DNA from: Bolinopsis microptera
Lineage: Eukaryota > Ctenophora > Tentaculata > Lobata > Bolinopsidae
Length of the DNA: 64,000 nucleotides
NCBI RefSeq assembly: GCF_026151205.1
Contig: NC_087073.1
Span: forward strand, 3,865,001 to 3,929,000
Direction of reading: 5' to 3'
Shown: in pieces, positions 1 through 64,000 of the stretch
How positions within the stretch are numbered: the stretch's first letter is position 1
How the letters are laid out: each line of letters starts with the position of its first letter
The notes under the pieces: generated by a model
What the model was told of the DNA's origin: nothing
Seen by the model: only the letters and a program-made list of their open reading frames with translations
Databases searched by the model: none
Position numbers and translations under genes: made by a program

Positions 1-312
1 TTAAAACCATGCTCTACCCCACTCAATGTGATGATGCTGACCATTTTTATGCCCAAGATGAGCTCTTAGCTCCCATCAGAAGCTGAGATATCATGAAATA
101 AGTGTGATAATTGTTACTCGCGAGAGCGTATAAGGGCGTGGTCACATAACTCATCAACCTTAAGCGTGAGGACTTTGAAACCAGGTTCTACCCCCCTAAA
201 TGTGATGATTCTGATCATTTTCATACCCAAGTTGATCTCCTTTCTCCAATCAGAAGTGGAGATATGTGGGTCTAGATATCGCGAAAGCGCCAAAAAAGGG
301 CGTGGTCAATTG
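1..312. repeat. Diverged tandem duplication of a ~165-bp unit
   Basis: Positions 1-152 and about 170-312 align to each other. Both contain a 'ctctacccc/ttctaccccc' block, then 'atgtgatgatnctgatcatttt', then 'cccaagntgatct' and 'cagaagnngagatat'. A later shared block is 'aagggcgtggtca'. The copies differ by many substitutions, so the duplication is old. No gene is visible, and the 102-residue ORF at 166-474 looks random. Confidence 0.7.
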
Positions 313-1277
313 CGCAAAACTGCCCCATATTCAGAAAGTCTACCCAAGCCAAATTTGTTCCTTAGGGGTCCCTTGAGCCGTTCCAGGTCTCAAACCTCGG
401 GGCGGAAGACGTTTCTACCGGAATATTCTCAGATCCTTGATTATTACATCAAAGAAAGTGCGCTTAAATGGTGACTGTTGTCCATGACCAGATATATTAA
501 GCAGCCCCATAATAACAAACACAGTTACATTATCGTAGGGGTTTCAAACTTCACAGGCGTCCCTTTCCAGCGACTCTGTGAAAGGTAAGATTCTCTGCTT
601 TGTCCTCCTTGCCAGACCGGGGCTAAGGTCTGTCTCTTGAAGATAACCATAGCGCCAACAGAACATACACAGGGCCGAGTAAGAAGAAGTTCTCAACCCA
701 AGCTCAAGTTTGAGGCGGAACATCTGTCGTGAAGAGGGCCACGACAAATACTCCCACACAAAATCATCAACATTTATTTTGTCATTACCTGTACAGGACA
801 TAATAAACAGCACAACAAAACCGATCAGTCAAATATATACAAAACTCGTACATTGTGCCACTTAACAAAGAAGATACATAGTTCAAAGCCTGGAATAAAA
901 CAAATGTGACCTCCACTGCTTAAAACCAGCCACAAAATATTAGCCTACAGGGCCCACACGGGGCTATGCCAAAATTTTAAGTGGGCCAACCACCAAGACT
1001 GCAGACTGAATACAGTAATAAAAATTAAGGATCAGGAATCTCATGATATCAAAAATAGTCAGGACACAACCGACTGCGGCACCTTCATATATGCTTCATC
1101 TATGCTTGCTAAGGGTCGTGCCCTCCTGTCTCACCAGGATGGATTTGTCAATTCAATTCATATCAATCAGACATATATCAAGTCTAGCTTTATATCAGTT
1201 GTATTGGATAGTCATTTATTAGATTGACCGAGATTAATGAGGATGCCATTTGGACATCCGACCAACCTGGTCCTTTA

Positions 1278-1355
1278 TCTGGGGACCTCAGGCTATAATG
1301 TTCGTAAACATAGAGATTCGGCGGAATGACATGCCGATCGCAGCCCAGTGGCAGT
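1278..1355 (+). repeat. Dispersed repeat A, copy 1
   Basis: It begins at 'ctggggacctcaggctat' and includes 'gattcggcggaatgaca' followed by a 'cagcccagt' end. Two more copies in the same orientation lie at 32792-32884 and 62176-62256, which is direct evidence of a dispersed family of about 80-90 bp. No coding capacity. It may be part of a short non-autonomous element. Confidence 0.75.
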
Positions 1356-1497
1356 AACCTGGTCCTTTACTATACATCCGAGAAACGAGAAGAAAGGAAA
1401 GTATCAAAATTGGGTGCAAAGCTTGACGGATGTTACTCGTCTAAATTTCTTCGAATTAGCGCGCGCCGCTTTCTTCTCGAAATGTGGCAAGTGCTTT

Positions 1498-1562
1498 AAC
1501 GGGTGATACTCGTAAAACATTTGGCGCGCGTCCTGGTAGGTTATAAACCTACAACAAGTGCT
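1498..1562 (+). repeat. Dispersed repeat C, copy 1
   Basis: Shared words are 'aacgggtgatactcgt', 'ggcgcgcgtcctggt' and the palindrome 'taggttataaaccta'. The family recurs at 17420-17485 and 17757-17850. The internal palindrome could form a small hairpin. Confidence 0.65.
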
Positions 1563-2049
1563 ACAAAGTAGCGCGCCGGGCCAAACCATTTACAATGGTC
1601 AAGTGCAAAGCTCATAATAAAGTTTATTGACGATGTCAACCCTTTTAGAATCTAGATCCTTGCTTTGTGAATTAACAGAACAACGATGCGAAGTAAGAAT
1701 GAAAGTTTTCGCGGCGCGTAGAAGCGGCGAAATCCTCTAAATAATAAAGCGAATTATTTTATTGTTTATTGAAAATTTCTTGTTTCATTGAAAAAGAGTT
1801 GAAGAATAATATGCTCATATGATATAATAAATTTAATTAAAGCAACAACAAACAAGCAAAACTTCTAAGATCGTCATTGCTTTACCTGGGGACATTCACC
1901 TAGTCATGAGTCTACGCGTACTGCGTGACGCGCTTGTTTCACAAGTTGAATAGCTTTGAGCTAGTGCTCCTGTGCCGCCTTCGGCGGTCGCGCGCTACTG
2001 CAAGCGAGAGGGCTCTGGTTAGAGCAATTCGAAACCCTAAGTACCCTCT

Positions 2050-2500
2050 AATCTGATCCTAACCCTAACCCAATCCTTAACAAAAGCATATGCTGAAACC
2101 CTAACGAGAAATTAGACTAACTTCCTTATATAACGGTCATATCACGTGATCGAGACAGTTTTTCGCCAATTATATCTCGTCAGGGAGCATTTTAACCCTA
2201 TGTCATGGGGGGCGCTCCTACTGAATCGCTCGCCCAAATTTTAAGAAAATTCTTGTGAAAAGGCCCTTTGGGTGTGAAATTGATCTGAATCGGTGTATTT
2301 TTGGACGCTGATTCCGAATCACCCCACATGACGTAGGGTAAAAATGCTTAACTTCCACGGAGAGTTATGGGCAAAAACCGTTTTGGTCACGTGACAGGCT
2401 AGTAAAACATGAATTCGATTGTTAAGGGCTCGGGTTAGGGTTAGGGTTGTGGTAAGGGTTATGGTTAGCTTCGGGGTTAGGGTTGGGATTAGGGTTTATG
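2050..2500. mobile_element. Fold-back (long inverted repeat) element with telomere-like outer ends
   Basis: The left arm (about 2055-2210) and right arm (about 2325-2497) are imperfect reverse complements. Each runs from a telomere-like block (left 'cctaaccctaaccc', right 'gggttagggttaggg'), through 'tcacgtga', then a 'cggtttttgcc / cagtttttcgcc' segment, to 'accctangtcatg'. The central part carries 'gctcgcccaaattttaagaa', which returns inverted near 12.1 kb. No ORF, so it is probably a non-autonomous fold-back or MITE-like element. Confidence 0.6.
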
Positions 2501-5500
2501 TAAAACCGTTTTGTACGGCTGCAAAACCATAAAAACCAAAGTCACGTGAAATTTTTGGGCGAGCGAATTAGTAAAAGCCCCTACAATGAGCATCCGCAGT
2601 ATTTTCAATTTTTTCAGGGCGAGTCGGGCTAGTCCATTAACAATGGACACCGCCCAGTAAAATATTACAAAATACTGAATATACTGATTACCATCCATTC
2701 TATTCAATCAAATTACATTCATGAATCGAATCACCAATTATTAATTATTCCGTCCAAATCTGTGAAATTTCAGTGCAGGAAATATCATCTTCAATAGTTG
2801 AAAATGAAACAATAATAAAACAATATGATTTTCTATTTTGTAATTCCTATTTCAGGGAATAAAACGTCCAGCTTATATTGATTTGCAATTGTATCTCATC
2901 ATCCATATTCAACTAATTAATTTTTATCTGGAATGTGGAAAGAAACTCCGTCAAAGCCATAAGCTATGAGCAGGAACCCATATAACCCTAAAACATAAAA
3001 TGGTGTCAAGACTCAAGAGACTAAAATAATTATTACCTATTCAATTCGCGTCATTGACACCACTTGGGAGTCCAAATTTTGGGCCAAATGCTGATTTGGA
3101 GGCCATTAAAGAATTTGACCCAGTCAAAAAAGTTTCATGATTTGTATATTTTATATTATATATATATATTATTAATATTATTATACTGTTTTTGCGGAAA
3201 GTCGCGTTAAAGTTGATGCCGTCAGTAAAATGGCACGGATAAACATATATCGTTTCGCTTTATAATTACTAGCAGGAACCCGTATAACCATGTGATTGAG
3301 AAGCAATAAATGAAGGAAATTAAGGATTGTGGACTGAAATACTTTGTAACCAAATCCACAACAAATTTAATTACTACCAGTAGTACGTGTTTTCATCCCA
3401 CCAGAGATCACTTTTCTGTTCGAAAATTTTTGAATCACTGCTTCAGTAATTTCAGTGAGAGACTGTTCACGAATCAGTAATTCGTAATCAGTCGAGCGTG
3501 GGATTCACGATTTCCTAGTTATAATTTCGCAAGTTATCATGGGTTATCATGGCCGGCTTATTCTCATGCTGTGTTACTGTATTATTAGCAGCGGATTTCT
3601 TTACAATGATGTGACTACAACGAAGTATGTTAGTATGTTAGAAGATTATATTTATCTGTGTATTGTGGAAAAAAATAGTATAGTTGCAGAGTTTTGATCA
3701 CCAGCGTGCACGATAGTGAATAATATAAACGCAAATGACTTATTTGTCTACAGTGTTCATACTTCAGACCGTACAGAATTTATTGGGGCCTGTTTTAGAT
3801 CTTAATCAGACATTAGTCAGATTTGTCCATTTCAATTCATCAGTGTCGTAAAGTTTATTTATAGAACTACTATTAATAAACTTCAAAGATTCAGTAATTT
3901 ATGTTTGTTTAAAAGACTGTATTTTTATAAATAAAGGTGAGCGACATGCTATTATTATAAGGCGGATGATGATTAAAAACTTGAAAAATCTGAAATATTA
4001 GTAGGGTGGAACTTTAGTCGGAGGTTGGAGGTGATGCTTAGATAAAATTAGGCACACGGCTTCGTAATGTCGAAACACCAAATGTCGAATAACTGAACAG
4101 TAAGGCAGTAAGCAAATGCTGGACTTTGATATAACCATTAGTCTATTTTCTTCGTTCCAGGTTTTTAATTTAATCACTTCCTTTAACACGAGGATCTAGG
4201 CTATGTTGCACGTTTAACACGTACCAATCTTCTAAACAATAATGATGAAATCTTTGCTTTTTGACTTGAGTTCTGAATATATTGTCGTGAGATGATTAGA
4301 CTGATTGAGGAAAGCTCCGAACAATGCTACCAGCGAAAATGTTGAATCTAATAGGTCACATACATGTTCAGCAAGTCTAAGAAGGTCTTCCGTGTTATGA
4401 ACCAATTAAACATCTTTATGCCAATATAAGTGAAGTTCGTGCCGCAAGGAAGGCTATTCATGGCTTCTAAAAGAATGCATCGACTAAATTTGTCCAGAAT
4501 CCCTAAAGTGGGATATAAAACAGGTAGTTTTACTCCTAGATCACAACTCTTATCAGTTTTCACGCTCTTTTTCTACTGGTAATGCATTTAAATAATTAGG
4601 GTACACGGATACCAAATCTCCTCCACTTTCATTGCCATCACGGAAATAGATTGTTTTAGGATCTAGATATTCAATTCGTCTACGATAACCCTCTGTGAAA
4701 GTCTAAGGAACTTGCGTTGCCCTATTTTGCAACTTAAACTGCTGTAATAATATCACTGCTATATAATCTAATTTGGAGATAAATCGGTTTAATTCCTTTA
4801 CCCGTAGAGAGAGAGCTCGATATGCACTGGCTGTGTTTGCTGAATCTGCACACTGCACAAGACGCAATTTTACACGCCCGATCATGGATCATTTCGTGAC
4901 GTGGTTATATGCATTACAGCATTTGCATGCTCCGTGATTTGCAGCATCACATTTCTCTGCGTGTTTCGGTGATTTTGTCTTATATTAACAGACCATTATG
5001 TAATCCTTCCTTAATCTCCAAAAACCTATGCTTTACCTTATGTCACGTCAGTGGCATTCTCTTGCCTGATGGGATATGTTGTAATATACCTTCCTTTCTG
5101 CACACTTTCGACCATGATTTATTGCTGAATTAATAGATATAGACTAGTGGTAACATGATATTCCACGACTTCGGATGACTGATCGATAATAATTCCGTTT
5201 CCGTCGTTCTACTGCAAAAGGGCATCCTAGCCCTGACCCCTTCGTAATTTACCGTTTCAGTTGGTCCCAACTCTTACAGTCTTAGATCGTTTTCAATTGA
5301 TACCTAGCGCCCCAGCACTAACGACAGGTTCAATTCAGATCCTGATACCTAGGAATGTTATAAATTTGTCATGTCATGCAGTTGACAGTAGAAAATGTTT
5401 TAGTGTACTTTTTGACATTTTAACTCGTAGTATTAATACTATTTGTAGCTTTATTCGCAGTATTACTCGTGTTCTTAATACAATTTTTAGGGATGGTCTG

Positions 5501-5984
5501 TATCCACGCGTTCACGCTCACATTGTAAGTAAAATGCTGCTCATTCTTTGAAATTCAGTTAATCGTAATTAATACTTTGAAATTCAGTACTACTTTGAAA
5601 TTCAGGTAATCGTAATTAGTCTTTTTCCTTTAATTTGATTCTCTTGCATTGTTATCAGCCGAGACAAAAGGTAGCTGAAATATAGGAGTCGTGTCTGGAA
5701 TGAAAAACGAACTAAATCGAATTTTGCATTTAATCCATGATCATGGCCAGCAAAATTTTGGCAAGAAATACGCTGTAAATATTTCCGTGCTTCTTCTAAG
5801 CTCAACGATCCCGCACGATACTTTGACTATTCATAATAACAGTAGACAAAAAATTGGTTTCCAATTCCATGACAATCTGGTCATTGCTAATTTATGGATT
5901 TTAATTTTTGGAAGACCTTTTTTGTGAAACATAAAAGACACCGTCTTTTGTGCAATAAGAAAATTAGATTTAAAAAAAATTAGA
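2501..5984. other. Intergenic, AT-rich, no gene seen
   Basis: I found no ORF with recognisable domains, no exon chain and no RNA gene. The largest ORFs (such as 5261-5551 on the plus strand) show no family motif and no convincing partner exons. Confidence 0.45.
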
Positions 5985-6443
5985 ATTAGATTTCCATGTC
6001 TTTCAGTCTACTTGAATTAACCTGCAATTCTAGAAATCCTACTATTTTTACAATTAATTTTATAACCATGGAATGTATCCGCTCTGGACCCAATGAAATC
6101 ATTGTTCAATCAATGATCACCTCGCACTCAAGATTTGAAGAAAACAAAGATCTTTCTCTGTGGTACTTGAAATAACCCTATTAGTATTATTCCAATTTTA
6201 GAAAAGTTATTGGCCACTTGTCAAAAACAGACGAAAACACCCTTTCCGCAAGAAGAAAAATATATTTCCATGTCTACTACTAAACCTGCAATTCTTGGAA
6301 TCATAATATTTTCATAACTTTTAAAAACATGGTATTTACCCGCTCTGTGCCCAATGACGACATTGTTCAATCATTGTTCACATCACGCAGTCACGCTCCA
6401 GATTTTAAGTAAACAAAGATTTTTCTCTGTACTGGAAATAAAC
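5985..6443. repeat. Diverged ~190-bp tandem duplication upstream of the ShKT/sushi gene
   Basis: Segments at about 5985-6178 and 6255-6443 align end to end. Shared blocks include 'atttccatgtct', 'aacctgcaattct', 'acccgctctgngcccaatga', 'cattgttcaatca' and 'aacaaagatntttctctgt'. It lies just 5' of the first exon found for the ShKT/sushi gene and could be part of its regulatory region, though nothing shows that. Confidence 0.7.
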
Positions 6444-6566
6444 CCGGTTTTCCTTGGAAATTCTGATTCCTATAATTCTACCTAGTTTAATCACCTCACA
6501 ATTCCTAATAATATGACGGCTAACCCCTAACTCCCGATACTGCCCAGCTAAATCTCTCCTCATCAG

Positions 6567-8570
6567 GTTGGCATGCCTGGTGGTGTTGGTTGTATCGGAC
6601 GAGTCTTGTACTGATCTCTACCCGAGAAGCTGCAAGAAATGGGAGAAAAAGGGCTTCTGTGAAATTGAAAAACACAGACCAGCATTGCGGGAGAAGTGCA
6701 GGAGGACCTGCAACTTTTGTGCAGGTGATATTTCTTTTAGCGAGCAAGATTATGCCTAGTGAGCTTTATATTAGCACGGCGCTTTTCTATTTTCTTCTCA
6801 AATCTTTAAAAAATGATAACGATGTTAATAAGGTGACGATGGTAAGACGTAAAAACATTTTCAGTTTCCAGATGTTTTGATCTGGTGAAGACAGATAAGT
6901 GTGAAGAGTGGCTGAACCTGGGTCTCTGTGAGGAGGGAAAAGTTAGTGAGATGTGTTCCATGACTTGCGGATCTTGCAGTTCTGACGATGACCAAAGTAA
7001 GTGAAAATTATCAATACATAAACTGCCAGTATATCCGGAAAAGAAACCTTTTCAGGTTACAAGCCCCTGTCATAGAACTTTCTATGTCGAAATAAAATAT
7101 TTTACCCAGTCTTCCGGGTTTCGAATCCATGGAATTTTAGGGAACCCCCTTTATCTGAAGCCAACTCGAGCCAAGGGTACCTATTTTTAGTCAGTGACTA
7201 TTACAAGGACTGATTTATGTTTCATACAAGTCTGCACAGTGCACACCCCGCTTGCAGATTCGATAATACATTACTTTATTCGATTATTGTAACCCCAAAT
7301 TTCGTTACAGAGTGCCCGACCCTATCGATCAGAAACGGTCGTTTTCCTTCTATAGAAGAAGCATATTCAAAGCAGAAGGGCAACTTACGTGTTGATATAA
7401 GTGGAGTAATCACAGCCGGTGAGAACAAATTCCCTCTGAAATAATCGTGAACTTTGATTAGAAAGTTTATTCTTTCGTCGTTCCATCGTCTAAAACTTAT
7501 CCGTTTCTTTAAAAATAGAAAAACATGAGGACTCTTGACTCAATGTGATTTAATTGTGTATTGTAGAACTTAGATATCCGCATAGATTAACTGAGTCAAA
7601 AAGTTGGTGTTACATTGACAGTCATAAGACTTGCCGTAAGAAAGTTCTCATCATGAAACTCACGCAGGAACTGAGGTTCGGATAGAGTGTGACACCGGAT
7701 TCCAACTGATGGGAAGTAGCCAAGTTCAGTGCCTTGAGAACGGCCAATATGACGGAGAACTTGGTGTTTGCATCAGGGATAGTGGGTGAAACTTAATTTC
7801 ACTTTGATTTGTTCCGTTTTCATATGATTGCCCACTTTATTGGTCACTGTTTCGATTTTATATAGTTGGAACTGAGCCAGCCCTTCAGAGGGCATCTCAG
7901 TTCTCACGTCAGATTGAAATTTCATATTCCGATTTCGTCCCGGGTTCTCATGGCACTCATCGATCATTCACTTATCAGTAATGTATCTGAAATATCCTTG
8001 CAAGTTTCAAATACCGTTAATATTACAGACGAATGCGAAGTGCCTACCTACGGACATACATACAACAAGTTGGACAGATACTTCCTTGTCAGTGAGCCTA
8101 TGGGTCTTGAAAAGAACACAGTTTCTCCTGGAACCTACGCTATCTTGGTAATTTGTTACTTTCGATCCTATCAGTAATACATTATACAATATACATTATA
8201 CAACCATCTCAAGCATGCTTCTATCATTTCATTTTTTATTTGAGGAATATCTTATTACAGTTGAAAATAAATGTAACCTGTCGATAACTGCTTATTTGGA
8301 TATATTGGTTTCTTTACCCATCGGTTATAGTTAAAGATATCCATATTTATTGATTGACCGTATAATTTAAAGTATGTTTTATTAATTTAAATTATAATTT
8401 AATAGGTTTGTCAGAACGGACGAAAACAACAGAGTTTCTGCTCAAGTTTTGGAACCTGGTTGCCTCCTATCAGGGACTGTGACGACGAATCCGCGGAATG
8501 GAGTCGTTGGTACGAGCTGAATACAATCAGCAAGCGTCATCACCTGGCCGGATCTATGGATATGGAGTAG
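6567..8570 (+). CDS. Secreted protein with two ShKT domains and sushi (CCP) modules; first exon not found
   Basis: Exons I can support: 6567-6724, 6865-6996, 7311-7418, 7668 to about 7786, 8029-8147 and 8406-8570 (TAG). Exon 1 as seen starts after an acceptor and opens with a hydrophobic run, so the signal peptide probably begins in an unseen upstream exon. Exons 1 and 2 each carry a six-cysteine ShKT module. Exons 3-4 and 5-6 look like two sushi domains, with cysteines, a 'CDTGFQ'-type strand and closing Cys residues. The ShKT modules lack the Lys-Tyr pair typical of potassium-channel blockers, so an extracellular adhesion or protease-associated role is more likely than a toxin. The donor near 7785 is one base out of phase with the next acceptor, suggesting an assembly indel or an unusual site. 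Function is inferred from domains only. Confidence 0.72.
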
Positions 8571-10860
8571 GGAACCCAATACAGGATACAGGATACAGGA
8601 TACACCGGAGTAGTTATGGTCGGATGGAGTAGGTAACAACTCCAGTTTCTGAGCGATCTGAATTTCTTTTTATGCCTCGAATAGTGCTAAGCGATCTTTG
8701 CTTAAAAGTGCTACATAACCCAAATAACTATAAGCAAAGAAGTGTAAAAATTAAACCTCGAATATACAGTTGATCAAAGAATGAGAAATAAAGATATTAT
8801 TAAGCGTAATGTATAAGTGGAAAGTTATAAAATTAAAACGTCATTCATTATTTAAACAACTCTTCAATCTAGTTTATTTAGCAAATTCCCAATAATAAAT
8901 TGTAGTGACTGACTCTCAGACATAGATGATAATCTAGAGATTTATTAGTGCTTTTTTATTATTCCTGTTTTTACTTTGTTATATCTTCTAAGTCGACCCC
9001 TTGCAATTTTTGATACGATGATTCTTGACTTGAAAGTTGATGATACATTTAAATTTGAGCCATTATTGTTATTTAAATCTTGCGTTAAATATTTTTATTG
9101 TAAAATATGGGATTCTATCTGATGACATTGATGTATGATTATGCTATATTTTCTTTTTTATTCTATGAATGTTACCGTTTCAATCTCAATGTGAATATGA
9201 GACGCCTAATGCACCGGAAAAAGATTTGCTATGAAATTTGCAAAGGCAGCTCGTGAGGGCGTCCGGCCGGTGACACCCTAAAAGTACGACCTGATCACCT
9301 GATGTCTGAAGAAAAGAAAATTGTTTGCTTTAGTGAATTAGTGGTGAGGCTCTTTTCTTTACTTTTCAGTATTTTGCTTGTTAAACTTACAGTCCGTATC
9401 TAGTTTTGCTTTACTTAGTTATTTTAGTATTGTACATAGTTGAATGCTTAATTTCATAAGCTTTAAACACGCAAATTTGCCTAAATAGAGAAGCTGCAAA
9501 AATTAAAATGTCTATGCCGTTTTAAGCGGGTTTCAGCATCAAAAGTAGCCGGCTTCACCTATCGGTGGGTACCTCCGGTGGATGAGGGGCCTGCCCCCGA
9601 ACCCCCTGGGTTCATCAACCAGACGCCTAGTAAACACTTAGCCTGGTCTCACAAGCACATACACACTAATTTCAGGGCTTTTCTAGCTAAGTGTAGTTGT
9701 ACTTCAGTACAACTGCAAAGTACATATGACCAGATTATAATAAGGTTTTAATATCGTATTTTTAATTTGAGCTACTGGGTTCAGTTATACTTATATCTAC
9801 AGCACCCCTTGAAATTATACTTTGTTTTTGCAGCAAATATTATATTTGCACAGTTTAGTTCATCTGCAGACCGACATTATTTCGGCTATATTGAGAGGCA
9901 GTAAAATTAGCGGGCTCTGATAAATGGCAATTATTCTGACTTGGCAACTCTAGAATATTGTGGACATGGATAGACTAACTAAAATCAAATTGATCGATTC
10001 TGGGAATATTTTGCAGGGATAACAAGAAAAGAACAAAATGTATTAATCCTACCAATATTTCATGTTGTCTCTCCCTGATAATAATGATAACGAGGTGGTT
10101 TTATTCGAATAATCATCTATTTACAATACGCTGATTTTCCTGGAAAAAGTCTTTTAATTTTATCAATGTTATTTTACTTTGAAACTGCAAACAACTACGC
10201 AGTCTGGAAGAAAAATTGGGTAGAATTTTGCAATATATAATGGTAGGTAGAATTCGGTGGATTTTCAAAATTGTTTGTGAAAATAAATTAACAATGACAG
10301 GTAAAAAAGTGGCGGGTTAAATTTGGCGGATTTTCGAAAAATCCACCATATTTTGACCCGCTATTATTAATATTTTTACCCGCCACAATATTACCCGCCA
10401 TAAATATACGAACTAAATTTTCTCAATTTTAATCTATTAAAAGGATTGCGATCCAGCTTGACAAGTTGTTCATTTACTATAATACTAATAGTGTTATTCA
10501 TTTGCTAATATTAATAACGTCCGCCAAAACGAAACAACGGGAGCAATTCTTTGCGGGGGAGGGGGATGGGGGGATGATCCACCCAAGATTTTTGGTCAAA
10601 GATTTTCTTTGTTGTTTACTACAAATAATAACTTATATCAGATATCTATAAATATCTCCGGGATTTCGACGCGGGATCATATTATCACTCAGCCCGGCCC
10701 GCTGTTAGATAAACATCTCAAGGTGATATCATCCCGCCCCGGAAATTTGTATAAACCCGGCCCGCTTTTTAGTCGTAACTGATGTTTATCATTCAATTCT
10801 CCGACTTACAATAATCAATGATACTGCTGATTAGAACTCGATAATAGTAGAACAGTTAGA
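8571..10860. other. Intergenic, no gene seen
   Basis: AT-rich with scattered short repeats. A small imperfect fold-back at about 10300-10385 pairs 'gtggcgggttaaatttggcg' with a downstream complement. No ORF has family features. Confidence 0.45.
10300..10385. repeat. Short imperfect inverted repeat (fold-back)
   Basis: Arms of about 38 bp meet at 'ggattttcgaaaaatcc'. The outer arm carries 'ggtaaaaa' and the matching 'tttttacc'. It resembles a tiny MITE remnant. No coding capacity. Confidence 0.5.
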
Positions 10861-10868
10861 CGCGCGAT

Positions 10869-10952
10869 CACGTGGGCGCGTCACGTGCGTACCACGTGCC
10901 ACCAATAGCATACGCCGAGTCTATACCACGTGACACGAAAGCGCACCACGTG
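10869..10952. promoter_or_regulatory. Cluster of five CACGTG palindromes (E-box type)
   Basis: CACGTG occurs at 10869, 10882, 10893, 10927 and 10947, five times in 84 bp, with a CCAAT at about 10902. CACGTG is the core site of bHLH-ZIP factors such as MYC/MAX, USF and MITF/TFE. A short ORF starts 208 bp downstream (11160). The cluster could be a promoter or a local repeat, and no transcript evidence is available. Confidence 0.5.
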
Positions 10953-11159
10953 ATATGAAACATCGTAACCGTCCACTTCTTTTACACGCAAATTCCTGGG
11001 AACGTTGCCAAAGCAGCTAATTCTTGGAATTTCTCCAACGCGTGGCGTGAGAAGTTGGCGACTAGCCAGCTACCCTTGTCCGTGCCCTAAAAATAGTATT
11101 GTTTTGCTTGCTCTCCTTCCAGCTCTTGTTCCTGCTAACGTTCAAGCTATTGCTCCACT

Positions 11160-11273
11160 ATGACAGATCGGTTTGACATTCAGATTGATGAACTGCTTTC
11201 CAATCGTGTTCCGGACAGTACAGTTAGAGTCAACAACTGGGCTCTAAACAAATTTAATTCTTCTAAAGTATAA
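11160..11273 (+). pseudogene. Short ORF resembling the N-terminus of a Crypton-derived DNA-binding protein
   Basis: A 37-codon ORF has the pattern ELLSN-VP-ST----NWAL--F. This resembles the start of the Crypton-type tyrosine recombinase domain found in KCTD1/ZMYM/QRICH1-like proteins ('NxWAxxxFxxW'). It ends at TAA exactly where a stem-loop-rich insertion (about 11275-11489) begins, so the insertion may have cut a longer gene. Homology is by eye and weak. Confidence 0.3.
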
Positions 11274-11274
11274 A

Positions 11275-11489
11275 TCCCTTGTCGAAATCGCCGGAGATAA
11301 TTATAATCCATAAACACTTCACGCTCAGGGCTAAATAAATGTAATCCCTCAGCTGGCGCTTCGGGATTACATATTAACACAAAACTCGTGCGCTGCGCGC
11401 ACTCGTATGTGTTTATCAGATCATCCCGCTAGCGCGGGATGATCTATTATATAAACCCTTTGCGTGGCGGGTTTATGTTATTATAATTA
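11275..11489. mobile_element. Insertion made of four consecutive stem-loops
   Basis: Perfect or near-perfect hairpins follow each other: 11340-11371 (TGTAATCCC stem), 11376-11413 (AACACA outer stem, GTGCGC inner stem), 11418-11445 (12-bp stem AGATCATCCCGC, loop TAGC) and 11451-11476 (ATAAACCC stem). Related words ('ggatttcgacg', 'atcatcccgc', 'tataaacccggcccgc') occur at about 10655-10775, suggesting a family. Confidence 0.55.
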
Positions 11490-14026
11490 AGATCATTGCA
11501 TTGGTGATTGGGACAAACTGCTTACTGCACAGATCTCTGATCTGCAAGTTGCAACCAAGACTGATCATGGGGACTAACTGATCTATCAAATTGCGCGGCT
11601 GTAGCAACTATAGCAGTAGCAGTAGCATGTGCGGCCCCGTGTCGTATTATAACAGTTCACAGTTACACTTGCACACCACGTTGACACACGCTGCAACCCC
11701 TTCTCTCGCCGGCCGGGGATGCTTAATCAACGGTGTCAAATAATTCAACGGGTGTCTACTACCTAAAAGTGCTTCTATACTTAAGTGCAGGATGATTTCT
11801 AATGGCTAAAAATTCATAATTTTATTTTTAACTCACAAAACGTCAACTATGAATCATAGTTGACTTCTAGGCAAAGTTAAATTTTAACTTAAACTTAAAG
11901 AATAATGTAAAAAACTATAAATATAATATGACACAATGCACAAAAACGTCAACTTTGTTCAGGGCCGTAATTCCGAATTTGAACTTGGGGGGATTGTATG
12001 ATTGGTATTCTTGTCCTCAAACTATTGGTAATTAATCTTTTACGTCATGGGGGTGATTCGGAATCAGCGTCTAAAAATACACAGAACAAGATTACTTTTA
12101 TACCTTCAGGGCCTTTTCACAAGAATTTTCTTAAAATTTGGGCGAGCGATTTAGTGGGAGCGCCGTGGAATGCATGAATGCCTTTTTTCCAGTCTCAGAC
12201 CTCGGAAGTCGGAAGGATCCACTTCCATGAATTTGTATCGAATCTGAAATGAAATAGAGACTCAGTTATTGAATTACGAAGAGATTAATCCACTTTGATT
12301 TAGAAATTGCAGGAAAACCCCGCAAAAAATGTTTATTTTAAAGACAATACTGAGACAGTATTTAAAAAGACGGTGGAAATATAAAGGAAAGGGTGATCTG
12401 GTAGGGTTTGGTAATTTTGGAAATGGGAAGCTATTCCGCGCAAATGGTATCTTAATTCAGTAAGATAATCAAATTCACTGAAACTAAAGCATCTCTTCAG
12501 TCTTCTTCAGCCCAGCAAATATGAAATACTGAGAATCGTGATCGTAGTAGGAACACAAATTTTTTCTAAGGATCAATTAGGTACCTGCATAAAAGGCAAA
12601 ATAAAATGAACAACTTCATATCTAAGATGTTTAGACATTGGCGGTAACTCTAAGTTTGAATTGACTATGTCCAGTCAAAAAAGAAACCGTTTGATTTTCT
12701 GCTGACGCCTGGTTGATTTGTTCTTCATCTTATCTCTTTGCATTATAAAGTTTAACTTTAAGCTGGTGATCACCCTAGTAGATATAAGTCAGATTATCTG
12801 ACTTGCTTCTAAGTCTAAGTTCACAATTAGGCCCCCTCCATACAATATGGGCAACTGTTTGAGTGGTATCAATTCGGGTGGCTGCAATACTCTGCGTGGA
12901 TGTCCTGACGTTGCCCATACGGCATACTTAACTGTCAGAATCCGGCTTCGAGTGGCACCGTAACATAACACGGCTGTGAACTTTAACGAAGGGTTCACTT
13001 CAAAAGCCGAAGCCTCTCTTTTGAGCGGGGTGAATCTTACCTCATTCTCTTCACTCTTGATGAATGGTCACCACGCTAACGCGTTCATTTGGCCCTAAAC
13101 TTAAAACAACTTCATAGATCTAACTCTAAGGTGTCGTCCTGCCCATGACCTCGTACCCCAGGAACTTTGTCCTTATCATAAACTGACCATGCAGCTAATT
13201 TTTTTAGGACCCAAAATTGATACCGCAAAAATGAGTACCGCGAAAATATTTGGTTTTCCAGTAATCATTTTTTAATGATTTTACTAATTTATATCATTTT
13301 CCGTATTAAAACTAATGCTTATTTAATTAAATTTTAAAATTCTGATTTTTCAACTTTAATTACATTTACACACAAATTTTTTAATGTTTTTGCAGCTTTG
13401 AAGTCATAATCAACGATATTATTTCCGAACTCAAAAATGTAAATTGGTGGACGGTTAATTTAGTCTTATTTAATTTGGTTTACAACAATTTTAGTTAAAA
13501 ATTTATTGTTACCTCGTCGCTTACCTTATTAATGTTATTTGTTGGCGGTCTTGCCAATATTATTATTTGATATTGAATTGCAGAATATTTGCCTATTTAT
13601 CCCACACAATAGCATATTTATAAATTTTAAAGAATTTCTGTTACTATTTTAGTTAATTATAGCTTAGATAATTTTACAGTTTGAATATTTTAGCATATCT
13701 GCATTTATGTTTAGCATTAAACTTATTACAACGTTACAAATCTATAACATTTATTGAGGAAACGATGTAACAGAGTCGGTATCCGTATATTATGTTAATG
13801 TTGGCATGGGGCGGCATTTGGCAAGTCCCCATTCATCGTAGTCCGATAGTTTAACTGCATCCTAATATATATTGAATAACGCCAACTCTGGCCCTGATCT
13901 TAGTAATTTGGCATTTTTTAATTTCTTGATATCATCAACTAAACATAGCATGTAACACTTAATTAAGTAAATCAAATTAAGAAATTTTAACTTGAGACTT
14001 CAATCTTTAAGATAGTCAGCAACATT
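11490..14026. other. Intergenic, no gene seen
   Basis: Contains an inverted partial copy (about 12037-12165) of the core of the fold-back element at 2.05-2.5 kb. The rest is AT-rich with no recognisable exon. Confidence 0.45.
12037..12165 (-). repeat. Inverted partial copy of the 2.05-2.5 kb fold-back element
   Basis: 'tgattccgaatca', 'ggccttttcacaagaatttt' and 'aaaatttgggcgagcga' match the reverse complement of about 2215-2345. The internal spacing is conserved, so both derive from one family. Confidence 0.7.
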
Positions 14027-17000
14027 ATGGAGAGAATGGGAAAATGTCCTCACAGAAAGAGCTCAGCTGGACAAGGTTTTAAGGAGACCAAAGAGACCAG
14101 GGACCCTGGAGAAAACTACATGGACTATTTGAAGGTAATTTAGATATTAAATTTAAAGTTGAGTCAAATAGTAGACATTTGAAAATTTAACTATTTGAAA
14201 AAAGTAGACACAACTATTTCATAATGACGAACTGAATGAATGTCCTTGTCTGTCTATAGACTATTAAACAGCCTTTTTTTCAGATAGACGAACTGCTAAA
14301 ACTGCACGTGCGCCTGACTGATGGTCCGATCGCTCACGATGAGCATCTTTTTATCAGCATCCACCAAAGCAAGTCATATCATTGGGCTTTAGTGGCTTTA
14401 GTGAGACTAATTTTGGCAACTCGCAAACCCAGTTTTGCTAGCAACTTTTGACACTTCTGGATTCCAGACTAATCCAATTTTTCCCAGATTTTGAAGTGTG
14501 GTTTCAGCAGATTCTCTTTGAACTAGAATCCATCAAAAGGCTGCTGAAAGAACCAAAGGTTTGGATTTTAATGGCATGAAATTTATGTAGAAGTAGTTAA
14601 TGACTAATAATTGACTTAGATTATGGCTCCAAATTGGGACATAACAGTTTTTTTAAACCGCAACATTTTTAGGTCTGCGAGAAGTACCAACAGCTCATTT
14701 TTCAAAGGCTAGTTCGAGTAAATTGTATCTTCAGAATCATGATCCAACAATTCGAGGTATGCGAATGAATGTTCTTCTTTCTTTATAATCTCGTAGTTAA
14801 ATTCCTTGAATCCGATGATATGATGATGCTCAATAATATTATTTGCTGAATAAGGGAGCGTCGACATATTACTTCGGCAGCCGAAGGGAAGGAAATTCGA
14901 TTGGGGGTCTGGCAAATACTGACGTTATTTAGGGGAGGAGGGGGAATGGCCAACAACTTACTAACGTAATGTTGTAATATGTAAAGTGTGAACGCTCCCT
15001 AGTCCCTAAGATCGAAAAAGATGTCGTCTTTATTCGTAATTGGGAGTACAATTCTTAGAGACTAATTGTAATAACCAATTGTTCATAGCTACTATTCACC
15101 AATTATCCAAATTTAATTTCATCACAACTTAATTATTTTCGTCTCAGGTGCTCGAAACGATGAGTTGTATCAACTTCATGTCCTTTAGAGAAGTATTTCA
15201 AGGTGGAGCTAGCGGTTTTCAAAGCACACAGTTCCGCTTACTTGAACAAATTCTGGGAATCAAAGAGGTGTGTATTCCGGCCACATTCCGACTAATGTCC
15301 AAAGGAGTATTTAAGAACTTAGATCATAAGTTCTTGGAATTATAATTTTGTGAATATGTAAACATTGTCTTACATTCAGAAACAACGAACATGCACATTT
15401 CTGAACTCCTACAACGAGAAGTTAACTGAGGAGCAGAGACAGGAGATTGAAGATCACCAGGACGACCAAGATCTCTGTACTTTGTAAGTGTTCATTTCCA
15501 GTTACATTCGAATAACAATGTAATTCGAAATGTTATTAACAATAAATGAAAAATATGCCAGCTTTCAATCGAGTAGTACCATATCCTGACATATCCTGAC
15601 ATATCCTGGCATATCCTGACATATCCTGACATATCCTGACATATTCTGACATATCCTGGCATATCCTAACATATTTTGACATATCCTGACATATCCTGAC
15701 ATATCCTGACATATCCTGGCATATCCTGACATATCCTGACATATCCTGACATATTTTGACTACTTTCAGGATAGACGGATGGTTGTCAAGAACTCCAGGG
15801 CTCCAACACTTTCTTATCTCATACAAAAACGCTGTTGAAGGTGTCATCAATGATTTTTATCTTAAAGCCAAGGTTAGTGTCAACATAAAACATCTATTGA
15901 ACACGTATTTTGTGATACAGTAAATTTCGAGCTCTTCGAGGTTAATTAACAATTACATTTACTTCATTATTGCTGGGTTTTAAACAAATTTTTAAATGCA
16001 AGGATTTGAAGTAGTTTGTTGTTTCTGATTTTGGTGGTCATAATGAGAATGGTCCTTTAAGTTTCAAGTTTTGTATGATGTAGGCGTATAATAAAAAGTT
16101 TATAAAGTTACTTCTAACTGCTTAGTGCTTTCATATGGAAAAATTAATAACTCTCATTAAATCATGTTTTCTGACAGGTTTTAGAACACATTGATCACGC
16201 TAAAAGTGGAATATTCGAGTCAAAAGCGAAACAATTAGAAAAAGATTGTGCATCATCTTTGACCAAGAAAAATATGAGGTAACATTAGGAAAAACGACAG
16301 ATTTTTTACTTTCAGTGAATGCAATAAAATTAAGTTTCTACTTCTAGCCAGGGCTTGTAACAAATGATTTGTGATCGTGTTATTCTATCTTTGAATAACG
16401 TGTAACTGTACATATATTATTATATTATATTTCTTGCAGAATGGTGGTCGAATCCACGGGAGAAAGCTGTCTTACCGCGCTTTCATGGGAGCCCTTATGA
16501 TCAACTGCTATTCTTCAGAGCCTAGATTTACTGTCCCTTACGAAATCATCAAGAACCTCATGGATATGGACACATTCTTGACGAAATTTAGATGTAAGTA
16601 TTCTGAGTTCCGACCAGATTCGAAATTATGAGCTTTTATTCTATGTATCAGGTTACTAAACCAACGTATCTATCATTATACTCACAGATATTAATACAAT
16701 ATTGTTCAGAAATTATTGCTAATAATAATGCGAATGTTTCACAGTTGGACACGCCATGATGGTTAAAAGGATGATCGGAGGACGACCAGGAACCGGAGGA
16801 AGCGGGGGCTATAATTATCTCCGCTCAACTGTCAGGTTACTAGCCACATCATATTTACACAACCTTTATTTTTAAACCTTAACTATAGCCACATCATATA
16901 TACACAACCTTGGTAATGGTGGATGAGATCGAGGAATTATTTTTAGATTTAAGGTTCTTATTATTCTTAATAGAAGTGATCATGATTTACCACACAATTT

Positions 17001-17430
17001 TTGGAAGTCATAGTCCAATGTATTTTATAATCGAATAATTGCCAGCAGCCAGACATTGCGTGGCTTGACACGTGAGCAGCACGTGTGACGTGGTGTCCCG
17101 TTCTGGGCCGCGAAAATTAGTCGAGGACGGAACGTTGGACAATTATATAATGCTTATCATTCATTTATTTTCAGTGATAGATACATGCCGTTCATAGACC
17201 TGTTCGAGGTAGCGACCTACCTAATAGCACCACAAAAGCTTCCGCGCTTAGCATCCGACGTGCTCGTCGAGATCTCAAAGGTCTATAGATCAGATAGTTC
17301 AGATAAATTGGACTCTCAATTAACTGACTCCACCTCCGTGGACCTAAACTCCATCTCCGCGGACTCAGACTCCACTTCTGCGGACTCTGACATTAAGTTG
17401 AATTCTATTCTTATCGATTTTAACGGGTGA
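14027..17430 (+). CDS. TDO2: Tryptophan 2,3-dioxygenase
   Basis: Heme enzyme that opens the indole ring of L-tryptophan to N-formylkynurenine, the first step of the kynurenine pathway. Exons: 14027-14134, 14284-14368, 14488-14558, 14673-14756, 15148-15267, 15380-15483, 15770-15872, 16178-16278, 16440-16593, 16745-16835, 17175-17430. Family blocks appear in order: 'GENYMDYLK', 'HDEHLF' with the distal His of the 'HQ' motif, 'SGFQSTQFRLLE', 'LSYRA-MGALM', 'GHAMMV' (proximal heme His position) and 'GTGGSGGYNYLRSTVSDRY'. Intron 2 uses a GC donor (gcaagt). Exon 8 ends in phase 2 but the strong acceptor at 16440 needs phase 0, so there is either a one-base assembly error or use of a weak acceptor near 16457. 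The tail after 'QKLPRL' is a Ser/Asp-rich extension that runs into a dispersed repeat, which supplies the stop codon. Confidence 0.92.
15580..15760. repeat. 10-bp minisatellite, about 18 units, in a TDO intron
   Basis: Unit 'atatcctgac' with single-base variants (cctggc, cctaac, ttttgac) is repeated without gaps. The array ends nine bases before the acceptor of TDO exon 7 (exon from 15770), so it occupies the branch-point and polypyrimidine zone. Confidence 0.95.
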
Positions 17431-17485
17431 TACTCGTCGACGAGTCCTTAACTCGGCGCGCGTCCTGGTTATAAACCTACAAGTA
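17420..17485 (+). repeat. Dispersed repeat C, copy 2, overlapping the TDO stop codon
   Basis: Starts at 'aacgggtgatactcgt', where the TGA is the TDO stop. It continues with 'cgacgagtcc', 'ggcgcgcgtcctggt' and 'tataaacctac'. Same family as 1498-1562 and 17757-17850. Confidence 0.65.
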
Positions 17486-17574
17486 CAATATCGATTAAGC
17501 ACCTTACACATAATGCATAAAAACAATGAAACTGAGGATTCTATAGTTACAGTAACGGTTATAAACAAAAATTA

Positions 17575-17690
17575 GACGTGCTGCGCTCATGTCTTGTTGC
17601 GCAATGAATTACTGGGCCGCCCAGCCAACAATGCTTCTCACAAGATCGGCGAGATTCACCACTGTGAAGGATTGACATCGTGAATTTCAA
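17575..17690. repeat. Dispersed repeat D, copy near the TDO 3' end
   Basis: Shares 'attactgggccg', 'aatgcttctcac', 'gatcggcgagat' and 'attgacatcgt' with repeats at 32.0-32.7 kb. Non-coding. Confidence 0.6.
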
Positions 17691-17756
17691 GCTCATGTCT
17701 CACTCTCATGACGTTTGTTTTAACTTTTTTGAATTTGCTAGTTCACGATTAGGTTA

Positions 17757-17850
17757 ACGGTGATACTCGTAAAATATTTGTTTCAAATATTATCAGGACC
17801 GTCGACGAGTCCAACTCGGCGCGCGTCCTGGTAGTGGTAGGTTATGTCTA
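17757..17850 (+). repeat. Dispersed repeat C, copy 3
   Basis: Contains 'cggtgatactcgtaaaatat', a perfect 8-bp inverted repeat 'aatatttgtttcaaatatt', then 'gtcgacgagtcc' and 'ggcgcgcgtcctggtag'. Confidence 0.65.
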
Positions 17851-18055
17851 TGAACGTACAAACGATTAGGTACTGCTCTAGATCTAACATTTTTAACGAT
17901 TTTGTTTTGTTTAACCTTTTATAAAAGTTGTTATTTTTTGAGGATAGTTGAGGAGAACTTGTAGTTGTATGCGACTTATGCATTGTATATTCAAATAATT
18001 TTGAATTATTATTATTTTTTAAAGTTAATTTTACACTTTTGCAGTCTGCATGGTT

Positions 18056-20905
18056 TTTAAAACCAAAAAAAAAAATTTAAAAACTGTTAAAGGGGGCCAA
18101 ACTATTAAAAGGGTAAATCAAAAAAATTTTTAAAATTTTTTTCCCAACCCCCCGTTTTTTTCAAAACCAAAAATCAAAAAACCAAAAAAACCCCCCCCCC
18201 CCAAACCCCCCCCCCCCCCCCCCCCCCCCCCAAATTTAACCCCCAAAAATTTTTGGGGAACCCCCCTAAAAAAATAAAACCCCCTTTAAGAAAAATGAAA
18301 ACATTATAAACAAAATTTTTTTAAAAAAGAAAATTTTGATTAATGTTTTAAACAAAAAAAATTTTGGGCCCCCCCCTTTTTTAAAATTTTTGAAAATCGT
18401 AAAAAATTTTAAAAAATTTTTTGAAACCCCCCTTTTGGGCGGATTGTTATTAACACCCCTAATGGTATTATAATTTAATCAATAGACTATTTTATCTGAA
18501 AAGGGCCCCCCACTACTTAGGACGTCCCCCCCCCCCAAAAATGGGGGAGGGGGGGGGTTTTTGATTTTTTTCGGACAAGTCCGGACCGGGGGGGAGGGGG
18601 GTGTTTTTTCTGAAAATCCGGAAAAATTTTGGCAAAATTACAAAAAAAAAGTCCCATTTAAAAATTTCAACTCTTTGACACTAATTACTCCTGTTTTTTT
18701 AGATCCCCGGGTATTTTGAAGAGTATTTTAAATTTAACTGTGCTAAACTTGTTCGAAGAAATTTTTTTTATTTCCTATTTTAAAATAAAACAAACAAAAT
18801 TTTTATTAACAAAAAAATTTTTGAGTTGGTTTTATTTGTACTCTTAAAATACGGAAATCCGGACCCCCCCCAGTGGCAGGGGAGGGGGGGGGGGTTTTTG
18901 AAAATTCGGGGACCACCCTAAAATTTAAGAGAAAAAAGGGCCCAAAAAAATGATTTTTTAAGAGAAAAAAATGGCCCCCCGACATCAAATAACCCCCACA
19001 ACCCCCTGTTTTAAATGTGCCCCCTGGCTTAAGTTTTTTAAAAAAATGCCCCCCCGGGCCCCCCTTTAAAAACAAAAAAAATTTTTTTCCTTAAAGGGGG
19101 AAAAATTTAAAAATTAATTATTTTATAGGGTTTTTATATTAATTTTTTTTATGTTTCCCTCGGGGGGAACCAAAAAAGGGGAGCAATTTTTTGGTTAATT
19201 TTTGGGTAGGATCCTAAAAACCCCCTGGGGAAAAAATTAAAAAAAACTTTTTTACAATCGTTTTCAAAAAAATCAAAACAAAATAAATTACTTTAAAAAA
19301 ATTTTTTTTGGAAAAATTCAAATTAAAACAAAAAAGGGGGAAAAGCCCTTTGGGCCCTTAAAAATTTAAAATTTCAAATCATATTTTTAAACTTCAACTC
19401 AGTTAAAAAAGAGGGGGAAAAGGCCCCTATTTTAAAAATTAATTGGTTGCGGGGGTTTTTAAACCCAACAAAGATCCCCCGAGCAAATGAAAAAAAAAAC
19501 CCAAAATCGGGTTTAAAATAAATTTTTTGGGGTCCCCCCAATTCCCCAAAATTGAATTTTAGCATCCAAACCGATTAAACAAAAATAAAATTAGGGAAAA
19601 AAAATTTTGGGGGAAATTTTCCCCCATTTTTTTTATTTTCGGATGGTTTTGGCCCAACCCTTCCACCCCAACTATTTAAAGGGTTTTTGGGTTTTTCCCC
19701 CTAATTAACACAGCCCCCTTTTCACCCTAATGTATCTAAAGAAAAAAAATTATTTTTCCCTCATCAATTTTTTCCCCATTCCCCAAACCAGCCCCAACCC
19801 TTTTTAAAATCATTTGTTTAAACCCAAAAAATTTTTTCCCAGTTTGGGGAAGTTCCCCAAAAAATCAAAAAAGGGTTGGGGAAAAACTCCCCAACCCCTT
19901 TTAACGTCCCCCCCCCACCCCATCTTTAAAAAATAAAACAAAAGCCCCAAAAATTCTTTTTTTATCAATACAAAAAAAAAAGCAAAAAGGGGTAAAAAAA
20001 ATCTAAAAAAATCACAAAAAATGAAGAAAAACCCAGGGAAACCCTTAAAAAATTACTCCCAATCGATACAAATAACAAAATTATAGGGCCCGGGTTTGAG
20101 GGATTTAAAAAATAGGTTTTTCTCAAAAAGGGGTTTTGAAATTTGTTTTTTTAAACCCAAATTTTTTTTTTAAAAACCCTTAATTTTTTTGTTTTAGATA
20201 AACCCCTAAAAAAATTTTTTTTGGATTTTTTTACCCCCTTATTTCCCCCCCTTTTTAACCACAAACCCCAAAAATAATTACCAAAATTTCCCCCAAATTT
20301 CCCCGGGAAAATTACACCAAAAATAGCAAATTTTTGTTTCTAAAATTCCTTTAAAAATCGCCCCCAAAAAAGTAACCATCTTTTAAATTCCCCCCCTTCC
20401 CAAAATTTCCCCCCCCTAAAAACCCACCCGGGCCCCTTTTTTAAAGGGTTTAACGAAAAAATAAAAAAACCCCAAAAACCCACTTTTTTTAAAAAACTCT
20501 TTTGGGACATTTTACCCTTTCCCCGGGCCCCCTTTTAAAAAATTTTCCCCAAAGGTTTTTCCCCCCCAACCCCCCGGTAACTACAGAGAAAAAAGGTTTT
20601 TTATTTTACTCAAAATTAAAGTCCGGAGATCAATTGCCCGGGGAAAAATGCAAAAATAACAAAAAATTTTAAATTTTTTTTCCCTTTTTTCGTAAAAAAA
20701 AAGAAAATTTTAAACCACATGAAACCCAATCGCCCCCTTTTGTTTGCCACCCCCTTGATTTTTAAAGGGGTTTTGGGTTTTTGGGGTCCCCTTTTAAAAA
20801 CCGCCCCAAAGGGAAAGCCCCCCTACTGTTTAACACCCTGGGGGACCTATCGGGGTTCAACCTTTGGAATTTTTCCCGGGCCCAATTTGTCCAAAGAAAT
20901 TGTGA
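18056..20905. other. Homopolymer-distorted low-quality block
   Basis: About 2.85 kb is made almost wholly of runs of A, C, G and T of length 3-14, with abrupt borders to normal sequence on both sides. The pattern looks like uncorrected long-read consensus, not biology. ORFs inside it (such as 18806-19075 and 20719-21011) are not believable. True gene content here is unknown. Confidence 0.75.
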
Positions 20906-22220
20906 AAATTTGGAAATTGAATTGTTAATTGGATTGGGATCACAGGCCGGAAACTTAGAATTCGGACATTCTAAGTTAACTCCATCGCACATTTGTGTAT
21001 TTGGAGGATAATATCTAGTTAATTCTATTTAACGAATAACACATTTTTGAAGATTATAAACTGTCGATGATCGATGATAAAATGAAACCTGTTATCAAAT
21101 CCACATGTGAAGAGATTAGCCGCGTTGTCCTCGCTCGCCCAAGTTGCGCTACAGACCATCCGTTGATGTCCTGGTTGAGACCGCCGGGGTAATCTAGCCA
21201 AATATGTACCCTGAAATGAAATGGCATGACTATCAGCAGACTGGAGAATAAAGTCTATTACTGAATGCTGATACCCATATCACGGACTATGGACTACAAG
21301 CTATACGGCCGGGGGAACTGATTAAATTAAATTGATCAATCGCGCCGCGCGCACATAACGCGCGCAGGTGTTGCGCTACTGTCAATGAAGGATTATACTT
21401 GGCGTGCTCCGCGATATTGATGTTGAGTACCATTTGTGTCCCACTCTTGCACAGTGGAACACTTGCATATTAGAGTATTTAATAATTCATAATTGATTAA
21501 TACTGGAAACATCTGCCTGCTGCCAGGTGGCTTATTTATTTAAAAATTATCACGAGCTCTTTTTATAGAAATATCTGAATTTCCTGAAACATTACATGTG
21601 ATAAAGATTTCGTTGATGAAGTCAAGCAGTCAACAACCCCGCTAAGGTTTACGAACGGAAATGGGCGTTACTTTGACGTAATGCCTGTTTACTCCGTGCA
21701 ACATTTGACAGCTTTTAAATTGCTGTCATGCGTCAGCGGATTCTCCCGTCGCCCGAGTTCAGTCATAGTCCTGTCATCAGTGACATGACCAAAGTGTGAC
21801 CATATTAGGATGTAAACAGAACGGTACAGAACGGTACAGAACGGTACAGAACGGTACAGAACAGTTAACAGCGGTAGACGCCGAACAGGTCATACTTGCT
21901 GCTACTCAACTTACACAAGAGCGAGGATAATTTATACATTATCAATATTTATACATTATCAATTATTATAATTCTTGGTCAGAAGTAACGTGAGTGTCAC
22001 CCAGTTTGACGACAAGCCCCCTCCTAACAAAATATGTTGGACGATTTGAACACAATTAGCGCCTGGGGAACCAAATAAAATATACATTAACGAAAATATG
22101 CATATATGAAAATACCGAAATTAAATGAATCGAGGCTACCTTGTGACAATTACTGGCCTAATATTAATTACAGATTCACCGCGGAGTTTGGGAAAGGAAA
22201 CAACCGCAGTAAATCAAGGT
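20906..22220. other. Intergenic, no gene seen
   Basis: Normal-looking sequence without recognisable exons. It includes a small tandem array at 21821-21860 of four perfect 'acggtacaga' units. Confidence 0.5.
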
Positions 22221-22221
22221 T

Positions 22222-22756
22222 TGCGGTATATCATTATCACGGTTTTGTTTTGTTCACATTATAAATCAAGAGGCTTGCATATAATGAACATATTGACACG
22301 GGTGCAGAGTTGAGTCTGTACGGAACCTAGTAGTTTCAGATCCTTGTTTAACTTGCCGTACAGCAAGGTCGTCCACTACTTTAGCCCGGCGAGGCACATA
22401 ACTCCCTCTACAACTCCATGACAAATGTTTCATATATACTAGCCGAGTTCACAAGATATATCCTTGTGTTTGAGAAGAGCTCGTTAGAACTGCTTCCTTT
22501 CCCTTCAGTATCCCACAGTCTCTCGAGTTTCGTAACTGCCAGAGAACTCTCTTAAACAATTACTAGACTCGGTGATTATAAATCAAGAGGCTTGCATATA
22601 ATGAACATATTGACACGGGTGCAGAGTTGAGTCTGTACGGAACCTAGTAGTTTCAGATCCTTGTTTAACTTGCCGTACAGCAAGGTCATCCACTACTTTA
22701 GCCCGGCGAGGCACATAACTCCCTCTACAACTCCATGACAAATGTTTCATATATTA
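22222..22756 (+). repeat. ~310-bp unit, left arm (one full and one partial copy)
   Basis: The unit starts at 'attataaatcaagaggcttg' and runs to 'actagactcggtg', then restarts at about 22576 and breaks off near 22756. Inverted copies lie at 23143-23724 across the gap. Confidence 0.85.
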
Positions 22757-22926
22757 TGCATGTGAAGCCTTGTTTGAGGAAAGGAAACGTCCACGTTGAA
22801 TCGGGGTTTGCGGTAAAGTGGGGTTTGGACCAGCATTTTTATTGTTCGTTTATAAAGGGTCCTCCCCAAAGGGAGGTGAGCCTAGCCCCGAGGTACTGCA
22901 ATACGGGGAAGACTCGTGGTCTGGCT

Positions 22927-23026
22927 NNNNNNNNNNNNNNNNNNNNNNNNNNNNNNNNNNNNNNNNNNNNNNNNNNNNNNNNNNNNNNNNNNNNNNNNNN
23001 NNNNNNNNNNNNNNNNNNNNNNNNNN
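22927..23026. other. Assembly gap of 100 N
   Basis: Exactly 100 N, the usual placeholder for an unknown distance. Poor-quality homopolymer-rich sequence flanks it (about 22855-22926 and 23027-23140). Confidence 0.99.
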
Positions 23027-23142
23027 ATTTTAAAATTTTTGGGGTGTTGTGTCAGTTTTCATTTTGGTAGGGTTTAAAAACCTTTTTCAATTGTTTTTAT
23101 GTTCTTTTTTTTTCAAAAAAAAGTTTCTCAAATTATTTCCAC

Positions 23143-23724
23143 GCTGTGGGATACTGAAGGGAAAGGAAGCAGTTCTAACGAGCTCTTCTCAAACACAACC
23201 TGGATATATTCTTGTAACTCGGCTAGTATATATGAAACATTTGTCATGGAGTTGTAGAGGGAGTTATGTGCCTCGCCGGGCTAAAGTAGTGGATGACCTT
23301 GCTGTACGGCAAGTTAAACAAGGATCTGAAACTACTAGGTTCCGTACAGACTCAACTCTGCACCCGTGTCAATATGTTCATTATATGCAAGCCTCTTGAT
23401 TTATAATCACCGAGTCTAGTAATTGTTTAAGAGAGTTCTCTGGCAGTTACAAAGCTCGAGAGACTGTGGGATACTGAAGGGAAAGGAAGCAGTTCTAACG
23501 AGCTCTTCTCAAACACAAGGATATATTCTTGTAACTCGGCTAGTATATATGAAACATTTGTCATGGAGTTGTAGAGGGAGTTATGTGCCTCGCCGGGCTA
23601 AAGTAGTGGATGACCTTGCTGTACGGCAAGTTAAACAAGGATCTGAAACTACTAGGTTCCGTACAGACTCAACTCTGCACCCGTGTCAATATGTTCATTA
23701 TATGCAAGCCTCTTGATTTATAAT
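23143..23724 (-). repeat. ~310-bp unit, right arm (two inverted copies)
   Basis: Two tandem copies (about 23143-23462 and 23463-23724) are the reverse complement of the left-arm unit. In this orientation each copy keeps an open frame ending '...CQYVHYMQAS', but no domain is recognised and the frame is probably incidental. Confidence 0.85.
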
Positions 23725-24900
23725 AAGCCATATAAGCTAAGCTGAGCTCTCATTGCATAATTTTAACATTTGTTTAGGGCATACCTAGTACATACTACAA
23801 AGAGTATAGTATAGTGCCAAATAATAATGCCACAAATGTTTCACTCTAATTCTAAAATCTTAAAGTGCCACATATTCAATATATTACATAATATGATAGT
23901 GTTGCAAGTGCCACATAACAGTGCTGCAGTGTCACATCTATACTGATAATCTCATGATGTGTGTTCGTTCGTTTGCATGGAATTTCCGAGAGGCTTAATC
24001 AAGAAAACGGTTAGAGTAATTGTTTTTTTTTCGGTATAGTTTCGACAGAACTCTGACGAAGCCAAATTATTAAGGATTTTTAAATCGGCCGGTGGTGAGT
24101 GGTTTAATTGATCATTTTGTGACCCACGTAATCTCCCTCTCTCCCACTCTCGCTCTCTTTCCCCCCATGAGAGATTTGCTATATAATTAGGTAATTTAGC
24201 AGGGGACCTCAAGATTGCCTATCAAGTATTAGTATTAGGTACGTAAGGGGTACTCATAATTAAATTGCAGACTGTTTCCTGAGAAACTTCTTACTTTGGC
24301 ATTTGTTTAATTACGAAAATGTAATGTGTGTTTTCGGATATAATAATAAGCGGGTTTATACTTTTTTATTTTATCTGCGATAGCGAAGTCCCGGCTGTTG
24401 GCACGGTTACACTAGCATTACATATAATTGTGCCACATGTAAGTGCCGCAAGTGCCACATGTTACATATGTTAGTGTTGCAAGTGCCACATTTACGTAAT
24501 AAGGTCGGCTCGAAAATCTCTGAAATTTTTGTTATTTATATATACACAAATTACTTATTTAATTACATAACAGGGTTGCAACAACAAAAAACTCAAAACG
24601 TCAAACAGATGGACAGAAAAGGATATTTTCTAATAGTTTTGCACCAACCAACCTTAATTTGTTGCTTCATATTATTTCTACGTCTTGTCTCCGTTTTCCC
24701 GGTTAGCTTCCTCTCGTTCAGATGATTATCCAGTTGTACAGCATCCATTTATGATCTAACAATGGTATATAAGTAGATTATAAATCTTTAATCATATTAA
24801 TAGCAGTCACTGAAAGTGATATTTATACTTAATTAAGAATTGAATAACAAGGCAGCAACATTATCATAAAATATACCATCTCTTAACAAATTTTGAATAA
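23725..24900. other. Intergenic, short-word repeats, no gene seen
   Basis: The word 'agtgccacat' or 'aagtgccaca' recurs several times at 23.85-23.94 and 24.43-24.49 kb. No exon recognised. Confidence 0.45.
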
Positions 24901-24904
24901 TTGA

Positions 24905-25940
24905 TTGATTTCTTTGAATCCAGAAACAAAAAGCAAATGTGATCAAAACTGCAAAAACTGTACTGCACTCAAATCTCATATCAAGTTTCTCGAGCGGAAA
25001 GTAACCATCCTAGAAGACATTGTTCAAACTTCTCAGACTATAGTAAAACAAAATTTTAGTAAAACAAAATTTTATTTTATACCCACAATCAAATTATATT
25101 TAGTTCAAATATTTAAAGTCAGAATAACCATTTCACAGAAGTGGTTTTATTACAATAAAATAATTTGTGATATGTGTACAAGTGATAAATTAATAAATTA
25201 ATTTACACTCAAAAATGTACAAAAATACACAATTTTTACTTTGCAACACTGGTTCTGCGCGCAGCTGATCGAAAAAGTTTGGTTTACATTTACTAACTAC
25301 AGTGTGCAGCGTACGCGTACATGAAAAGATAACTTACTGGATTGTTTAATACTAAATACATATTAAGTCAGACGTTGTTCAATGAATAGCAGAGATTAAT
25401 GGTACGTTGTTACATTAAAGTACCAATCAGTCAATAGATTATCAATTTCTGGATAAGTGTTCAAATGTTGCAGTTCAGAACTTCAAAACGATCAGATTGA
25501 ATATAATAGTGAATGAAAGATGCCTGAATCTTTCATGCTAATCAATAGTGATGGCATCATTGAAGCACCATAGTCTATTATCTCCATCAACACAGAAAAT
25601 CAAATCAGTGGGAGTACAGGCTCAGTCAATCCCTGGAGTGGCGAGTATTATACTGGACTAGATGTAACACCCATATCTAGTGTGGTCTTAAGTGTACATG
25701 ACGAAAGCCCTGACATTACCATACCACCTGTCGAACTCATTGATCAGGCACCGTTTCAAAAATTTTCCATAGACATCTTTCTGAGAGAATTGGATTTTAG
25801 CCACCAGTTTCAAAATAGGGAAACAGCTAATTTTGGGGAATTCTCATATATGTGTACATTGTACAATGGGGGAAGTCACGAGGGAAATACAACATCGGTC
25901 CTATCTAGCTGTTATCTGTTCAAATTTTTTTATCAATAAA
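24905..25940 (+). pseudogene. Possible 5' remnant of a plus-strand AlkB-type LINE ORF1
   Basis: A cysteine-bearing stretch followed by a heptad-like coiled coil is encoded at 24929-25060. At 25682-25939 an ORF ends with a 'Y-----NG--H' spacing like that just before the AlkB domain of the intact LINE ORF1 at 38987-40369. The likely continuation, an AlkB core, appears on the same strand at 30.57 kb. This may be one older element split by later insertions, but the link is weak. Confidence 0.3.
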
Positions 25941-27082
25941 CTTTAAAATTGTTACACAAATACATCATTTTACTTCAAAGAAAATATCGCCGAATGACTT
26001 TACATGCCTTGACAAGTGACTGAGTGTAAACAAAATTAGGGACACCGAAACACCAGTTGACCAGTAAACTGATCGTAGCAGTTACATCGGGCCCTATATG
26101 CACCTATAAGTGAAGCGATGCTGCAACCAAGGCATGCTAGGTTTATTCCATTGAACTAATAAGGTTACAGCCTAAAATATAAATATGATAAATAACAATG
26201 TACCATAAATCATAATTATAAACACACTTTATTGAACATATTTTATTAATTATACTTTTTATCAATTTATATTTAGATAATATAGTTACATTAAAGATAA
26301 CAATTAAACAAATAATCAATTAAACAAATAATCAAAGTTTTAGCACATTTTACAGCATAAAATTTAAACAAATGAAAACATATAATGCTCTTAGTGGTAA
26401 ATGGCCGTTTGTTCTGAGCTGTATGATTTTTTGACAATCAACTAGCGGGGCAAGGAATGTACTGGCTGGTAGCTTTTGTACACACCAAAACGCTAGTCTG
26501 GTTGATTAATGACCAAATTAGAGGCGTTGATAGGAAGGCATTATAATTTGTGGGTGTAAGAGGGAATTATATTTGGCATGCATTATTCTAGCAGCTATTT
26601 TGTAACAAATGGTCTTTACGATTATTAAGGACGGTAGGTATTTTGGGTGTTCAATGGGGGCCGGGGGTTTAAATTTAAGGGAGAAAAAGAAATGAATATT
26701 GGGTTATAATATTAATCATAGATGTCAACCCTGATATAACTATTGTACTAAAAATTTGATCATAATGCTTAGGGTCTTTATTAGAATTCAAATTGGATAT
26801 AAAAATAGGATCTCTTTACACTACACTTACTCACTCACACATCACATTTAACTTGACAGAGGAATACGCTGGCAGAGTATGTCGATTTGGTCATGAAATT
26901 TTGGAGGTCAGGTGGAATCCCTGCAGGAGCCTACGAAAATTTAAGGTTACAAATATCAAAGTCTTTATTTGTCCAGTCATACACGGCATGACAATGCTGG
27001 TTGGAAAGTAGTGAAGATTTCAGTTTGGATTTCAGGCAAGAAATACTAACAGAACAATCAAAGATTTTAAGGTTAGGGGTTA
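25941..27082. other. No gene seen
   Basis: AT-rich. One 72-codon plus-strand ORF (26793-27011) has no recognised family. The 3' end of the minus-strand LINE lies at the right edge. Confidence 0.4.
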
Positions 27083-29878
27083 TTATATTCCATATTTTCG
27101 TTGACCTCGTGAACTATGGTTGTCTGGGGGATCCGGTTTATTGATAATAAGCATTGGTTTCCTGGAAGAACGAGAATACTCTTCGTACATAGACATAGGA
27201 GTAGAAAACTTCATGATCTTGAATAATTCTATGTAGCTATGGTAAGTATAAAGATTTTGTACAGTGAGTATCTCGTTGTTTTTAAACAGAGGTTTAGTGT
27301 GCTCCTTTTTATAGAATTTACTATCAAGTTTCTGGTCAGTAAATGGTCTGGTTCGAACACACGTTTTGAATTTATCCAGGTAGGCTGCTCTATCACCAAA
27401 CAAGACCCTCAGACAGTACTTCTGTGCAGTGAATATTGAGCTTATACGATTTTTAGCTGCCCCACCCCATGCTGATATGCAGTACGACAGATGGGATTCA
27501 AAAAGAGTGTAGTATAACTGTCTGTGGAGAAATTCTGGGAGGGAGCAGCGTAGACGACACAGAGTTGAGGTGGCATGGTTAAGCTTTCGTTTTAGGGCTA
27601 TTATATGTTCTTCCCATGTTAGATTTTCGTCAATGACGACTCCTAAAAATCTAGCTGACGTTACTCTTTTGATGGGGTAGTTGTCTATATTCATTATGAA
27701 TTCTTCTTCAACGTTTGCTTCAGTACGTGACTTAGGTCTAAAGTGAATGTAGCAGCATTTTGACATGTTTATGTGAAGCTTGTTAGCCCGCATGTATGTT
27801 TGAAGGTTTGAAAGTAGGGCGTTGCTGCGTTCATATGCTTCTTGTGCAGTTTTACCAACAACAAATATGTTGGTGTCATCCGCAAAGGTGACAAACGATC
27901 CCAAGCTAGAGCTATTAGAGATATCATTTATGTAAAGTAGGAATAGAAGGGGTCCGAGAATTGACCCCTGGGGAACCCCAAATTTTATTGGAAGTAGGTC
28001 GGACTTTTCTCCTACAACATCAGTGTACTGAAATCGATTAGTTAGGTAGCTCTTGATCAGATCGTTTGCCACGCCACGGATGCCATACCTTTCTAGTTTG
28101 GTAAGTAATGTTGAGTGATCTATAGTATCGAAAGCTTTGCTGAGGTCGATGAATATGCCTAACACATGGTGCTTCAATTTGATGTGCTTAGATATGAGGT
28201 CAACAGAGTAGTTTACTGCATGGGAGGTTGAGTGCGATTGCCTGAAACCAAACTGAGTCTTAGATATTATTCCCTGAGAGCTGACAAACGAATAAATCCT
28301 AGAATATATGATTTTCTCAAATATTTTGCCAAATATGGACAAGGTGGATATAGGACGGTAGTTTTCTATTTCTTCTGGATTACCTTTTTTGAAGACAGGT
28401 GTGATTCTGCCAGTCTTAAGTATATCAGGGAATATACCATTTGACATAAGCTTGTTTAAGTATCTACTGATAATTGGTGCAATAACGTGGGACGAAGTTT
28501 TAATAACGGTTATGGGAATATCACTGGCCTTTCCATTCTCGAATTCTTTGATTATTCTTAGAACCTCCTCAGGAGTGCTGTCCTCTAACATAATAGATCG
28601 AGAGTTACTAGGGCTAAGGAAGTCATGGAATGTTTTCATGGGGAGAATTGGAATACCAGAAGACAAGTCAGTTGTGATAGTTTCATTGAGCTTGGGAGCA
28701 ATTGATACGAACCAGGAATTAAAACCATTGGCAATAGCTCTCCGGTTCGAGATTCTTTCATTATTGATGATGAAAGGTGGTTTGGTTGTTTTCTTTCTTT
28801 TGCCCCTAAGCTCATTTATTATCTGCCAAGTTTTCTTACTGCTTTCAATGTTTTTATAGATTTCGTTACAGTAATAGGAGCGTTTGGCTGCCTTTATGAT
28901 ACCCTTAAGCATCCTACGATAGTCACTAAATATCTTATAAAGAAGGACATTGCCAGATGGATCTTTATTTGTTACTGTATCTGACCATTCTTTACAAAGC
29001 TCATGTTTTCTGTCAATTGAGAGGATGATTCCATCTGTAATCCAAGGATTAAGCTTTGGTGTTCTTTTGGTCGTTTTCGGTACTTCTAATTTACAGTGCT
29101 TGTCAAGGGTGGATTTGAAGCAATCGACAAATTCGCAAAAATCTGAAGATTGGGACAGCTGATTCACCTTCACCTCAAGGTCAGAAACAAAATTTTTAAG
29201 CTTGGTACTTGAGTAGTCGTAGTAGCGGACATGTTTTTCATTGTTCTTATTTCTTGGGGCCGGGGTTGAGGTGAAGGAGAATATGAACGTGTGTTCACTT
29301 AATCTATCCTGAAGTACACCAGAGAGCAAAACATTATCAATATCACTAACTAGGATGTTATCTATACACGAGTTTTTACAATTAGGCCGGAAGTGGGTAG
29401 CAATTGAGATGGATGGATACAAACCATTACTAATTATAGTGTCTTCAAATAACTGGTTGTGTGACGAAACTTTGAAGAGGTCTGAGTTAAAGTCGCCAAG
29501 CAAACGAAAGGGCTTGCCGGATATCTGCTTAGCAATGGTTTGTAAAATTTCACAAAAAGCCTCAAGGCAGCCACTAGGGGGACGGTATACAACTCCGTAG
29601 ACAACCCCAACACCAGTGCTATCAGTGATTTCGGCGAATAAGCATTCAATGTTTACAGTACAGTAGGATAACTTTTCTAGGACAACAGTGTTAAGGTTGT
29701 CTGAGACATAAAGCGCAACCCCAGTGCCCTTTTTCTTATCTGGGAGGGTATTTTGATAAAAACTGGTGTAAGATGGGATCTGGTATAATTCTTGTAAGCT
29801 ACTATCCCACTGTCTGACCAGGTTTCCTCTGTCTAGTTCTCTCAAGTTTCTCACGCACATACACCCAATGTTTAACAC
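27083..29878 (-). CDS. LINE ORF2: reverse transcriptase with partial APE endonuclease
   Basis: 931-codon frame from a non-LTR retrotransposon of CR1/L2-like type. The N-terminal part keeps the late endonuclease blocks ('LLGDFNSDLF', 'SEHTF') but lacks the early ones (Asn motif and the Glu of 'ETW'), so the endonuclease is truncated and probably inactive. The reverse transcriptase is well kept: 'YRPIS', 'FIDLSKAFD', 'GVPQGSILGPLLF' and the catalytic 'FADD'. The last part matches the usual C-terminal region of such ORFs. Upstream on the same strand is an SGNH-hydrolase fragment (29802-30224) whose frame overlaps. Together they suggest a 5'-truncated or internally deleted copy. The first ~30 residues read through SGNH-encoding DNA in another frame and are probably not real. 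Confidence 0.9.
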   Translation of the reverse strand: MLNIGCMCVRNLRELDRGNLVRQWDSSLQELYQIPSYTSFYQNTLPDKKKGTGVALYVSDNLNTVVLEKLSYCTVNIECLFAEITDSTGVGVVYGVVYRPPSGCLEAFCEILQTIAKQISGKPFRLLGDFNSDLFKVSSHNQLFEDTIISNGLYPSISIATHFRPNCKNSCIDNILVSDIDNVLLSGVLQDRLSEHTFIFSFTSTPAPRNKNNEKHVRYYDYSSTKLKNFVSDLEVKVNQLSQSSDFCEFVDCFKSTLDKHCKLEVPKTTKRTPKLNPWITDGIILSIDRKHELCKEWSDTVTNKDPSGNVLLYKIFSDYRRMLKGIIKAAKRSYYCNEIYKNIESSKKTWQIINELRGKRKKTTKPPFIINNERISNRRAIANGFNSWFVSIAPKLNETITTDLSSGIPILPMKTFHDFLSPSNSRSIMLEDSTPEEVLRIIKEFENGKASDIPITVIKTSSHVIAPIISRYLNKLMSNGIFPDILKTGRITPVFKKGNPEEIENYRPISTLSIFGKIFEKIIYSRIYSFVSSQGIISKTQFGFRQSHSTSHAVNYSVDLISKHIKLKHHVLGIFIDLSKAFDTIDHSTLLTKLERYGIRGVANDLIKSYLTNRFQYTDVVGEKSDLLPIKFGVPQGSILGPLLFLLYINDISNSSSLGSFVTFADDTNIFVVGKTAQEAYERSNALLSNLQTYMRANKLHINMSKCCYIHFRPKSRTEANVEEEFIMNIDNYPIKRVTSARFLGVVIDENLTWEEHIIALKRKLNHATSTLCRLRCSLPEFLHRQLYYTLFESHLSYCISAWGGAAKNRISSIFTAQKYCLRVLFGDRAAYLDKFKTCVRTRPFTDQKLDSKFYKKEHTKPLFKNNEILTVQNLYTYHSYIELFKIMKFSTPMSMYEEYSRSSRKPMLIINKPDPPDNHSSRGQRKYGI

Positions 29879-30275
29879 ATCTCACAAACTTAGATAGACC
29901 GCGGTTGCCAAGATGTATCTCATCCCCATCTCTGGTCAAGTTCATGGCAAGCAGACCATTGTTATCAACGAAGTGATAGACACCGATCTGCCACACGCTT
30001 TGCTCGAAGCTTGACTCAAGCATATCATAGACAAGTCTGTTGAACATGATGATGTTCATGTTCATGCGGGGAAATCGCGAAGGCAACACAGCGGTAACAA
30101 ATATCTTAATACGAGGGCATATAGTCTGGATCTGTTGTAGCTTCAAGTGGAGAATATCCACTAGTTGATGAACATCGTTAGGAGATTTCAAGTTCTCAGT
30201 CCGGAGATCATTCGTCCCACACACAATAACAGCATTGCTGTATCCTATGCACAGTGACGGGTCAATGTTGCTGAT
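29802..30275 (-). pseudogene. LINE ORF1 fragment: C-terminal part of an SGNH hydrolase (esterase)
   Basis: The frame has the block III signature 'CGTND' and the block V Asp-x-x-His as 'DGDEIHL', both typical of SGNH/GDSL esterases encoded by CR1-type LINE ORF1. Block I with the nucleophile Ser is absent because the copy is cut at about 30275. The frame overlaps the start of ORF2, consistent with an internal deletion joining the two. Confidence 0.78.
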
Positions 30276-30520
30276 CTTTCAACGAAACGAAAACTTTCAA
30301 ACTATCAAAATATATAATATCGTGATCTATAACAAGAGATTATAATTACTGATTAAGGATGTGTAGCATTTGTACGGGGTTGTAAAGTACTAAAAGATAA
30401 ATTCGTGAGTTTAATGTTGGGAATGCGCACAGATCTTTAATCAGTAAAATGACAGTGAAGTTGTACTGAGGTGTTTAGTAATAGTATTGTAAAAATGCTC
30501 GAGGTTATTCATAATTCGTC

Positions 30521-31070
30521 TTGATAATGAAGTATTGCTTCGTTATTGTTATCAAAGTTTGTGTGTCTGATCATCGTGACGTCTTATCCCCGAATTATTA
30601 TTACAACAGTGCTCTCCTGAACTACTATAGTACTGGGACAGAATGCATGCCTTCCCATAATGATAATGAAGAATGCACCGAAGAAAACTCTCATATTGCA
30701 GTTCATTCACAGAAATTAAAACAGGAAAAGTGGTGTCTGCCCTAGATCTAAAGCATGGAGATGTTTGTATCATGTCTAAAAAATCCCAGCTTCATTACAG
30801 ACATGAAATCTGTACTCAACCATCTTATACAGACAAAAGGATCAGTATCACAATCAGACTGATCAAACCTGTTGTCCCCAGACTAACAAGTACACCAACC
30901 AACATGTGCAATGACAACTACCATGACCCATATGAAAAAATCTCAAACTCCAGCAGCTTATCAAGAAGACGAGTTAAGAGTTCATCCATGACAGGTGCTT
31001 ATCAGCAACCAGCCTATAGATAATATATACATTAGTAGTAGCATGTTCAGAGACCTTAGTGGGGCATTGC
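30521..31070 (+). pseudogene. Decayed AlkB-like dioxygenase plus SGNH block I, plus strand
   Basis: The frame at 30521 carries 'NSALLNYYSTG' and the Fe-binding His-x-Asp as 'SHNDNEE' (His at 30656-30658). After a frameshift, the frame at 30673 carries 'LKHGDVCIMSK', a distal His ('YRHEI') and the 2-oxoglutarate-binding end 'RISITIR'. After another frame change, 'ISSSMFRDLS' at about 31019-31063 looks like SGNH block I. The domain order equals that of the intact ORF1 at 38987-40369, on the opposite strand. Frameshifts and a shortened middle show it is a dead copy. Confidence 0.6.
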
Positions 31071-32044
31071 TAAGCTCTAATAAACAAAGTGCAAAAAGAG
31101 ACTTTCGCCAGATAATTAATTCAAAAGGAGGATAAGAAACATGTTAAAAGGGTCTTTATCTTAAAACATCTTAAAAGGGACCAATTATGTTGATTCCATT
31201 AGTAGTAGGACTGTTCTTATGGAAGATGACATGGAAGGCATTGGTCAAAATTACTAGCAGACTATGGGAGATGTTTGATAAATGATAAAGCTAAATCATC
31301 TGTAATCAATATTTTACCAAAGGATGACACTCATAAGAATAATATGAGAATTAATTTTTCTTGAATACTTATATTTTTTCCCTACTCTTGCCGAAGGCAA
31401 AAAGATCGTAGGAAATAAGTTTGGATATATATATATGAGGTGGCCCAACGGTCCTACGTTGACGACAAAAGTCTGCTCCTTCGCAATATAGACCATTCCC
31501 CTATGATTATGTGTATTGGAAGCGTTTGTTATACTGCGCGCGACGCTAGCCATGTGTTAATTAATTACAGTGAATTTCCTCCTTCGCAAAGTTATTTTCC
31601 GAAATTTTCTGGATTCATTTATTGTTGATGCGCGCGGCGCTACATTGGTCAAATAAATCGTCAATTTTTACCATGCTTGAATCCCACTCATTTATTAAAA
31701 ACATAGTATGTAAATATAATGCACTTTTTCCGGTCACACTTTTCACTCGAAACAATTGATGGTACAACTACAAAATACAAATACATCGTAGGGAAGATTG
31801 ATGTGCGTGGTTCATGGTTAAACCGCGGCGAAATTCTTGTTAATAAAACGTTTCACAAACTGTAAACATTCAAATAAAATGATTAAAAACCCTGTTTTTT
31901 AAATCCTAAGCATCTAATTTTGATAATCACAGTTATATTTTTACCAAAAGCAAATTCCCTTAATTGCGCGCATTGTTGATTGTAGTAATAACTTTTTTCA
32001 AACTTCATAATCGCGATTAAATAATTTGCAATGTAATCATATAA

Positions 32045-32695
32045 ATTGTAGCGCGATGCGTTACTGTGCCGCGCCGCGCACTTAATAAGGCTTTTCACTT
32101 AATAAGGCTTCTCACTGGCTAGATCGGCGAGATGCGCTACTGTGCCGCGCCGAGCTGCCATGAATTGACATCGTCAATTAATCATATAAATTAATCAAAA
32201 ATGCTATCGTCTGATGTATCCATTAAAAGCACGCGAAGAATACATAATTGACGATGTCAATTGATCTTCGCAGTTCGCATCTCAGTGAGGTCCAGTAGCG
32301 CATTTCGCCGATCTAACTGTGGTTGTGAGAAGCATAATTGAGTGCGCGGCGCGGCCCAGTAACGCATCTCGCTACGATCAAACTACGTTAAAACAATGCG
32401 CAAATATTAGTGTGTAGTGGTTATACAACAGCTTGTTTGTCATTTGTTATTACAGAGCATGAAATTGAAAATCATGTATTGGTGAGTTATGAGAAAATAA
32501 CAATTTTTCAAACGCGCGCACGTGGCATGGCATGGCAGGCTTATAAAACAATATTTGAGCTGTTTATGTTTTAGGATTTGAGTTAGGTTTTGGTTTGATT
32601 CACGATGTCAATCCTTCGCATCTCGCCGATCTGCATACGAGAAGCATTATTGGATGCGCGCGCTCGACCCAGTAGTGCATCGCGCTACAAGGTTT
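32045..32695. repeat. Cluster of dispersed repeat D copies
   Basis: At least three diverged copies in both orientations share 'gatcggcgagatgcgctact', 'gcgcggcgcg', 'ggcttctcac' or its complement, and 'aattgacatcgtcaatt'. The cluster is much more GC-rich than its surroundings. Confidence 0.6.
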
Positions 32696-32791
32696 TGGTT
32701 TTATAAAGTAATTTGTAATTGTAAAGATTTAAGATAATATGTAATACAAAGATTTGACGTATGAGGTACAAATCTGTGCACTTTAACTTTT

Positions 32792-32884
32792 ACCTGGGGA
32801 CCCCAGGCTATTATGTTCATAAACGAACAAATATCCGCTGAATAGAGATTCGGCGGAATGACAGGCTGAACGCGGCCCGGTAAC
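32792..32884 (+). repeat. Dispersed repeat A, copy 2
   Basis: Begins 'cctggggaccccaggcta', includes 'gattcggcggaatgacaggc' and ends 'gcggcccggtaa'. Same orientation as 1278-1355 and 62176-62256. Confidence 0.75.
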
Positions 32885-33179
32885 TTAACTTTAAATACTT
32901 ACCATTACAATCGAAATCAGCATTTACAAATGTACACAGAACGGTCGAAATCTAAATACCATCCAGCCTTCTTAACTGTTATGTGCTTTTAATACACAAT
33001 ATAAAAAGTGCCAGAAATGATTGCCGCAGGTGTAAAATATTGATTAGTGCACAAATTGCTGCAAGCATTTGCTACAGTGCCGCAAGCATTAACCGCAGTG
33101 CCGTTGCTTTATCCAGAGCCCTCTCTGTTGTGAAACAAGCGCGTCACGCAGTATGCGTAGACTCATGGCTAGGTAAAGC

Positions 33180-33262
33180 AGTGCCGCAAGCGTGTGCCGC
33201 AGTGCCGCAAGCGTGTGCCGCAGTGCCGCAAACGTGTGCCGCAGTGCCGCAGTGCCGCAATA
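33180..33262. repeat. Tandem array of a 'gtgccgcaagcgt' unit
   Basis: An approximately 21-bp unit ('gtgccgcaagcgtgtgccgca' minus end variation) repeats three to four times, with shorter 'gtgccgca' repeats at the end. Confidence 0.75.
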
Positions 33263-33850
33263 ACGTGACAAGCCGCTAACATCAAAGCCGCCGCACGCGC
33301 CTAGTGCTGGGGTGCATTCTCATTGACAATTAAACTTGGTCAAAGATATTTATATACAATTCCTAAATTAAATCAATAATCATGTTAATATGAGTATTCA
33401 ACACTACTCGACAACAAATATTTGCCGGCCCATCGACGATTCAGTCGCCGAAACAAAAATCAGGAAGACTGGGGCCATAAATTTCTTACAGCATCTGGAA
33501 CAAGTCCAAAGAAAACTATCTGGACTACAATCAACATTTGTCTCACATCGCGAGACCTATTTATTTATTTGTTAAATCATTCGTGGCTATTGGCTGCAAA
33601 TTGTGGCCACAAACTTGTGCGGGCTGGCCCACAGTATGAGGCAAAATCGACATGAAGCTGGTGATCTTGATTATGATACTACTCCCAACCACTTGCGCAG
33701 AATCACGTCTGATGATAAATGTGCTCTTTACAGAATATGGCAAAGGTGTACCACATTTAAGATGACAGAGACCTTTGCTGCAGAGATGGGCTCCAACCCA
33801 ACCTACCGACCCTCATTGCATCATTTGGCAAACAAGTGTTGAATGAACTT

Positions 33851-34138
33851 CAGTGGCGTAACGAAAGGCCCTGCTGACCCCGCTGTGCAGGGGGGCGCCG
33901 TCTTAGGGGGCGCCAAATCGTCGTTTGAATGTGGGACAATTTCGAAAACTTAACTAAAGTACTAGCAAAACTGCGCGTTTTGCTTTAGATACACACTTTT
34001 TTAGAGATTTTACCGGCGTATTCTTTAAAATCTCCTAATTTGTTCAATTTTAGGGAGGGGCACGAAAAGGGGAGGGGGCGCCAACAGGGGGGCGCTTTTT
34101 TCGGCAGGGGGGTGCCAACAGGCAACGTTACGCCACTG
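33851..34138. mobile_element. hAT-type MITE with perfect 8-bp target duplication
   Basis: Terminal inverted repeats CAGTGGCGTAACG (left end) and CGTTACGCCACTG (right end) are perfect over 13 bp. The flanks ATGAACTT at 33843-33850 and 34139-34146 are identical 8-bp direct repeats. An 8-bp duplication with CAGTGGCG ends is the signature of hAT transposons. The 288-bp interior is G-rich and non-coding. It lies about 315 bp upstream of the NEK9 start codon. Confidence 0.88.
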
Positions 34139-34453
34139 ATGAACTTACTCAAATTTAGGAGGCTTCATTTGCTGTCTCCATAAAACCCTATCTGCCATAA
34201 GTCGCCGAACTTTCTCTATGTCTGCATGTGCAAAACTGCTGTTATTATTTCTTAATAACTTAAAACTTTGAAGGTGTATAATGTATATAATAGGTATTAA
34301 TTATTCAATTTAACATAATCGAATCAAATTTCCTTTCTGTGTCCAGCTGTTTTGCTATGATAGATCCAATTTTTAACCACATGTATTGCTGAGTGTAATT
34401 TCATAGCTTACATAGTAATCAGTAATGATAGGTCACAAGATGTAACTGATGTC

Positions 34454-37400
34454 ATGGCTGAAGATGATTGCTTTGAGGGTCTCTATCATTACTTGAAGGT
34501 TCTCGGGGAAGGAAGTTTTGGAAAAGCAGTTCTATATAGACGATATTCTGATAACTTCTTAGTGGTATGGAAGGAGGTAAACGCGTTTTCAAATATCTAA
34601 ATTGGTTTTATTTTTAGCTGTCAAATCACTCATGTTTAATATTTAATTCCTTATTCTTATAAATTAATTTTAAGTATGAACCATTGTAGGTGAAGCTAAA
34701 AAGCGACAAAGAAATCCAAGCAGCGCAGCATGAGGTGGACGTTCTGTCCTTGTTATCTCACCGGAATATCGTGGGGTATTACAACAACTATGTGGACAGT
34801 GATGTTATGTACATTGAGATGGAGTATGCTAATGGGGGCACCCTTAGTCATCTGATATGTGCTCAGCAGCAGTCTTTCGCTGAGGTGATAAATTTATTAA
34901 TTTAGAGGTAAATTCAATTGCAGTTAACGGTTTTGCAGGAACCACAGTCAGTATCCCTTTTTTTATTAAATACTTTTCAAATTTTACAGAGTACAGCAAT
35001 AGATGAATATAAAATAGAATCGTTCAAAATATCGCCCCCATCTGTAAAATATGATGGGCACCCAAACACGGTAAACACATAGTGAACTATGTCCGCAGTA
35101 ACTTGGACCCATTACATCGAATTAATCTAAATCCAAAAATTTATGAAAAACTATTTAATAACAAACAAATCCATGGTGAATAACTGTGGATATATAGTCA
35201 AAATTGGTATTTCAATACGTCAAATTCCAGATACATTAGATACAGGTCTGATATGGTCATTAATGTGTGAGGTGTGCGGGTGAAGTGTGATATGATGTTG
35301 AAAGTATAGGAAGGTAGATAAAAAAAATTAATAAAACAAAAATAATAATAATATGGGGAGCAAAGAGACTAGGCTAGGCTGTTGTTTCACTATCCAATAA
35401 ACATTTCCATAGATGCTTGGTGACCTCAGCTTTGAAAACACTTGTAAACACAATCTGTCTTACCTGTAAAGGGAGTCCATTCCACAGTATATGAGTTCTG
35501 TAGAAAAATGATTTTGCCAGTGGGCTATTTGAGGTACATAAGGTGTGTGAATTCTGACTTAACTTAGGTAAAATTGATGACACAATAGACAGACTGTCGA
35601 GGTGGCAACGTCTTAGTCGAGAAGTGCCCTGATATAAAGTGAGATAGTGAGGCAGCGATACAGGAATTAAATTGTTTAGAACTTTGTGGAAAAAAATAAG
35701 ATCATTCAAGTCAAACTTTTGAGACAAAGGGAGAATGTCGACAAGCTTGCACTTTTTGACATATTGCTCAGGTGGATAACTGCGGCCCTCTTCAGACAGA
35801 ATCCATTTAATAGCTCTCTTTTGGAGACTTTCTAATTTATCACTAAGTGATTTATTACAAGGGCGCCAGATTATGGAACAATTTTCGAATTGGCTACGAA
35901 CCAGGGAGAGGTAAAGCGCCCGGCGACGTTTCTGATCAATGACAATATGGCCATCTCTTCTGACCATACCAAGTTGTTGGCAGGCCTTAGTATAAATTCT
36001 GTCGCACTGACTATTCCAACTGAGCTTAGGAGTAACATCGACTCCAAGATCTTTTTCTAACTCTACATACACAAGAGGAGAGCCATCAAGATTATATGCG
36101 AATGGAGGAGATAAAGATGGTTTTCCTGAAACAATAAGCACTTTACATTTTGCTGGATGGAATCGCATTTTGTTTCTAAGTGCCCAGTCAGAGAGATAGT
36201 CTATATCCATTTGTAAATTGGTAATATCAGAAGATGAATGTATTTTACGCCAGATTTTTGTATCATCGGCATACAAAACAATATCAGTATTATCCGAAAG
36301 GCCAAGAGGAATATCATTGATAAACAATACAAAAAGTAAGGGACCAAGGATAGAGCCCTGGGGGACACCAGAATTAACTGAGAGGGTAGATGACATCTCA
36401 TTACCAATAACCACTCTTTGGTAACGGCCTTGAAGGTAATTGGTAAGAAATTTGAGAAGTGTACCATCAATGTTATATAAGGTCTTTAGCTTATGAAGAA
36501 GGATATCATGATTTACAGAATCAAATGCCTTAGCAAAATCAAAATACACAACATGATTGATAATGTTTTCGTTAAGAGACAATGCCAGGCTATCACAAAA
36601 ATCAACCATATTGGTTGTGCATGACTTGTGCTCTAGAAAACCATGCTGCCTGGGATCAAGAAGGGTACTTGTCAAAGAAAGCAGTTTACGTTTAACAATG
36701 CGCTCAAAAACTTTCATGACTAAACAAGTAAGGGATATTGGTCTATAGTTTTCAACCTCACTTTTCTTACCTTTCTTAAATATTGGGACAACATTTGCAA
36801 GTTTCCATTCTTGTGGAATGTAGCCGCTGTTGTAGGATCCACGAAAAATGCATGTTAGAGGGTAAGCTAAACCTACGGAACAATTTTTTAGAATTTTACC
36901 GTGTATGCCATCTGGTCCCTGGGCTTTATTTGAATTAATATTTGAAAGAAGCTTACGAACATCCCGATGATCGAAGTCAATATCAAAATCAACATCATTG
37001 ACATAGGAGATGTCAGTGTCATAAAGTGAAGGATCCGAAAACTGGTTATAAAAGAAAGAATTGAAAAGTTCAGCTTGATCTTTGGGATTGAACCGAAGCT
37101 GTCCAGAATAACTAACACAATTAGGAATACGGCAGGAGTTAGATTTATACTTAACATGTGACCAAAACTTCTTAGTTATAAGCGCTGGATCATCACTATT
37201 AAAAAGATTATCTCTTATTTTGGCTGATGAGAGCCTCTTAAAATCTTTACGGCTAGTAACAAACTTTAACTCATCAGAAATAGAACCAGAAATTTTAAAT
37301 TTAGCTCTGAGTCTATCTTTTTTACGGCATGAAGAAAAAAGTTCACTATCGAACCACGGGGGTTGGAACTCTGATTTAATAATTACTTTAGGAATATGTA

Positions 37401-40400
37401 TATCAACTAAATTCATAATGCAGTCTTTAACTAACTTCCAAGACGAATCAGGATCTAGGCATTCTAGGACTTGCCAATTAATCGAGCATAATTCACGATT
37501 AACCATGTCCCAGTTTGCTTTCCTAAAATTATAGATTTTACGTTTAGGAGTTTTCTTACGGGAAAAGGAGCTTTTAATTGAAAAAGTGACAGGAAAATGA
37601 TCAGATTTGCACACGGAATGAGGATCACAGACATTCAAGTTATCGATTGTGTTATCATAATTACTGAGAAGAATGTCTAATGTATTACCACTTTTATGGG
37701 TGGGTGATGTGATCAACTGGGAAAGAGAAAGATCACTGAAAGAATCTATGAAGGATTGCTCAATAGGTACGGTACTGGATGAAGATAGCCAGTCTGTATG
37801 GGGGAGATTAAAATCACCAATAACATAGATTTTAGGGGGATTCTTTTTGGAAACTAGCTTGCGAATATAACTAACTATGACATCATGATTAGGTAACCCA
37901 AGAGTTCCTACTCTATAACAAGTACAGATTACAATACTCTCTTTGTTAGGAAAAGAAATTTTAACGGCAAGCATTTCTGCACCTAGGCTAACTGGTAGTC
38001 GGGTTGTAGTGGCGTCGAGATCAGACCGAACAGCCAAAAGAACACCACCTCCATTTTCCCTAAACTTTTTAGGGTTATTAGGATCTTGAGGATGAGTCTT
38101 TCTCGTGCGGTCATTGCGGAAGATTTCATATTGAGAAGAAGGAAAGATTTCGTTGCTAGAAATAGATTTTTTGAGCCAAGTCTCATTTAGGGCAATTATG
38201 TCAGGCTGCTCTATGTTAGCAAAGGATTGAAGTTCGGAAATCTTATTACCATCAAGAAGGGGATGGGAGGAGCTTAGGTTACTGAAAGGAATGAGACCTT
38301 GGACATTTTGGTAGAGTACAGATAGGGAGTTGGGACCTGGATTAAGCATAGAAGGATTAACAAGAGTTATCAAAAGAAAGTTAAGAGAGAAAACCCAAAG
38401 AATGAATAAAGAGACTAGACGCCTGAGGCGGCTGGAATACTTGACTCTATTCATCTTACCAGGGAGAAGAACATTTCTTATAAACCATGAGGAGATAATT
38501 ACAAAGAAAAGTTTGATGTGGGAGCAAGCAAGAAATGGTATAAGATAACGTGGGCTGTCAAGGAGTAGAGAGGAATGAATATTAGAATCTAGGGGGAATA
38601 CGGTGTTCATGGACCTAACCGTGGAGAGAAGAATTGGGAGAAAGTAAGTCATGATGAGAGAATAGAAGAGAAACATATGATTATGATAATTGTAGTTGAT
38701 GTGTGGGGTGTATGGAGACTTAAATGTGTAAATTTTGTTAGGTATAAACGTGTTGATATGTATAAGTGCATTTCTTGACTGTGTACGAGGCCTTTTGCAT
38801 GCAAAAAGACCTATTCTAAGTCTAAACGATTCATTGTCTAACATATTGGAAAATGGACAGTGACCGAATGTACCTGAAATGGGAGGCATAAAATTGAGAA
38901 AAAGATTAAATCAGAGATTTGTTTGAGTTTTAATTTTAGGCGCAACGTCTTAATCAAAATATTAAATGGAAGAAAAGATCAAAGATTTAAATTCCCAGAA
39001 GATTATTTACAACCCTGTCAAAACTGTGTTCGTTTACAACAAACTTAAGCCAAGTGGACAGTAAACCTACTCCTCTCATGTTGAGATGAAGCCAATCATG
39101 GTATAGAAGTTCATTACATGATCTAAAGTCTCGAGTTAAAAAGACTGAGAAACAGTCTAAGAACACGCAATTATTATTTAGGCATAAGTCTTTAAGTAGA
39201 TTATTAAAATCTAGAACATTCTTTGCTATGTAGGAATATAAACACTTAATAGGAAGACAACATTGGATAATTATAATTGCAGCGGGAAATAACTGCTTAG
39301 TGGTGTCAATTAATTCAGTAAGATACTTCCTAAGGAACTGAACCCCATACTTAGAATGTTTAATGTCATTTGTACCAACACTCAATATAATTTTTTCAAT
39401 ATCGTCAGCTTCTGCAGCTGCATGAGTTTTATGAAAATTATGAATGTTTTCAGTGATGTCTCTAATTTTTGCACCACTTTGAGACACATTGATTACTTTC
39501 CTTCCCCGGAATCCCAACTTATTTGTCCGTACGAATTTTGTCATTGACGTACCAAACAGGACAGTGGTTTTCCTGCTCTTCGGTTTTCTTGGAGTATTTC
39601 GGTAGTAAAGGGTTGGTGTTGAGGTGGTGGTGGGCGGCATAGGAATTGTAGTGCGGGCAATCTGCTCCTTGACTACATTTGTATCTGTCTTCGGTATCTG
39701 GCAGCGAAAAAATAAGCTATACCGAGTCCCCTTAACTGAGCTCTCTGCACGAACCTTGTGAAGACAATATTCCTGACACCCCGGTTTCATAATATACAAA
39801 CTACAGTCCTTTGGGGTGATATAGCATTTACTGTTACATCGCTTATCCCCATTTTCTGGAATTATGTCGATGGTCCTCTCAGCTCCAAATGAAACTACAT
39901 AAATACCTTGCGACTGGTCAAGAGACACCTCGTCGTCGTTGTGGTACCTAGTTGCACAAGAACCAGACTTGTACATGCTTGCTAGGCATGAGTTTAGCTT
40001 GCAGCCAAACTTGGAGTTGATATCATGCATAAGCTCTGATATCCCAGGATAATTTAAAATATCGATTGGCTCCTTAGTCGTGGTGTGTCCATTTGAGGAA
40101 GACCATACATATTCTTCTCCAGTGGAAGTGAGCCACTTTGTGGCAGTTTTCACAGCAGTTTGCTTGGCCATAAGTGTTTCAAGTTCAGACATCAACGTGC
40201 CATGTTGAACACTCTTGTTCTGAACAAAATGTGAATGCAATTCCAAGAAGTCCTCGCATTTAACAGAATTTCTCTTAAGTTTCATGACATTCTCAACACT
40301 GGCCTTGAGAGCTTTCAGCTCATTTAATGAAAACGAGTTTAAAACATTGGTAACAGAATTCAGATCCATAGTGATGTGAGGAAGAGGGAGGAGAAAATGG

Positions 40401-43400
40401 CGGTGAGGGAGGAGAAAATGGCGAAGTCAATACTGTAGCCCAGGAAGTAGATGCGTTGCTTAGGATACAAACGGTCACGTCATAGTCTCTTCTATCGCTT
40501 TGACATTGGGACCTCAAATTATTTGTTATATAGCCTAACGGCTAATATGTATAATATATATATAATAATAACCATATACAATAGTAAAATTAATTACTCA
40601 ATATTGTTTGATAATCCAAGCAGTTAAATTGTTTAAATATTAATTAGCTTTGATTGTAGGGTGGTTAGGATTTAACTGAATCTGGCCGCTACCCTTCCCA
40701 GTTCCCATCAGTTGTCAAGTCTTCCATTATTATGCAAAATATTTTAATATTATGAAGTCTTGTCATAGCTGTCAAGTGTCTATTAGATTTCCCGCCATCG
40801 TGGATACTAAGTTAATTTTTTAATTGATGACAGTTCGGTTAATTAATGGTAGTCACATCAGCCACCATGGTTCAACAACATATTTCTGATAAGTTAGAGT
40901 TGTGTACCAAGTACATTTTAACATTCAAAGCCCTACTTAGAAAGGCGGAATGCCGAATTCTCCCAGTACTCAGTAGGCATGCCAGACTTTTTAAATGCAA
41001 ATTGACAGTGTATATCTGATGGTATGCTAATGGTATGCTGATGGTATGTAGAGTCAAAGTTAAATGTATTTTACTTTTCAAGTGCTTTGTAAATGTACGA
41101 CACTACAAGCAAACTGAGGCGGCTGACTTTGTAATAACTAAGCATCAAACAAAATATTTAATATATTATGTATAATGTATATTATAATAGATACAAATAT
41201 ATAGAATAAATGTGGTCGATTAAGTTAATAGCTTCAACGTTACCAATCTAGAGTACGTGTTTCTTATACTTCAAATTTGCATCTTTAAAATAATATTAGC
41301 TAACCTTTATGCCGTAAAGCTGAGAAACCTGCTTGTGTCAAGACCCTTAGCCTTGGTACATTCACACTCACCGTGTTCTATTGTATTTACACACAAATGA
41401 TTATCTGGATTTGTGATGCTGTCTGTACAAGTTTAGGTGCTGGATCTGCTCTCCAAGCAGATCACACGCTGCACAAATCCTCTGTTTAACACATCAAATG
41501 CCATAAAATTACTGGTGTGTAATAAAGAATGTAAGTTTAAGTACGTCCTCCTAGGGAGTGTTAAAAATGTGCTCTCCGTGGATAACATAATTTGCGTGAA
41601 GAAAAGTAGATGGTACTGCCATAAACTCTTCTTCAGAACAAGAGTATAGCCTCTGTAAATTATCCTTTTCACTTTTGATCTGCCGATTCAATTGACCATT
41701 GTACTGCACGACAATCTTGATCGTTTTGATGTAAAATCATTAAATTAATCACAGTGAATCTCCGAGACAAGGTAGCGGAGATAATGTCAGTAAATTATTT
41801 TCAAGTCCAGAAAGGATCAGTGAAGGAATAAATATTCTCGGTATTCGACATAAATTGATAATAAGTTAATGACCCCGGTATTTCAGGAGGAGGTGTTGTG
41901 GTATTTTTACCAGCTGTGCTGCGCCTGTGTATACCTACATTCCAGCGGGATAATCCACAGAGACATTAAAACTGTCAACATCTTTCTCAACAAGGTTGGT
42001 AACAGCAAAACTAACCAATCAGGGAACAGATAGCAAGGATTTCTGCCAATCAGCTGTCAGAAGTGTCATCTGATCAATGACCGTGCTGCGGGGTTATTTG
42101 TCGGGTGCGCTTTTAAGTCTAAGATTCTGAGTTATAATTCAGAGAAATTAGTAAAATTATTCAGTATTTTGATGAATGGTGGGAATATTTGGTGGCAAAT
42201 TAATTCTGTTTCTAAAATTCTGATAACTGTTTGGGCGTAAACCTGTTGTAAGACTTGCTGGTCCATATTTCCAGTACAGTAAACGTGCTAAATGCTAATT
42301 CCTCACTGTAATGTAGCATTATTAAGTCTAATGACCATTACATTATAATGCAATTAAAGGCAGTGGTTATGCAGTAATTTCTTGGCAGCCACTCAATTAT
42401 GACTCCCGCGTGATTATCTATAAAACGTCAATCTGCCACGTAATATTTTCAAGGAAGTCAGGAACGTTCATTTAACATTCATGTAACATGCTTATTACAC
42501 ACATCTCATGTTCGATATAATTGTAAATTGTAATCTTCTCAGACAGGAATTCTGAAAGTAGGTGATTTTGGTATCAGTAAGATGTTGACCTCAGACAGCG
42601 AGGCTGCTGACTCTATTGTTGGAACTCCCTACTACATGAGTCCTGAAATCTGCAGGTTTGTTGGGTGCCCCACTTTTTATATCACAAAATATATTTTTAT
42701 ATCACAAAATATCATTATGGTTTTGTTTTATCCCATCCCGTGATATGACTCCAATTCTGACTATATTCTGACCATATATATTCTGAACCTATTCACTCAC
42801 TAGAACAACAAACTAACCCGAAAACCAAATTTTAATCTTCCGAATCATTATCGAGATAAAATGAGGTTAAATTTCGTCAGGTATTATTTCCTGTACTACA
42901 TTTTTAAAGATATCTTCAATAGTGATATTTTTCCTTTTTTGTCACGTTGATCGAATTCTTTTCTTAATCGACGCTAAAATAATCTTTTGGAGCATAAACC
43001 AAAGTTTAACAATGATAGAAACTCGGTTTTGAAATAAATGCGAAGCCAATGTACATACAAACAGGGTAATGGTATTTACATCAATTTTACACATTAAAAC
43101 GACTCGAAAATGCCATATGTAAGGAAGTAAGAAGAAGAAGATTTTACTCGAATAATTAAATTTTAATAAATAAAACGACAAAAAGAACTGATGTTTCTAG
43201 ACACACTACTACTATGACGTGATCACTGAACACTAATGTCTATTCTTCATCGATCACTTCCGAAGGGACCTCCTCTGGCACTGAAATAAGAATACAGTTA
43301 GGTCTCTCGCCAGACGTTAATAAAAAATATAATTGTGAAATATTCTTATATCAATATGCTCTCTCGCTGTATTTAGTGAATAATTTCAAGAGTTCTCTAG

Positions 43401-46400
43401 AAGCCGGTACGGTGAAGGACAGACCATGTTATTTACTACTCAAGGATACATTTCAATTCTAAAATGTACTTTAACATACACGTATATAGTGTATATTATA
43501 TAGTATACTTAATTATACTTAATTCTCCGGTAAATAATCCTCTGGAAATTAGCCCGTTTAAAACGCACTTACCCATAACCTCAACCTCACAAAGAGTAAG
43601 ATAACTGTTATCATTTGTTATCTTAACACCGTTCCCGTACTTGTTACACGGAATCACAAAGACAGGGGATCCGTCGTAGTTCACTTCCCCACACAGCTCC
43701 CATTCTGATCCTATACCTACCCACACCTGCAATTACTTGGGTTTAATTGGGTAATTAGGTAATTGGTTAAATGGTTAGATTTTAAGATTGAATGTTATTG
43801 ATTAGCGGGATGTACAATTTGTTGAGGATAAGGTTCAAATTACGGAAGTGTCATTGTTCCTTTACTCCTTTATTACAATTCTACATCATCGAAGTCTTAA
43901 AAACACCGACCACTGGCACCTCCCCAAAGGTAAAAATTAAAATGTAGGCAGCTTTTATTGTAGAAGCAGAAATCAATCACACTAGGATGGCTAGGATGGG
44001 GGCATTCTGATTTTCTCATCGTATTACTTTAATTTTGAAACTATTCCAATTCCCGCGTTTGTTACCTTGGCACCGTTAATTCTGTTGGAGCAGCAGTCCA
44101 GTCTGTTGTGGATCTTGATGCTCTGAATGTACTCCTCTTGATCAAGCTGCACTGTCCACCAGTTACCAGTCGCTTGAGAAGAATGGGTACAGGATTGGCT
44201 GCGGTCATTTGGTGAACATAATCAAAATGAGATTTACCTTTTTACTAACCGTGTTACTTACTTTGTTAATCAGGCTAGATAAGACGGCTAGAGATAATTC
44301 AATTTGGCCCTTCATTTGCGTCAGTTTTAAAAAATCAATACAGTCTTTTTGAAACGTTTCAGCTACTCAAATATTCCATGAGTTTAAACTTTTTCACAGC
44401 TAGTCAAAGAAACTGCCAAAATAAAAACTCATCACTCAAGGTTGGGTATAAAAGAGGCTGTATAGAGGCTGTATGGTGGCAGCGTGTAGCCGTACAGAGG
44501 CCGTGTGGAGGCCATGCCTATTGTTTTCTTACCCGGGCCATTGCTTGTTGGTGTTACCATCCACAGCACGACTTGCAACGCCTCCCCACCCTACAGAACT
44601 CTGAGAAGCAGGTCTACCCTGAGCTACGTTAGAGAATACTGGGATGTTCTTTGGCATGTTCTCTTCCAAAACTGGGTAAATCATCGTGTAAATCCTGGTA
44701 TTGGGCTACTAGTACATTATAAACATTGGGTGATGGAGGAGGGTTATAAGGACTCTTGATTAATCACTTCTAATGCTGAAATTCAGGTATAACCTACAGA
44801 CAATAATTAATGATCATGATTATAATTAAAGTATTGAATATTGATCCTACCTAGCACCTCTATCTCGCACACGTGCAGAGATTGTCCGCTACTGAGTTTG
44901 ACAGAGACTGAACCTGCCGAGAAGTTTCCACAGTTAAACTGGTAAGGTTGTTTACCCTCCTGGAACTGGATTTGTCCACATTGGTGCTCGTCAGCAAACA
45001 CCATCGCCTGGGTGGGGATTTGTTCTAAGTCTTATAAGATAACGGGTTCGAATCAAACTGCAAATTTATATATTATTAGCTTAGTAATGTTCCATTATGA
45101 GTAACTGTGTAAATTATTTGTGTGCAATCAGCGACTGAGCTACTTACCCCGTTGATTTTCTGATCACAACAAGCGTCCAGCCTGTTGTAGATGCTAATAA
45201 AGGAGATGGGGTACTTGACTCCGAAATCTCCAGCTGGTAGAGTTACTGAAACTGAATGTTGTCCTCCATTTCCAGCTGAATGCTGGCACGATTGTCTGAA
45301 ATAGTTATTTTTACAGTTTTAGTCTACCTACCCTTACCTACCTTCCCTTTTTTTGGTTCAGGGGCGCGTAACAGTTTCAATATTTTGCGATAAGATTATG
45401 GTGATGTTATCACTCTACAAAGAAGATTGTGATTCCCACAATCCTTCATCTCAATTCAATGCAGCTGCAATTCAGACAATTGATCGAACAGAAGCTCGCA
45501 AATGTTACTAAGTGCATTGACGCAATTGTGTAGTTGCAACAAATGATAACAAGTATATTAACCATTGAACAAGCACTGCGGGTAACGTTTAGTGACAATG
45601 CGTGAGAAACTGAAGATTTTAAACTTTACACAAAGTCGTTAGTAGAAATTCACCAGTACTTTAATAAACAAAAGTCCACTTACCCGCCCCACATGCCGTT
45701 TCTGTTTCCATCTATTACTCTGCTGGCAACACCTCCCCATCCCATTGAAGAGGAAGATGCTGTACCATCGGCTGCCACGTTGATAAACTTAGGAATGTCA
45801 GTTGGAATGTTCTCCTCCAAAACTGTTGATGATATTGTGTTAAGGATAAAATTTGAAATAGGCAAGTGTTTCTTCCTCCGCATGTCTACTGTTTAGAATC
45901 AATTATCAAACTGATCTTATCTATCTTACCTAGCACCTCTATTTCACACACGTGTAGAGATTGTCCGCTACTGAGTCTAACAGAAACTTGACCAGCTGCA
46001 AACTCTCCACAATCGAACTTATAGGATTGTTTACCCTCCTGGAACTGGACTTGTCCACATTGGTGCTCATCAGCAAACACCATCGCCTGGGTGGGGATTT
46101 CTTCAGTACTTGATAAATAAGGTTGGATTTATCTCTAATGGGTGTTGGCAAATATTATACTATAAATAAAACTGCAAGACTACAATGACTAGGTCACTTT
46201 TCTATGAACAGAAACCTTCCTACCCCGTTGATTTTCTGATCACAACAAGCGTCCAGCCTGTTGTAGATGCTAATAAAGGAGATGGGGTACTTGACTCCTA
46301 AATCTCCAGCTGGTAGTGTTACTGAAACTGAATGTTGTCCTCCATTTCCAGCTGAATGCTGGCACGATTGTCTGAAATAATTATTGGTGCAGTGATAATA

Positions 46401-49400
46401 TTGTATCCTCTGTTCTTTTTCGGCCACTCTAAAACGTAGATTGGGATTCTCACATAATTGTTTGACAGTGTATCTGCTTTATATTCTGGTGTCAAGATGA
46501 ACACAGAACCATTCTTTATTAATAACTGTTAATATATTTAACAAAAGTTTACTTACCCGCCCCACATTCCGTTTCTGTTTCCATCTATTACTCTGCTGGC
46601 AACACCTCCCCATCCCATTGAAGAGGAAGATGCTGTGCCGTTTACTGCCACGTTGATAAACTTGGGGATGTCAGTTGGAATGTTCTCCTCCAAAAACTGT
46701 TGGAGTAATCTGTTAGACACTTGAACTCCTTTTCATTCTCCATTCTTTGATAGTATAAATATTTCGGGAAGGATTGAGAATTCATGAAAAAATCAATAGC
46801 AAACGATTTTAATTTTTCTATCAGACGTTGACACTGGAAATTTAAGTAATAAACCGAGTTTAAGTGGTACTCCTAAACTTACCGAGAACTTCAAGTTCGC
46901 AAACTTGGAGCCACCCTGCAGACAATCGTACTGAAACCTCACCAGCAGTCTTGTTGCCACAGTCGACCATGTACGCTTTCTTTCCCTCCTCGAACTTGAT
47001 CTGTCCGCACATATGGTCGTCGGCAAATACTTGAACCTTTGAGAGAGATAATCAGATTTCCTTGTCCGCAGTGAGGAGGACGATCCAAAACTAAGCTGTT
47101 TGTAAAGGCTAAAAATGGAATGATACTGTAGCAGCAATGTATTCAAATTTATCGCGATAATTGTTGTATGGTTCATGTATATATCTGCTCGACTTACATT
47201 GTCGATTCTCTGATCACAACAAGTGTCTAATCTGTTGTAAACTCTAACTGCGGAGACGGGATACTTGATACCAATATCAGAGTAAGGCAGGGTGACTGTT
47301 ACTCTGTTGTTCCCAGCGTTACCTGAGTGCGAGCACGATCCTCTGCGGGGGGGGGGGGTTTGTCAGTCAGTTAACATAATCAACACTTAAAGATTGAAGA
47401 ACTTTGCTAAGTACATGATATTGTATCTTAAGTTATATATAACTTAAGATAATAGAAATGAGACAAAGAACAAACACTTACCCACTCCAATAGCCGTTTG
47501 TGTTGCCGTCTTTAACCCTGCTGGCTACACCTCCCCAACCTACACTAGTTGTTGTAGCTTCACCCTCCTTGGCTACATTCACATAATTCGGTATGTCCGG
47601 CTTGTAGGAGTCGTCGACTGAAATGGAACAATTGAACTGATTTATTTAAATCTACTGACAAAAGCAATGGGAAAAACTCTGTAATAAGTCCTTATTAATT
47701 AACAATGAAACAAATCTCCTATCTTTACATTTAAATTGTAAGACTGGCAATCATGCTAAAATACTGGAGAGGAAGTGGTTCACTTACCAAAGACTCTCAG
47801 TTCACACACTTGTAGGTACTGAGTAGGATGGTGAACAGTAACAGTACTGCCCATCTTCCCTTCACAGTCTACTGTATACTCGTGCTGCCCCTCCACGAAG
47901 GTAAGTGCTCCACACATGTGCTCATCCAGCCACACTTCTACCTGTTCACAAGATAATATTGGTTACTGGTCTGAGCAGCTTAGTTTCTTAAGTCAGGCCT
48001 ATCAACTGGTAATCAGTACGATTTCGTTGAGTAATATCAAGACTTAACATGGTTGCTGCATACAGAAAGAAAATGGCGTCAGGCCCGAAACTCACAAGAA
48101 ATAAGTTTAACTTACGCCCTGAATTCGCTGGTCACAGCAGAGATCCAGTCTGTTGAAGACACTGATGCTCTGAACCGGCCATGTAGCCCCCAACTCCTCC
48201 CCATGTAATGACAGAGTCAGCTTGCCTCCTTTTGCTTGTGAGGAGTGGTAGCAGGACCCTCTAGAGGTGTGGTCAACAGTTTAATATTTATAGAATATGT
48301 CGTCCATTAAATTTAGGAGCTGTGTTGAGTGTTCGGACTTCGAAGTTTCCTATCTAAGGCAGATCAAGAGTTACACCTTAAGTAGATAACATAATAGTAT
48401 CTTACCTGCCCCACTGGCCATCAGTTCTACCGTCTATAGCTCGACTGGCAACTCCGCCCCATCCTGTAGATGTCGCACTTATCGACCCCTTATCGGCGAT
48501 GTTGACTAACTCTCCGGCTGTGATGCCCACAAATGCCAACAAAAGTAACATCTCTAACAAACTTGAATTAAACAAACTTCAACTAACTTTCTATTCTGAC
48601 TTCTGAGATCTATCTTTTTAACCGGATATTCAGAAAACAATTGCACATAAAACGTACCTTTATAAAAGTTGACGTGGGTCAGGCTAGCTGGCTAGTATCT
48701 TTGTACAAAGGAACAATGGCTGACCAATGCCCGACCTATGAAAAGAGTTTCCATTGTTGAAGGAGCAGCTCACATCAGACCCCCACTGATAACGTCAGAT
48801 GATGCTTCTGTTCCATCTCACAGTTCCTCGACATTGTTTTGTACCTTTGTGAATTGTGATGTACTATTTCAGTCTCATGATCTTCTCACAAAAGAAGGGA
48901 CCGGGAATATAATGGCCTTGACGTCTGGACAAATATGACGTGAACATATTCTGTACGTGCTAGCAATTAGCAATCAACAATGTATGCTGGTATTATGTTA
49001 AATTCTTACGTCAGTGGTTCTTTCCCGGTGACGGTTTAAAATAACCCAAACAGTCCATACACTTCACATGTCTGTGAATGGGACGTTTCACGTTCAGAAG
49101 CGTCGCCTTAGTAACAGCATGAACTCAAAACAGTAAACACTGTGAATTTGGTCTAAATACTTAATACCTATCCTTATATAGTGCCCTAAAATAGTCAGGT
49201 ACCATCACTGAGTTTTTATTGGACATGGCCACATCACTCTTGTTGCCGTTCTGAGAGAGAGCCAAGCAACGTCGACATAACGACATAACTATTCACTGTT
49301 GAGATGACCAATGAGCATTTAAAACGATTATCAAGTGGCGAGAATACGGCATTATTTTAGATCTTGAGATGTTAGTTAGTTTACAATTTTTCTACTATAT

Positions 49401-52400
49401 GGGTATACTAGAATGAATAAAACATTAATTAAAAAGCTGTTAAACATAATCGAGAATTACACAGTTGCACTAGGTAAAAATATAGGCACCAAAACTTAGT
49501 TATTAAATCGGATTGTTGCTTCAATCAGTGGTTAACAAAAGTAAACTGACTACGTAATAATCGGACAATCGGACAATTATGTATACAAAAAAGCAAAATC
49601 TGCGCGCAATGTTTCATGAGAGGATAGAAAATTGTGCCCAAAAATTGTGTCTTCAATTTAACTTTTTATACGAATAATTAGAAATATAAAATGATAAAAC
49701 CAGATAATTGAGATCTTTAAAACGCTATCCCGGCGTTTTGGTTCGAATGAGAATATGCTGAAAAAAAAAGGTTTTTTAATCTATTGATTGTTGAAAGTGC
49801 CCTAACTCTGATACTATCCCAGAGGTTTAACCTACGGCTACAAAAGCGACGTGTGGTCGTGCGGTTGCGTTCTCTACGAAATGTTGGAACTCCGCAAGAC
49901 ATTTGATGCAACCAACCAGCTCCGTCTAGTTTACAGCATCGTGACAAAAGAGGTAGGTTCTGGTCATGATGGTGTTTTTGTTGTGGTTGCTGTTGTAATA
50001 GTTTATTTCAATTCTCTAGAGTTATTTTCATGTTACTAGACTTCACCCATATATTTTGTATAATAATTGTTTAATTTTTATCTTACCATTCGTTAAATTA
50101 TTCGTCACGTTTAGCGCAAACCACGCAGCCGGCTATCACTTACCATGCGTTTATGTGTATTCCTAGAAAAGCTATTTAATTAACTTCTTTTTTCTTTGTA
50201 TTGATCGCATGTTTAGACCTATTCATCACCTATTCTGTATTGTTAAACATCTGACCACGCGCTCAAAAATCTTATTGTCGACCTTCGTATCAGTTACTCA
50301 AAGTGTCACCTGACCACAAATCCCGACATTTTGTAAGTAAAGTTGCCTAAGTGTCATCATCTAAAGTTGGTGAGCAGTTTTCATATCTGAAATTTGATTG
50401 ATACCGGCTGTAACTCTATTTTTGCACCGTTAGTTATGGTGTACAACTGTACGCACAATCAATGTGGATTGTGTTCCATTTCTAGTATCGTTCCACTCTG
50501 GTAATATCGTGACAGGTCTCGTGCACTTCGTGTAAAGTGTTGCTCATTTAAAAGTTAACACTTAAACATGAGAATCCTGTCAAGTTCGACAGTTTCGTGT
50601 TTTTGTGGAGCTCCATTTATTTGTTGGTTTGTTGGTGACTGGTGACTGGTATTTCTTTAGTGTTTAGGTAGGTATGTGATTTTAGCTTTATTCTCCTTCT
50701 TACTGAACTGTCTGAATACCAAGCTAATCGTGCTCATTTTCTTTTGTAGGTCACTGTCAGTTCGAGGTGTCAGTCGTCCAATATCTGAATTATACTCCCA
50801 GAATAGCTTCACAGACAATGCAAGCATTTTTAACCCGGCACTGAAAAACACATATTTGACTTGTTTAGGTCGGGGTAAACCTGTAAACGTGGAATATCCG
50901 GTTTATGTGGTGTTCGCTGCCTTTGTTTTCGAAAATTCACCCAATTTACGACGATATGCTAATTTACCTAAGTAAAGATATGGATATATTTTTCAGCACT
51001 GCTTCAGTATTACTGATTTTACCTCGTTCTTTTTCATCGGAATGTGTTTTAGTTTTCCGGGTTCTGTTTAGACCTCAGCCTGTTAAGTGTGGAACTGATT
51101 TTTGTTGGGCAAAGAAAATCACACCCTTAATTCACGTTAGTCTTGACACAGTGAAGCACTTAAGTAACATTACAATCTAAAATTCCAATCTACATGGCAC
51201 ATATTTTGATGATTTCAAATATTAGAAATTGTCTGTGCAATTCATCAGACCTTATATCAGATTTAAACCTTTCTGTCGTGAATAAATGTGTAATAAAATT
51301 AATCACATGAATAGCAATTAATAAAACTCATCTGTGAAGATATTACTGACAACTTTATTAGCATCACACTGCACTTATTGCTATCAACACCTCTAGAAAT
51401 CTAAAAAATGTACATATCAGAGAAATGTACCAACGGCATTGTTTCAATTAATTATTGATCTAAAATTAATTGCACGTCTCAGCGGGGGCCATATTCTATT
51501 AAAAGATGTGACGCTCTTCCTTTACTCTCAATGTGCTGCTTGCAGGTGATAAATGAAGTACAGAGCTTTGACCATTGACAAAGGCAAGCATATTATCTGA
51601 GGTCACATAATATTATGTTGAAATATACCAACAAACATAATACACATCTCACGATTAATATGATATAAAACTAGTATTCTCCTTTGATACAGCAAACCCT
51701 GATAGAAGTGTAGGCACTAAGCAGGAATCGTATCTATGCCAGCTATTTGAGATTTAGTTGTTTCGTAATAGAAGGCCTCTAAGGTATCTAGTGTTAGTTT
51801 CTATTGCACGAGATATTCCGGGCCGAACTTCTGCTGGGAACTGGAATAAAGCAGGATGATCATCATCAGACATTTTCAAGAAAAGAGCAAAGAAAAAGAG
51901 AGCAGCCGATCCTACAACCGGGATGTTGACATACCTGCAGTACATCTCCCTTACACTAAAACTGTACTGACTACCACAAAACACACCCACCCCACCAATG
52001 TGACCCAGACTGGAATTCAGGAGAAATGAGACCAGGAATGTTACTACTCCCCGAGGCAGCCTTTGTCGACCACGGTTAACACAGAGGATGATAAGTAGGA
52101 GGAATGCTGACAATGCTGAAAGCTGGGCCCAGCTGCCGACCCCGCGGTGCGCGCAGAAATCAGGTGCTGTCGGGTATGAGGTAACCAAGATACCAAGCAA
52201 CTTCTCGAATGTTAATTGTGCGCAAACTCCCGTTAAGAAGATAGCAGTTCCTGGGGTGAAGACGCTCAGTCGGCAAATTAGAGGATCTCTTTCATTTGGA
52301 GGTAGTTCTGTAGTTACTGGGGATCTTTTCAAGTAGTTAATAGCGACAAATACCGCTGCTGAAGCGAAGATTGGGGTAGTTGCGTATTGGAAAATCTCCA

Positions 52401-55400
52401 GCGAAATCCTATAGTCAAAATGTTCGTTCAAGCAATAAACTCCGGTGAATCCAACACTCCCAACGCTAGCATTTAGTATCAACGATCCAACAAATGTCAA
52501 TGTCCCACGAAGCAGTTTATTTTTAGTGGGTGTCCTTATAACACATAATACGGCGAGCAGAGTGGACAGCAACACCAGCTCTAACCAGCCAATACCGGGA
52601 TAATCACAGAACAGCGCTAATCTCCATGTTATCTCAAAGTACTCTGAGGGAGGAGATAAGTCCATCTGTAATGCGATCTTCTCGAATGTGATCTGGGAGA
52701 GGATGCCTGCTAGGATCAGGGTGGGGGTGGGAAGATCTGGGTTGACCATGTCCGATCTGAAGGAGGTGTTTTGTTAGAATTTGGAATGAGAAATTATTGG
52801 GCGGTCGTGAATAAATAATATAATATTATGATAATTTAAAATATTTTTTATCCAAACAAGATTTCATAATTTTCGATATTTTTGTATGGAGTATAAATAT
52901 ATACGTCAAACTTAAAAACAAATCATAATTTTGTTCGCTCGAACTGGAAAAAATTAATAAAACAAAACCACAAGCTCTCTTAACAAATTATGAAAGCGGA
53001 AGACATCTGTTTTTGGTACACGTGCAACCTGTGCGTGACAACACAATGAGAACAAGACACTACAAAGCACCGACTGATTATGTATTGTCTACATCCCAGA
53101 CCCTGTCAATTAAAACTCCAAAAGACGTACGTTTTCACGTAATAATTGTTCTAAACGTTTTCTCCTAAGTTTCCCAAAATATACCAAGAGTAAAATAAAA
53201 CAGATCCTAGCCTAATTAAACCAATCACTTTCGCTGTAAAACTACACAGCCCATATGCTGGCAGGTGATTGGCTGACCAATATCCTGCCGCTGGATACGG
53301 ACGTCTAATGGTAGGCACTTCACAGATATTTACACTCCGATAAACAATAAACAAGTATATATACCAAATACCTAAAATAACGATCGTATCTTGAAATATG
53401 TCTTTGGTGATCTGTATTTGCAATTATTTCGGTAAATTAACCCTGTAATCATGGTATAAATTGCTGCATTACTTTAGTTGGCAGGCTGATGAAAATATTG
53501 CTTGCAGAGAGCTTGCAGTTAAGAAAATTTACTGAGAGATTTGACAATTACCGATCGAAATAGTCTTAATATAGAAACAGCCAAAAATAATAAATTTCCA
53601 ATTTTTTCTGATTAAAATGGTGTCATTATCTCTCAAATTCAAAATCAAAGAACTCTTTATATTTTAAAATACTCAAATTATCAAACTGTCAAAACAATCA
53701 TTATAAAGCTCAAAAAGTTTATCTGAATATGATCAAAATCGTATCTGCGTTAGTCTCGAGTCGGCATACCACACCTAGAAAGTAAAATACAATAATGGTT
53801 CAGTTCTTTCATTTATATCTGTTGTCGATATATATGATCGGGCTATAAATGCCCTGTTTCGTTTCATTTCATTCTACTGAACTGCAATTGTGGTGAGATG
53901 CCTGTCCGGTTGGCGGTTGACGGTCACTAATGACGGTTGACGGTCACTAATGACGGCCAGTAACTGCACTTACTTTCGTTTTGCACCATCAGAAGGTAAA
54001 ACTCAAGGAAATTCTAAATATTTTTCCTGTACTGCAGTCTGCAATGGTGGTGAGATGCCTGACAGGTACCGTTGTTATGATAATGACAGTCACTAAACTC
54101 ACTTTCTTTTCAGTTCAAGCCTGTAAGCGAGTCATGGAGTCAGGATCTGAGGAACATTCTCACAAGCATGCTTCAGAAGGTAATGTACATAATAATACTG
54201 TGTAATTAGGTAATTACAATGTAAATAGTCCGGTGCATGCCAGAGTTAAGACTTTTTGTCTACTCAAAGCTCTGTCAGTACTTCTCCGAGCAGCAAGCTG
54301 TAAAGTAGGAGCTGTAAAGTAGGAGCTGTTGCTCTAAATACTTGCTAGTTCAGGCATAGTTACGAACTGTAACTGATGGCGTTTAAATCTAATGGTCCGT
54401 TTCCGGTTACACTTGGTTACTGGACACACTTCACGAAACATATGTTCAAGCTGTAATCTAGCTGTGAGCAATCTTGTTAGAGCTCAAGCTACAACAAACA
54501 GCTACTATTCCATAGTAAAATAACGTTACCTAATACACACTTTAACTCCACATTAACGGTCACCATATTTTCCAGGACCCAGCTAACCGGCCGACAATGC
54601 AGGAGATATTAGACACCCCCTACATGAAGGGGTGTACAGGTATACTCGAGAATAGACTGGGACCTCAGAACTATGTTCGGGGTTTGTCCCAGTTGTCTCC
54701 AGGAAGACAACCAGTTCTCTCCCATCTCAGCTCGGAGGTATGAACCGTAGCTTGTTCCTTGAATCTTTATTTTCTTAAGAATCCGCAAGTCAAAACCCAT
54801 AATGTGCGTCGAAATTATGCCACAACAAGTGAATACCCTTCTGGATTTTTTACTCGGTTTCTTGCCAGTCAAGCTCTGTCATTACATTGTTGGTGAGCGG
54901 CAGCCACCACTGATAGTATGACATTTAAACACTATGTTATTATGTTCAAAGTTTTGTGGCTTACTGATAAAAATTCAGTTTTTCTAATGTTTCACTGCTG
55001 TCAGCAGCTAGTTCTGTCGGCCGGCCAAGAGTATTAAAGTTACACTGAATATCGGAGAATTCTCATTGTCGAGTTGATATCTCTGTCAATTCGATCGTAA
55101 GTGTTCAAATGTCACGAATCTGCAATAACATTCCTTTACGTTTATTAGTGTGAAAACTGAAAGCCTTACTTTATAGAGGTTTTCTGTGTTAGCGATCGCA
55201 TTCCTTGAAAACTTGGGTTAAGAACCACGCCATTTGCCACCAAATTCCTTGGATCTACTATTAAATCAGAAGCACTCAATTTGAACTTGTTGAACCTATT
55301 GGGAATTTAGAAGTGGGCATCATCGCGCAATCTGCGACCACCTCCTTGACTGCACCAGTCGGTACTCGGTTATCTAGTTAGAGTTTTCTGCACTGTATTC

Positions 55401-58400
55401 AGGAGTAGGGGGCTTGTCTGGAAGGGTGTCTAGGAAGTTTCCGAGAAGTGTCTTGAAGCTTGCCAGAGTCGTTTGGTATTGACAACTTTGGGGAGAACAT
55501 TCCAGAGTCTTTCAGCTCTCACTGCGAATGAGTTTTCGTAGCCCGTAGCCAGAGTGTGCACCAGCTGATGCTTTTCTAGTGAAGGGAGTATTACTTTAAC
55601 TCCCAGTCTGGCATTCTCTCTGGACTGTATATGATAGGGTAGTGTGGATATCATAAAATGCCAGACTAGAATGCCAAACCTCTTCATTTTCGGTGAAATG
55701 TTAAGATACTATTTTGACTCACGTCGAAGCCTCTTACTTCGCTAATATGTTAAAGTGTTAGTCCTTGATGCCCTTAAATCCGAGAGAAAAATCAGCATCG
55801 CCGACGTTACGCGCGAACACCAAATGACATTGAATTGAGGCAACATTTTAAGAAACGCATTTAGTGCAACATTTTGGCGCGTATATTTGCGCGCACATTT
55901 GAAATTGTAGATATTTGGACCACATGTAACATCGACGACTACCTTCAAATATCATTTGAAGGTTCATATTATGATATGTGTGTATTAGGGCTATTATCAA
56001 TACATCAGCAGTAAACATATTCCTTAACCAGGTGTACATATGGGGAGGAGGGAAGACATCGCCACAAACCCTGGCTACATTCAAGAAGGAACTGGGTGCA
56101 GTGAAAGTTTGTGTAGCTCCAAAACATTTCTGTGTTGTGACAGTGGAAAAAGAGCTGTATGTTTGGTCCTCAGGTACTGTAATGGAATCATACAAAGAAT
56201 GCTAGCCTATAATGAGTAGTTTAGTTAACTCAGCCTTGCATTGAGCCTGATTGCAAAGCTGATTAGTGATCATTCTGAACACCAAACAATATCATGTTCA
56301 CTACACAAATGCTTCAAATTATATACAGCCCACTATTCACACCCCTCACATTCCACTGATCACGTGACATCCTCCGCAGGACACCCAGGAGAGATGTGCG
56401 GACAGCTGGGTCACGGAGACAAAGCCAGCTACCGGTCACCCAAACGAGTTGAACACTTGGTGGGTAATGGTGTGGTGGATGTTGTGGCGGGAGATGACTT
56501 TACCCTGGCTGTGGTGGAGGATGAATACGATGGGGTTAGAGTACTGGTCAGTTCCATTCATTTACTTGTTATTTGATTGCGAGATGAGCTGTAGGCCACG
56601 ATCGTTTGCAATTTATTTCCGTGCCAAGAAATGATATTAGATAATTTGATATATTATATCAAATTAATCTATTCAATGATTTAATATCAATCCAACGCAT
56701 ATACACTATACAGTGCAATTAGTGACTATTATACATTTATTTATGTCGAAACCCAATAAGCATTGACAATAATCCAACGATAATATTCAGGTAGCATTTG
56801 GAAGTAATTACGACGGATGTTTAGGGCTGGGAGAAGAGGAAGACAATAATTTAGTTCCAGTTCCGATTCCCTTTTTTAGCGGGGTCTCTGTCGTCAGTGT
56901 GTCCTGTGGAGATGCCCATGTTATGGCAACTACTAGTCTCGGAGAATTGTAATTACTTTTGACTATTCTTATGTAACATAAGTATTTCCTGGGGATGTAC
57001 AGTTTGTGATTGTTCATTTATGAGATTTTTATGCATGACGTAAGTCGTACAGACTGATTACGCATTTTATAATCGATTTTGGGACTGTTAGATTCGCGAT
57101 TTTCGTTACTACGTAACTGGAACAATGGGACAAAACAAATACCTTTGCTACAGTGTTATCATTTAATTATCTGCTATGGATATGTTAATAAACTGTTCAG
57201 GTACGGATGGGGTAACGGAGAGTACGGTTGTCTTGGAAACGACTGTGAGGACATTGTTTACATTCCTCAGAAACTGGAGATCAGGGGCACAAAGTTTGCG
57301 GCAGTTTCCTGTGGAAAACAATGCTCTTTCGTCATTACAACTGGTGGTGAGTTGGTTTTTTAGGTGAAACATCAGTAAACTAGTCCAGCCTTCTGACTGG
57401 AACAATGATAAAATTATAGTATCTACTGGTTTCAGAATGTATCAAATTATGATAATTTTAATGTTACTGTATAGTCAGTATTCAGTCGATGATTAATCTA
57501 GCTGAACTACAACTGCAGGAAACCTCGTAAGTATGTCGCTGCATATGTTTCAAAGTTAGGTGTACAAATTTGGATGAGTTCTTTTTATTTAAGCTTCACG
57601 GGTGTGTTCAGGTAAACTAATGGCCTGTGGTGACAACCAAGACAACAAGTTAGGTATCAACAAAATAGGGAGGAAAGGTTCTAAAGTGGCTAAGTGCGGG
57701 GAGACCTTCACTTTTAAACCTGTCTACGGTCTTTCCTCGGTCGCTATCAGGGTTCGTACTTATTTTCTTGAACGTTTTTTTAAAAGATTGAGTTTACAGC
57801 AGCTACTTAGTCGGTATAAGAACTGTTAATTGAATCGGTGGTCCACTTTTAGAATTAGGACGTCAAGCCACCTCTTAATATAAGCAGCAGGGTAGCTAAA
57901 CTTTATTTTACAGGACGTGGCTTGTGGTGTCGATCACACAGTTGTGATAGATGCGTACGACAGGATCTGGACATTGGGGTCGAACAAGTGTGGACAACGC
58001 GGAATAGGACACTACAAAGTCTACAGTCATCCAACCATCGTCAAGGCAAAAATTGCCGGTAAGCTAGTCTGTTAGAATTAGATGCTACAACTTTAAAGAT
58101 AGTTGAAAACTTACCCATGACAGTTTTCCGCTGAAACTTGAAACACGTTCCTAGTTTAACTCCAAACAAATCAAAAGTGTGTGATGATCACTTAACTCTG
58201 AAGGAATAATTATTATCTAACAACCTTGTCGTGTGCAGGTAAGAAGATAGCACTAATTTCGGCGGGGGACAGGTTCACAGTGGCAACTACTGTAGATAAT
58301 GAGGTATACTCCTGGGGATACAGAAATCATGGTCGGTTGGGGGATGGCATAAACAACGAACTTGGAAACAGGTTGGTAACTTGCGGTTTGAGAAGACCTT

Positions 58401-59834
58401 GCCATTTACCGCTATTTTTGAGGATGTTACTTAATAAGTATGTACTCCTATTTTTGATCCACATCTTTTCAGTGCGCGGAACAGTGTTTGTACCCCGACG
58501 CCTATCTTCAGTTCTCTCCACTACATCCCTGCCTTGTCTAGCAGAGGCTGGTACACTCTTCTAGTGGCTGAACAGGTGACACATTGTTTGTTCTCCAAGT
58601 CTTTAATGGCATTAAAAAAGCTGTTAGGCAAGCCATTTTTTTGTTGCGTAAACCGAACGTTTAATTGAACGGGATAATACACCTATCGAAAGTTTTTCTT
58701 TAAATGTACCTAACTTTGGGGAAATTCCGTCCCCCTAAGGTGCTTTCAATAAATAACCACTTTATAATCTGTCTTAACGTTCAGGTGATATCAGCTCAAT
58801 TGATCGGCGCATCTGAACAAGGGACCCGTCAGGACTCTATAGTGTCCGCCAAAACTCCAACCTGGCTTCATAATGAGATGGAACTGTGCGACCAGCAACA
58901 GCCTAGGACTCCTAACTTCGGTTTGTTAAACTTGGTAGTTTATAATGAACTCATCCTGCAATATTTGCAGAAGCTTTATTAGTTGTATGAAGGAGTGGTT
59001 AGTTGGTATCAGCAAGAGATTGACTTCTGTTAAAATGTACATTACTGAATTAATATCATTATCACTTCCTTATCATGAGTGCAATGCTGCGTGTCAGGTA
59101 TACCAATAACTTTGTCCTCAGGGCTCAGTTCGCCTATATAACATATTTTTATCGTTTGACCAGGTGGCGGGAAGATGTTCCGGAACGAAATGAGTCTGAG
59201 GAGTTACGACCACCAGTCCTCCAGCGGTGTTTCTTCCGCAAACAGCCAGGATCTAGTGACGTCAGATAGCGGTAATTCATCCGGCAGTCAGCAGCTGCCG
59301 TCATCAAAATCAGTCTCGTCCGCAGCAGCAAACAGCTCCAGTTCTGGTATCGTTTCATCAGACAATGAACCATCTCAAGCTGAAGCAGTATCCCAAAACT
59401 TAGCGGCTTCCAAACCAACAGACTGTTCAAAACCAGCGCAGAGTATTGTACCGGACCCATCCCCTGCCGAAGCTCCTAGTCCTTCTCGAAATGATACCCC
59501 GCCCACATCCCCACCTCCTGAGTTCAGAGCTGAGTTCTCGTTCAGCGAGGTTAGGCTACAGGAAGCGCTAGCTAAGTCAACTAGAGCAGACATAAACTCA
59601 CTGGCAAGTCCTGATTCAAGCGGTGGACTATCAGGACGGGAAAGTCTGCCCACACCTACCCCTCAACTTCAAGTTATTACAGAAAGTGTCAGTATGGAGG
59701 AGAGGGTTAGGCAGTTAGAGACTGAACTAGAACGGGAGAGACAGAAGATCAAGGAACGAGATAAGACTATTGCAGAACTTGAACAGAAACTCATGAAGTA
59801 TCAGATTGATGAACTGAAAGGGGTCATGGATTGA
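34454..59834 (+). CDS. NEK9: NEK9-like kinase (Nercc1): kinase, RCC1 propeller, coiled coil
   Basis: Mitotic/ciliary Ser/Thr kinase; NEK9 is known to act downstream of PLK1 and upstream of NEK6/7. Seventeen exons keep one frame of 945 codons: 34454-34576, 34690-34884, 41887-41994, 42543-42655, 49823-49952, 54114-54179, 54576-54737, 56032-56173, 56380-56546, 56791-56948, 57201-57346, 57612-57751, 57914-58058, 58239-58371, 58473-58575, 58785-58920, 59164-59834. Kinase motifs: GEGSFG (18-23), Lys40, HRD (130-132), DFG (150-152), GTPYYMSPE (169-177) and DPANRPT near 246. RCC1 repeats span about 300-677, starting 'VYIWGGGK'. A Ser/Pro-rich region follows, then a C-terminal coiled coil (about 898-940). 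Vertebrate NEK9 is close in length (about 980). No clear dynein-light-chain TQT motif was seen. Introns 2, 4, 5 and 7 hold other genes or element copies on the minus strand. Confidence 0.94.
35374..38889 (-). CDS. LINE ORF2: APE endonuclease and reverse transcriptase, intact
   Basis: 1171 codons as an uninterrupted frame. Endonuclease motifs are complete: 'YQNVQG' (193-198), 'NETW' (235-238), 'GDFN' (358-361) and 'SDHF' (429-432). Reverse transcriptase motifs are complete: 'YRPISL' near 715, 'FDFAKAFD' (783-790), 'GVPQGSILGP' (841-850) and catalytic 'YADD' (873-876). The first ~190 residues are unusual: three hydrophobic segments, then 'MLNPGP' (181-186), which keeps the NPGP core of 2A-type ribosome-skipping peptides although the preceding Asp-Val/Ile-Glu is not kept. 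Translation could begin lower down, and the long N-terminus is not proven. CR1/L2-like by layout. Confidence 0.94.
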   Translation of the reverse strand: MPPISGTFGHCPFSNMLDNESFRLRIGLFACKRPRTQSRNALIHINTFIPNKIYTFKSPYTPHINYNYHNHMFLFYSLIMTYFLPILLSTVRSMNTVFPLDSNIHSSLLLDSPRYLIPFLACSHIKLFFVIISSWFIRNVLLPGKMNRVKYSSRLRRLVSLFILWVFSLNFLLITLVNPSMLNPGPNSLSVLYQNVQGLIPFSNLSSSHPLLDGNKISELQSFANIEQPDIIALNETWLKKSISSNEIFPSSQYEIFRNDRTRKTHPQDPNNPKKFRENGGGVLLAVRSDLDATTTRLPVSLGAEMLAVKISFPNKESIVICTCYRVGTLGLPNHDVIVSYIRKLVSKKNPPKIYVIGDFNLPHTDWLSSSSTVPIEQSFIDSFSDLSLSQLITSPTHKSGNTLDILLSNYDNTIDNLNVCDPHSVCKSDHFPVTFSIKSSFSRKKTPKRKIYNFRKANWDMVNRELCSINWQVLECLDPDSSWKLVKDCIMNLVDIHIPKVIIKSEFQPPWFDSELFSSCRKKDRLRAKFKISGSISDELKFVTSRKDFKRLSSAKIRDNLFNSDDPALITKKFWSHVKYKSNSCRIPNCVSYSGQLRFNPKDQAELFNSFFYNQFSDPSLYDTDISYVNDVDFDIDFDHRDVRKLLSNINSNKAQGPDGIHGKILKNCSVGLAYPLTCIFRGSYNSGYIPQEWKLANVVPIFKKGKKSEVENYRPISLTCLVMKVFERIVKRKLLSLTSTLLDPRQHGFLEHKSCTTNMVDFCDSLALSLNENIINHVVYFDFAKAFDSVNHDILLHKLKTLYNIDGTLLKFLTNYLQGRYQRVVIGNEMSSTLSVNSGVPQGSILGPLLFVLFINDIPLGLSDNTDIVLYADDTKIWRKIHSSSDITNLQMDIDYLSDWALRNKMRFHPAKCKVLIVSGKPSLSPPFAYNLDGSPLVYVELEKDLGVDVTPKLSWNSQCDRIYTKACQQLGMVRRDGHIVIDQKRRRALYLSLVRSQFENCSIIWRPCNKSLSDKLESLQKRAIKWILSEEGRSYPPEQYVKKCKLVDILPLSQKFDLNDLIFFHKVLNNLIPVSLPHYLTLYQGTSRLRRCHLDSLSIVSSILPKLSQNSHTLCTSNSPLAKSFFYRTHILWNGLPLQVRQIVFTSVFKAEVTKHLWKCLLDSETTA
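38987..40369 (-). CDS. LINE ORF1: fused AlkB-like dioxygenase and SGNH hydrolase
   Basis: 460 codons. Residues about 1-75 are helical and coiled-coil-like. Residues about 85-225 form an AlkB-like 2-oxoglutarate/Fe(II) dioxygenase: 'NSCLASMYKSG' then the metal-binding His143-x-Asp145 in 'YHNDDE', the second His at 204, and the cosubstrate Arg216 with 'YSLFFR' to 222. A Thr/Pro-rich linker (about 240-262) leads to an SGNH hydrolase: nucleophile Ser275 in 'FGTSM', Asn344 in 'VGTND', then Asp435 and His438 in 'HDWLHLN'. Every catalytic residue of both domains is present. SGNH domains are known in CR1-type ORF1 proteins; an AlkB domain fused to one is not familiar to me. The likely role is RNA binding or modification in the element's ribonucleoprotein, which is inference. 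Confidence 0.85.
   Translation of the reverse strand: MDLNSVTNVLNSFSLNELKALKASVENVMKLKRNSVKCEDFLELHSHFVQNKSVQHGTLMSELETLMAKQTAVKTATKWLTSTGEEYVWSSSNGHTTTKEPIDILNYPGISELMHDINSKFGCKLNSCLASMYKSGSCATRYHNDDEVSLDQSQGIYVVSFGAERTIDIIPENGDKRCNSKCYITPKDCSLYIMKPGCQEYCLHKVRAESSVKGTRYSLFFRCQIPKTDTNVVKEQIARTTIPMPPTTTSTPTLYYRNTPRKPKSRKTTVLFGTSMTKFVRTNKLGFRGRKVINVSQSGAKIRDITENIHNFHKTHAAAEADDIEKIILSVGTNDIKHSKYGVQFLRKYLTELIDTTKQLFPAAIIIIQCCLPIKCLYSYIAKNVLDFNNLLKDLCLNNNCVFLDCFSVFLTRDFRSCNELLYHDWLHLNMRGVGLLSTWLKFVVNEHSFDRVVNNLLGI
40394..40423 (+). promoter_or_regulatory. Pair of YY1-like motifs in the LINE 5' region
   Basis: AAAATGGCG occurs at 40394-40402 and 40415-40423, inside a duplicated 'gggaggagaaaatggcg'. 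The position is just 5' of LINE ORF1, and the motif is read on the strand opposite to the element. AAnATGGCG is the YY1 core, which also sits at the 5' end of human L1. Function here is inferred. Confidence 0.4.
40511..41886. other. Rest of NEK9 intron 2, nothing seen
   Basis: AT-rich intronic sequence between the 5' end of the LINE and NEK9 exon 3. ORFs at 41433-41672 on both strands have no recognised motif. Confidence 0.5.
43240..48551 (-). CDS. Secreted lectin with five F-type (fucolectin) modules
   Basis: Sixteen exons give about 744 codons: 48551-48406, 48260-48116, 47941-47788, 47617-47482, 47342-47198, 47036-46883, 46696-46557, 46371-46224, 46086-45930, 45822-45684, 45295-45148, 45007-44851, 44671-44533, 44198-44066, 43726-43573, 43280-43240. 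The start codon opens a signal peptide (MLLLLAFVGITAG). Each module uses three exons with the same phases: an 'NVA...WGGVASR-IDG' exon, a 'SC-HS...RLD-CC' exon, and a 'FADEH-CG...VCE-EVL' exon. Module 5 has the exact F-type sugar motif H-x26-R-x-D-x4-R. Modules 1-4 carry a longer spacer and x5, so binding may differ. Exon 46696-46557 has one extra T at its start that breaks the frame, probably a homopolymer error. There is no C-terminal membrane anchor. Probably binds fucose-bearing glycans in innate recognition. Lies wholly within NEK9 intron 4. Confidence 0.88.
48658..48668 (-). promoter_or_regulatory. Candidate TATA box of the lectin gene
   Basis: On the minus strand 'cttttataaaggtac' contains TATAAA about 110 nt before the lectin ATG (48551). 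That leaves room for an 80-nt leader without introns. The motif is short and could occur by chance. Confidence 0.35.
48670..49822. other. NEK9 intron 4 sequence upstream of the lectin gene, nothing seen
   Basis: No further exon or RNA gene recognised. A plus-strand ORF at 48738-48938 has no family motif. Confidence 0.5.
49953..51753. other. NEK9 intron 5, proximal part, nothing seen
   Basis: ORFs at 50676-51180 overlap in several frames and show no domain. It may include the 3' untranslated region of the minus-strand membrane protein gene. Confidence 0.45.
51754..52749 (-). CDS. Eight-pass membrane protein with internal duplication, family not recognised
   Basis: 331 codons in one exon. It has eight hydrophobic segments in two sets of four that align with each other. 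Set 1 (about residues 9-145) and set 2 (about 165-292) share 'Q(I/L)TFEK' at the end of their first segment, a Trp/Gly-Trp-led second segment ending 'L(C)V-R', 'RG-(L/V)TF--S-(I/L)LN-S-G--G--GV-C' across the third, and 'P(I/V)-(A/G)SAA-F' in the fourth. A hydrophilic tail with Arg residues follows. The ATG is close to a possible acceptor ('ctccttcag' seven bases upstream), so an untranslated 5' exon may exist. It lies antisense in NEK9 intron 5. I cannot assign a function; a transporter or tetraspan-like sensor is possible. Confidence 0.72.
   Translation of the reverse strand: MVNPDLPTPTLILAGILSQITFEKIALQMDLSPPSEYFEITWRLALFCDYPGIGWLELVLLSTLLAVLCVIRTPTKNKLLRGTLTFVGSLILNASVGSVGFTGVYCLNEHFDYRISLEIFQYATTPIFASAAVFVAINYLKRSPVTTELPPNERDPLICRLSVFTPGTAIFLTGVCAQLTFEKLLGILVTSYPTAPDFCAHRGVGSWAQLSALSAFLLLIILCVNRGRQRLPRGVVTFLVSFLLNSSLGHIGGVGVFCGSQYSFSVREMYCRYVNIPVVGSAALFFFALFLKMSDDDHPALFQFPAEVRPGISRAIETNTRYLRGLLLRNN
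52750..54113. other. NEK9 intron 5, distal part, with a local ~100-bp duplication
   Basis: About 53880-53990 and 54035-54113 share 'gtggtgagatgcctg', 'gacggtcactaa' / 'gacagtcactaa' and end in 'cactt-ctttc-tttt-cag'. The second copy supplies the acceptor of NEK9 exon 6. A 'gacggttgacggtcactaat' doublet is also present. Confidence 0.55.
55379..55690 (-). pseudogene. LINE ORF2 C-terminal fragment in NEK9 intron 7
   Basis: The minus-strand frame carries 'NSFAVRAERLWNVLPK', the typical end of LINE polymerase ORFs. After a one-base frameshift it reads 'FLDTLPDKPPTPEYS' and then a stop, the usual closing motif. It is a 5'-truncated, decayed copy. Confidence 0.75.
55742..56031. other. Intronic, nothing seen
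   Basis: Last part of NEK9 intron 7. No exon or RNA gene recognised. Confidence 0.5.
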
Positions 59835-60839
59835 TGGAATATACAGCTAGGGCTTATTAGGGTACTAATTGATTCATTTTTATCGATCTTATCATTGAAA
59901 CGGACCAGCCAGCTGAGGTTAGAAGAAAACGTTTTCGAGTGTATATTTATATTATATTTAATCTTCTACCGATTTGAAATAGGAAATTTATATTAAAGCT
60001 TTTTAACAGGAAGATGATGTTTTTAACAGGAAGATGATGTTTTTAACAGGAAGATGATGTTTAAACGGAAGATGAATTTGAAATGATTTAATTTTAAAGA
60101 TAAATTAAAATGGGAAATGGTTCTTTTTAACTCGTTTAAATGAAGTTAACAAAGCAGTTGTTAAAAGAGCTTGTACATGATAGTCTCCGCATATGTAGAC
60201 AGTATAAAGGTCTCCAACTACACTGCTAACAAACTTGTTTACACTTTGTTTAGATCTGAGTATCGTGTTATCAGTCACTGAAACATTCTTTACTATCTAA
60301 ACCAACCGGACTTCTTCGTTCTTATTATATAACATACCACTGCACTGCGTTTTTTATTCATCTAGGTTCGTCTTAATCGTCTAGTTGTTGAATGTTATAG
60401 AGGTTCTTCATTTCAGTTTTCGATCTAAGTCGGTCAATATAGTGGGACCAGTCCGTTGCAAATGTAGCAGTGGTTTATTGTTTGCCTCGCGTTTTTATAG
60501 TAGTATTATATTATAAGAATACGTTACAATACCTAACGAGGGTTTATAGTATTTTTGCAGTTTGGTTCTTCTTCTCGATTTGTCAGTTGAAAAAACTTGT
60601 GGATATTAACGGACTGAACTTAGATACTCTCTTCAGTTTTTTATATAGACACATTTTGAAAGCAATTTTAGATTTACTAAAATACAATTTCACTACTCTT
60701 CTTGTAGTTTAGCTCAATTTGATGTTTGTTTATTCTTTCAGTTACAAGAATCTGTTGAGAGTGTTTGTAGGAATGTAATATTTGTTGTCCTTGTAAATCT
60801 TGTTAATACTGTTCATAGAAGTTTGTTGAACAAAAAAGG
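59835..60839. other. NEK9 3' region and TSPO upstream region
   Basis: Contains a perfect tandem triplication of 'ttttaacaggaagatgatgt' at about 60001-60061. Otherwise AT-rich with no exon recognised. The TSPO start codon is 1006 bp after the NEK9 stop on the same strand. Confidence 0.55.
60001..60061. repeat. 20-bp tandem triplication
   Basis: Three back-to-back perfect copies of 'ttttaacaggaagatgatgt' in the presumed 3' untranslated region of NEK9. Confidence 0.9.
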
Positions 60840-61138
60840 ATGAATATTATTGTTGTCGACGAAGATGAAGTACCCGATAAATCAAATCGCCAGAAGGTAC
60901 TGTTGCACATTGGATGATCGAGGCTATTAAATTTAATGGGTTGTGCTCGTGATGAATATTGCCAACGTGTCTGTGTAGGAGTCAACAACTAAAGAGGAGA
61001 ATTTTATGACCAATTTTTACTACGACTAATCCGTGATCATTTTTGTTTAAGGGTCGTTCACATATTACGTAATCAATATTTTAGCAATCTTTACCCCCCC
61101 CCCCCCTCCTGACATCAATATTACGTAATCATGGCCTG

Positions 61139-61170
<32 letters not shown>

Positions 61171-62961
61171 TTGACTTTTTTCCTAGAAAAGACTTTTCTC
61201 TACGTTTCATGCTACCCTGATCATGATGAGCCGAAATCATTGTTATGATATCCGGCCAAGCACCTTCTAAACTACTTACTATTAGTATTATAGCCGGATA
61301 TTCGATCAATTTCTAAATTTTATCACTATCAGAGTGAAATTGAGTGGAATTTGAATTAAAATATCAAATTGTTATTATTCTAGAGGGTAAAAAAGAAAAT
61401 TTTGATTACGTAATCAACGACCGAAACCCCCCCCCCCCCCCCCGTAATCAACCGTAAGCATTTGAAAACCCCCCCTCCCCCCTCGGCTGATTACGTAATA
61501 TGTGAACGACCCCTTATTTTTTAATTACACAATTAACTAGTCTACCAAGCTTGTCTGTTATAGTGTTATCGATATGCAATGATTTAGACTTAACCACATT
61601 TTTTTCGTAGTCAAAATTATTCATAACATCCTCCAAATCATGAGAACAAGATACTTTCAAATCTGCTATCTAATAGTAATATCCCAGCAAAGCAACAAGA
61701 TTCTGGACCATACTGATCGTATTCCATTTTCTACAGATTCTCATTGCCCTCCTGATATTTCTTCTACCGTTTATTGGTGGCCTGTACGTTAACGTTTATT
61801 TTAACTCTGCGGAAAGCGACGAGAAATGGTACAATGCGCTCGTCACCACGGAGTTCCAGCCCCCATTTTATATATTCGGACCAGGTAGCCAATTAATATA
61901 ATTCTTTGGCAATTGAATTGGTAAATTGAAAAATTGCGCTGAGCAACGTCAATAAATTATATATGTAGTATTGTAGTCTTATTCTCATTTCTCATAATCA
62001 GGATCTCATGATCTGCAGTAAGGTGCAGTGCACCGTAATCTAAACACAGTCATGTTTATGCACAGATTTTTAACGTGACATAAATTATGAACATGCCACA
62101 TGAAGTGCTTATTTTCTATTCAGTATTTTCATATGCATTACCGATTACGTATCTAATAGCTAGAAAGCTAATAGTTACCTGGGGACCTCAGGCTATTATG
62201 TTCATAAACATAGAATAGAGATTCGGCGGAATGACAGGCTGAGCGCGGCCCAGTAAGCTAATATTGACCATGGCATTTTGCTCAGTAATGACAATGTACA
62301 CGCATAATAAACAAGCGCTACCACTACCAGCTACTAAAATTAAGATTTGGACATTTCTAATATTGCAACAATCCTGGTCACTACTCGGGTCAAGCAACAA
62401 TGCAGGGAAAATGTCTGTCAAGTGCAATGGAAGTATAACTACACTAACTATTCAATTTCAATGTCTTTCACTTTCACTTTCAGTGTGGACAGTTTTGTTG
62501 GTACTTAATGGCGGAGCAGCCTACATGATTTGGATGAAATCTGGTTTTGGAGAGGCCCCTCTTGCGTTTGTGAGTATTTAATGTGCAAATATACAATAAG
62601 CGAAATAACACCAGTTAGAATTCTTCAGAACTCCTTTTGAGCGTTAATTCCATTAAAAAGAAAACTAGCTAACAGCAGAATCGACCAGCACAGCTCGATT
62701 GTTACCCACAATCTCACAATTCTTGTCCAGGTGCTATACTACATACAAATAATCCTAGCGATATGGTATGTGCCCCTCTTCTTCACACTCCACAAGCTCC
62801 TGGGATCCTTCTTGGTTCTCGCAGCTCTCTGGTCGATGCTCTGCATCAAACTCATCATGTTTGCTAGGATTTACTACTTTGCCGGCATTCTCGTGGTGCC
62901 CTATCTGATATGGGTCACCTTTAACACTATCTTAAACTTCTCAATATACAGACTCAACTGA
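60840..62961 (+). CDS. TSPO: Translocator protein (TSPO / peripheral benzodiazepine receptor)
   Basis: Five-helix membrane protein of the outer mitochondrial membrane that binds cholesterol and porphyrins. Exons 60840-60896, 61737-61884, 62484-62569 and 62731-62961 join in phase to give 173 residues, close to the usual ~169. Family marks are clear: 'WYNAL---EFQPPFYIFGPVW' spanning exons 2-3, 'NGGAAYMIW', 'YVPLFFTLH' in helix 3, and 'PYLIWVTFNTILN' near the end. In the C-terminal cholesterol motif the usual Tyr is Phe ('LNFSIYR'), so sterol binding may differ from mammals. Exon 1 encodes a hydrophilic acidic leader not typical of the family, so that start is less certain than exons 2-4. An unrelated MITE sits in intron 1 and repeat A in intron 2. 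Confidence 0.93.
61048..61516. mobile_element. MITE with ~28-bp terminal inverted repeats and poly-C tracts, in TSPO intron 1
   Basis: Left end at 61048 and right end at 61516 are reverse complements containing GTCGTTCACATATTACGTAA. Poly-C tracts (up to about 30 C) flank internal 'attacgtaatca' words that repeat the terminal motif. No ORF of substance. A target-site duplication is not clear, so the superfamily is unassigned. Confidence 0.8.
62176..62256 (+). repeat. Dispersed repeat A, copy 3, in TSPO intron 2
   Basis: 'cctggggacctcaggctatt', then 'gattcggcggaatgacaggc' and 'gcggcccagtaa', nearly identical to 32792-32884. High identity suggests recent spread. Confidence 0.8.
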
Positions 62962-64000
62962 TTTAACTTGAAAACTACGAACCAGGTCATTGTGCGTACA
63001 TTACGCCAGGGATGATTGATGAAACAGTAGTAACAGACTGGTATAATGACATCTAAGAGCATCGAGAAAAGAGCTCCATGGTCAGTTTATGAATTTTACA
63101 AATACTTGAGCAGAGCTTTTATTAATTTACTTGTAACGGTTTAATATTGTGTTATGATAACTTTTGTATTGGAAAAAGGAAAGAGAAACATTTAAGTGTA
63201 CAAATGAACATGTATCATCAATATATCGAAACAATACTTAAGATATCATTCAAAATATAAACCATTATACGCGATCCGCTATTTATTATCATTAGGAACA
63301 ATCTCTGGGTACATCTGGCCCATTTCGGGTTTAATAAGTCAAAACTCATGAAAACGGCCAATTCTACCAGGACGGGAAATAACAGTGCCATAAATCACTA
63401 AATCTTCTGACGGAATTTGTTAAGTATTTCAAACAAACCGGAAGAGCTTTTATTATAACTATGAATCTAAAATTCTCATTGATCACAATTTAACCAGATT
63501 TACCCAGCGTGGTGAGGTGATATTTATAAAGTTATTGTTGGAAAATAAAAACAGTTTTAAACAAATGACCAGTTAGACCTACAAAAATATATATTTGTAA
63601 ACTGCAAACGCACTAGAATATTCCTTTTAAACACAATCCAAATTCCTGGTTTATTTTATACCAAAAAGGAACTTATTGGTTACCGACCATTGCAATAAAT
63701 CAGCCAAGAAAAAATAACTTGGCGCCGTTAGCAGCCTACAATATTACACAAACTTACATTTGGTAGAAAATGTTATTACATCAAAGATGAAACACGAATT
63801 AAAAACATCCTACAATACATCGCTTTTAAAAAGAAATTAGCCATCAGTTCTAAGTGTATCAGGTATCCTCACATGGGGAATAAATTTGATCGAATCAAGG
63901 ATTTCAAGCTGCTGTGTAAAACTAATCATACCACCGCCATTAAATCATCACGTTAAGTTATGTGGAATCATTATCCGTATAATCCTATAATACAGTAAAA
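62962..64000. other. TSPO 3' region, nothing else seen
   Basis: AT-rich. AATAAA occurs at 63544-63549 and could end the TSPO transcript, but other candidates are present downstream. Confidence 0.4.

Follow-up and report, generated by a model that had tools for sequence, protein, structure and literature searches.

An AlkB-type dioxygenase joined to an SGNH esterase in the ORF1 of a LINE from the ctenophore Bolinopsis microptera

Esterase ORF1 proteins and AlkB domains in described elements

Among the components of LINEs, ORF1 proteins are the least well understood, including the esterase that some of them carry. Esterase-type (Type IV) ORF1s are known from CR1 and L2 LINEs, such as ZfL2-1 of zebrafish (accessible parts of PMC3905857 and PMC4120745). 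In the accessible part of one ORF1 survey they are given only for vertebrate groups, and neither AlkB nor oxygenases are mentioned there (PMC4120745). The element described here resembles ZfL2-1 and other CR1/L2 elements in having an SGNH esterase with catalytic residues in ORF1, upstream of an ORF2 for endonuclease and reverse transcriptase, but differs from them in an AlkB domain of ~190 residues that lies ahead of the esterase.

Ty3/Gypsy elements of the orchid Phalaenopsis are likewise retrotransposons with an AlkB-family dioxygenase. According to the accessible text, their AlkB/2-ODD frame is an additional ORF of a plant LTR element, is nested among homologs of Arabidopsis ALKBH5 and acts as an m6A demethylase in vitro, and no esterase is mentioned in that text (PMC9289625). 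Our elements, in contrast, are of LINE and Helitron type, and their AlkB is ALKBH2/3-like and fused to SGNH. AlkB domains also occur in the replicases of plant RNA viruses. There, as here, a genetic parasite has AlkB as an additional domain, and viral AlkBs are among our fold matches, but the replication machinery is unrelated and ORF1 is no replicase. LTR retrotransposons of bdelloid rotifers have a GDSL-esterase ORF3 and offer a precedent for ORFs, esterase included, that are common to unlike retroelement types; they differ in having no AlkB, and the accessible part of the paper mentions neither AlkB nor oxygenases (PMC5408684).

In the open-access papers searched, neither a LINE nor a Helitron was reported to have AlkB, and the text of PMC5563155 mentions neither AlkB nor oxygenase nor demethylase. 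The first-pass annotation of this locus knew of no LINE family with an AlkB-SGNH fusion, and this still holds for the open-access literature that we searched, while Repbase may hold one. Esterase ORF1s and an ALKBH5-type AlkB in an LTR retrotransposon are known already; AlkB in a Helitron or in the ORF1 of a LINE is apparently new, within the open-access literature searched.

The LINE element in the window and its ORF1

The window, the whole 64,000-nt stretch of DNA that was analysed, contains on its minus strand a LINE of the family that we call F1, with the following parts:

34958..40533, minus strand: whole LINE element, family F1, ~5,576 bp, its ends bounded by other F1 copies
40370..40533, minus strand: 5' untranslated region, a 164-nt leader with a 21-nt unit present 1.9 times at 40384-40423
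38987..40369, minus strand: ORF1, 460 aa with ATG start (N-terminal helices, AlkB, Pro/Thr-rich linker, SGNH)
40271..40363, minus strand: N-terminal helices predicted by AlphaFold2, residues 3-11 and 15-33, a possible coiled coil
39686..40264, minus strand: AlkB domain, residues 36-228, by sequence, profile and fold
39569..39685, minus strand: Pro/Thr-rich linker, residues 229-267, by translation
39056..39562, minus strand: SGNH esterase domain, residues 270-438, with S275, G299, N334, D425 and H428, by Pfam GDSL_2 and PDB 4c1b
35374..38889, minus strand: ORF2, 1171 aa, intact, with endonuclease (residues 208-434) and reverse transcriptase (708-918)
34958..35373, minus strand: 3' untranslated region, 416 nt, with AATAAA and a short run of A at its end

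The first-pass annotation had proposed that AlkB and SGNH are fused in one open 460-codon LINE ORF1 next to an intact ORF2. Both points were borne out: ORF1 runs from an ATG on the minus strand (40369-38987), and ORF2 (38889-35374, 1171 aa) encodes an endonuclease and a reverse transcriptase, with Pfam matches to Exo_endo_phos_2 (8.8e-13) and RVT_1 (1.6e-28). Judged by the type of its ORF1, the element is a putative esterase-type (CR1/L2-like) LINE. At its 5' end, BLASTN similarity (E 1e-10) ceases 144–164 nt upstream of the ORF1 ATG in all seven other copies compared, and in four of these seven the stop point is at 164 nt, that is at 40533. At the 3' end similarity ceases 414–419 nt past ORF2 in 4/4 copies (~34958). 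That no similarity was reported outside these ends is expected of independent insertions. A target-site duplication was sought around the element and none was convincing, and the 64-kb window gave no Rfam or tRNA matches. The translation of exon-like stretches at ~34700-34890 and 55848-59834 reads as a putative NEK9-like kinase with RCC1 repeats; the F1 element would then be in or beside an animal gene.

By sequence, profile and fold alike, the first domain of ORF1 is an AlkB of the ALKBH2/3 type, closest to ALKBH3 and ALKBH2. ORF1 matches ALKBH3 among PDB sequences (E 1.6e-7) and the PHROG family 'alkylated DNA repair' over residues 47-223 (E 5.2e-17), and a profile built solely from nine phage and plasmid AlkBs scores 91.5 bits against it (E 7.4e-27). 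An AlphaFold2 model built with 56 AlkB relatives has a good AlkB domain, and this model and the fold comparison, a check that the annotation had suggested, give the AlkB fold (double-stranded beta-helix); the model built from the single sequence was unusable (mean pLDDT 33.7). The N-terminal helices are predicted with block-mean pLDDT of 69–87. Counted against the AlkB reading is the Pfam AlkB model PF13532, which has no match in the window copy at E up to 1. PF03171 reaches 17.8 bits, under its 23-bit cut-off.

The annotation had also named H143-x-D145, H204 and R216 as AlkB residues, and all of them were confirmed at these positions, with R222 additionally present. H143, D145 and H204 are the iron ligands, while R216, R222 and Y133 lie at the 2OG side. 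The fold, iron ligands and arginines are the same as in host ALKBH3 and ALKBH2. The HxD...H iron ligands and the R-x5-R at the 2OG side are found in 10/10 rows of one alignment and in 15/15 of another, which comprises 12 transposon and three host-like AlkBs picked by profile or match and not by these residues. The Asn two residues before the conserved Tyr, which we take to be a 2OG-contacting residue, is counted against an active demethylase: it is N in 55/56 references but Ser (S131) in F1. In the other families described below this position holds Ile (F2), Leu (F3) or Thr (F8 and F9), and the Asn is present in F4–F7, F10 and the Helitron pair. T220 is counted against activity too, being found in 55/56 references but replaced by Phe in the window copy and by Ser in the other 24 of the 25 F1 copies, and F1 also lacks the usual Gly141 and Trp142.

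For the SGNH half the annotation had placed Ser275 correctly, but its Asn344, Asp435 and His438 were misnumbered by ten. ORF1 has Q at 344, G at 435 and S at 438, and the real residues are N334 (in GTND, 332-335) and D425 and H428 (in HDWLH, 424-428). Pfam GDSL_2 matches ORF1 with E 3e-12. The full ORF1 finds the ZfL2-1 ORF1 esterase among PDB sequences (E 2.8e-5), and residues 270-438 have this same protein as best PDB match (4c1b, E 1.1e-5), with S275, N334, D425 and H428 aligned. All four residues are kept in 25/25 F1 copies. The S, G, N and H of the domain are common to families F1–F4, but D425 is not, being Lys in F2 and Gly in F3. In the AlphaFold2 model with 56 AlkB relatives the block means are only 25–70 from residue 241 onward, so that SGNH is assigned from sequence. 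A search with the SGNH half gave no match in phages or plasmids at E 0.01.

AlkB families of the genome, their selection and history

The same genome (264.65 Mb, 232 contigs) holds at least 94 matches to the F1 ORF1, a lower bound (92 scored of 908 candidates). Among these are 26 unbroken near-full-length frames of at least 95% identity, one of them 94.6% by BLASTP, and 19 older copies at 37–44% identity with several stops each. The F1 ORF2 has at least 40 matches (39 scored of 6868 candidates), 33 of them without stop, and in 20 chosen pairs ORF1 and ORF2 are spaced by 97–100 nt, 18 of these at 100. The near-identical intact copies indicate that the F1 family has been active recently. A chimaeric assembly or a chance frame is ruled out by the 26 unbroken copies.

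In 25 of the 26 F1 copies pN/pS is 0.12 for the N-terminus, 0.35 for AlkB and 0.25 for SGNH, while the linker (residues 227-267) is the least constrained part of ORF1 (0.84). The iron ligands and both arginines of AlkB are kept in 25/25. Between two F1 subgroups the AlkB dN/dS is 1.17 (mean of 32 pairs: 1.5 synonymous and 5.9 non-synonymous), which is counted against constraint, and variants common to at least four copies comprise one synonymous and five non-synonymous. This reflects relaxed or positive selection in AlkB, or too few sites. The AlkB dN/dS of the Helitron pair is 0.168, and that between families F5 and F6 is 0.156, at a nearly saturated dS of 1.4. There is good support for long-term constraint on AlkB, but not for constraint within the youngest F1 lineage.

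The AlkB-SGNH fusion is not unique to F1, as nine LINE ORF1 types with AlkB (F1–F9) occur in this genome. F1–F4 have AlkB and SGNH in ORF1, together with an ORF2 that is full-length in at least one copy each of F2 (L104–L109), F3 (L101–L103) and F4 (L110); the near-full-length ORF2s of F2–F4 are 46–49% identical to that of F1. Their AlkB identity is 27–43% between families. F1 shares 37, 38 and 30% of its AlkB residues and 28, 27 and 32% of its SGNH residues with F2, F3 and F4, respectively. Of the six F1–F4 pairs, four are more alike in AlkB than in SGNH; in the remaining two AlkB trails by 2 points of identity. H143, D145, H204, R216, R222, Y133, R165, M194 and Q199 are identical in all four families.

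A search of the genome with PF13532 gave at least 151 matches (150 scored of 587 candidates); each of those listed exceeds the cut-off, only one of them contains a stop, and F1 is absent from them. Frame lengths recur, with 18 of the listed matches at 551–552 aa and six above 2,000 aa. The identical search was positive in 3 of 14 control genomes. We examined 18 of the 151 matches (12 loci and six further places) and found three host-like (L139–L141), eight F5-type (L142, L144–L150, of which L142, L144 and L145 were read in sequence), two Helitron-type (L143, L152) and five other frames (L153–L157). With 15 of the 18 examined stretches in transposon-type frames, there seems to be a large AlkB expansion in the mobile elements of this 265-Mb genome.

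F5 combines an AlkB-SGNH ORF1 with a 998-aa endonuclease/reverse transcriptase ORF2 (L151). The remaining types are F6 (L157), F7 (L154), F8 (L155), F9 (L156) and F10 (L153), of which F8, F9 and F10 come from partial reads. Pfam matches to SGNH are under the cut-off in F5–F7 and F9, and in F8 and F10, which have no such match, SGNH was recognised by motif only. Endonuclease/reverse transcriptase sequence lies downstream of ORF1 in F6–F9 (weakest in F8, E 3e-10), and one sequence piece beside F10 contained no such match. Between F5 and F6 (L145/L151 and L157/L161) the AlkB of ORF1 has dS 1.4, yet the ORF2 pieces are 99.2% identical, so ORF1 has apparently been exchanged between elements. The F7 ORF1 has a PHD-like zinc finger (L154 frame, residues 118-169), under the Pfam cut-off; a PHD finger is known from other CR1/L2 ORF1s, according to the accessible part of PMC4120745.

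Further remains of AlkB LINEs lie within the window itself:

24932..25885, plus strand: decayed F5-family ORF1, N-terminal part, matching F5 ORF1 residues 48-249 in pieces of 72–83% identity (best E 6e-65)
30563..31248, plus strand: decayed AlkB and SGNH start of an F5/F6-type ORF1, matching F5 ORF1 residues 318-398 (90% identity, E 3.5e-40)
27083..30275, minus strand: F7-type LINE with SGNH end and a 931-aa ORF2 frame, nested in the F5-type copy

The piece at 30563..31248 matches the AlkB profile in two frames (E 6e-7 and 3.3e-4), and PF13532 at 1.6e-5, under the bit cut-off. The nested LINE matches F7 in a reverse transcriptase piece (54% identity, E 1e-179) and in SGNH (32%, E 6e-13), and its AlkB part was not found in the window. 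That a single AlkB-SGNH element underwent a 5' inversion at 27–31 kb is ruled out, since the plus strand holds F5-type pieces and the element between them, on the minus strand, is F7-type, as in a nested insertion. Together with F1, three insertions of AlkB-LINE kinds lie in this one 64-kb window.

The two Helitron-type stretches, L152 and L143, are parts of frames of 3388 and 2459 aa. One frame of L152 (1-6001) contains AlkB (PF13532, 4.6e-21), followed by DUF6570 (PF20209, 7.9e-14) and Helitron_like_N (PF14214, 2.8e-22). In L143 (223-3402) SGNH, with 31.1 bits against a Pfam cut-off of 32.9, comes first, then a Pro/Ala-rich stretch, then AlkB (2.1e-22). A predicted Helitron-type transposase thus carries AlkB, its class being taken from Helitron_like_N and DUF6570 of a partly read frame.

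In a tree of the 12 transposon AlkBs, the three host-like ones and 27 references, midpoint-rooted and with few references, 11 of the 12 transposon AlkBs fall on a single branch (support 99/98). The Helitron pair adjoins F4 (99/94), so that Helitron-type AlkB is nested among LINE AlkBs. The F10 AlkB stands outside the main transposon branch on a long branch of its own, and a single origin of all 12 was not rejected (p-AU 0.493). Placed singly among references, the window AlkB had an end branch of 6.03 and gave no usable placement. L140 (PDB ALKBH3, E 2.5e-39) is an ALKBH3-like frame of the genome's own that branches apart from 11 of the 12 transposon AlkBs, and the other host-like frames stand apart too. 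This separate frame, and the branching of the window AlkB with transposon AlkBs, rule out that the window AlkB is the host ALKBH3.

Possible role of the AlkB domain, and relatives elsewhere

ORF1 proteins are generally RNA-associated and accompany the element RNA. The targets of ALKBH2 and ALKBH3 are m1A and m3C; ALKBH3 and AlkB work on these marks in single strands, and such modifications block reverse transcriptases. The first-pass annotation had suggested that the element may protect or edit its own RNA, for example by removal of m1A or m6A. We somewhat favour a reading in which the AlkB on ORF1p would repair the single-stranded nucleic acid of its own element, or free it of methyl groups, and thereby keep the template fit for copying. 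ORF1p would coat or accompany the element RNA, the AlkB domain would strip N-methyl groups from it, most likely m1A and m3C, and the demethylated template would be readable for reverse transcription, while the esterase may have a part in RNP or membrane steps of the kind proposed for ZfL2-1. Within a Helitron, this module would work instead on single-stranded DNA as the intermediate, and both kinds of element would need a clean single strand. As AlkB recurs in nine LINE ORF1 types and also stands in a Helitron-type frame, a role on RNA only is not the sole possibility, and its presence in the Helitron suggests single strands, whether of RNA or DNA, as the shared substrate.

The main rival to template demethylation is that AlkB removes m6A from the element RNA, which would then escape host m6A readers that silence or degrade it. 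This would agree with the orchid Ty3/Gypsy AlkB, an m6A RNA demethylase in vitro for which a link to host surveillance has been proposed in the accessible text (PMC9289625). The ALKBH2/3-like sequence and fold, however, would favour m1A and m3C over m6A, and we consider the m6A explanation unlikely. It is also quite unlikely, in our view, that the domain acts not on RNA but reverses alkylation in the single-stranded DNA of integration (LINE cDNA or the rolling-circle strand of the Helitron): such repair would suit the ALKBH2/ALKBH3-type fold and the presence in a Helitron-type frame, Helitrons moving by way of a DNA intermediate, but ORF1p is generally associated with RNA.

The AlkB fold could, lastly, be only a nucleic-acid-binding module that replaces the RRM domains of other ORF1 types. 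Such a use would fit the absence of the usual 2OG-contacting Asn from F1–F3, F8 and F9 and of the usual Gly141 and Trp142 from F1; yet the iron ligands and both arginines, which are unneeded for binding alone, are present in 12/12 transposon AlkBs, and we regard a non-catalytic domain as improbable. In the accessible part of the ZfL2-1 study, the coiled-coil construct and the esterase gave no stable complexes with oligo(A) RNA, so that another RNA binder would be wanted, in line with a binding role (PMC3905857). Counted against template repair, too, is that a module present in both a LINE and a Helitron may have some other function.

In wider terms, AlkB plus SGNH might be a general accessory of the mobile elements of this lineage that clears blocking methyls from single-stranded replication intermediates, acquired once from an ALKBH2/3-like source and passed among several LINE families and into Helitrons, which are DNA transposons, a proposal that we make tentatively. 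A dioxygenase beside an esterase, kept in families that are ~30% identical, suggests that retrotransposition is limited by chemical modification of the nucleic acid of the element. The same module in a Helitron would amount to an exchange of coding modules between RNA-based and DNA-based transposon classes, and transposon AlkBs might supply natural demethylases useful with reverse transcription.

Scans with short exact patterns confirmed no relatives of ORF1 or ORF2 in viral contigs and none of ORF1 in genome contigs. None of the nine contigs with a LINE reverse transcriptase motif in the prokaryote genome collection had a credible ORF1 match (best E 0.48). Three contigs recorded as Poribacteria carry LINEs that are 31.7–32.9% identical to the F1 ORF2. 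LINE fragments (L002–L010) were seen in contigs filed as bacterial (Poribacteria, a Bathymodiolus symbiont and others), where they are probably host contamination.
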